From the NCBI GenBank assembly GCA_017507065.1, contig JAFWBO010000113.1:1-34043 (forward strand): 34,043 bases of DNA, written 5' to 3'. A program made the position numbers and the translations under genes. The notes under the pieces were generated by a model. That model was not told the DNA's origin. It saw nothing but the letters and a program-made list of their open reading frames with translations, and made no database searches. This document shows, in pieces, positions 1 through 34,043 of the stretch. Every line of letters starts with the position of its first letter. Position 1 is the first letter of the stretch. Source of the DNA: Kiritimatiellia bacterium. GTDB lineage: Bacteria > Verrucomicrobiota > Kiritimatiellia > RFP12 > UBA1067.

Positions 1-856
1 CCGCCGCGCCGGAACGGAATACGCCCTTCTCCGAAAAACCGAGTCCGAAAAACACGAAGACTGGCAGATACCAGCGGACGAGGCGGCTTAAACTGCCGAC
101 GGTAAACACGGGATCGAACGCCCCCTCGCGCGCGGCATGGTAGCCGAGCGCTTTGAAAAGCCCGGCGCGGGAAACTCCATCGGAAAGGAACGGCCCGTAG
201 ACGGCAAGAAGGACCGCGCCTGAAACGACTGCGAAGAAAACGGCCCGCGAAAAAACGAGATGCCGACCGAAGCCTGTCCTGCGGATATCGAGAACGAGAA
301 GCGAAACGAACACGGCCGCCGGCGCAAGCGCGAAACTGAAGCGCGTCCCCGCAGCCAGCGCAAAAGATGCGGCGGCAAACGCAAGAGCAAGCCGCGACGC
401 TCTCGAGAACGCTATCGAAAGAAAACAGAACCCCGTCGCATAGAAAAGAGCCACGAGAGCGTATGTTTTGGGAATCGCAGTATAATAGACATGGTAAAGG
501 TTGGAGCCGAGAAGAAACGCGACGCACAGCGCCGCGACACGCCCGTGCGTTCCGCCGCGGACGAGGCGGAACGCAAAAAGCGCGGCAAGCGCCGTGGCAA
601 GCGCACCGACGAGAGCCGTGAGAATTCTCGCGCCGGCCACGCCGAACGGCTCCCACAAAGGCGAAAAAGCAGCGTAGAAATACGCGGCGACAGGCCCCTG
701 CGTGTAGAAAAAATCGCGATACGGCACTTCTCCGCGCGCGACAGAGAGCGCAGCATAAAGCCCCCAGCCTTCGTCCTGATTCAGGTTCCCCGTCCAGACG
801 GCGGCCGACGCGAGAAAGACGAATGCGAAAAGCGCAAGGCTGAGGTATCGTTTCAT
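1..856 (-). CDS. GT39/ArnT-like membrane glycosyltransferase, N-terminal part (cut by window edge)
   Basis: The frame is open from the ATG at 854-856 to the window edge, giving about 285 residues with the C-terminus missing. A hydrophobic N-terminal helix is followed by NQDEGWG at about residues 24-30, then a short loop containing GEVPYRDFFYTQGP. An acidic DE pair after the first helix and a PYRDFF-like loop are typical of the PMT/ArnT (GT39/GT83) superfamily, which moves sugars from polyprenyl-phosphate donors on the outer face of the inner membrane. The rest is a run of Leu/Val/Phe/Ala-rich helices. It starts 10 nt after the fabG stop, so it is the last visible gene of the fabD-fabG operon. 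The acceptor (lipid A, protein or other glycan) cannot be told. The family call is fairly firm, the exact enzyme is not. Confidence 0.72.
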   Translation of the reverse strand, partial: MKRYLSLALFAFVFLASAAVWTGNLNQDEGWGLYAALSVARGEVPYRDFFYTQGPVAAYFYAAFSPLWEPFGVAGARILTALVGALATALAALFAFRLVRGGTHGRVAALCVAFLLGSNLYHVYYTAIPKTYALVALFYATGFCFLSIAFSRASRLALAFAAASFALAAGTRFSFALAPAAVFVSLLVLDIRRTGFGRHLVFSRAVFFAVVSGAVLLAVYGPFLSDGVSRAGLFKALGYHAAREGAFDPVFTVGSLSRLVRWYLPVFVFFGLGFSEKGVFRSGAA

Positions 857-866
857 CGAAAAGGCG

Positions 867-1634
867 TCAGCCGATCATTCCTCCGTTGACGGAGACGATC
901 TGCCCCGTCACGTAGGAAGCATCCGGCGAAGCAAGCCACGCAACCGCGGCGGCGATGTCGTCGGCCGTGCCGAAACGCTTGAGCGGGATCGTGTCCATAT
1001 ACGCCTTTTTGACGTCTTCAGGCAGAACATCGGTCATCTTCGACTGGATGAAACCCGGAGCCACCGCGTTGCAGCGGATGTTGCGGCTGCCGAGCTCTTT
1101 AGCCGTTGTTTTCGTAAGCGCTATGACCCCGCCCTTGGATGCCGTGTAGTTGGCCTGGCCGGCGTTGCCCATTATGCCGACGACAGAGGCGATATTTATG
1201 ATCACGCCGCCTTTCTGGGTGCCGTCTGGAGCCTTGTTCTTCATCATCGGGCGCGAAACGGCGCGCGTGAAAAGGAAAGTCCCTTTGAGATTGACATTGA
1301 GAACGGCATCCCAGTCGTCGTCGCTCATGCGCATGAGAAGACCGTCCTTTGTTATGCCGGCGTTGTTCACCATTATGTCGATCGAGCCGAAATCGGCGAT
1401 GACGGCTTTGACGCAGGCGTCCACTTCGGACGAGACTGCCACGTTGACGCCGTAGGCTTTGGCTTTTACGCCAAGGGCCTCCAGGCCGGCCACCGTCTCG
1501 GCGCACCATTCTTCCTTGAGATCGCACACCGCCACGTTTGCGCCTTCGGCCGCGAGCCTCTTTGCAATCGCCGCGCCTATGCCGCGGGCGGCGCCCGTCA
1601 CGCATGCCGTCATTCCTTTGAGAGACGAATTCAT
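867..1634 (-). CDS. fabG: 3-oxoacyl-[acyl-carrier-protein] reductase FabG
   Basis: A 255-residue short-chain dehydrogenase that makes the NADPH-dependent reduction of 3-oxoacyl-ACP in type II fatty acid synthesis, in the cytoplasm. The Rossmann glycine motif TGAARGIG is at 13-20, NNAG at 90-93, and the catalytic set N115, S150, Y163 and K167 (YTASK) is complete. VAPGF at 191-195 and the C-terminal YVTGQ...VNGG are FabG hallmarks. A short MKNKAPDGTQK stretch at about 131-141 is slightly longer than the usual loop. It lies 49 nt downstream of fabD. That pairing, plus the canonical motifs, makes FabG much more likely than another SDR, although paralogues with other substrates cannot be excluded from sequence alone. 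Confidence 0.93.
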   Translation of the reverse strand: MNSSLKGMTACVTGAARGIGAAIAKRLAAEGANVAVCDLKEEWCAETVAGLEALGVKAKAYGVNVAVSSEVDACVKAVIADFGSIDIMVNNAGITKDGLLMRMSDDDWDAVLNVNLKGTFLFTRAVSRPMMKNKAPDGTQKGGVIINIASVVGIMGNAGQANYTASKGGVIALTKTTAKELGSRNIRCNAVAPGFIQSKMTDVLPEDVKKAYMDTIPLKRFGTADDIAAAVAWLASPDASYVTGQIVSVNGGMIG

Positions 1635-1683
1635 ATGTTCTTAGGTTCCTTGTATTTGTTTCTTTCGGGCATCGAGCCCTTTG

Positions 1684-2610
1684 TCATGCAAGAGCGGCGG
1701 CTGTCGCTTCGAGCGACGGCACATCGGCGACGTTGAGCGTTTCAAGCGCGGGGTCTATCTTTTTGACAAGCCCGGAAAGCACCTTGCCCGGCCCGAACTC
1801 CACGAATCTCCCAGCTCCGAGAGATTTGGCCGCTTCTACATCGGCCGCCCAGTTGGTCGTGCCCGTTACCTGCTCGAGCATCGCCGCCTTGATTGCGCCC
1901 GGATCGGACGAATGCGGCGCGCCCGTCACATTGGAAAGCACCGGAATCCGCGGAGTTTTGAACTCGACGGTATCGAGCACTCCGGCGAGTTTCTCCCTCG
2001 CGCTGGCCATGAAACGCGAATGGAACGCCCCGGCCGTAGCGAGCGGAATCGCGCGCTTGATGCCAAGCTCTTTCGCGACGACCGCCGCCGCCGCGACGCC
2101 TTCCTTCGAACCGGAAAGGACCTGCTGCTGGGCGGAATTGATATTGGCCACCGTGCAGCCCGTCTTCGTGCAGAGCTCGTCGAGCTGTTCTTTGGACGCG
2201 CCGACGATCGCAATCATCGCGCCTGGCGTCTCTTCGCACGCCTCCTGCATAAACCTGCCGCGCGACTCGAGCACCTTGAGCGTCGATTCGAAATCGAGCA
2301 CGCCAGCCACGCAAAGGGCGCCCCATTCGCCGAGCGAAAGACCGGCGGCGCAGGCGAACTCGAGGCCGGGACGCTTTTTCGCGAGCGCCGTATACGCCGC
2401 ATACGACGTCACGAATATGGCCGGCTGGCAGATGTTTGATTTTGTAAGTTCTTCCTGCGGACCGTTGAAACACACGCCTTTCAGATCGAACCCGAGCATT
2501 TCATTGGCTCTGTCGAAAAGAGCCTCTATTTCAGAATCGGCAGCCGCGAAATCGGCTCCCATGCCAGGGAACTGCGCTCCCTGTCCGGCGAACACACAAC
2601 AATTCAACAT
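1684..2610 (-). CDS. fabD: malonyl-CoA:ACP transacylase FabD
   Basis: This 308-residue enzyme loads malonyl groups from CoA onto acyl carrier protein. It opens with the family signature FAGQGAQ at about 7-13. The nucleophile elbow is GLSLGEW with Ser92; most FabD proteins have GHSLGE, so the residue before Ser is Leu instead of His. The arginine that binds the malonyl carboxylate sits in SRGRFMQEA, the catalytic His is in GAFHSRFM, and the C-terminal VEFGPGKVLSGL is conserved. The start at 2610 is preceded by an AGAAAGG ribosome-binding site. It lies 18 nt downstream of the surface-repeat gene and 49 nt upstream of fabG. No fabH or acpP is next to it in this window. Confidence 0.95.
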   Translation of the reverse strand: MLNCCVFAGQGAQFPGMGADFAAADSEIEALFDRANEMLGFDLKGVCFNGPQEELTKSNICQPAIFVTSYAAYTALAKKRPGLEFACAAGLSLGEWGALCVAGVLDFESTLKVLESRGRFMQEACEETPGAMIAIVGASKEQLDELCTKTGCTVANINSAQQQVLSGSKEGVAAAAVVAKELGIKRAIPLATAGAFHSRFMASAREKLAGVLDTVEFKTPRIPVLSNVTGAPHSSDPGAIKAAMLEQVTGTTNWAADVEAAKSLGAGRFVEFGPGKVLSGLVKKIDPALETLNVADVPSLEATAAALA

Positions 2611-2628
2611 CTATGATTGTTTCCTTTC

Positions 2629-3354
2629 TCAGAAATTGGCGTTGATCACGGGAAATATCGGCATCGCCCCGTCGCCGATTATGTTGAGAAGCCCTATCTG
2701 CACCCCTTGAAACGCGCAAGCAGCGTTGAACACGCCGAATTGAAGCCCGCGCCCTTTGCCGGGGACTACGTTCACCAGGCCTATCTGCGTGCCGAAAAGC
2801 CGCTCGCTGTAGTTGATCGCGCCGACGGTCCAGCCGTGGAACTCGTTGTCGTTCACGTTAACGCCGCCGAGTTCAAGGCCGTAGCATATGCCGCGATCCC
2901 AGTTGAGAAGCCCGGCCTGGAAACCGAAAAGCGCACTGTTGAAGTTTATGAGCGACATCTGCAACCCGGAGAAAGCGCTCTGGTTGTAGTTGATGATGCC
3001 GGAAGCCTGCAAAGCCCACGTATAACCGTTTACCACGTTGCCGAGACATCCGAGCTGGATGCCGTACATATCGCCCTCCACCCAGTTGGCGGTGCAGGCG
3101 GAGACTCCGCGGAAGTCGTTCTGCGTCATGCCGACAAGCCCCAGGTCGACACCGCGCACGGAAAACGAACGCCCGTCGAAGATATTCAATCTCAGTCCGT
3201 ACGTCTTCCAGTTGTTGAACGGGAACTGCACAGGATCTGCCACGGCAACCGTCAGCGGCGTGACCGGATGATCGACATCGCCGTAAAAATCCTTGGCGAG
3301 CGCAACGGACGCGCAAGATACGGCGAGGACTGCGGCAAAAGCGGTTTTTTGCAT
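2629..3354 (-). CDS. secreted LA_2272-type surface-repeat protein
   Basis: A 241-residue exported protein. Residues 1-20 form a signal peptide ending ASVALA. From about residue 85 to the end there are roughly eight to ten imperfect repeats of about 19-20 residues with the pattern G-(L/V/F)-Q-(I/L/F)-G-(L/V)-x-N, for example GVQIGLLN, GTQIGLVN, GLQFGVFN and GFQAGLLN. This is the repeat seen in LA_2272-like surface proteins, expected to fold as a beta-solenoid or barrel-like sheet, and is common in spirochaete and PVC genomes. No enzyme motif is present. It sits 12 nt after another secreted protein and 18 nt before fabD. The repeat is plainly visible; a cell-surface role is inferred. Confidence 0.7.
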   Translation of the reverse strand: MQKTAFAAVLAVSCASVALAKDFYGDVDHPVTPLTVAVADPVQFPFNNWKTYGLRLNIFDGRSFSVRGVDLGLVGMTQNDFRGVSACTANWVEGDMYGIQLGCLGNVVNGYTWALQASGIINYNQSAFSGLQMSLINFNSALFGFQAGLLNWDRGICYGLELGGVNVNDNEFHGWTVGAINYSERLFGTQIGLVNVVPGKGRGLQFGVFNAACAFQGVQIGLLNIIGDGAMPIFPVINANF

Positions 3355-3366
3355 TTACATGACCTT

Positions 3367-4851
3367 TCAGTTGTTATCGTCGTCGTCGACCAGACACGAC
3401 ATCTGCGCAGATTTCTGAGCATCGGCGAACGAAATCGCCATGGCGACATTGACTATCATAGAGATGTTCTTCACTTCATCGGGCGAACACCTGAGAATGC
3501 CGCCGATTTTATCCCCGTCTATCCAATCGCATATGCCGATGCCGCCGTCGGAATCGGGCGGGAGCATCGCCGCAAACGCCTTGTGGGGAGTTGAAGCGAG
3601 ATAAGCAGCGAGTGCTTCTTTCGTGAACGACCCGTACGACAATGCCGCAACTTCGTAAACCGTGCCTTTTTTTGCGGGGCTTTCGGGGAATATCTTCCCG
3701 TAGCGGGCCATCGGGGAAATGGCCGAGTCCTTCCCCGCGAAAGCAAGGGCCGCTCTGAAACGCGGCCGATCATTGCGGGATTTACCGGCGCAGGCGACGG
3801 AATTCGTGGAACAGAACGCCTTGCAGCATTCCTCAAGGAACTTCTCGGACCCGGCATTGCATTTGAACGCTTTGCAATCCTTCGTGAGACAGGCGACGAG
3901 CGCCTTGATGTCTACCGTAAGAAGGCCGCAACCGTCCTTGTCCCCGAAAGAAAACACTTTCTCCTTTATGCCGTTCTTGGCGAGGAAACCGGCGAGGGTA
4001 TCGAAAAAGGAGGCGATTTCCTTCACATCTGCGAATCCTGCAGAACACGCAACCGCGCCGAAAGCCGTCGCGGGAAGCGAAGCGAGCTCCGAAGACTCGA
4101 TGCGGTCGGCCGGGAACTGCGCGATGAAGGAAGAACCTTTCTTGAAAGACATTTCATACCCGGTATCAAGACCCGCATCGGAGACGGCGAGCGCGAACTC
4201 GATCGACTCCACCTCTCCTATAATCCGCTTGGCGGCCACAGCCAAGCCGTCGCCCGCAGCTCCGGATTCGCGGAGCGCCTCGTCGAAAGCCCGCTCGATC
4301 CCGGCCACTCCGTCGCGGAAAACAAAAATCTTCACGGCTCTGCCGCCCATCGGTGCCGTCAGACCGGCCGCATCCGCAAGAGCAGCCTTCGCAACGTCGG
4401 CATCTTCCGACGCCGCGACATATGCGCCGTCCTTCGAAAAAACGACTTTCGCCTCGCCGTCGAACACATCGCTGTCAACGGTTATGACGCCGTCTTTATC
4501 TTTAGCGCCGGGGAAGTCCTTGAGAAACTCTTTTTTCGAACGCGGAGCTTTCTGCACCACGGCGAAATCGACATCGTCCTCGAAACCTTTCTTGCCCTTT
4601 TCGGCGAAAAAGACATATGAAGCCGCCGCACCGTCGGCGCCAGGCCCGAAAATCTTGACGTGGGGAAGATTGACGATAGATCCGGAAACGATAGCGGCGC
4701 CGAGAGGATTCCCGGTCATCTCGCCGAATTTGACGGATGCGGAAACAAGCGAGGCAGAATCGGCAACCTGAACGGCTGCGACCTTCTGTTTCGCTGCAAA
4801 CGAAGGCATGGCCAATGCGACGGCTATCGCGAACAATGCTGTTTTTTTCAT
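3367..4851 (-). CDS. secreted protein of unknown family (494 aa)
   Basis: I do not recognise this protein. It begins with a clear signal peptide (MKKTALFAIAVALAMPSFA, residues 1-19) and has no later membrane segment, so it should be periplasmic or secreted. The body is Ala/Lys/Asp-rich, with alternating strands and helices and a Cys-rich stretch at about 325-365 that includes CLTKDCKAFKC and ECCKAFC. The C-terminus is acidic (DDDDNN). The overall look recalls duplicated alpha/beta domains of large secreted proteins in PVC bacteria, but I can name no family. It is the first gene of the operon, with its own promoter at 4885-4913 and an AAAGGG ribosome-binding site, and is followed after 12 nt by the surface-repeat gene. 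Confidence 0.75.
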   Translation of the reverse strand: MKKTALFAIAVALAMPSFAAKQKVAAVQVADSASLVSASVKFGEMTGNPLGAAIVSGSIVNLPHVKIFGPGADGAAASYVFFAEKGKKGFEDDVDFAVVQKAPRSKKEFLKDFPGAKDKDGVITVDSDVFDGEAKVVFSKDGAYVAASEDADVAKAALADAAGLTAPMGGRAVKIFVFRDGVAGIERAFDEALRESGAAGDGLAVAAKRIIGEVESIEFALAVSDAGLDTGYEMSFKKGSSFIAQFPADRIESSELASLPATAFGAVACSAGFADVKEIASFFDTLAGFLAKNGIKEKVFSFGDKDGCGLLTVDIKALVACLTKDCKAFKCNAGSEKFLEECCKAFCSTNSVACAGKSRNDRPRFRAALAFAGKDSAISPMARYGKIFPESPAKKGTVYEVAALSYGSFTKEALAAYLASTPHKAFAAMLPPDSDGGIGICDWIDGDKIGGILRCSPDEVKNISMIVNVAMAISFADAQKSAQMSCLVDDDDNN

Positions 4852-4884
4852 TTATGCAAACCCTTTCTGTTGATTTTGTACTGT

Positions 4885-4913
4885 ATTATACCAAAGGACT
4901 TTCGTCTTGTAAA
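4885..4913 (-). promoter_or_regulatory. sigma70-type promoter for the 4851 operon
   Basis: Read on the minus strand there is a -35 TTTACA (4913-4908), a 17-nt spacer, and a -10 TATAAT (4890-4885) directly preceded by TGG, giving an extended -10 TGGTATAAT. Transcription would begin near 4878, leaving a leader of about 27 nt before the ATG at 4851. It lies just beyond the rsmD stop, so it restarts transcription between two minus-strand operons. Confidence 0.8.
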
Positions 4914-4942
4914 GGTGGAATGCGCCCTGTCGGGCCGAAATC

Positions 4943-5500
4943 TCAGCATTGCACATTTCTGCGCCACACGGCCAGCCGGGTCTTGCCGTATTCCCGATCT
5001 CGGACGAGCGTCCAGCCGGGCGGCTCCTCGGCCTTCTGTCTCAGAGCCGTTTCGGCGCAGAAGACGCCGCCCGGCTTTACCACGCCGCGGCCGGCGAGAA
5101 GATCGAGAAGTTCGCCATAGCCCTTTTCCTCGCCGAGCAGGTAGGGCGGATCCGCAAACACAATGTCAAAGCCTTCCCCCGAATACGATGCGACATACCG
5201 GTATGCATCGGCGCGCACGACCGACGCGGCATGCGCGCCGAGGGCGGCTATGTTCTTTCTGATCGTCTCCACATGCCGGCCGTCGCGCTCGACGAGAACC
5301 GCCGCCGCCGCGCCGCGCGAAACGGCTTCGAGCCCGACAGCGCCCGATCCCGCGAAAAGATCGAGGAAACGCGCCGATGCGACATCGTCGCGGAGCATAG
5401 AGAAAAGCGCCTGCCTTACTTTTTCCTGCGTAGGCCGCACCGCGGACGACCTCGGGACGAGAACGACCCGCCCGCCATATATGCCGCCGGCTATCCTCAT
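4943..5500 (-). CDS. rsmD: 16S rRNA (guanine(966)-N2)-methyltransferase RsmD
   Basis: This 185-residue enzyme methylates G966 of 16S rRNA using S-adenosylmethionine. It starts with the family N-terminus MRIAGGIYGGR, followed by VRPTQEKVRQALFSML (21-36), the SAM-binding FLDLFAGSG (45-53) and the catalytic DPPY at 117-120. Its length matches the family. The frame is open for another 75 codons upstream, but the ATG at 5498-5500 is the right start because it gives the conserved N-terminus and overlaps the queD stop as ATGA. It is the last gene of the rnhB-ybgC-queD-rsmD operon. Confidence 0.93.
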   Translation of the reverse strand: MRIAGGIYGGRVVLVPRSSAVRPTQEKVRQALFSMLRDDVASARFLDLFAGSGAVGLEAVSRGAAAAVLVERDGRHVETIRKNIAALGAHAASVVRADAYRYVASYSGEGFDIVFADPPYLLGEEKGYGELLDLLAGRGVVKPGGVFCAETALRQKAEEPPGWTLVRDREYGKTRLAVWRRNVQC

Positions 5501-5910
5501 CTCCTGTATTCCGCCGATGAATCCGCCGTTTCCCAGACTCTGACGGAAGAAACGCCGGAAATCTTCTTTTCCAGCTCGTCGAAGAACAATCTGGCGAGAT
5601 TTTCGGCCGTGGACCTGAACGGGATCGGCGCCGTCTTCATGCCGTTTTTCTCCACGACCGCCGCGATTTCCATCTCGCCTGGCGACGAAGTGTTGTATAT
5701 GAACGCATGGTCGAATCTGTCGCACACCGTCTCGACGGCTATGCGCTTGAGTTCTTTGAAATCCATGACCATGTCGCCGTCCATGGTGTCCGGCCGGGAA
5801 ACGGCCACATCGACCCTGTAGGTGTGGCCGTGGAGGTTTTTGCAGAGCCCCTTGTGGTTTGTAAGTATGTGCGCCGCGTCGAAACGGACGCTTTTAACGA
5901 CTGTCGTCAT
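5497..5910 (-). CDS. queD: 6-carboxytetrahydropterin synthase QueD / PTPS family
   Basis: A 137-residue 6-pyruvoyl-tetrahydropterin synthase-family enzyme. The zinc ligands H14, H27 and H29 and the nucleophile C23 are present in the CxxxHGH form (C23-KNL-HGH) typical of bacterial QueD, which turns dihydroneopterin triphosphate into carboxytetrahydropterin for queuosine and other deazapurines. DRFDHAF (64-70), STAENLA (100-106) and VWET (125-128) complete the fold. An AGAAAGG ribosome-binding site lies 8 nt before the ATG. Its stop overlaps the rsmD start by 4 bp. No queC, queE or queF is visible here, so the queuosine role follows from the family, not from neighbours. Confidence 0.88.
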   Translation of the reverse strand: MTTVVKSVRFDAAHILTNHKGLCKNLHGHTYRVDVAVSRPDTMDGDMVMDFKELKRIAVETVCDRFDHAFIYNTSSPGEMEIAAVVEKNGMKTAPIPFRSTAENLARLFFDELEKKISGVSSVRVWETADSSAEYRR

Positions 5911-5923
5911 AAGATAGCCTTTC

Positions 5924-6322
5924 TCAAGAAACCGCCTCGAGGAATTTTGCGGGCGGCGGACACGGGCGAAACGTCTTCAAATCGACGAAGGCGTGTCTGG
6001 TGAATCCCCTGACGAGAACCTTGTCTTCGCCCTTCCTGCGTATCTCGCAGGCGATTTCCGTCCTTACGCCTTTCATCGACTGGACAAAGGCCGTTATTTC
6101 GAGCACGTCATCGTACTTCGCGCTTGCCCGGTAGTCGGCCTCGGCATGCGTGACGGGCAGTGCGATACCGTCGGCTTCGCACTCCTTGTACGAATAGCCG
6201 CACGATCTCATCAGCTCGTTTCTCGCGCGCTCGAACATGGCGAAATAGTTTGCATAATACACTACGCCCATCATGTCGGTGTCTGCATAAGGGACCCGGT
6301 ATTCGATCGTTATCTTCTTCAT
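5924..6322 (-). CDS. ybgC: YbgC/FadM-type hotdog acyl-CoA thioesterase
   Basis: A 132-residue single hotdog-fold thioesterase. The diagnostic segment is YADTDMMGVVYYANYF at 12-27, with the catalytic aspartate at D16, followed by FERARNELMR. YbgC-type proteins hydrolyse acyl-CoA or acyl-ACP thioesters, and in other bacteria the gene often travels with the Tol-Pal cluster; here it sits between rnhB and queD, with no tol genes in sight. The ATG at 6320-6322 overlaps the rnhB stop as ATGA, which fixes the start although the frame stays open upstream. The stop is 13 nt before queD. Substrate chain length is unknown. Confidence 0.85.
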   Translation of the reverse strand: MKKITIEYRVPYADTDMMGVVYYANYFAMFERARNELMRSCGYSYKECEADGIALPVTHAEADYRASAKYDDVLEITAFVQSMKGVRTEIACEIRRKGEDKVLVRGFTRHAFVDLKTFRPCPPPAKFLEAVS

Positions 6323-6978
6323 ATATCGCCTTCTTTCCCGCAATCGCGCTCGATGATTGCGGCTACAGGGCCGAATGTCCGCCTGTGTTCTGGACACGGC
6401 CCGAGCTTCGCCACCGCCTCCATGTGCGCTTTTGTGGGATAGCCTTTGTGTCGCGCGAATCCGTAGCCCGGATAAAGCGCATCCATCTTTTCGCATTCCG
6501 CGTCCCTCGCCGTCTTCGCGAGAATGGAAGCCGCCGCCACGAGAACCGACTTGGAATCGCCCTTGACGAGGTTTTTCGACGGGACCGGCAGCCCTTTGAC
6601 GGGAAGACCGTCGACAAGAATCGAAAAATCAGCGGACGGCGCTTTGCGCATCACAGCTTCGGCCGCGCGGCGCATGGCAAGATGCGTGGCATTGAGAATG
6701 TTGAGCTCGTCTATCTCGGCCGCGCTCGCGCTCGCTACGGCCCATATGCAGCCGTCGGCGGAACGTATCGCCTCCGCAAGACGCACCCTCCTGGCGGGAG
6801 AAAGCTTTTTGGAGTCGTCCACACCCTTCCAAGACCCGGCGAGAAGCTCGTCTGCAAGGTCGGGATCGACACTCACCGCGGCAGCGAACACGCCGCCAGC
6901 GAGAGGGCCGCGGCCGGCCTCGTCGATACCAATTACAGGCCCGTCGAAAAGGCGCTCATATCGAGTCGATACAGCCAT
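6319..6978 (-). CDS. rnhB: ribonuclease HII
   Basis: This 219-residue enzyme cleaves the RNA strand of RNA-DNA hybrids and removes single ribonucleotides from DNA. The metal-binding signature IGIDEAGRGPLAG gives D19 and E20; DDSKKL follows at about 54-59, then ILVDGLP with the third acidic residue, and the KGDSKS...AAASILAKTARD block that positions the substrate. The C-terminal YGFARHKGYPTKAH and HRRTFGP motifs are also in place. It is the first gene of the operon and overlaps ybgC by 4 bp. An extended -10 lies about 42 nt upstream of the start. Confidence 0.95.
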   Translation of the reverse strand: MAVSTRYERLFDGPVIGIDEAGRGPLAGGVFAAAVSVDPDLADELLAGSWKGVDDSKKLSPARRVRLAEAIRSADGCIWAVASASAAEIDELNILNATHLAMRRAAEAVMRKAPSADFSILVDGLPVKGLPVPSKNLVKGDSKSVLVAAASILAKTARDAECEKMDALYPGYGFARHKGYPTKAHMEAVAKLGPCPEHRRTFGPVAAIIERDCGKEGDI

Positions 6979-7019
6979 GCGTTTCAGAGATGTTCTTTCA
7001 CGTTTCCCATACTTGACAT

Positions 7020-7028
7020 ATTATATCA
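7020..7028 (-). promoter_or_regulatory. extended -10 promoter element for rnhB operon
   Basis: On the minus strand the sequence reads TGATATAAT (7028-7020), a full TATAAT preceded by TG and one base. No good -35 is present at 16-18 nt, as expected for an extended -10 promoter. Transcription would start near 7013, giving a leader of about 35 nt before rnhB. Confidence 0.65.
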
Positions 7029-7139
7029 TATTTCGCCGCAGCGCGTTGCGCGAAGGCGGACGCGGCGGCGGCGATTCCAACTGCAACACTTCTTGTTTTC
7101 ATGGCACAGGAAAAGGATTTTCTTTGCGTCAGTCTGCAT
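7026..7139 (-). CDS. possible small ORF (37 aa) or remnant
   Basis: An ATG at 7137-7139 is preceded at a good distance by AAGGAG and opens a 37-codon frame (MQTDAKKILFLCHENKKCC... ending CGEI). The product is Cys- and Arg-rich and resembles nothing I know. In another minus frame the same DNA carries an ATG at 7102 and a signal-peptide-like string (MKTRSVAVGIAAAASAFA), so the segment may be the decayed start of an exported protein that lost its body. It lies between the inverted repeat and the rnhB promoter, and its stop overlaps that promoter. Either reading is weak. Confidence 0.2.
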   Translation of the reverse strand: MQTDAKKILFLCHENKKCCSWNRRRRVRLRATRCGEI

Positions 7140-7163
7140 CGTTTCAGCTCCTTCCATTTTTTG

Positions 7164-7250
7164 TTTTTGGACAGGATTCACAGGATTGACAGGATTAAGA
7201 CCATACCCGTTATCCATTATCCTGTCAATCATGTTAATTCTGTCTAAAAA
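7164..7250. repeat. inverted repeat built from 9-nt ACAGGATTN units
   Basis: The left arm (7164-7198) carries three tandem copies of ACAGGATTN, at 7171-7179, 7180-7188 and 7189-7197, preceded by TTTTTGG. The right arm (7217-7250) is its reverse complement with four mismatches and one 1-nt gap. The loop is 18 nt (7199-7216). The whole would fold into a hairpin of about 34 bp. It lies 10 nt past the BASS transporter stop, but no T-run follows the stem in the direction of transcription, so a plain intrinsic terminator is unlikely. It looks like a small non-coding repeat element. Confidence 0.8.
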
Positions 7251-7260
7251 CTTCCTCGAC

Positions 7261-8133
7261 TCACCCTGCACGACCACCATCCGCGCACGTCTTTCGTCTG
7301 AAACACCGCGCGACGAAAGCGCCGCTCACGTTGTGCCAGACGCTGAAAATCGCGCCCGGAACGGCGGCCATAGGATAAGCCGCGAAATGCACGGCGGCGA
7401 GACTTGCGGCGAGGCCGGAGTTCTGCATGCCTACCTCGATGCAGAGAGCCCTGCGCTTCGGCTCCGCAAGACGCATCGCGGCGGCAATCAGATAGCCGAG
7501 CGCAAGGCCGCAGACATTGTGCAGGATGACGACGACGAATATCGTGGCTCCTCCGGCAAGAAGCCGCTTTGCGTTCGCGGCGACGACGAGCGCGATGATG
7601 ACTGCGATGGCGACGGAAGACACGGTCGGCATGAAGCGGACCGCGCGTGCCGTCGCCTTCGGGAAGAAGCGCTTTGCGGCGAACCCCAGAAGAATCGGCA
7701 TGATCACGACCCATAGAATGCCTACGAACATCCCGAGCGTATTCACATGAACCGTCTTGCCGGCGAGAAGCAGCGTCAAGACAGGCGTCAGGAACGGCGC
7801 AAGAAGCGTCGACACTCCGGTCATGCCCACAGAAAGCGCAAGGTCGCCCTTTGCGAGATAGGTAATGACATTCGAGGCCGTACCTCCTGGACAGCACCCG
7901 ACGAGCACCACGCCCACCGTAAGCGCCTCGTCCAGCCCGAAGAGCCGCGAGAGCGCCCAGGCGAGCGCAGGCATTACGGTGAATTGCGCCGCGCACCCGA
8001 TAGCGATGTCCCGGGGACGGCTGAACACAACTTTGAAATCCTCAAGCTTTGTTGCAAGCCCCATGCCGAACATGACGATGCCGAGAAGGATGCTTATGAG
8101 TGTTCCCGGAGAAGCGAACAGGGAAGAAATCAT
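7261..8133 (-). CDS. BASS-family (bile acid:sodium symporter-like) transporter
   Basis: A polytopic inner-membrane protein of 290 residues with about nine hydrophobic helices. The family hallmarks are GIVMFGMGLATKLEDF near the N-terminus, LVGCCPGGTASNVITYLAKGDLALSV in the middle (the sodium- and substrate-binding crossover region), and EVGMQNSGLAASLAAVHF near the C-terminus. BASS proteins import bile acids, pantoate or other organic anions with Na+; the substrate here cannot be told. The frame allows a start at 8184, but the ATG at 8131-8133 has GGAGGT just upstream and overlaps the stop of the preceding gene as ATGA, so I take it. It is the second gene of a two-gene unit with the MGMT fusion. 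Confidence 0.88.
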   Translation of the reverse strand: MISSLFASPGTLISILLGIVMFGMGLATKLEDFKVVFSRPRDIAIGCAAQFTVMPALAWALSRLFGLDEALTVGVVLVGCCPGGTASNVITYLAKGDLALSVGMTGVSTLLAPFLTPVLTLLLAGKTVHVNTLGMFVGILWVVIMPILLGFAAKRFFPKATARAVRFMPTVSSVAIAVIIALVVAANAKRLLAGGATIFVVVILHNVCGLALGYLIAAAMRLAEPKRRALCIEVGMQNSGLAASLAAVHFAAYPMAAVPGAIFSVWHNVSGAFVARCFRRKTCADGGRAG

Positions 8134-9347
8134 GTTGACCTCCGCTGTACCATGAGCTGCGGCGTCTGGCGGGAGAGGTGCCACTGCACGAGCGGACGGA
8201 GAGAGTCGAAACCGAAAGTCTCATCGCGCGTCCACTTCGCGAGAAACGCGGCAAGCCACGAGGCTTCGCCAGTGCCGCCGCCGAAGCCGGAATCTCGCGA
8301 AATCCATTCCTCGAATTTCTCGCGCAGCTTTTTCTGCACGCGGACGCTACGGGACATCCAGCAGGCCATGAAAAGCCCGTCGCGGCCGTCCTCGGGAACG
8401 ATGTCGAGAAGACGGCGTATCTGTGCATCCGCGCCCTTGACCGATCCGAGATAGGCAAGAAGCAGCCCGTTGCCTGTATACGAACCCCAGTCGGTCTTCG
8501 CTACGATGCGCCCCATTCTGCCGCGCACAAGCGCGCCTCTCTCCGCAAGAAGACGCGCGAGCTGCAGCGAAAGTCCGAATTGGTAGAGAGCGCGGAAATC
8601 GATGAAACTCTCGAGAAGAAACTTCGCCTCTTCGTCGTCGAGACCGCCGAAGATGTAGGGCGAATCGATCCATGTCAGCGCATCGATGCATATCGTCGCG
8701 CAGCCGCCGGACCTGTCGCACGCCGGGCGGCCAAAACCTGCCGAAGACGCCGCCTTGCCGACGATGTGCAGAGCGCGGCGCACAAGCATCTCGTCAGGTT
8801 CGCTCTTGGCGTCTTTCGGCGCGGACAGCCGCACGTCGAAGAAATCAGACCCCTCGTGCGCAAGCAGCGAAATCTTGTTGTCGAGGCCTCCGCCGTAGCC
8901 GGTGAGATCTCCGTTCGCGCCGACGACGCGGTGGCACGGAATGACGATGCAAATCGGATTCCACCCCACCGCTCCGCCTACGGCGCGCGCCGACACTTTG
9001 CCGCCGCGCTTCTTCGCGACGGCCTTCGCGATGTCGCCGTACGACACAGTAGCGCCGTACGGGATTTTCAGGAGTTCGTCTACGACGGCGAGGCGGAAAG
9101 GCGTCGCGTCATCGATGCGGTACTTGGGCGTGAAGCCGGGCGCGCGGCCCGCGAAATATTCGTCGAGCCATCGGCACGTGTCCGTGAAAACGGGAAGTTC
9201 GCGTCTTTCGCATCCGCGCTTCGGCCTCCAATCGTCGCGCGAGCCCTTGAACCACAGCCCGGTAAGCGCTTCGCCGTCGGAACTCATGACGATGTCGGCG
9301 AATCCGTCGGGAGTCGCATACGTCCATATTTTCGCGAGAACCGCCAT
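8130..9347 (-). CDS. Ogt/MGMT-type alkylguanine-DNA alkyltransferase fused to unknown C-terminal domain
   Basis: This 405-residue protein has two parts. Residues 1 to about 170 form a complete O6-alkylguanine-DNA alkyltransferase: IPYGATVSYGDIA at 95-107, RAVGGAVGWNP at 121-131, and the active site PCHRVV with acceptor Cys138, then GDLTGYGGGLDNK. It removes alkyl groups from guanine by suicide transfer. Family members normally end near residue 170. Here about 220 further residues follow (roughly 185-405), helical, with GGLDDEEAKFLLESFIDF and TDWGSYTGNGLLLAYLG, which I do not recognise. A Met at 187 has no good ribosome-binding site, so a true fusion is likelier than two genes. It has its own consensus-like promoter at 9401-9429 and overlaps the transporter gene by 4 bp. 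Confidence 0.88.
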   Translation of the reverse strand: MAVLAKIWTYATPDGFADIVMSSDGEALTGLWFKGSRDDWRPKRGCERRELPVFTDTCRWLDEYFAGRAPGFTPKYRIDDATPFRLAVVDELLKIPYGATVSYGDIAKAVAKKRGGKVSARAVGGAVGWNPICIVIPCHRVVGANGDLTGYGGGLDNKISLLAHEGSDFFDVRLSAPKDAKSEPDEMLVRRALHIVGKAASSAGFGRPACDRSGGCATICIDALTWIDSPYIFGGLDDEEAKFLLESFIDFRALYQFGLSLQLARLLAERGALVRGRMGRIVAKTDWGSYTGNGLLLAYLGSVKGADAQIRRLLDIVPEDGRDGLFMACWMSRSVRVQKKLREKFEEWISRDSGFGGGTGEASWLAAFLAKWTRDETFGFDSLRPLVQWHLSRQTPQLMVQRRST

Positions 9348-9400
9348 CGTGTTTCCTTTCAGTCAAGAACGATATATACTTTAAAACCGGTTGCGACGCT

Positions 9401-9429
9401 ATTCTACCACATCGTCTTCCTGTTGTCAA
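9401..9429 (-). promoter_or_regulatory. sigma70-type promoter for MGMT-fusion gene
   Basis: On the minus strand: a perfect -35 TTGACA (9429-9424), a 17-nt spacer, and -10 TAGAAT (9406-9401) with TGG before it. The predicted start of transcription is near 9394, a leader of about 47 nt, with GAAAGGA as ribosome-binding site before the ATG at 9347. It is divergent from the plus-strand promoter at 9479-9508. Confidence 0.85.
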
Positions 9430-9478
9430 ACCGCCCGCCGGCGGCGCAGACGAAATTTTAAAGTTTTGCACGCCGCCG

Positions 9479-9508
9479 CTGAAAAATTCCTCTCAATTAT
9501 GATATAAT
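9479..9508 (+). promoter_or_regulatory. extended -10 promoter, predicted leaderless transcript
   Basis: TATAAT at 9503-9508 is preceded by TGA (extended -10). A fair -35 CTGAAA lies at 9479-9484 with an 18-nt spacer. Only 7 nt separate the -10 from the ATG at 9516, so transcription should start at or next to the A of the start codon. No ribosome-binding site can fit. Confidence 0.75.
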
Positions 9509-9515
9509 ACGAAGC

Positions 9516-10346
9516 ATGAACAACGACAACACCATCCAGTCGGAACAAGGACCGATCCCTTCGAGCGCCGTGAGCATCTACGGCGGAGCGGATGCAATGG
9601 ACGATTTCCCCGTCCTCAAAGCGTTTCAGCAATATATCGACGCGGAACAGGCGAAAGCCCAAAAGCGCATGACGACGCTCTGCATTCTTTTCGCGATCGT
9701 TCTCGCCGCTGTGATCGGCGTCTTTCTACTTCTTCTTGCGAACGTCTCCCAGAGAAACGCGACGCTGAACGACAGGCTTATCGAATACGTGATGAGCGGC
9801 AGAGCGCAGGCCGCCGATTTCAGGCAGGACAGCGCCGCGAACGTCAAAGAACTGAAAGAGAACATCGAGGAAATGAAGCGGCAGCTCGAGGAAGAGCGGC
9901 GCAAAACCGAAGAAAAGCAGAACGAGCTCTTCTCTCGCCAGGCGAAAGCGCTTGAAGAGCGCGCGGCGATTCTCAATGCCAAAAGCAGGCAGGACGCTGA
10001 AAACGAGAAAATCGCTCTTGAAAAGAAAAACAAAGCCGCGTCGGAAAAAATAAAAAAGGCCGCCGCTCTTCTCGCTGAAGAAAAGAAAAAGATAGACGGC
10101 GAGAAAGAACTTCTCCGCAAACGCGAGGCCGAACTCAAGCGCCAGAAAGCGGCTCTCGAAAGCCGCGCCGCGGCAGCGCGCAAACCGTCTCCGAAGCCGG
10201 CTACTCAAAAAACGGCAGCCCCGCATCCCGCCGCGAGCGCCCCGAAAACGTACTTCGACGAAGAAACGCTCGATCTCGACAGCGCTCTCGACAACATGAA
10301 AATCGAACTTGACGGCGGCGACAAAATCGACTGGTCGATAGACTGA
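9516..10346 (+). CDS. membrane-anchored coiled-coil protein, unknown function
   Basis: I recognise no family. The 276-residue protein has a short polar N-terminus (1-50), one transmembrane helix (about 53-75) preceded by KAQKR, which suggests the N-terminus is cytoplasmic, and then a long charged coiled coil (about 105-215) rich in Glu, Lys, Gln and Ala. A Pro/Ala/Lys linker (about 217-240) leads to an acidic tail ending DKIDWSID. The topology therefore points to a periplasmic coiled coil, such as a scaffold or spacer. The first ATG is only 7 nt from a TATAAT, implying a leaderless mRNA; an alternative Met28 (9597) has a weak GGAG upstream. It stands alone on the plus strand and converges on the feo operon, sharing the hairpin at 10380-10407. 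Confidence 0.75.
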   Translation: MNNDNTIQSEQGPIPSSAVSIYGGADAMDDFPVLKAFQQYIDAEQAKAQKRMTTLCILFAIVLAAVIGVFLLLLANVSQRNATLNDRLIEYVMSGRAQAADFRQDSAANVKELKENIEEMKRQLEEERRKTEEKQNELFSRQAKALEERAAILNAKSRQDAENEKIALEKKNKAASEKIKKAAALLAEEKKKIDGEKELLRKREAELKRQKAALESRAAAARKPSPKPATQKTAAPHPAASAPKTYFDEETLDLDSALDNMKIELDGGDKIDWSID

Positions 10347-10379
10347 ACCGGCCGACGGCCTGCGCTGCGGCAAAACGAT

Positions 10380-10407
10380 GCGGCTCCCGGGATCGCCCGG
10401 GAGCCGC
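10380..10407. terminator. strong bidirectional hairpin terminator
   Basis: A perfect 12-bp stem (GCGGCTCCCGGG at 10380-10391 with CCCGGGAGCCGC at 10396-10407) has a 4-nt loop. It lies between the convergent ends of the coiled-coil gene (10346) and the outer-membrane barrel gene (10455). The flanks carry short T-runs on both strands (GTTT after the stem on plus, GTTTTG on minus), weak for an intrinsic terminator but fitting one shared by both units. Confidence 0.75.
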
Positions 10408-10454
10408 ACTGTTTACAACAACTTTCTTTCAACAACTACGGGAGGAGCCTCGCA

Positions 10455-11459
10455 TCAGAAGCTGGCCGTGAGCGCGAGGCCGCAGACGATGTTCCACGAC
10501 GAGGCGCTCGATTCGGTCCTGCCGCGGGCATCGGCATTGTGCCAGCGGGCGCCGTCGCGCATGTTCCCGTCGAAGAGATAATCGTAGTAGGCCACATATC
10601 CGCCGAGTTTGAGATAGTCGTTGATCGTCCACTCGACATCGCACTTGACCGTCGTGTCCATGAGACCGGCGTGGCGGAGTTTGTCGGAATCCTCAGGATC
10701 CTCGCCGAGGCAGGGGCGCTTGTAGAAATATCCGGCCGCACGCTGCTTGTTGCCGAAGCCCTGCCCGATCGCCGGACGGACGGTGAGCACCTGGTTCTCT
10801 TCGTCGCCGACGAGCGTGAAGGTGTGGCCGATTTCGAAATTCACATACGTGCCGTCGTCGGCCATGAGATCGCGCTCGAACGCGAGGGTCGGCTCGAGCC
10901 AGAGATCGCCGAGCGAAAGTTCGAGATTGAGATACTGCGTATCGCCGACCTCGTACTTGCCGGCGTCCGCGTCGTAATAACGGCGCGGGATGAACTCGTA
11001 GATGTAATTGAAATCAACCGACAGCCTGCCGAGGGCTTCGCACAGCTCGAAGTCGTGAGCGATGCCCACCGTCGCGTCGAGCGTCGAATATTTCCCTTTG
11101 CGCCCGCCGTTGCCGCGCGAGACGTCATATATGGCGGACACGCCGAAATACACCCAGTCGAAGAACGTAATCGTCGCGGCCGGCGTGAAGATCGGGTCCT
11201 TGCCGTCGATCACGCCGTACGTCATATACTTCGAATCGAACGCAAGCGAAAACTCGGCGGAAACTATCGGCGTTTCGTTGAACGAAATGCCTTCGCCGGG
11301 TGTGTACGCGATGCCGGAAGCGGCCGCCTCGGCGTTCTCGCTCTCGCATTTGCAGTTGTCCTTCTCGCATTTGCAGCCGTCCTTGCAGTTGCAGGGCGCA
11401 GCCGCGGCGGCGACGGAGAAAACCCCCGCAAGCGCCATGGTTATCATTTTTGCTGTCAT
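10455..11459 (-). CDS. outer-membrane beta-barrel protein with Cys-rich N-terminus (feo operon)
   Basis: A 334-residue exported protein. Residues 1-21 form a signal peptide ending AAAAA. The mature N-terminus is unusual: C23, C25, C29, C31, C36 and C38 form three CxC pairs, a pattern fit for metal binding. From about residue 60 the chain alternates hydrophobic and polar residues in strands with aromatic belts (FSLAFDSKYMTYGV, YLNLELSLGDLWLEP) and ends in Phe, as outer-membrane barrels do. The frame could start at 11495, but the ATG at 11459 has AGAAAGG 10 nt upstream. It is the last gene of the feo operon, which suggests a channel or binding protein for iron at the outer membrane. That role is inferred; the barrel call is fairly secure. 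Confidence 0.75.
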   Translation of the reverse strand: MTAKMITMALAGVFSVAAAAAPCNCKDGCKCEKDNCKCESENAEAAASGIAYTPGEGISFNETPIVSAEFSLAFDSKYMTYGVIDGKDPIFTPAATITFFDWVYFGVSAIYDVSRGNGGRKGKYSTLDATVGIAHDFELCEALGRLSVDFNYIYEFIPRRYYDADAGKYEVGDTQYLNLELSLGDLWLEPTLAFERDLMADDGTYVNFEIGHTFTLVGDEENQVLTVRPAIGQGFGNKQRAAGYFYKRPCLGEDPEDSDKLRHAGLMDTTVKCDVEWTINDYLKLGGYVAYYDYLFDGNMRDGARWHNADARGRTESSASSWNIVCGLALTASF

Positions 11460-11499
11460 TTTTATTGTTCCTTTCTGTTGCTTGAATGAAAACATGCCG

Positions 11500-11643
11500 T
11501 CATTTGCAGCAGCCGCACGATCCCTTGCATCCGCGGGACGTGCCGCCGCACTCGCAGGGGGCGCCCTTCTTCAGATTGCGCCACACGGCGAGCGCTGCCG
11601 CGGCGAGAACGACGACGATTACGGCGATAGACGAAACAGACAT
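11500..11643 (-). CDS. FeoB-associated Cys-rich membrane protein (47 aa)
   Basis: A small gene below usual length cut-offs. The 47-residue product has one N-terminal transmembrane helix (SSIAVIVVVLAAAALAVW, residues 4-21), a basic RNLKK, and a tail with six cysteines (C30, C32, C39, C43, C45, C46). This is the shape of the FeoB-associated Cys-rich membrane protein family (Pfam PF12669), found directly after feoB in many genomes. The AGGAGG ribosome-binding site overlaps the feoB stop region and the start is 12 nt past feoB, so translation is likely coupled. It probably helps FeoB handle Fe2+ at the inner membrane; the mechanism in the family is not settled. Confidence 0.88.
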   Translation of the reverse strand: MSVSSIAVIVVVLAAAALAVWRNLKKGAPCECGGTSRGCKGSCGCCK

Positions 11644-11655
11644 TGCGGGCTCCTC

Positions 11656-14166
11656 CTATGCTTTCGATTTTCTCGTCACGGCCCAGATGCAGAAGATATC
11701 CGCGGCGATCGCGACGACGGTCCAGACTCCGAACACTCCGCCGGAGAAAAGCATGCCGAGCTGGTAGACGCTGAGCGCGAGCACGTATCCGACGAAAAGC
11801 TGGAAGCCTACGGCGAACCACCCCCATGCTTTCGATCCCATCTCGCGGAACGTCACGGCTATGGCGACCATGCACGGCGGGACGAAGAGGTTGAAGAGCA
11901 TGAACGAGAACGCCGCAAGAAGCGGGAACTTGCTCATCGAACCGAAGAGCGACTGTATCTGCGCGGCGGTCGAAGCGCCGTCCATGCCGGATGCCACGAG
12001 GCCAAGCGTGGCCGTCGCCTGCTCTTTTGCGATTTCGGCCGAAACCGTGGCCGCCGCATCCTGCCACGTGCCGAACCCGAGAGGCGCGAAAAGCCAGGCG
12101 ATGGCGCTGCCGAGATCGTGGAGAATCGACTTCTCGATCTCTTCATCGGCCAGAACGTTGAACGACCAGTCGAAGTGCATTATGAACCAGAGAAACACGC
12201 ACGCGGGGAATATCACGAGGCCGGCCTTGAGCATATATCCCTTGACGCGGTTCCACGTGTGGCGCCACACGCCGGAAAGCGTCGGCATATGGTATGCGGG
12301 AAGCTCCATAACGAAAGGCGCCGCATCGCCCGCGAACATACGCGTCTTCTTGAGCGCGATGCCGCCCAGGACTATTATGGCGATTCCGATTACATCCATA
12401 AGAGGAGCGACATACCACATCTCGCGGAAGAAGACGGCCGCAAACATGGCTATTATCACCGTCTTGGCCCCGCAAGGTATGAACGTCGCGAGAATTATCG
12501 TCATGCGCTGGTCGCGGCGGTTCTCTATGGCTCTCGCCGCCATCACCGCCGGCACCCCGCACCCTTTGCCGACTATCATCGGTATGAAGGACTTGCCCGA
12601 AAGACCGAAACGCCTGAAGATGCGGTCCATGATGAACGCCACGCGGGCCATATAGCCGCAGTCTTCGAGAAACGCGAGGAAGAGGAACACCACGAATATC
12701 ACTGGCACGAACCCGAGGACCGTGGCGACGCCGCCCCATGCTCCGTCGTTGACGAGAGATGCGACAGTCTCGCCGACGCCGAGCTTTTCAAGCCCTGTCG
12801 CGATAAGCGCTCCAATGCCCGGCACCCACACGCCGAAATCGGAAGGATCCGGCTCGGGGAAAGCCTTTGACGCTTTGTAGGCGGCGTAGTCGCACGTCCA
12901 CCTGCGCTCCTTGCCGTCGTCGTCGACGACTGTTTCGCCGGTTTCTTCGTCTTCGAGAGAAGCTTCAGCCTTCACCGACGCCGCGATGCGCTCGTCGAGC
13001 TTTCCTTCGACGTTTTCTATCGGCTCGAAACCTTCTTTGCCTTTGTTGGCCCCGTTGAACGCCTCCACGTAGGCGCCTTCCCACACTTCGATGTTTTTCG
13101 CATGCGGAGCATACGCTTCCTGCGCGGCTTCCCAGTCCATATTCTTGTAGGGGCCGTCGGCCGAGCTTTCGTGCGTCGTGAAAGGAACATGCCATCCATC
13201 GGTCCCGAGGAGGCCGTCGTTCGCCCAGTCGGTGAGAACCGTGCCGGGGCCGTTGTCGGAAACGGCGAGGAACCACATGGCGCAAAGCGAGAGAATGAAA
13301 ACCGGAATGGCGAGAATGCGGTTTGTGACGATGCGGTCGATTCTGTCGGAGAGCGAGACCTTGTTCTTCCTCGCCTCGCTCTTCGCGAGCGCCTTCGACA
13401 TGAGAGACTGGATGAACTCGTACCGCTGGCCGGTTATTATCGATTCGGCATCGTCGTCGAGTTCCTTCTCGCAATCGCGGATGTGCTCTTCGAGATGCTT
13501 CATGAGGCCGACGCCGATATCGAGATTCTTGATGATATCGCGGTCGCGCTCGAAAATCTTGATCGCGTACCAGCGTATCGAATCTTTCGGCACCTTCCCC
13601 TGTATGGATTCTTCAATGTGCGCAAGCGCGTGCTCTACAGATCCGGTGAAGACGTGCGGAACCTCCCCCTTGCGCCCCGTTTCGGCAAGCGAAAGCGCCT
13701 TTCGCGCAGCCTCGAGGCCGCCCTCTTTTTTCAAGGCCGATATTCCGACCACCTCGCATCCGAGAGCCTTGCCGATTCTTGCGAAATCGATCTTGTCGCC
13801 GTTTTTCTTTACGACGTCCATCATGTTTACGGCCAGCACCATCGGGATGCCGAGTTCCGCGAGCTGCGTGGAAAGATAGAGGTTGCGCTCGATGTTCGTG
13901 CCGTCGACAATGTTCAAAATCGCGTCAGGACGCTCTTCGACGAGAAACTTCCTCGACACTTTTTCTTCGAGCGAGTACGGCGAAAGCGAATATATGCCGG
14001 GGAGGTCCTGTATGACGACATCCTTCGTTCCTTCGAGAATGCCGTCTTTTTTCTCAACGGTCACGCCCGGCCAGTTTCCGACATACTGGCTCGAGCCGGT
14101 AAGAGCGTTGAAAAGCGTCGTTTTGCCCGAATTCGGGTTGCCCGCAAGGGCGATTTTCACTGACAT
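11656..14166 (-). CDS. feoB: ferrous iron transporter FeoB
   Basis: The 836-residue inner-membrane Fe2+ transporter. The N-terminal G domain has GNPNSGKT (G1, 9-16), DLPG (G3, 54-57), NMMD (G4, 114-117) and SAL (G5, 143-145), then a helical region to about 270. The membrane part holds two gate repeats: EDCGYMARVAFIMDR...GKGCGVPAVMAAR (about 501-545), FIPCGAKT (562-569) and NLFVPPCMVAIA (759-770), with conserved cysteines. Odd point: between the first and second membrane helices (about 303-470) there is a long acidic, soluble segment where most FeoB proteins have a much shorter loop. The start follows AGAAAGG. It lies 14 nt after the second feoA. Confidence 0.96.
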   Translation of the reverse strand: MSVKIALAGNPNSGKTTLFNALTGSSQYVGNWPGVTVEKKDGILEGTKDVVIQDLPGIYSLSPYSLEEKVSRKFLVEERPDAILNIVDGTNIERNLYLSTQLAELGIPMVLAVNMMDVVKKNGDKIDFARIGKALGCEVVGISALKKEGGLEAARKALSLAETGRKGEVPHVFTGSVEHALAHIEESIQGKVPKDSIRWYAIKIFERDRDIIKNLDIGVGLMKHLEEHIRDCEKELDDDAESIITGQRYEFIQSLMSKALAKSEARKNKVSLSDRIDRIVTNRILAIPVFILSLCAMWFLAVSDNGPGTVLTDWANDGLLGTDGWHVPFTTHESSADGPYKNMDWEAAQEAYAPHAKNIEVWEGAYVEAFNGANKGKEGFEPIENVEGKLDERIAASVKAEASLEDEETGETVVDDDGKERRWTCDYAAYKASKAFPEPDPSDFGVWVPGIGALIATGLEKLGVGETVASLVNDGAWGGVATVLGFVPVIFVVFLFLAFLEDCGYMARVAFIMDRIFRRFGLSGKSFIPMIVGKGCGVPAVMAARAIENRRDQRMTIILATFIPCGAKTVIIAMFAAVFFREMWYVAPLMDVIGIAIIVLGGIALKKTRMFAGDAAPFVMELPAYHMPTLSGVWRHTWNRVKGYMLKAGLVIFPACVFLWFIMHFDWSFNVLADEEIEKSILHDLGSAIAWLFAPLGFGTWQDAAATVSAEIAKEQATATLGLVASGMDGASTAAQIQSLFGSMSKFPLLAAFSFMLFNLFVPPCMVAIAVTFREMGSKAWGWFAVGFQLFVGYVLALSVYQLGMLFSGGVFGVWTVVAIAADIFCIWAVTRKSKA

Positions 14167-14180
14167 GCCCTGTTCCTTTC

Positions 14181-14408
14181 TCAGTTCTGGATGTCGACTT
14201 CTATGTTGAGCGCCTCTTCTTTGCGAAGCGAAAGTTCATAGCCTCGCACCGTGATCTCTATGGGATCGCCGAGGGGGGCCACTTTGCGAACCGCGACGGA
14301 AGCGCCCTTCGTAAGCCCCATGTCCATTATACGCCGCTTGACGGCGCCTTCGCCGCGTATCGCCGAAATCCTTCCGGACCGTCCGGGCTGAATTTTATCG
14401 AGTGTCAT
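14181..14408 (-). CDS. feoA: FeoA-domain protein (second copy)
   Basis: A 75-residue SH3-like FeoA protein that acts with FeoB in Fe2+ uptake. The pattern is complete: IQPGRSGRISAI near the N-terminus, RRIMDMGLTKGASVAV (25-40), APLGDPIEITVRGYELSLRKEEA to the end. The last part is the classic FeoA ending. I take the ATG at 14408 because it gives the family N-terminus and has GGAAAGGA upstream. An ATG at 14438, which overlaps the first feoA stop as TGATG, would add ten residues and is possible. Confidence 0.9.
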   Translation of the reverse strand: MTLDKIQPGRSGRISAIRGEGAVKRRIMDMGLTKGASVAVRKVAPLGDPIEITVRGYELSLRKEEALNIEVDIQN

Positions 14409-14437
14409 CTTTTCGCTGTCCTTTCCGTATTGAAACA

Positions 14438-14656
14438 TCAAAGCGGCTCGACCATCAGTTTGTTCGCGAGCTCCGCGTTGAGAGCAAGGCGACTTTCGTG
14501 TATGCCGACAATCATGTTGCCGCCGTCGGACTGCACGATGCTGACGACGACGCCCGGGACGAAACCCAGCGCGCCGAGATGCTTTTTCGCATCCTCGGCT
14601 CCCGTAACGGCCACGACTCTTGCTTTCGCGCCGGGCTTGATCATCGATAGCGGCAT
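14438..14656 (-). CDS. feoA: FeoA-domain protein (first copy)
   Basis: A 72-residue FeoA-like protein and first gene of the feo operon. IKPGAKARVVAVTG is at 5-18, HLGALGFVPGVVVSIVQ at 26-42, then the tail GNMIVGIHESRLALNAELANKL. Compared with the second copy it is more divergent, and its start of the last strand reads MIVGIHESRLAL, typical of the FeoA1-type partner in two-feoA operons. A TTG at 14683 could extend it, but the ATG at 14654-14656 has GGAAAGG 8 nt upstream and is the better start. The leader from the promoter is about 70 nt and carries one operator-like half-site. Confidence 0.88.
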   Translation of the reverse strand: MPLSMIKPGAKARVVAVTGAEDAKKHLGALGFVPGVVVSIVQSDGGNMIVGIHESRLALNAELANKLMVEPL

Positions 14657-14690
14657 GTTTAAAACCTTTCCTTCTTCTGCCAAAATTCCA

Positions 14691-14700
14691 ATTAGCCATG
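14691..14700. promoter_or_regulatory. operator-like half-site in feo leader
   Basis: ATTAGCCATG repeats the left ten bases of the palindrome at 14746-14761 exactly. Its right half is not conserved, so it is at most a weak or half operator within the untranslated leader. Confidence 0.4.
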
Positions 14701-14710
14701 TATCACTTCA

Positions 14711-14724
14711 TTAGTCTTGGCTAA
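14711..14724. promoter_or_regulatory. feo operator palindrome, near transcription start
   Basis: TTAGTCTTGGCTAA is an imperfect palindrome of the same TTAGYC/GGCTAA half-sites. It covers the region just downstream of the predicted start of transcription (about 14728), where a bound repressor would block the polymerase. Confidence 0.55.
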
Positions 14725-14734
14725 GATGTCGCGT

Positions 14735-14764
14735 ATTATACCATAATTAGCCATGGTTAATCAA
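14735..14764 (-). promoter_or_regulatory. feo operon promoter with AT-rich upstream element
   Basis: On the minus strand: -35 TTGATT (14764-14759), 18-nt spacer, and extended -10 TGGTATAAT with TATAAT at 14740-14735. Directly upstream of the -35 (14765-14785) is an almost pure T tract that could act as an UP element, and also as a T-run just past the stop of the preceding gene at 14783. The operator palindrome at 14746-14761 sits over the spacer and -35. Confidence 0.78.
14746..14761. promoter_or_regulatory. feo operator palindrome over -35/spacer
   Basis: ATTAGCCATGGTTAAT is a 16-bp palindrome with a single mismatched base pair. Its position inside the promoter fits a repressor site. The half-site TTAGCC/GGCTAA recalls DtxR/IdeR-type boxes (TTAGG...CCTAA) more than a Fur box, but is not identical to either, so the regulator is unnamed. 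Confidence 0.6.
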
Positions 14765-14782
14765 TAGGAAAAATAAAAAAAA

Positions 14783-15457
14783 TCACCGGCCGGGACGGGG
14801 CGCGGCGTACGGGATCGTGACGGTGTCGGGACGGTTTATCTCGCCGGCCGAACCGGACACGCCGCGGCGGGAATGCACCCATACCGACTTCGTGTATCCG
14901 GCGCGGTCGATATAGTTGTGCTTTAACACCCAAAGCGCCCTCTTGTCGTCGAAATCGCCGTCGACGAGAATGTGAAGCGTCTTTTCCCTGTCGTAGCCGG
15001 CTTTGTCGAGAAGCTCGGGAATCTCTTCGGGGAGAGCCGGGCGGTCCCGGAAAAGAAGACCGTTGCGCGTGACGCGCACAGGCGCCGAAACGGCGGTCGA
15101 AACAGGCGGCCCCTCGACGGGAACTATGCATCCGCAGACAGACAGCAGCGCCATGTACGCCGCCGTCCCGGCTATAATGCCCACGAGCGGATTTTTGGAA
15201 AGGAAATACGCTCCGGCGGTTACAGCCGCCGCGGCATACGGCCAAGGGGTCTTCCATTCCAGCCCGGAAAACGAATAAACGATAAGCAATCCTATCATCA
15301 CCGGAGAGATGTATCTGTCGATGCGCCTGAGCCATGCCGGAGCCGACGCACGGGAACCGAAAACCAGAAACGGCAGAGCCCGGAGAAAATACGTGACGGC
15401 CCATCCGGCGGCTATGGCAAGGAGGACGTAAACGTTTCTGTCGAGAGAATTTTCCAT
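14783..15457 (-). CDS. AzlD-like membrane domain fused to ExbD/TolR-like domain
   Basis: A 224-residue protein in two parts. Residues 1 to about 110 match AzlD, the small partner of the AzlC branched-chain amino acid exporter: AVTYFLRALPFLVFG (20-34), then LRRIDRYISPVMIGLLIVYSF (43-63) and two further helices. Residues about 120-200 are soluble and look like the periplasmic ExbD/TolR fold: a VRVTRNGLLFRDRPALPEEIPELL strand-helix, LHILVDGDFDDKRALWVL, and a final strand SVWVHS. AzlD proteins usually end near 110 residues and sit beside azlC, which is absent here. The AzlD half is fairly clear, the ExbD-like reading tentative. It ends the pheT operon, 17 nt after the GT2-GtrA gene. Confidence 0.7.
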   Translation of the reverse strand: MENSLDRNVYVLLAIAAGWAVTYFLRALPFLVFGSRASAPAWLRRIDRYISPVMIGLLIVYSFSGLEWKTPWPYAAAAVTAGAYFLSKNPLVGIIAGTAAYMALLSVCGCIVPVEGPPVSTAVSAPVRVTRNGLLFRDRPALPEEIPELLDKAGYDREKTLHILVDGDFDDKRALWVLKHNYIDRAGYTKSVWVHSRRGVSGSAGEINRPDTVTIPYAAPRPGR

Positions 15458-15474
15458 TTCAACAGGCTCTCACG

Positions 15475-16542
15475 TCATCCGCGCCGCCGCGCACGTGCGA
15501 AGATGAAGCGTTTCTGGACCACGTAGCTTGCAACGAAAAGAAACGTCTCAACGGCTATTTTCACTATCGTGATGGGCATGCCAGTCACGTCGAAGGCCGC
15601 GCTAAGCGCTTCGGTAAACAGATAGCTCAGCGCCCCTATCGCGACAACAAGCGCCCAGTACCCGGCGTAGCCGCGCTTGCCCGAACGCTCCCTGAACACG
15701 ATATAGCGGTTGAATGCAAAATTGAAATTGGACGAGACGAGACGAGCGAGCGAAAGCGCTATGAGGATGTCGTATCTGCGCAGCGTCGGCGCAGAATCGA
15801 GCATTGCGATGGCCGCAAGGAACACGAGATTGTCGATGAGGAAACTCAGCACGGAAGAGAGGCAGAACTTGAAAAGCGAACGGTATATTCTGACGGTATC
15901 GAGAAGAGGGTCGAAATGGCTCGTTTTGTTTTCTTCGATATAGACCGTTTCAATCGGTATCTGGACGGGCCGCTGCGGATGACGCCTCGCATCGGCGAGC
16001 ATCGCCATCTCGTATTCGTACCTTTCGCCGGGGATGTCGAGCATTCTCGGCACCATCGCGGCGGGGATGCCCCTGAGCCCCGTCTGCGTGTCGCGAATCA
16101 TCAGGTGCGTCATCGCGAAGAAAAACCACCGCGTCCAGAAATTGCCGAACCTGCTCCTCAGCGGAACCTTTCCTTTGAAATCCCTTACGCCGAGCACAAG
16201 CCCCTCGCGCCCCGGACCGAGCGCGGACGCTATCTTGGCGATATCCTCAGGCTTGTGCTGGCCGTCGGCATCGGCCGTCACCACGTCATATCCACGCGGA
16301 ATCGCCGCAAGCCCCGTCTTGAGCGCCGCCCCCTTGCCGCGGTTTTCTGCATGTCGCAAGAAAAGCCCGACCTTTTTCTCGGCCTCGGCAAGAACGTCGA
16401 GCCCCTTCTCCGAACCGTCGTCCACCACGACGACAAGACCGAACATTCCGTCGAGCTCGTCGATAAGAGAAAGCAGTTTCCCGTCCGGGTTGTATGCCGG
16501 AACGAGAACGGCCACAGAGCCGAATCGTGCATTCTCCGCCAT
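15475..16542 (-). CDS. GT2 glycosyltransferase fused to GtrA membrane domain
   Basis: A 355-residue fusion. Residues 1 to about 215 form a GT-A fold family 2 glycosyltransferase of the DPM1/GtrB type: VLVPAYNPDG (12-21), DDGS at 41-44, NRGKGAALKTGL (67-78), the metal-binding DADGQHKPED at 91-100, and DTQTGLRG (151-158). Residues about 225-350 form a four-helix GtrA domain (FLIDNLVFL, ARLVSSNFNFAFNRYIVF), a family thought to help move or use polyprenyl-phosphate sugars. Together they suggest synthesis and delivery of a lipid-linked sugar for envelope glycans. The frame is open upstream to 16599, but the ATG at 16542 follows AGGAGA and gives the family start. Confidence 0.9.
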   Translation of the reverse strand: MAENARFGSVAVLVPAYNPDGKLLSLIDELDGMFGLVVVVDDGSEKGLDVLAEAEKKVGLFLRHAENRGKGAALKTGLAAIPRGYDVVTADADGQHKPEDIAKIASALGPGREGLVLGVRDFKGKVPLRSRFGNFWTRWFFFAMTHLMIRDTQTGLRGIPAAMVPRMLDIPGERYEYEMAMLADARRHPQRPVQIPIETVYIEENKTSHFDPLLDTVRIYRSLFKFCLSSVLSFLIDNLVFLAAIAMLDSAPTLRRYDILIALSLARLVSSNFNFAFNRYIVFRERSGKRGYAGYWALVVAIGALSYLFTEALSAAFDVTGMPITIVKIAVETFLFVASYVVQKRFIFARARRRG

Positions 16543-16549
16543 ATTTCTC

Positions 16550-17617
16550 CTATTCGCCCTGTTGCTTCGCCCTCTCGAGCAGATTGACAAAGGAGACATG
16601 CCTGTAGAGGAAAAGATCTCTCATCACGGCTTCGGGCAGAAAAGACAAGCCCGCCCTGTGCATTTCGGAAGCGAACGAGCTGTAAGACTGGCTGTCTTTC
16701 ATTATGGACGGCAGCTGCGCGACGAGATACTTCGCCATTCTCATGTTGCCCGTCTGCACTTTGTAACGCGTCCCGAAGAAAAGATAACCGCCGGCTCTGA
16801 GACGGCTGTCGCACTTCATCCTGTAATCGTTTATCTTTTCGACAAGCGCGTCCGTCGAAGGGTTCGCGATGAATTCACCGTCGAAAACGTATTCCTTCTC
16901 CTGGCGGCGCGGCGGATTTTTCGTGGCAGGCCGCGATGTTTCGCTTTTTTTCATCTGGACGTCCGGCGCGGAGGAATGCTTCTCCGCGATATGTCTTTCC
17001 TCTCCCGACGCGGGGGCGGCCACTGCGCCGTCGTCGAACAGTTCTTCGAGGGAAACGGCGCCTCTTGCCGGCGCGGCGGACGGCTGCCGGGCCGGCGTCG
17101 CGTCCTCCTCCGCCGCGGCGGACGTTTCATCGGCCGTTTTTTCTTCCCGGCTCTCTTCCTCCGGCACTACTTCCCTGAAACCCTTCTGGGTTTTGGCGAA
17201 CTCGACCCACGGCACCATCTGCCGCGTCACCTGTATGCCGTTGATCCTTATGACGTTGCCGTAACGCTCGACGACATACGGCGGCGGAACATATCTGCCG
17301 TTTATGAAAACATAGCCGGAGCTGAACGCCTGGCCTTTGGTTATCTTGAGCGCGCGGACTGCAGCATCCGGCGGCTTTGGGAAAATGCCGCGCCAGACCT
17401 GTCTTTGCCGCGGCGCGGCGCCGGCCGCGCCGGCGTCGGGGACGGAAGCCGCCGCGGAGAACGCCGTCAGCGCCGCGCATAAAATAAAAGATCCCGCTCT
17501 GCCGTAACGCGAAGCCCCCGGAACCCGTCGTTCCAAATTCAGGGCCGAAGCCCCGTCTATAGATGTCGGTCGAAGAAATCTCCGCTTAATCCGCGTGCAG
17601 AACAGGACCCACGTCAT
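16550..17617 (-). CDS. membrane-anchored or secreted protein of unknown family
   Basis: I recognise no named family. The 355-residue protein has a long basic N-terminus (about 40 residues), a hydrophobic segment at 43-58 (signal peptide or anchor), and a conserved-looking block at about 95-140 with SGYVFINGRYVPPPYVVERY and INGIQVTRQMVPW. A low-complexity Ala/Glu/Ser/Pro linker (about 150-235) follows, then a helical C-terminal domain with CDSRLRAGGYLFFG and PEAVMRDLFLYRHVSF. The start is firm: the ATG directly follows the pheT TGA and has GGGAGG upstream. It lies 7 nt before the GT2-GtrA gene, so an envelope role is plausible but unproven. Confidence 0.75.
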   Translation of the reverse strand: MTWVLFCTRIKRRFLRPTSIDGASALNLERRVPGASRYGRAGSFILCAALTAFSAAASVPDAGAAGAAPRQRQVWRGIFPKPPDAAVRALKITKGQAFSSGYVFINGRYVPPPYVVERYGNVIRINGIQVTRQMVPWVEFAKTQKGFREVVPEEESREEKTADETSAAAEEDATPARQPSAAPARGAVSLEELFDDGAVAAPASGEERHIAEKHSSAPDVQMKKSETSRPATKNPPRRQEKEYVFDGEFIANPSTDALVEKINDYRMKCDSRLRAGGYLFFGTRYKVQTGNMRMAKYLVAQLPSIMKDSQSYSSFASEMHRAGLSFLPEAVMRDLFLYRHVSFVNLLERAKQQGE

Positions 17618-20059
17618 TCAACCCTCCCTGACTTCGACGCCGGGAATCGCTTTGAGCGCGGCGACAACCCTGGCGAACGATTCCGCCACCTCGGCATCGG
17701 TCAAAGTCCTCTCCGGCGAGCGGAATTCGAGCGTATACGCGAGCGAGCGCACGCCGGGGGCGGCGCCTTTGGGCTTGAAAACATCGAACAGCGAAGTCTT
17801 TACAAGGTACTTCGCGCCGCTTTTCGCGATCGCGGCGACTATTGTCGCGTTGACGACAGAAGCGTCGTTCACGACAAGCGCGACGTCGCGGCGGACAAGA
17901 GGATACTGCGGGGGCGCTGAAACGCGCCCGACTGCGTCGAAACGCTTGAGAAGCGGCTTGATCTCCATTTCGCAGACGACCATCTGCGTGGTCATGCGGT
18001 AGGGGTGGCGGTGTTTCTTGGACACCGCGCCGAGCATGCCGATCTTCCTGCCGTTCAGGACGACCGCGAGAGCCGCGCCGTTTTCGAACGGCTGGGCGTC
18101 CTCGGCTCTGAACTCCGTCTTCCCGGCTTTGAGCCGCCCGAGAAGCGTCTCGACCGCACCTTTCATCCAAAGGACGGCCTCTTCCTCCGAAAGCGCGGCG
18201 CGCCTGGAAAGAAGCCCGCGCGCGACAGGCCCGGCGAAACCGAGACATACGCGGCCGGATTCGACAGGCGCGGAGTCGGAACGCAGATACGCCTTGCCTA
18301 TCTCGAAGAGCATCACGCTTTCGATCTGGCGCGCGAAATTGCGGCCGAGGCTCGCGACCATCTGCGGAACGAGAGAATCGCGCATCACGGAATAGTCGGC
18401 CGAAACGGGATCGGGAATGGCAAGGCGCGCCGCCTTGTCGCCGGCGCCGATCTGGTCGAGCTCGCGCGAAGAAAGGAACGAATAATGCATCGCCTCGGTA
18501 AAGCCGAGAGAGAGGCAGAGGCTGCGCAATTTCGCCGTGGCGCGGAAAGGAGTCTCGTCGAGAGACGACACTGAAGGCGCCGACGGCATCGTGTCCGGAA
18601 TGTTGTCGAGCCCGTACAGCCGCGCGACCTCCTCGACGAGATCGGCTTCGAGCGAAAGATCCCACCGCCACGGCGGTATGCCGAACGACACCGATTCCGC
18701 CGCGGCGTAAGGGCCTTCGCAACGCGGCTCGAGACCGAGACTCCTGAGAATCCCGACCATCGTATCGTTGTCCACCGGAATGCCGATAAGCTTGCGCGCG
18801 CGATCGAAATCGAGAGCCACGTCGGGATTGAGCGGCTTGACGCGGTTGTCGATGTCGATCGACGAAGAAGCGACCTTGGCCTTGGCGTATTTGACATAGA
18901 GATGCGCCGCGCGCCGGCTCGCGAAATCAGCGAGATCCTTGCCGACGCCCCTGATGTAGCGGTAGCTCGATTCGGAGGAAAGGCCGAGCGCCGTCGACGT
19001 CTCCTTGATCGAGGCGGGATCGAACAAAGCCGACTCCAGCGCGACGGAGGTCGTGCCTTCGCGTATCTCGCTGTCGGCGCCGCCCATCACGCCGGCGACG
19101 GCGTTGGGAGACTTGGCGTCGCAGATGACGAGCATCGACGGGGAAAGCTTGCGATCCTGTCCGTCGAGAGTCTTTATCGTTTCGCCGCTCGCCGCGCACC
19201 TGACGACTATTTCACGTCCTTCGAGGCGCGTGTGGTCGAACGCATGGAGAGGCTGCCCGAGCTCGAGCATCACGTAATTCGTTATGTCGACGACGATCCC
19301 GAGCGAGCGCACCCCGCAAAGCTCGAGCCTCTTTGCGATGATTTCCGGCGACGGGGCGTCTTCGACGTGCGTGAGAACGCGCGCCGTGTAACGCGGGCAC
19401 TTGACGGGATCTTCCACCCGCACCTTCAGCTCGCTGTTCACGTCCACCGGCTCTTCGGGGAAGTCCACCGCAGGGGTTTTCACCTCGCGCGAAAGAATGG
19501 CCCCGAACTCGCGCGCTATGCCGACGACGCTGAGCGCGTCGGGCCTGTTCCACGTGACTTCGATGTCGAAAACCACCTCCGGCTTCTCGCCGCCGACGAC
19601 GTCTCTCAGAAACGCGCCGGGAACCACCGATGGATCGAGTTCCATTATGCCGGAATGGTCTCCGCCCGGGAGCTTGAGCTCTTTGGAGCTGCAAAGCATG
19701 CCGAACGATTCCACGCCGCGGAGCTTGCCCTTCTTTATCTTGAAGCCTCCGTCGGGCACGACGGCCCCGATTTTTGCGAGAGCCGTCTTGAGCCCTTTCC
19801 TCGCGTTGGGGGCGCCGCACACGATCTGCAGAACGTCTTTGCCGTCGAAGACCTTGCACACGTGGAGATGGTCGCTGTCGGGGTGCATCTCGCACTCGAC
19901 GATCTCCGCCGCCACGAACTCGTCGGCGAGCGGCGCGGCGCCGACTGTTTCGATGCTCTCGACCTGCAGCCCGGCGCGTGTAAGCTTTTCGGCCAGTTCG
20001 CGCGGGTCGATATCGTCGATCTTTACAAATTCATTCAGCCAGCTCAGGGGTATCTTCAT
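17618..20059 (-). CDS. pheT: phenylalanine-tRNA ligase beta subunit
   Basis: A full-length 813-residue beta subunit of phenylalanyl-tRNA synthetase. It opens with the family start MKIPLSWLNEFV, then the EMAP/OB tRNA-binding domain with HPDSDHLHVCKV (59-70) and CGAPNAR (81-87). The B3/B4 editing region (GVRSLGIVVDITNYVMLELGQPLHAFD), the B5 domain, the core catalytic-like domain and the C-terminal ferredoxin-fold anticodon-binding domain (FKPKGAAPGVRSLAYTLEFRSPERTLTD) follow in the normal order. The alpha subunit gene pheS is not beside it, unlike in many bacteria. The start lies 29 nt inside the end of the preceding gene, with GAGG 9 nt before the ATG. It belongs to the unit led by the gene at 21380. 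Confidence 0.97.
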   Translation of the reverse strand: MKIPLSWLNEFVKIDDIDPRELAEKLTRAGLQVESIETVGAAPLADEFVAAEIVECEMHPDSDHLHVCKVFDGKDVLQIVCGAPNARKGLKTALAKIGAVVPDGGFKIKKGKLRGVESFGMLCSSKELKLPGGDHSGIMELDPSVVPGAFLRDVVGGEKPEVVFDIEVTWNRPDALSVVGIAREFGAILSREVKTPAVDFPEEPVDVNSELKVRVEDPVKCPRYTARVLTHVEDAPSPEIIAKRLELCGVRSLGIVVDITNYVMLELGQPLHAFDHTRLEGREIVVRCAASGETIKTLDGQDRKLSPSMLVICDAKSPNAVAGVMGGADSEIREGTTSVALESALFDPASIKETSTALGLSSESSYRYIRGVGKDLADFASRRAAHLYVKYAKAKVASSSIDIDNRVKPLNPDVALDFDRARKLIGIPVDNDTMVGILRSLGLEPRCEGPYAAAESVSFGIPPWRWDLSLEADLVEEVARLYGLDNIPDTMPSAPSVSSLDETPFRATAKLRSLCLSLGFTEAMHYSFLSSRELDQIGAGDKAARLAIPDPVSADYSVMRDSLVPQMVASLGRNFARQIESVMLFEIGKAYLRSDSAPVESGRVCLGFAGPVARGLLSRRAALSEEEAVLWMKGAVETLLGRLKAGKTEFRAEDAQPFENGAALAVVLNGRKIGMLGAVSKKHRHPYRMTTQMVVCEMEIKPLLKRFDAVGRVSAPPQYPLVRRDVALVVNDASVVNATIVAAIAKSGAKYLVKTSLFDVFKPKGAAPGVRSLAYTLEFRSPERTLTDAEVAESFARVVAALKAIPGVEVREG

Positions 20060-21380
20060 CTTTCAGGACCTCTTTGTCTTCTTTCTCCTCGGCCTTTTCC
20101 GCCGCCGGACCGGGCTCGTCGGCCCCGTCCGCGGGGCGTATCGTTTTGTTCTGCCACTGCGGGCCGTACTTCGGATGCTGCTCCACTTCGGAATACACGC
20201 CGTTGGAAAACGCCACGACATGCCCCGTCGACACGAGCCAGTCGAGATGTTTGGCCGTTTCAGCGTCCGGCGCTATCGCGTTTCTGGCGCGGCACGGATG
20301 ACAGGCGATGTATCTCGCGACGCCGGCGAGCTCGGGTATGGCGTGCGCCGCGTCGAAAACCTTGTATTCCACGCTCGTGACAAATTCCTGCCCGTGGTTG
20401 TCGTTGACCCTGAAGAAACGGAGATTCTTGTGATGGAACGCCCCTCTGAGCGCAAAACACATCTCGGCCGGAGCGCGGCGCTCGGCCTCGAGTTTCGCGG
20501 CCGCCGCCCTTCTCAGATCGCCCCACCTGCTCGCGAGAGCAGAAGACGCCGGCACCATGAGAGTTTTCGGCGATGCGACAAGCTCGCGCATAATCGTGCG
20601 GCGGAAACGCGCCTCTGCCTCGATGCGCGAAAGCGTTTCGCCTTCGGCCGCGCCCTTTTCGACGTAAACCGTTTTCTTGGAAGCTCTCTTGCGCCACTCT
20701 TCAATGGCCTCGCTGTCGCGAACCATCTCGATCTTCGTGCGGTAGTCGGCCTCGGACATGCCCAGACGCGCGGCCGTCTCTTTCACTACGGAATTGAACT
20801 CGTGCACGTTCGGAGGCCCGAGGAGGACGCCGGTCAGCGAACAGCGCGCGACACAGGCGAAATTCCCCTTGGGAGCCTCGCACTCGATCTCTTTCTTCTC
20901 GAAATAGTCTCCGAGATGCGCCGAAACCGCATGCTCCGCGATCTCGCTTTCGTCGTCCGACGCGAAAGAACACGCCTTGCACTGGCGGAAAGGCGAGAGA
21001 GTCTTGTCCTTTGGCGTGATTTTGAGAAGCACGGACGAAGGATTGTCGAGGAAGAGATACGCAAGGTCCTTCAGCTTGAAAGCCTGGCTGCTCTGCTGGA
21101 TCTTCCGTATGATCGTGCCGAGAGCCGACGGCTCGGGAAGAGCCTTCACTTCGAATTCGACTCTCGGCGAGGCGCTCTTGACGGGCCTGTCCCGCCTCTC
21201 CGGGCGCCTGTCGCGACTGAGACGCGGCGCCTTTTTCTCCTGACGCGGACGCGCTTCGCCTCCAGACGAAAATTCGCGCTTCGCGCCGGTTGAAAGAGTC
21301 ACCTTCTCTTCTTTTTTCGCCCAATCGGGGGTGAAGTCAAAACTCCCGATGTCGAATAATTGCGGATTATCGTTTTCCAT
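20031..21380 (-). CDS. unknown protein with C2H2-like zinc-binding motif, probably leaderless
   Basis: I cannot name this 449-residue protein. Residues 1-75 are basic and disordered (Arg/Lys/Pro-rich). A putative zinc site C134-x2-C137-x12-H150-x4-H155 is followed by C167, C176 and C180, a helical region (about 195-300), and a second Cys pair ACHPC at 359-363. The C-terminus (about 415-449) is acidic. The basic tail and zinc motif suggest nucleic acid binding. No signal peptide or membrane helix is present. The only sensible start is the ATG at 21380, 7 nt from a TATAAT, so the mRNA should have no leader. Its last 29 nt overlap pheT, an unusually long overlap that ties the two together. Confidence 0.75.
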   Translation of the reverse strand: MENDNPQLFDIGSFDFTPDWAKKEEKVTLSTGAKREFSSGGEARPRQEKKAPRLSRDRRPERRDRPVKSASPRVEFEVKALPEPSALGTIIRKIQQSSQAFKLKDLAYLFLDNPSSVLLKITPKDKTLSPFRQCKACSFASDDESEIAEHAVSAHLGDYFEKKEIECEAPKGNFACVARCSLTGVLLGPPNVHEFNSVVKETAARLGMSEADYRTKIEMVRDSEAIEEWRKRASKKTVYVEKGAAEGETLSRIEAEARFRRTIMRELVASPKTLMVPASSALASRWGDLRRAAAAKLEAERRAPAEMCFALRGAFHHKNLRFFRVNDNHGQEFVTSVEYKVFDAAHAIPELAGVARYIACHPCRARNAIAPDAETAKHLDWLVSTGHVVAFSNGVYSEVEQHPKYGPQWQNKTIRPADGADEPGPAAEKAEEKEDKEVLKDEDTPELAE

Positions 21381-21387
21381 TGCCGAT

Positions 21388-21396
21388 ATTATACCA
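21388..21396 (-). promoter_or_regulatory. extended -10 promoter, predicted leaderless transcript
   Basis: The minus strand reads TGGTATAAT (21396-21388), with no recognisable -35 at 16-18 nt. The -10 is 7 nt from the ATG at 21380, so transcription should begin at the start codon. Confidence 0.7.
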
Positions 21397-21422
21397 TAAT
21401 TTCGGAAAATATGCCGCCTTAT

Positions 21423-22586
21423 TCAGGCCGATGCGACGCGCGAAACTATTTCTCCCTCGCGGAAGACGGTCCTGAGGACATCGCCCTCTTTGACATCGCC
21501 GGGCGAACGGACCGCGCGGCCCGACCGGTCAAGCGTTATCGTGTAGCCGCGGTCGAGCACCGAATACGGGGAAAGAAGCGCGAGCTTCGATGAGAGATGC
21601 CGGAAATCCGCCGCGAGGGCGGTATAGGACGTCTTCAACGAGCCAAGCATCCTCGACGAAAGATAGTCGATCCTCTGGGCGCCGTTTTCGTACACGCCTC
21701 TCAGCGCCGAAACAAGAGCGGAACGCGCCGATTCTATCCGGCGCGAAAGCGCCGCGGCGTCGGGGACGACAAGTTCCGCCGCCATCGACGGAGTCCCCGC
21801 GCGGACGTCGGCCGCAAAATCGCAAAGCGTGAAATCGGTCTCGTGCCCTACGGCCGAAACCACCGGAACCGGAGACGACGCGACGGCGCGGACGAGCGTT
21901 TCGTCGTTGAAACAGAAAAGATCCTCGAAACTTCCGCCGCCTCGCGCGACGATGACGACATCGGCTTTCCATCCTCCTTCCGCAGCGCTTTCGCGGGCAA
22001 AATAGTCGAGACCGGCGACAATCGTTTCCGCCGCCCCCGCCCCCTGCACCTGTGCGGGGAAAAGCCTTATTTCGAGATTGGGCATGCGCCGCACGGCAAC
22101 GCGGCACATGTCGTGGATCACCGCGCCCGAAGGGCTCGTCACGATTCCTATCCTGCGAGGAAGAAACGGAAGCGGCCGCTTTCTGGCCCGCGCGAAAAGC
22201 CCTTCCGCCTCGAGCCTTGCCTTCAGCTCGAGATATCTGCGCATGAGTTCGCCCTCGCCGACGCTTTTGGCGGCGTAGACGACGAGATGGCAGTTGCCGC
22301 GCTGCGGATAGAACGTGGCTCCGGCGTAGACGAGAACCTTCGCGCCCTCTTTCAGAGCCTGCCTCTCCCTGCAGCGCTCGAGCGCGCTTTTGAACATCAC
22401 CGCGCTGACCTGGGCGTTGGCGTCTTTGAGAGTGAAATACGCATGTCCCGAATTGTAAAGCTTCCAGCCGCTTATTTCGCCTTCGACGTAAACGCGCGGG
22501 AACCGGCGCTCGAGCGCGGTCTTTATCCCTGCGGCGAGAAGCGTGACGGAAAGCGCGTTTTCCTTCGTTTCGCCGGCAATGCTCAC
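21423..22586 (-). CDS. xseA: exodeoxyribonuclease VII large subunit
   Basis: A 387-residue catalytic subunit of the single-strand exonuclease ExoVII, used in repair and recombination. The N-terminal OB fold holds VYVEGEISGWKLYNSGHAYFTLKD, the catalytic domain holds RIGIVTSPSGAVIHDM, VIVARGGGSFEDLFCFNDE and VSAVGHETDFTLCDFAADVRAGTPSMAAELVVP, and the C-terminus SVLDRGYTITLDRSG. It is a little shorter than the usual 400-450 residues, mostly in the coiled-coil region. The start is a GTG at 22586 that overlaps the ftsW stop as GTGA. The partner xseB is not in the window. It closes the tRNA-murD-ftsW unit. Confidence 0.94.
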   Translation of the reverse strand: MSIAGETKENALSVTLLAAGIKTALERRFPRVYVEGEISGWKLYNSGHAYFTLKDANAQVSAVMFKSALERCRERQALKEGAKVLVYAGATFYPQRGNCHLVVYAAKSVGEGELMRRYLELKARLEAEGLFARARKRPLPFLPRRIGIVTSPSGAVIHDMCRVAVRRMPNLEIRLFPAQVQGAGAAETIVAGLDYFARESAAEGGWKADVVIVARGGGSFEDLFCFNDETLVRAVASSPVPVVSAVGHETDFTLCDFAADVRAGTPSMAAELVVPDAAALSRRIESARSALVSALRGVYENGAQRIDYLSSRMLGSLKTSYTALAADFRHLSSKLALLSPYSVLDRGYTITLDRSGRAVRSPGDVKEGDVLRTVFREGEIVSRVASA

Positions 22587-23740
22587 TTCATCACCGCCCT
22601 GCGAATCATTTCGCGTTTCCTGTCTCTGAGCGAATGCACCCCGACGGACAGGATCGTTCCCACGGCGAAGAACGAGCAAAGCATGTTCGTTCCCCCGTAG
22701 CTGAAAAACGGCAGGGCCATCCCCTTGGTGGGAAGCGCGTTGCACACGACGCCGAGATTGAACACGGCCTGGAAAAAGACCAGGAACGCCATGCCGAGGG
22801 CGATATTCCTGCCGAGCCTGTCGGTGGCTTTGCAGGCGATGTAAACGGAAAGCGCGAAGAACGCGGCGAAAAGCAAGAGGACGCCGAGCGTGAAGAAAAG
22901 CCCGAGCTCCTCGCCGCCGACGGCGAAAATGAAATCGGTGTGCGCTTCCGGGAGATAGAAATGCTTCTGCATCGACTCTCCGAGGCCGACGCCCGTGATG
23001 CCGCCGTTCTTTATGGCGACAAGAGCCTGCTCCGCCTGGTATGCGGCGCGTTTCGACGCCTCGTCGGCGACCCCGCCGCCTGCCGCTGCCGATCCGCCGA
23101 AAAACGCCGCGAGCCGCGCCATGCGGTTGGCGTTGTTGAAAAGCTTGAAAAGGACGAGCGATCCTCCGCACGTGCCGAGGGCCAATATATGCGTGAACCG
23201 CACTCCCGAAAGAAACATTACGAGCACGCCGGCCGCCGACATGACGAGAACCGAACCGAAATCGGGTTCGAACAGAACCGGCAGGATGAGACCGCCCATT
23301 ATCACAGCCGAAGATAACGCGCCTCGCTTGAAAAGTTCCACGCGCCAGCCCGCCTTGTCGAGCCACACTGCGAGCGAGACGACAACCGCGATCTTCGCGA
23401 ATTCGCTCGGCTGCATGTTCACCGGGCCCACCGGAATCCATCGGTACGAGCCGTTGATCGGCTTGAAATGGAAAACAAGAACGAGAAGCGCGAGAGTGCA
23501 GACGTAGAAAAGAACCGCGAGAACGCCTGCCGAGCGCCACCGCCTGTAGTCAAACGCCGCCGCAAGCGCGGCTACGAGCGCCCCGGCAACCACGAAAACA
23601 GCCTGCCGCACCATGAAGTGGTGCGGATTCCCATAGATCCTGAGGGCGTTGGCCTCGCTTGCGCTCGAAAGAACGACAAGGCCCAGCGCCGCGATTGCCG
23701 CGACAACCAGGCCGAATGCGAAAAGCGGCGTTTTCTTCAC
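22583..23740 (-). CDS. ftsW: FtsW/RodA/SpoVE-family peptidoglycan glycosyltransferase
   Basis: A 385-residue SEDS protein with about ten membrane helices that polymerises lipid II into glycan strands. Hallmarks are GSYRWIPVGPVNMQPSEFAKIAVV, LFEPDFGSVLVM, VGLGESMQKHFYLPEAHTDFIFAVGGEELGL and LPTKGMALPFFSYGGTNMLCSF. The PEAHTDFIFAVIGEE and GxxLPFxSYGGSS-type ends favour FtsW (division) over RodA (elongation), as does the murD neighbour. The start is a GTG at 23740, 7 nt past the LysM gene, without a clear ribosome-binding site, so coupled translation is likely. The stop overlaps xseA. Confidence 0.92.
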   Translation of the reverse strand: MKKTPLFAFGLVVAAIAALGLVVLSSASEANALRIYGNPHHFMVRQAVFVVAGALVAALAAAFDYRRWRSAGVLAVLFYVCTLALLVLVFHFKPINGSYRWIPVGPVNMQPSEFAKIAVVVSLAVWLDKAGWRVELFKRGALSSAVIMGGLILPVLFEPDFGSVLVMSAAGVLVMFLSGVRFTHILALGTCGGSLVLFKLFNNANRMARLAAFFGGSAAAGGGVADEASKRAAYQAEQALVAIKNGGITGVGLGESMQKHFYLPEAHTDFIFAVGGEELGLFFTLGVLLLFAAFFALSVYIACKATDRLGRNIALGMAFLVFFQAVFNLGVVCNALPTKGMALPFFSYGGTNMLCSFFAVGTILSVGVHSLRDRKREMIRRAVMK

Positions 23741-23747
23741 CGCAGCA

Positions 23748-24830
23748 TCAGAACTTTGCGCCGGCGGGCACTTTGATCGTCTGTCCGGGCTTCAGCTCTT
23801 CGTCTGGCGACATGTTGTTCGCCTCGCGGATCTCTCCGGGAGTGTTGAGATTCCAGCGTATGGAAAGCTCGAGAAGGTCTTCGCCTTCGCGCACTTCATA
23901 CGTGCGGAGCTCGGCGGCATCGCTCTTTGCCGGAGCCGCCTCGGCAGGCGCTTCCTTCGCTTCTTCCGCTTTTGCGGCCGGGGCCGCCTCTTCGCTCTGC
24001 GCGGCAGGGCCGGCGACGGGCGCAGGCGTCTCCTCCGCGGCCTTTGCCGGCGCGGATTCGGCCTTCGGCTTCTTCTCGGCCGCGGCCACAGGCGCCTTGG
24101 CTGCGGCGCGCTGCTGCTTCTCGACCTTCTCGGCCGGGACTTTCAGCTTCTGCCCGATGCGGATCATGTCTGAAGAAAGCGAATTGAGCTCCTTGAGCTG
24201 ACGGACGGTTATGCCGCCGGCGAGAGCGATCTTGCCGAGGCTGTCGCCGCTCTTGACGACATACTCTTTGACGGCGCCTTCGTATTTTGCGTTCTTGGCG
24301 GGAGCGGCGCTCTTGGCGGGAGCCGCTTTCGGCGCCGCGGGCTTCTCGGCGGCCTTGCCGACATCGAGTTTGCCGGGAAGGATCAGCTTCTGCCCGAAGA
24401 GGATCTTGTCGCCCTTGAGAGATGCGTTCTCCTTGCGGATGGCATCCATCCTGATGTTGAACTTCTTGGAAATTTTGGAAAGCGTATCGCCGCGCTGGAC
24501 GTAGTAGACCGTCGTCTCCTGCACGGGCTTCTTCTCCTCGGGAGCCTCAACCTTGCACGTGCAGTCGCTCGCTCCGCAGGCGCACGGCGCGGTATGCTTC
24601 GTGCCAGGCGCGCATTTGCACTTCACTTCTACTTCTTCGATCGGCGCCGGCTTTTCTTCGACGGTTTCTTCCTTGGGCGGCTTCTCGTCCGCAGGCGCTC
24701 CGGCGTTCTTCTCCGCGACCTCGGCCGCGTTTTTGTTCCTGTCGGCAGGCTTCACGTAATTGGGGTCGACGCAACCCGCAACCGCCGCCGCGGCGGCCGC
24801 AATCGCCGCCATAACTGCATATCTGTTCAT
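23748..24830 (-). CDS. lipoprotein with three LysM domains and a Cys-rich segment
   Basis: A 360-residue envelope protein. The signal ends in a lipobox (AVAGC, lipidated Cys20). Three LysM domains that bind peptidoglycan N-acetylglucosamine lie at about 108-152 (YYVQRGDTLSKISKKF), 189-232 (EYVVKSGDSLGKIA) and 309-355 (RTYEVREGEDLLELS), joined by Ala/Pro/Lys linkers. Between lipobox and LysM1 is a Cys cluster with three CxC pairs (C71/C73, C83/C85, C90/C92). There is no peptidase domain, unlike NlpD. Lying between murD (4-bp ATGA overlap) and ftsW, it probably tethers the outer membrane to septal or nascent wall; that role is inferred. Confidence 0.88.
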   Translation of the reverse strand: MNRYAVMAAIAAAAAAVAGCVDPNYVKPADRNKNAAEVAEKNAGAPADEKPPKEETVEEKPAPIEEVEVKCKCAPGTKHTAPCACGASDCTCKVEAPEEKKPVQETTVYYVQRGDTLSKISKKFNIRMDAIRKENASLKGDKILFGQKLILPGKLDVGKAAEKPAAPKAAPAKSAAPAKNAKYEGAVKEYVVKSGDSLGKIALAGGITVRQLKELNSLSSDMIRIGQKLKVPAEKVEKQQRAAAKAPVAAAEKKPKAESAPAKAAEETPAPVAGPAAQSEEAAPAAKAEEAKEAPAEAAPAKSDAAELRTYEVREGEDLLELSIRWNLNTPGEIREANNMSPDEELKPGQTIKVPAGAKF

Positions 24831-25936
24831 TTTTTTTGTCCTTCTTTTTTTGCCAGCTCCGCGAAAACATCTCCGCGTTCGCCGAAATTTTCAAACTGAT
24901 CGTAGCTCGCGGCGCCGGGCGAAAGGAGAACCGTCTCTCCCGAAACCGCTTCGCGCGCCGCAGCCGACACGGCATTTTCGAGCGTCCCGCAGATATCGCA
25001 ATCGAGGGATTCTCTCCATGCCGCATTGAACTTTTCGGCGCACTCCCCTATAAGATACACTTTTTTGACCCGTTTCGTCAAGCCCCCCGCGAAAATTTCC
25101 GGATTTTCCCCTTTGGCCCTTCCGCCTGCTATCAGCCTCACCGGAGAGGCCGCCATCTCCACTCCCGCGGCAGTTGCGGCCAAAGACGTGGCTTTGGAAT
25201 CGTCCACCCATGTGACGCCGCCGAAAACCCCGACCGTCTGCATCCTGTGGGGAAGAGGCGAGAAAAAACGGAACGCGCTCTCTATCGCGCCGTCGCGCAG
25301 CCCCGCGCGGCGCATGAGCCACACGGCCGCCGCCGCGTTCCGGAGAAGAACTCCGCTCCCGAAATACGTCCCTTGCGCGAATCGCGATGCATCCTCGCAC
25401 GGCGTGGACGGAAGCGAAAAGTCGAGCGACTCCTTTGCCATCCCGAGCAGACGCCTTTTCACCGCATGGTACGCCTCGCGCGAACCGTGCCTGTCGAGAT
25501 GGTCGTCCTGAAGGTTGAGTATGACGGCGGCCTCGAACGCGTTCGGCGGAAGATTCGTCGTCTCGAGCTGGAAACTCGAAACTTCGACGACGGCCCAGTC
25601 GCATTCCGGCACGGCCGAGACGGGAAGCCCGTAATTGCCGCACGCGACAGCCTTCGCTCCTGAAAGCGAAAGTGCGTCGGCGACAAGTTTCACCACGCTC
25701 GATTTGCCTTTGGAGCCGGTCACGGCGAGCATTTTCACGCCGCGCCGCATCAGATCGCGGACCCCGTACTCGAGCTCGCTCATCGTCCTGACGCCGGGAG
25801 AAACCACGACAAGGTCGATGCCGTCGGCGAAAGAAACCTCGCCGCCGCGGCGTGTTGCGAGAGCCGCGGCCGCCTGGCCGCTCACGCCCTTGCCGACGAC
25901 GAGCGTTTTCACCGTTGTTTTCTTTTCCGCGGACAC
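24827..25936 (-). CDS. murD: UDP-N-acetylmuramoyl-L-alanine:D-glutamate ligase, compact form
   Basis: MurD adds D-glutamate to UDP-MurNAc-L-Ala with ATP. Kept motifs: KGVSGQAAA (16-24), VVVSPGV (43-49), the ATP loop GSKGKSS (74-80; GTNGKS is usual), NLQDDHLDRHGS (141-152), the likely carbamylated Lys in AVKRRLLG (K160), DDSKATS (245-251) and LSPGAASYDQFENFGERG (338-355). At 369 residues it is about 70 shorter than normal. Part of the N-terminal UDP-binding domain and the stretch after the carbamylated Lys are missing. The start is GTG at 25936, with a weak ribosome-binding site, 4 nt after the lipoprotein gene. All catalytic motifs remain, so I take it as functional. Confidence 0.88.
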   Translation of the reverse strand: MSAEKKTTVKTLVVGKGVSGQAAAALATRRGGEVSFADGIDLVVVSPGVRTMSELEYGVRDLMRRGVKMLAVTGSKGKSSVVKLVADALSLSGAKAVACGNYGLPVSAVPECDWAVVEVSSFQLETTNLPPNAFEAAVILNLQDDHLDRHGSREAYHAVKRRLLGMAKESLDFSLPSTPCEDASRFAQGTYFGSGVLLRNAAAAVWLMRRAGLRDGAIESAFRFFSPLPHRMQTVGVFGGVTWVDDSKATSLAATAAGVEMAASPVRLIAGGRAKGENPEIFAGGLTKRVKKVYLIGECAEKFNAAWRESLDCDICGTLENAVSAAAREAVSGETVLLSPGAASYDQFENFGERGDVFAELAKKEGQKK

Positions 25937-25940
25937 AGAC

Positions 25941-26717
25941 TTAAAGCCCGACTGCTTCGGCCGGAGCCGAGACGTCGGAGGCCGCCGCCGCGGCGGCTTC
26001 GCGCTCGAGCTTCTCTTTCTTCGCCTTCAGATAGCTCTCGAGCATTTCCTGCTGATCTTCGACGCTTTCGACGATCCCGCATCCCGGCCTGTTCTTGTCC
26101 TGCACCGAGAGCATCGCCGACCAGAGCCCCTTGGCGTTCAGGCCAACGCATCCCATCACCCTGAGACGGCGGTATTCGGCGGCCCAGCTGTTTTCGAAGA
26201 GATAGAATTTCTTGGCTCCGTACTGCGTTTCGAGAGCGAGGCGTATGGTCTCGAGCGCGGCGAGCGCCTCATCGCGGGTCTTCCAATGCGACGTGAAGAA
26301 CGCCTCGCCCGTTTCCCACGTATCGAGATCTTCGTTGTAATGGGAAACGAAACCGCACTTGCCCTTGAGCCCGAACGCCTCCGAATCCTTCGCCCACGTC
26401 ACGAACCACGGTTCGACAAAAAGCTTCTCGTATCCTGCGGGAATCGTTTTGAACGGCTCGGACGGCTGGATTATCCCCGCCGCCGCGACGAGGGACGTCT
26501 CGGCCGGTTCGAAATCGTACTTTTCGAAAACGGAAAGGACGCGGGCGGGAAGGACGTTTGTGACGCCGCCGACGATGAAAAAGCTCTCCGCCGGACGTTT
26601 TCTTTTTTTGATATCGGCGCCCTTGTATCCGAAAAGCTCCGCTTCGCTCTTGAAGCACCCCGAGAAAAGGACGGAAACTGCGATTGCGGCAAAAAGGAAA
26701 ACTTTATTTGCGGACAT
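25941..26717 (-). CDS. lipoprotein of unknown function
   Basis: A 258-residue lipoprotein. MSANKVFLFAAIAVSVLFSGC ends in a lipobox with Cys21. The mature part is a mixed alpha/beta domain (about 35-215) containing FFIVGGVTNVLP, EPWFVTWAKDSEAFG and YLFENSWAAEYRRL, then a charged coiled coil (QQEMLESYLKAKKEKLEREA) and an Ala-rich tail. I know no family for it. The frame is open upstream into the tRNA, but the ATG at 26717 has AAGGAG 9 nt before it and begins the signal peptide. It is the first protein gene after the two tRNAs and lies 4 nt before murD, suggesting a wall-related role. Confidence 0.78.
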   Translation of the reverse strand: MSANKVFLFAAIAVSVLFSGCFKSEAELFGYKGADIKKRKRPAESFFIVGGVTNVLPARVLSVFEKYDFEPAETSLVAAAGIIQPSEPFKTIPAGYEKLFVEPWFVTWAKDSEAFGLKGKCGFVSHYNEDLDTWETGEAFFTSHWKTRDEALAALETIRLALETQYGAKKFYLFENSWAAEYRRLRVMGCVGLNAKGLWSAMLSVQDKNRPGCGIVESVEDQQEMLESYLKAKKEKLEREAAAAAASDVSAPAEAVGL

Positions 26718-26738
26718 GGCTTTGTGCTCCTTACAAAT

Positions 26739-26815
<77 letters not shown>

Positions 26816-26832
26816 ATCTTGCATTTCACGAA

Positions 26833-26909
26833 TGGCGGGGCTGGCGGGAGTCGAACCCACAACCCTCAGATTCGTAGTCTGATGCTCTATCCAGTTGAGC
26901 TACAGCCCC
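26833..26909 (-). tRNA. tRNA-Arg(ACG)
   Basis: A 77-nt cloverleaf with encoded CCA. The acceptor is GGGGCTG/CAGCCCC, the anticodon loop CTACGAA carries ACG (read as ICG), and the T-arm is GTGGG-TTCGACT-CCCGC. It decodes CGU, CGC and CGA. It is the first gene after the promoter at 26929-26957. Confidence 0.97.
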
Positions 26910-26928
26910 AATCCGTAAAACGATGCGT

Positions 26929-26957
26929 ATTATACCATATTCACCTGTCTGTTGCAA
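26929..26957 (-). promoter_or_regulatory. sigma70-type promoter for tRNA-murD-ftsW unit
   Basis: On the minus strand: -35 TTGCAA (26957-26952), 17-nt spacer, and -10 TATAAT (26934-26929) with TGG before it. The predicted start near 26922 lies about 13 nt before the tRNA-Arg 5' end. Confidence 0.85.
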
Positions 26958-27041
26958 TACGAAAAATTATCTTGCCGCAATTCCGCGGTCCGGCGCCCGG
27001 ACTTCTGAGCCATGCGCCGGGAAAATCGCACTTTATGCATC

Positions 27042-27070
27042 TTGACCGCATCGAAGACATTTTGCTATAA
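27042..27070 (+). promoter_or_regulatory. sigma70-type promoter for FAD oxidoreductase gene
   Basis: -35 TTGACC (27042-27047), 17-nt spacer, and extended -10 TGCTATAAT with TATAAT at 27065-27070. The ATG at 27098 is preceded by AGAAAGGG. This is one of the closest matches to consensus in the window. Confidence 0.88.
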
Positions 27071-27097
27071 TGTCCGGCGACAGAAAGGGAATTCCAT

Positions 27098-28558
27098 ATG
27101 CACGACACGATTTTGACAACCAGAAGAAATCTCCTTAAAACCGCCGTTTTCGGCGCAGCGGCTTTTACCGTGAGCGGACCGGCCGCGGCGGAAAAGACGG
27201 ACGGCGATGACGTCCCTGTATGTTTTTCAGCCGACGTGTGCGTTCTCGGCGGAAGCACGACGGGCGTGTTCGCCGCCGTGCGCGCCGCGGAAAAAGGCAT
27301 GAGGGTGGCGATCGTCGAGAACGAAGGATTTTTCGGAGGAACGGCCGTGGGAGGATACGTCCCCATCTGGCACTCGCTCTACGACACTACAGGCAAGAGA
27401 CAGATCATTTCCGGCCTGACGGACCGCATAGAACGCGAACTCGTAAAGAGACGCGAAGCCGTAATGAAAGATCCGGCGTCGCCTTCTGCCGGAGCCATTC
27501 TCAACGTGCAGGCCCTCTCGTTCGCGCTCGACAGTCTCGTATCTGCCAATCCGCTCATCCGCCCGTTCCTGCATGCCAGGGTGGTCGCGGCCCGCAAAAG
27601 CGCCGACGGCCGCGTGACCCACGCGATAATAGAGGACAAGGACGGCAGGCGCGCCATCGCCGCCAAGTTTTTCATCGACGCCACGGGCGACGCCGATTTC
27701 GCCGTCCAGGCCGGACTGTCGACATGGAAACACGCGCGCACCGACATGCAGGCGCATACTACCTGTGCGATCCTCTCGGGCATAGACAGCCTTTCACGGC
27801 GCAGGAAAGATTTCTCGTTCGGGAAAATACTCGGCCGCGGCGGAGAAGCGGCCCTCGGCCATTCGTTCTGGTGGGGCTGCGAAGTGGTAGGCTGCCCGTC
27901 GCTCACGTTTTTCGCGGGAACCCGCATATCGAAATGCGATCCGTCTTCCGCCGACGATCTGACGCGCGGCGAAATGGAAGGACGCGCGCAGCTAAAGAAA
28001 ATCGTCGATGCTGTCAACCGCCGCTTCCCGCCGGGAAAAGGCCGCGCGCCGGTGGCGGTGGCCGCGGTGGCCCCGATGATGGGCATACGGGAAAGCCGCC
28101 ATATAGACGCGCTCTACAGGGTGACAAAAGACGACGTGCTTTCGGGGAAGCGTTTCGACGATGTCGTCGCGCGGGGAAGCTACCGCATCGACATCCACGA
28201 GGGGGAAGGCATAACGTTTTTCTATCTCGACGGACGCAAAGAGCGCATGGTCGCGACGGAGAACGGCAAGGTTAAATGGGAAAAGAGCAGGTGGAGCGCG
28301 AAAGACGCGCGGCACGCCACCTGGTATGAAATCCCCTACCGCGCGCTCGTGCCGAAAGGATCGGTGAACGTTATCTGCGCCGGAAGAATGATAGACGCCT
28401 CGCGCGAAGCCTACGGAGCGATCCGCGTGATGGTGAACTGCAACCAGATGGGCGAATCGGCCGGGCTCGCCGCGGCGCGAGCCGTCAAAGAAGGCCTCGC
28501 GGCCGCCGACGCCTACGACGGCTCGGCGATTCCGGCGCCCGGCCAGGCGATGCTTTGA
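27098..28558 (+). CDS. Tat-exported FAD-dependent oxidoreductase (FAD_oxidored family)
   Basis: A 486-residue flavoprotein. The N-terminus TTRRNLLKTAVFGAAAF has a twin-arginine (R9, R10) export signal, so the protein should fold with FAD in the cytoplasm and work in the periplasm. The FAD-binding Rossmann segment is DVCVLGGSTTGVFAAVRAAEKG (46-67) with E74 for the ribose; GFFGGTAVGG follows. FIDATGDADFA, MMGIRESRHI and VICAGRMIDASREAYGAIRVM...GESAGLAAA are typical of Pfam FAD_oxidored (PF12831), often found near polysaccharide-degradation genes in gut and PVC bacteria. The substrate is unknown. It is a single-gene unit with a strong promoter and converges on rlmB. Confidence 0.9.
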   Translation: MHDTILTTRRNLLKTAVFGAAAFTVSGPAAAEKTDGDDVPVCFSADVCVLGGSTTGVFAAVRAAEKGMRVAIVENEGFFGGTAVGGYVPIWHSLYDTTGKRQIISGLTDRIERELVKRREAVMKDPASPSAGAILNVQALSFALDSLVSANPLIRPFLHARVVAARKSADGRVTHAIIEDKDGRRAIAAKFFIDATGDADFAVQAGLSTWKHARTDMQAHTTCAILSGIDSLSRRRKDFSFGKILGRGGEAALGHSFWWGCEVVGCPSLTFFAGTRISKCDPSSADDLTRGEMEGRAQLKKIVDAVNRRFPPGKGRAPVAVAAVAPMMGIRESRHIDALYRVTKDDVLSGKRFDDVVARGSYRIDIHEGEGITFFYLDGRKERMVATENGKVKWEKSRWSAKDARHATWYEIPYRALVPKGSVNVICAGRMIDASREAYGAIRVMVNCNQMGESAGLAAARAVKEGLAAADAYDGSAIPAPGQAML

Positions 28559-28580
28559 CGGAATTAAAACCGCGCCTCGC

Positions 28581-28607
28581 CGTTCCTGCTCACCTGCCGC
28601 AGGAACG
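28581..28607. terminator. possible hairpin between convergent genes
   Basis: CGTTCCTG (28581-28588) and CAGGAACG (28600-28607) form an 8-bp stem with an 11-nt loop. It lies just past the oxidoreductase stop and overlaps the end of rlmB. No T-run follows, so termination is only a guess. Confidence 0.4.
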
Positions 28608-29381
28608 CTGGCGGATGATTTCGTACATCGCCACGGATGCGGCGACGGCGGCGTTGAGCGACTCGAACCCGCCGGGCATGGGTATCTCGGCTGCAAAATC
28701 GCATTTTTTGCGGACAAGCCTCGACACTCCCGCGCCTTCCGCACCTATCACAAGCGCAACCTTCCCCTTGAAATCGACCTCGGTGTAACGCTTCGCGCCT
28801 TCGCCCATGTCGAGCGCCGTTATCCAGAACCCGGCCTCTTTCAGATCGTCGAGCGCGCGGCAGACATTTACGACCCGCGCGATTTTCACGTGCTCCACGC
28901 CGCCAGCCGAAGCGCGCGCCGCCGCAGGCGTAATCCCGCACGCCCTGTCCTCGGCGACCACCGCGCCCGTCGCGCCCACCGCCGCGGCCGTGCGCAGTAT
29001 TGCGCCTACGTTCTGCGGATCTTCGAGATGGTCGAACACCACGACAAGCGCGTTTTCGTCTTCCGCGGCGTCGGCGAGTATTTCGCGGAATTCCACGTAC
29101 GGATAGCCGGACGTCTTGAGCGCAACCCCCTGATGATGCCCGAAACGCGCGAGCCGGTCGAGCTGCGGCCGGTCCATCGTCCTCACGACGAGACGCCTCG
29201 ATACGGCTTCGTCGCGGATGCGCGCGATCTGCGCGTCCTCGTGGTCTGTCCTCGGAGGAAGGACTATCTCGGTGCACGTTCTCCGCCCTGCGGCGAGAGC
29301 CTCCTCCACCGGGTTGCGGCCGTATATCCACTCGCCGCCCGACACCATTTCCCTCGGTCCCTGTCTGTGCGTTCTGTCCAT
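28590..29381 (-). CDS. rlmB: TrmH/SpoU-family 23S rRNA 2'-O-ribose methyltransferase RlmB
   Basis: A 263-residue SpoU methyltransferase. The N-terminal substrate-binding domain begins EWIYGRNPVEEAL (17-29), as in RlmB. GHHQGVAL (81-88) leads to the knot domain: DHLEDPQNVGAILRTA (117-132) with N124, ITPAAARASAGGVEHV (150-165), VIGAEGAGVS (211-220) and IPMPGGFESLNAAVAASVA (233-251). It 2'-O-methylates G2251 of 23S rRNA. SpoU proteins with other targets share the fold, but the N-terminal GRNPV motif favours RlmB. I use the ATG at 29381; an internal ATG at 29348 (MVSGGEW) is possible. It is last in its operon, 12 nt after the methyltransferase. Confidence 0.87.
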   Translation of the reverse strand: MDRTHRQGPREMVSGGEWIYGRNPVEEALAAGRRTCTEIVLPPRTDHEDAQIARIRDEAVSRRLVVRTMDRPQLDRLARFGHHQGVALKTSGYPYVEFREILADAAEDENALVVVFDHLEDPQNVGAILRTAAAVGATGAVVAEDRACGITPAAARASAGGVEHVKIARVVNVCRALDDLKEAGFWITALDMGEGAKRYTEVDFKGKVALVIGAEGAGVSRLVRKKCDFAAEIPMPGGFESLNAAVAASVAMYEIIRQRSCGR

Positions 29382-29393
29382 GGCATGAAACCC

Positions 29394-30365
29394 TTATGCG
29401 TCCTTTACACCCTCGACGAGCCAATGCGGCATAGGCGGAGGAACCTGCCGCGTTTCGCCCGGCCTGAACCCGGCTTCGCGCATCCATCCTTTCAGTTCCG
29501 CGTCGGAAAACACCCAGCCGTTTTCGGTGGTGAGCGCCATGTTGAGCGCGAAGAGCGCGGAAAACGCCGGAGACGTGCGCGTGGAATCTGTCATCATGTC
29601 GAGAACCGCCACGCGGCCGCCCGGCTTGAGCGCCCTGTATGCGCGTTTCAGAATGCCGACTATATCCTCCGGCGACTCCTGATGGAGCGCGCCGAAGATC
29701 GTCACGAGATCGAAAGCCCCCTCTTCGAATTCGTCCGTTCGGTAATTGCCCGTGCGGCACTCTATTCGCCCTTCAAGGCGCGCGCCTTCGACATAGCGCG
29801 CGGCCTGTCGGCTTATCGCAGGCAGATCCACCGTGACGATTTCCGCGCCGGGATTCGCCCCGGCGATCAATATGGCGTAGGCTCCCGGCCCGCCTGCGAG
29901 ATCGAGCACGCGTCCTTCAACCTTGCCGAGCATGGGAACCACGCTTCTGCCTATGCCCATCGCGCGGCCGAACATCGCCGCGGCGAAAGCGCGGGTGCGC
30001 TCCTCGTTTTCGCCGAGATGGATCTCGGGCTTCTCCACGGGCTTTGACGAGATCGCGAATTCTTTCAGCCTCCCCCACGCGGGATACACGTCCATGTTGT
30101 AACGCACGGCCTTCGTGAGATCGGCCGCCCCTCCGGGAACGAGAGCGAGACGTCCGGCGGGAGTGTTCTCGTATACGCCCTCGGCCTTCTTCACGAGAAG
30201 CCCCTCCGCCGCGCACGCATCCGCGAGAAGCCTCATGCCGCGGCTCGAAGAATCGAAGCTTCCGTTCTCGACACTTTCGAAAAGATGCAGCTCGACAGCC
30301 GCGAAAAGAACGGCGCTTCCCCAGTAGGCGCTGGCAAGATCGACTATTTCTCCGAGACTTTTCAT
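29394..30365 (-). CDS. SAM-dependent O-methyltransferase (Methyltransf_2-like)
   Basis: A 323-residue class I methyltransferase of the type found in CrtF/acetylserotonin-O-methyltransferase-like enzymes (Pfam PF00891). The N-terminal dimerisation/winged-helix domain (1-90) includes WGSAVLFAAVELHLFESV, but its helix-turn-helix part is unusually short. The SAM site is RVLDLAGGPGAYAI (152-165), then IVTVDLP (176-182), GNYRTDEFEEGAFDLVTIFGALHQ (206-229) and LKPGGRVAVLDMM (246-258). The His in ALHQ matches the family position. The acceptor is unknown; in this family it is often a quinone- or polyketide-like phenol. The start at 30365 has GGAGGTG upstream. It lies 4 nt after the MBL hydrolase gene. 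Confidence 0.82.
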   Translation of the reverse strand: MKSLGEIVDLASAYWGSAVLFAAVELHLFESVENGSFDSSSRGMRLLADACAAEGLLVKKAEGVYENTPAGRLALVPGGAADLTKAVRYNMDVYPAWGRLKEFAISSKPVEKPEIHLGENEERTRAFAAAMFGRAMGIGRSVVPMLGKVEGRVLDLAGGPGAYAILIAGANPGAEIVTVDLPAISRQAARYVEGARLEGRIECRTGNYRTDEFEEGAFDLVTIFGALHQESPEDIVGILKRAYRALKPGGRVAVLDMMTDSTRTSPAFSALFALNMALTTENGWVFSDAELKGWMREAGFRPGETRQVPPPMPHWLVEGVKDA

Positions 30366-30369
30366 CCTC

Positions 30370-31158
30370 TCACACCTCCGATTCAAAAACGGCAACCTCA
30401 TCCTGCGCAAGCGCGAGACACGGGATACGCCCCTTGCCGGCGGCCGCGAGAGCCTCGGCCGCCTCGCGCTCGGCCAGATGCGGCGAATTGCATTCGCGCG
30501 AAATATGCGCGAGGAAAAGCTTCCTGAGCCGCGCGCTCGCATATCTCGCGGCGAGCGATGCGGCCTCGTGGTTCGAAAGATGCCCGCTCGGGCCGCGGAT
30601 GCGCCGCTTGAGCCTTTCCGAACGGTTGCTGCCGGCGAGCAGGATCTCGTCATGGTTGAACTCGAGAACGGCAAGATCGGCCTGTTCGAGATTCTTTCCT
30701 ATCGATTCGAGAGGCGAGCCCACGTCTGTCGCGTGGAAATACGTGAAACCACCCGCATGCACCACGAAACCGGCGGCATCGGGCGTGTCGTGCGGGACGC
30801 TGAACGCCTGCGCCGAAAACGCGCCCGCCTCGAAAGGCTGGCCGTGCTCGAAAACTAAAAAATCATCGATGTCGAGACCGGTCTTTTCCGCGGCGGCCTC
30901 GGCGGTGAGCGCGCTCGCGAAGAACTTGACGTCCGGCAGTATCTTCTTAAGCGCCTTGGCGCCTCTCACATGGTCGTCGTGCGAGTGCGTGAAAAGAACC
31001 GCCTCTATCGAACGGGGGTCGACCCCCGCTTCGCCGGCGCGCTTCAGGAATTCGCGGCATCCGATCCCGCAATCGACCATCAGCGAACGCCCGTCGGCCG
31101 TGAGAACGTACGCGTTGCCCGCCGATCCGCTCGCGAGCGAGGCGAACTTTATTTTCAT
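30370..31158 (-). CDS. MBL-fold metallohydrolase, WalJ/YycJ-like
   Basis: A 262-residue metallo-beta-lactamase-fold hydrolase. FASLASGSAGNAYVL at 5-19 and the metal site THSHDDH (57-63: H58, H60, D62, H63) are clear. The later metal ligands are in VPHDTPDA and in SGHLSNHEAA, which is characteristic of the YycJ/WalJ group, often described as DNA-processing 5'-exonucleases. The ATG at 31158 overlaps the purD stop as ATGA and gives the conserved N-terminus; the longer open frame is not used. The DNA-repair role is taken from the family. Confidence 0.87.
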   Translation of the reverse strand: MKIKFASLASGSAGNAYVLTADGRSLMVDCGIGCREFLKRAGEAGVDPRSIEAVLFTHSHDDHVRGAKALKKILPDVKFFASALTAEAAAEKTGLDIDDFLVFEHGQPFEAGAFSAQAFSVPHDTPDAAGFVVHAGGFTYFHATDVGSPLESIGKNLEQADLAVLEFNHDEILLAGSNRSERLKRRIRGPSGHLSNHEAASLAARYASARLRKLFLAHISRECNSPHLAEREAAEALAAAGKGRIPCLALAQDEVAVFESEV

Positions 31159-32459
31159 TTCGCCTCTTGCCGCTCGAACGCGCGATGGGCGATGTCGCGG
31201 CGGTAGAACATACCCTCGAACGAAATGCCTGCCAGCCGTGCGTAAGCCGCATCCACCGCCTCTCGCAGCGTCGCGCCGGTCCCGGTCACGGAAAGGACGC
31301 GCCCGCCCGCCGTCACGACGCCGTCCGCACCTGCCTTCGTGCCGCAATGGAAAACGACGGTCGATCCGCCGTCTGCGCCAAGGCCTGAAATCTTCCTGCC
31401 CTTTTCATAAGCGCCGGGATATCCGGCGGACGCCGCGATCACTGTCGCGGCGACGCAGTCCTTCACGACTATATCCGCCTCGTCGAGCGATCCCGTCGCG
31501 GCATGGAGAAGCGCCTTCGCGAAATTTCCGCCGAGCCGGGGAAGCACCGCTTCAGTCTCGGGGTCGCCGAAGCGCGCGTTGAACTCCACTACGTTGACAC
31601 GCGAGCCGCTCGCCGCGATCCTGCCGCCCTCCGGCGTTATCATGAGCCCGGCATAGAGGATGCCGCGATACACGACGCCTCTCCTGCGGAGTTCGCGCAC
31701 GACGGGAAGAATTATCTTTTCCTTTATCTCGGGAAGCATTCCGTCTGTCACGACCGGCGCGGGCGAATACGCGCCCATGCCGCCGGTGTTCGGCCCTTTG
31801 TCGCCGTCGAACACGCGTTTGTGGTCCTGCGAAGACGGCAGCAGCACGACGGTTTCGCCGTCTGTCATGGCGAGTATCGAGCATTCTTCGCCGTCGAGAA
31901 ATTCTTCCACAAGGACTTCCGCTCCGGCATCCCCGAACTTGTTTCCGACGAGCATGTCGTCTATCGCCTTTTCGGCTTCCGCCCTCGTCTCGGCGACAAC
32001 CACGCCCTTGCCCGCAGCAAGGCCGTCGGCCTTTATCACCACGGGAAGAGAATATCCAGCCAGCGCCGCCTTGGCCGCCGCGGCGTCTGTGAACGTCTCG
32101 GCCCTGCCCGTCGGAACGCCGGCCGCTTTCATTATCTCTTTTGCGAATCTTTTCGAGCCTTCCATCCTGGCGCCTGCCGCGACAGGCCCGAACGCGGGAA
32201 TCCCCTTGGCTGCGAGAGCATCGACGAGCCCGGCGACGAGAGGCGCTTCGGGGCCGACGACGACGAGATCGGGCCGTTCTTTCTCGGCCCATGCCGTAAT
32301 GCCGGCGATGTCTTCCGCGCCGACAGGCAAGTTCACCGCTATCGAAGCCGTGCCGGCGTTGCCGGGGGCGGCGTAAAGTTCGTGTTTCTCTTCATCCTGC
32401 GAGAGGCGCCACAAAATCGCGTGTTCCCTCCCGCCGCTTCCTGCGACAAGAATCTTCAT
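31155..32459 (-). CDS. purD: phosphoribosylamine-glycine ligase
   Basis: PurD (GARS), 434 residues, joins glycine to 5-phosphoribosylamine with ATP in purine synthesis. MKILVAGSGGREHAILW and APGNAGTA lead to VVVGPEAPLVAGLVDAL, the ATP-grasp region with SKRFAKEIM, VIKADGLAAGKGVVVA, VEEFLDGEECSILAMTDG and LLPSSQDHKRVFDGDKGPNTGGMGAYSP, then VVEFNARFGDPETEAVLPRL. Length is normal. No other pur gene is nearby. It is 9 nt after the LysM gene, with TTAGGA 8 nt before the start, and overlaps the MBL gene by 4 bp. Confidence 0.97.
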   Translation of the reverse strand: MKILVAGSGGREHAILWRLSQDEEKHELYAAPGNAGTASIAVNLPVGAEDIAGITAWAEKERPDLVVVGPEAPLVAGLVDALAAKGIPAFGPVAAGARMEGSKRFAKEIMKAAGVPTGRAETFTDAAAAKAALAGYSLPVVIKADGLAAGKGVVVAETRAEAEKAIDDMLVGNKFGDAGAEVLVEEFLDGEECSILAMTDGETVVLLPSSQDHKRVFDGDKGPNTGGMGAYSPAPVVTDGMLPEIKEKIILPVVRELRRRGVVYRGILYAGLMITPEGGRIAASGSRVNVVEFNARFGDPETEAVLPRLGGNFAKALLHAATGSLDEADIVVKDCVAATVIAASAGYPGAYEKGRKISGLGADGGSTVVFHCGTKAGADGVVTAGGRVLSVTGTGATLREAVDAAYARLAGISFEGMFYRRDIAHRAFERQEAK

Positions 32460-32468
32460 TTGATTTTC

Positions 32469-33008
32469 CTAAGGAATGAGCAGCTTCTGTCCGATGCTCA
32501 GTTTGTTGGATTTGAGGCCGTTCAGTTCTGTGATTTTCGCGATCGTCGTGTTGAACGCCTGCGCTATCAGATAGAGGCTGTCGCCCTTGACTACGACGTA
32601 CTCCCTGTATTTTCCCGCCGGAGGAGTCCTGCCGGAAGACGCGGCGGAAGCCCTTGCGCTCCTGGCTTCGGCCTTCTGCACTTCGGCGATTTTGGCTGAA
32701 ATCTCGCGCACGATATCACTTTTCATTGCGGAAATTTCGCGCCGCAGATCGGCAAGATCGGCTTTGACCGCGTCGATCTCCTTCTTGAGCGCAGCAATCT
32801 CCTCTTTGCCGCCATCGATCTTCTTGATGCGGTCCGAAAGCTCGTCGTAATTCGACTGGAGAACATCTATCTGGCCGGTGATGCGCTGCACCTCCGCGAT
32901 GGCCTGGCGCTTGAGGAACGCCTCGCGAGCGCCGTCGGCGGCGGCGAGAGCGCCCGTACATGCCGCCGCCGCGATAAACACGGCGGCTTTCAACGACGCT
33001 GTTTTCAT
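32469..33008 (-). CDS. periplasmic coiled-coil protein with C-terminal LysM domain
   Basis: A 179-residue exported protein. Residues 1-28 form a signal peptide (ending TGALAAA). A heptad-rich coiled coil fills about 35-115 (AEVQRITGQIDVLQSNYDEL, LKKEIDAVKADLADLRREI). An Ala/Ser/Pro linker precedes one LysM domain at about 133-179 (EYVVVKGDSLYLIAQAFN...LSIGQKLLIP) that ends the protein. It should bind peptidoglycan and project a coiled coil, perhaps as a periplasmic spacer or dimer. The ATG at 33008 has GGGAGG upstream and begins the signal; the frame's earlier ATG at 33026 has none. It lies between the SPFH gene and purD. Confidence 0.83.
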   Translation of the reverse strand: MKTASLKAAVFIAAAACTGALAAADGAREAFLKRQAIAEVQRITGQIDVLQSNYDELSDRIKKIDGGKEEIAALKKEIDAVKADLADLRREISAMKSDIVREISAKIAEVQKAEARSARASAASSGRTPPAGKYREYVVVKGDSLYLIAQAFNTTIAKITELNGLKSNKLSIGQKLLIP

Positions 33009-33028
33009 TCCAGGGCGGCCTCCCATGT

Positions 33029-33934
33029 TCAGATCGTGCCTTTGACAACGCTCGTGCAGGCCTTGAGCACGCCGGCGACGTCTGCGAGATTCGAAGGAAT
33101 GATCATCGTGTTGTTCGTCTTGGCGAGATTGCCGAACTGCGTGAGATACTGCTGCGCAAGCTGCATGTTGACCGATTCGAGCCCGCCGTCGCCGCTGATG
33201 GCCTCGGCCACCTTGCGGATGCCGGTGGCCTGCGCCTCCGCGACGAGGAGAATCTCCTTCGCCTTGCCCTCGGCTTCGTTGATCTTGCGCATCCTCTCGC
33301 CTTCGGAAAGCGCGATCGCTTCCTGCCGCTCGCCTTCGGCGCGGTTGATCTTCGCCTGGCGCTCGCCTTCCGACTCCGCGATCATGGCGCGCTTTTCACG
33401 CTCTGCGCGCATCTGCTTTTCCATGGCGTCGCGGATGGTGCGCGGCGGGGTGATGTTCTTTATCTCGTAGCGCGTCACCTTTATGCCCCAGGGGTCTGAC
33501 GCTTTGTCGACCGCGGAGACGATGGCGGCGTTGATGGCCGTGCGCTCTTCGAAAGAGCGATCGAGATCGAGCTTGCCCATTTCGGAGCGCATTGTCGTCT
33601 GCGCGAGCTGCGTGGTGGCGAAAAGGTAGTTGCCGATGCCGTACGAAGCCTTTGCCGGATCCATCACCTGCATGTAGAGGATGCCGTCGACGGAAACGGC
33701 GATGTTGTCCTTGGTTATGCATTCCTGCGGCGGCACGTCGATCGCCTGTTCCTTGAGCGTGTGCCTGTAGGCGATCCTGTCGAAGAACGGCACGAGAATG
33801 TGGAAGCCGGCGTCGAGAGTGCAGCGGTATCTGCCGAGGCGCTCGACAATATACGCCGTCTTCTGCGGAACTATAACGGCCGTCTTTGCTATCGCCACGA
33901 GAACAATAACAGCCACTATCGCGAAAAACACCAA
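33029..33934 (-). CDS. qmcA: SPFH/band-7 (stomatin/QmcA-like) membrane protein
   Basis: A 301-residue band-7 protein. One N-terminal membrane helix (FAIVAVIVLVAIAKTAVIV) is followed by the SPFH domain: VPQKTAYIVERLGRYRCTLDAGFHILVPF, the conserved TKDNIAVSVDGILYMQV, and then a long Glu/Lys/Arg coiled coil with repeated SEGERQ, and a C-terminal tail. Such proteins form ring-shaped microdomain scaffolds and often regulate the FtsH protease; no nfeD or ftsH is adjacent. Start: TTG at 33934 or GTG at 33931 are ordinary choices but poorly spaced, whereas AGAAAGG lies 9 nt before an in-frame ATA at 33943, giving the N-terminus MAGLVFF. A stop at 33947-33949 limits any further extension. Confidence 0.9.
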   Translation of the reverse strand: MVFFAIVAVIVLVAIAKTAVIVPQKTAYIVERLGRYRCTLDAGFHILVPFFDRIAYRHTLKEQAIDVPPQECITKDNIAVSVDGILYMQVMDPAKASYGIGNYLFATTQLAQTTMRSEMGKLDLDRSFEERTAINAAIVSAVDKASDPWGIKVTRYEIKNITPPRTIRDAMEKQMRAEREKRAMIAESEGERQAKINRAEGERQEAIALSEGERMRKINEAEGKAKEILLVAEAQATGIRKVAEAISGDGGLESVNMQLAQQYLTQFGNLAKTNNTMIIPSNLADVAGVLKACTSVVKGTI

Positions 33935-33946
33935 TCCTGCTATTTT

Positions 33947-34043
33947 TTACATCCTTTCTGTTTTCCTTTTGACGGGTATTATACCATAAATAACAGATAA
34001 CTTCTTGAACTTGTCGACGCGCACGGCCAGCCCCTCCGCTTCC
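33947..34043 (-). CDS. possible 3' end of a gene cut by the window edge
   Basis: On the minus strand, one frame from the window edge reads EAEGLAVRVDKFKKLSV... and stays open to a TAA at 33947-33949. Its first codons all end in G or C, like real genes here, while the later part crosses the SPFH promoter and looks non-coding. It may be a true gene end or a short open stretch. No product can be named. Confidence 0.25.
   Translation of the reverse strand, partial: EAEGLAVRVDKFKKLSVIYGIIPVKRKTERM
33978..33986 (-). promoter_or_regulatory. extended -10 promoter element for SPFH-purD operon
   Basis: The minus strand reads TGGTATAAT (33986-33978). No convincing -35 is seen at 16-19 nt. Transcription would begin near 33971, about 36 nt before the possible start codons. 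AGAAAGG at 33959-33953 is the likely ribosome-binding site. Confidence 0.65.

Follow-up and report, generated by a model that had tools for sequence, protein, structure and literature searches.

The promoter of the ferrous-iron transport operon (feo) in a gut Kiritimatiellae bacterium carries two palindromes of the TTAG-N6-CTAA type on either side of its -10 box and, judged from sequence, these sites very probably form the feo operator of an MntR-like metalloregulator from the DtxR family; the one protein of that family in this genome is the likeliest candidate. The operator is genuine and conserved, and its principle, a metal repressor acting on feo, is an ordinary one; what is apparently new is how the sites are spelt and how widely this code is shared between phyla. 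The stretch of DNA analysed here (the window) comprises 34,043 nucleotides and belongs to an assembly of 1.25 Mb, which is 72% complete.

The feo operon and its promoter

On the minus strand of the window, the operon starts with two genes for FeoA-domain proteins, feoA1 (14438-14656; Pfam PF04023, E 9e-18) and feoA2 (14181-14408; PF04023, E 2.9e-22), followed by feoB for the ferrous iron transporter (11656-14166; Pfam FeoB_N, Gate and FeoB_C; TIGR00437 above cut-off), and both the FeoA and FeoB genes required of a Feo system are present. The nearest named FeoB records come from MAGs labelled Kiritimatiellae, Lentisphaerae or Verrucomicrobia, for the most part from ruminant guts. Outside its own group, FeoB shares about 50% identity with FeoB of gut Clostridia, which also have the same operator, and a transfer of the whole cassette across phyla is possible. 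FeoA1 shows a match (E 3e-4) to the C-terminal SH3-like part of the DtxR-family model NF047407, the very domain that is missing from the DtxR protein of this genome. Upstream of feo and on the same strand lies a gene for an AzlD-domain protein (14783-15457), in which the Pfam match leaves an additional C-terminal half, about 115 amino acids long, uncovered.

The predicted feo promoter, the sole promoter-like site of the region, consists of a -35 box TTGATT (14764-14759, minus strand), an 18-nt spacer and a -10 box TATAAT (14740-14735) preceded by TG. Site 1, ATTAACCATGGCTAAT (14746-14761, minus strand), pairs in 7 of 8 positions and lies over the spacer and the final bases of the -35 box, whereas site 2, TTAGCCAAGACTAA (14711-14724, minus strand; 5 of 7 pairs), follows downstream of the -10 box, immediately past the likely transcription start point. 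Both are imperfect as palindromes. A weak third site, TGATACATGGCTAA (14692-14705, minus strand), holds the half-site ATGGCTAA and differs by three mismatches from TTAGCCNNGGCTAA; it is not notable alone and is given weight only because its spacing of 19 nt from site 2 (centre to centre) recurs in relatives. The centres of sites 1 and 2 are 36 nt apart. The preliminary description, made from the letters of the window, had these features right: two palindromes around the -10 box, the upper one with a single mismatched pair in 16 bp over the -35 box and spacer, a further half-site in the leader, and the two centre spacings. No terminator was called in the promoter and leader area holding the sites.

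Rarity of the sites

Allowing at most one mismatch, TTAGCCNNGGCTAA matches twice in the window against 0.02 matches expected, and none of 100 shuffles of the window reaches two. At the same stringency, sites 1 and 2 are the sole occurrences of TTARCCNNGGYTAA in the whole assembly; with two mismatches, the majority of the matches that could be placed fall within genes, and those examined yield no clear additional operator. The genes for pyruvate:ferredoxin oxidoreductase (PFOR) and NuoE, which carry similar sites in relatives (see below), are absent from this incomplete assembly, so that sites can be shown only at feo in the bacterium's own genome. A count over 78.7 kb of sequence preceding feoB, drawn from 41 genomes of the order, gave 19 sites with at most one mismatch and 0 for the reversed pattern. 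A chance origin is ruled out by the assembly scan, the window shuffles and the TTAG-N6-CTAA counts at feo given below; the objection foreseen in the preliminary description, that such sites might be equally frequent at random positions, thus does not apply. The broad pattern TTAGNCNNGNCTAA is nevertheless near chance overall when whole genomes are scanned, its reversed control being equally or more frequent, and lone matches far from feo are therefore trusted only if they are repeated across genomes.

Conservation in the genus and the order

Related sites are present in most feo promoters of the same genus. In the 160 nt preceding the first feo gene, TTAG-N6-CTAA was counted 11 times across 28 loci of the genus (0.1 expected) and five times across 13 loci from elsewhere in the order (0.04 expected), and two site layouts can be distinguished. 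In the first (the window, G007, G011, G012 and G032), one palindrome lies in the spacer between the -35 and -10 boxes and a second one 34-36 nt downstream; these promoters align as an almost unbroken block, TTGATTA....GGCTAATT..TATAAT, kept in five genomes of the genus. The second layout has a pair of sites spaced at 15 nt (TTAGATWTGGTAAA-c-TTTGCSNNGTCTAA), of which the first overlaps the -10 region. An additional site 19 nt further on is found in six genomes (G006, G009, G012, G020, G022 and G032), and no clear site was seen at G013 of the same genus or at two loci of genus g6 of the same order.

Two other palindromes were encountered in relatives. One, resembling TTAGACATGGCTAA, lies within the operon and surrounds the start codon of feoB (ATG GCT AA) in many relatives (L245 1837-1850; G012:C51:4334-4347; G032:C28:39179-39192; G007:C59:24953-24966; L237, L239 and L243) and is absent in the window; it is an additional operator or else a small start-codon hairpin. 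The other, TTAGNCAAGGCTAA, is repeated and directly adjoins tracts of some 8-11 C or G (L231, L238, L240, L244 and L247-L257) upstream of genes whose products are of a secreted or surface type. These cases come from other genera within the family (G061, G058, G076, G130 and others), and the palindrome is possibly a promoter element there, with a slippery, phase-variable tract. With their C/G tracts and surface-type proteins, the sites of G061 and G058 were set aside as a different element, not the same operator.

Conservation in Clostridia

An independent set of 60 distant loci with the same type of FeoB, nearly all from Clostridia with a few from Spirochaetes and others, played no part in defining the pattern. 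In the 1 kb upstream of these loci, TTAG-N6-CTAA occurs 151 times against 0.9 expected, 57 of the 60 loci have at least one such site upstream of feo, and the consensus reads GTTAGC-N4-GCTAAC. About 24 loci show the order -35 box, site, -10 box and usually a second site, which resembles the layout of the window; paired sites are commonly 25 or 29-31 nt apart. In 17 of these loci, for example L210 of the cultured Cuneatibacter sp. NSJ-177, a DtxR-family gene is divergent from feo, with the sites in the intervening region. Conservation upstream of feo, on whose lack the proposal of an operator could have foundered, thus extends from related genomes to Clostridia. The preliminary description had suggested an iron-responsive repressor with a recognition sequence of its own; the operator stands, but the sequence is no private one, being a variant DtxR-family box common to many gut Clostridia, and both the metal sensed and repression itself are presumed.

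Possible other targets in relatives

Of 30 relatives, 20 have similar sites at a distance of 70-121 nt before NuoE (control 0), and 11 have them before PFOR (control 1), there mostly at 91-101 nt; in a few cases such sites lie near rubrerythrin and flavodoxin genes. About seven PFOR promoters have the site immediately before the -35 region, at some 27 nt from the -10 box, a position that fits activation. At NuoE the site overlaps the -35 box, and its right half-site may be kept partly as a promoter element. Taken as predicted from sequence, the NuoE and PFOR sites suggest an iron regulon.

The candidate regulator and the metal it senses

The search for a DtxR, MntR or Fur gene returned one DtxR-family protein, 133-149 amino acids long, in the bacterium's own genome (contig C124, about 9384-9833, outside the window), in which both the N-terminal winged helix (PF01325, Fe_dep_repress, 49.8 bits) and the metal-binding and dimerisation domain (PF02742, Fe_dep_repr_C, 63.8 bits) score above cut-off. 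It is MntR-like, without the SH3 domain, and its best PDB match is MntR. Its gene is not near feo; the link between regulator and operator is made by co-occurrence of the family and by adjacency in other lineages, as in the clostridial loci above and in four genomes of the order (G038, G040, G043 and G047), where a DtxR-family gene lies directly upstream of feoB. The family is near-universal in the relatives, being detected in 29 of 35 genomes of the genus and in all seven that are at least 90% complete; G007 and G011, both 82% complete, have good sites and no detected DtxR gene.

All 29 homologues read have the metal ligands D, E, H, C, E, H, a mixed site with Asp as in MntR (the D8 position) and Cys as in DtxR/IdeR. 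Of the two sulfur ligands of DtxR/IdeR, Met10 and Cys102, only the Cys is kept and Asp replaces Met; of the six MntR ligands (D8, E11, H77, E99, E102 and H103) five are present, E99 being Cys. The iron selectivity of IdeR has been credited partly to Met10 and Cys102, as opposed to Asp/Asn and Glu in MntR (PMC10317159), and by this comparison the Cys of the regulator leans to iron, while the MntR-type Asp could mean that it answers Mn2+ besides, or instead of, Fe2+. Among the clostridial DtxR-family proteins read, most have Met or Asn replacing Asp, together with Cys.

It is accordingly conceivable, if rather unlikely, that the same operator and DtxR-family regulator respond chiefly to Mn2+, as a true MntR would, with feo being part of an Fe/Mn balance. 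The structurally solved closest relatives are indeed MntR proteins, and the missing SH3 domain and the Asp at the D8 position agree with this. However, Glu99 of MntR is replaced by Cys, as in the iron-sensing DtxR/IdeR, and sulfur ligands increase Fe2+ selectivity (PMC10317159). In score, too, the protein falls short of the NCBIfam equivalog cut-offs for MntR (104.5 against 153 and 89.7 against 138 bits), and the predicted targets are feo, NuoE and PFOR, with no Mn transporter among the few neighbours read. Having failed these cut-offs and one MntR ligand, the protein is not classed as MntR.

Fur is the usual regulator of feo, and no match to it (PF01475) was found in the bacterium's own genome, an absence that is provisional at 72% completeness. 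That a Fur-family protein missed in this incomplete assembly binds the operator is nonetheless very improbable: Fur was detected in only 4 of 35 genomes of the genus and in none of the seven that are at least 90% complete, all of which have DtxR, and the gene adjoining the sites in Clostridia belongs to the DtxR family. As the preliminary description had put it, the sites are unlike a Fur box; they do not resemble the delta-proteobacterial Fur sites listed in PMC545781. We rejected Fur as the regulator, since the search did not find it in this genome and it is rare in the genus. An action of the sites in RNA, or as promoter or terminator elements, would agree with their location in and around promoter and leader, but it is the least credible reading, as palindromes are found both downstream and in the spacer, which is not transcribed, vary in their central bases while both TTAG/CTAA arms are kept, and recur at differing distances, all of which is typical of dimer-binding DNA sites.

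Comparison with known systems

The DtxR/IdeR box is TTAGGTTAGSCTAACCTAA, and a single-dimer 14-bp site, TTAGGNNNNCCTAA, occurred at a nuo promoter (PMC10317159, PMC8464063). The sites described here share with it the 14-bp frame TTAG-N6-CTAA, the connection to iron genes, a position overlapping the -10 region or the start of transcription and, with the NuoE promoters of the relatives, an occurrence at nuo. Their half-sites, however, are GCTAA or ACTAA instead of CCTAA, the fifth base being C or A and not G, so that neither form of the box is present and the site is not classed as an IdeR box. This bears out the preliminary description, in which the half-site was said to resemble DtxR/IdeR boxes without equalling them. 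The classic 19-bp double box is absent as well, its place being taken by individual palindromes at spacings of 15, 19 or 34-36 nt, and the candidate regulator differs in lacking the SH3 domain.

With MntR of Bacillus subtilis and E. coli the regulator shares protein size, domain make-up, best PDB matches and the Asp at position 8, but it differs in the Cys for Glu99, in a target that is feo and not Mn transport, and in its score. Arrays of sites are also known for MntR of B. subtilis, of which four dimers bind an 84-bp region (PMC11275975); this gives each dimer about 20 bp, close to the 19-nt spacing observed here. TroR of Treponema denticola is likewise a DtxR-family repressor that mixes DtxR and MntR properties and answers both Mn2+ and Fe2+ (PMC2628430); unlike the present regulator, it controls an ABC transporter and has Asn at position 10, Glu for Cys and an SH3-like domain. 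Regulation of feo by Fur has the target operon and the expected logic in common with our system, but relies on another protein family and another box. The system is thus a DtxR-family one with traits of both IdeR and MntR.

Proposed mechanism and implications

With sufficient cytoplasmic Fe2+, metal-loaded dimers of the regulator would occupy site 1, between the -35 and -10 boxes, and site 2, at the transcript start, their binding being aided by the weaker third site. Dimers over the spacer and the start point would then block RNA polymerase and switch off ferrous-iron uptake, and a drop in iron would release the apo-protein and allow feo to be transcribed. We infer the block of the polymerase from the position of sites 1 and 2, and binding, iron as effector, repression as sign and cooperativity are likewise put forward as probable. 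In known systems, IdeR boxes of repressed genes overlap the -10 box or start point (PMC10317159), and MntR occupies arrays of adjacent sites cooperatively (PMC11275975).

More tentatively, and with somewhat less than even confidence, we propose that a separate branch of the DtxR family in gut Clostridia and Kiritimatiellae serves as the main iron sensor in place of Fur. This branch would be marked by the code GTTAGC-N4-GCTAAC, by multi-site operators and, in Kiritimatiellae, by the mixed Asp/Cys site, and it would repress feo while activating, from a site immediately before the -35 box, energy enzymes rich in iron, such as PFOR. A literature search that left out most subscription papers and regulon databases found nothing on iron regulation in Kiritimatiellae, nor any paper in which the consensus is printed as a text string; given that coverage, the latter result is weak evidence of novelty. 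Taken together, the operator and its regulator offer a testable account of iron sensing in gut bacteria without detectable Fur, in which the operator code and the mixed Asp/Cys site make targets and metal preference predictable and open to checking in cultured Clostridia.
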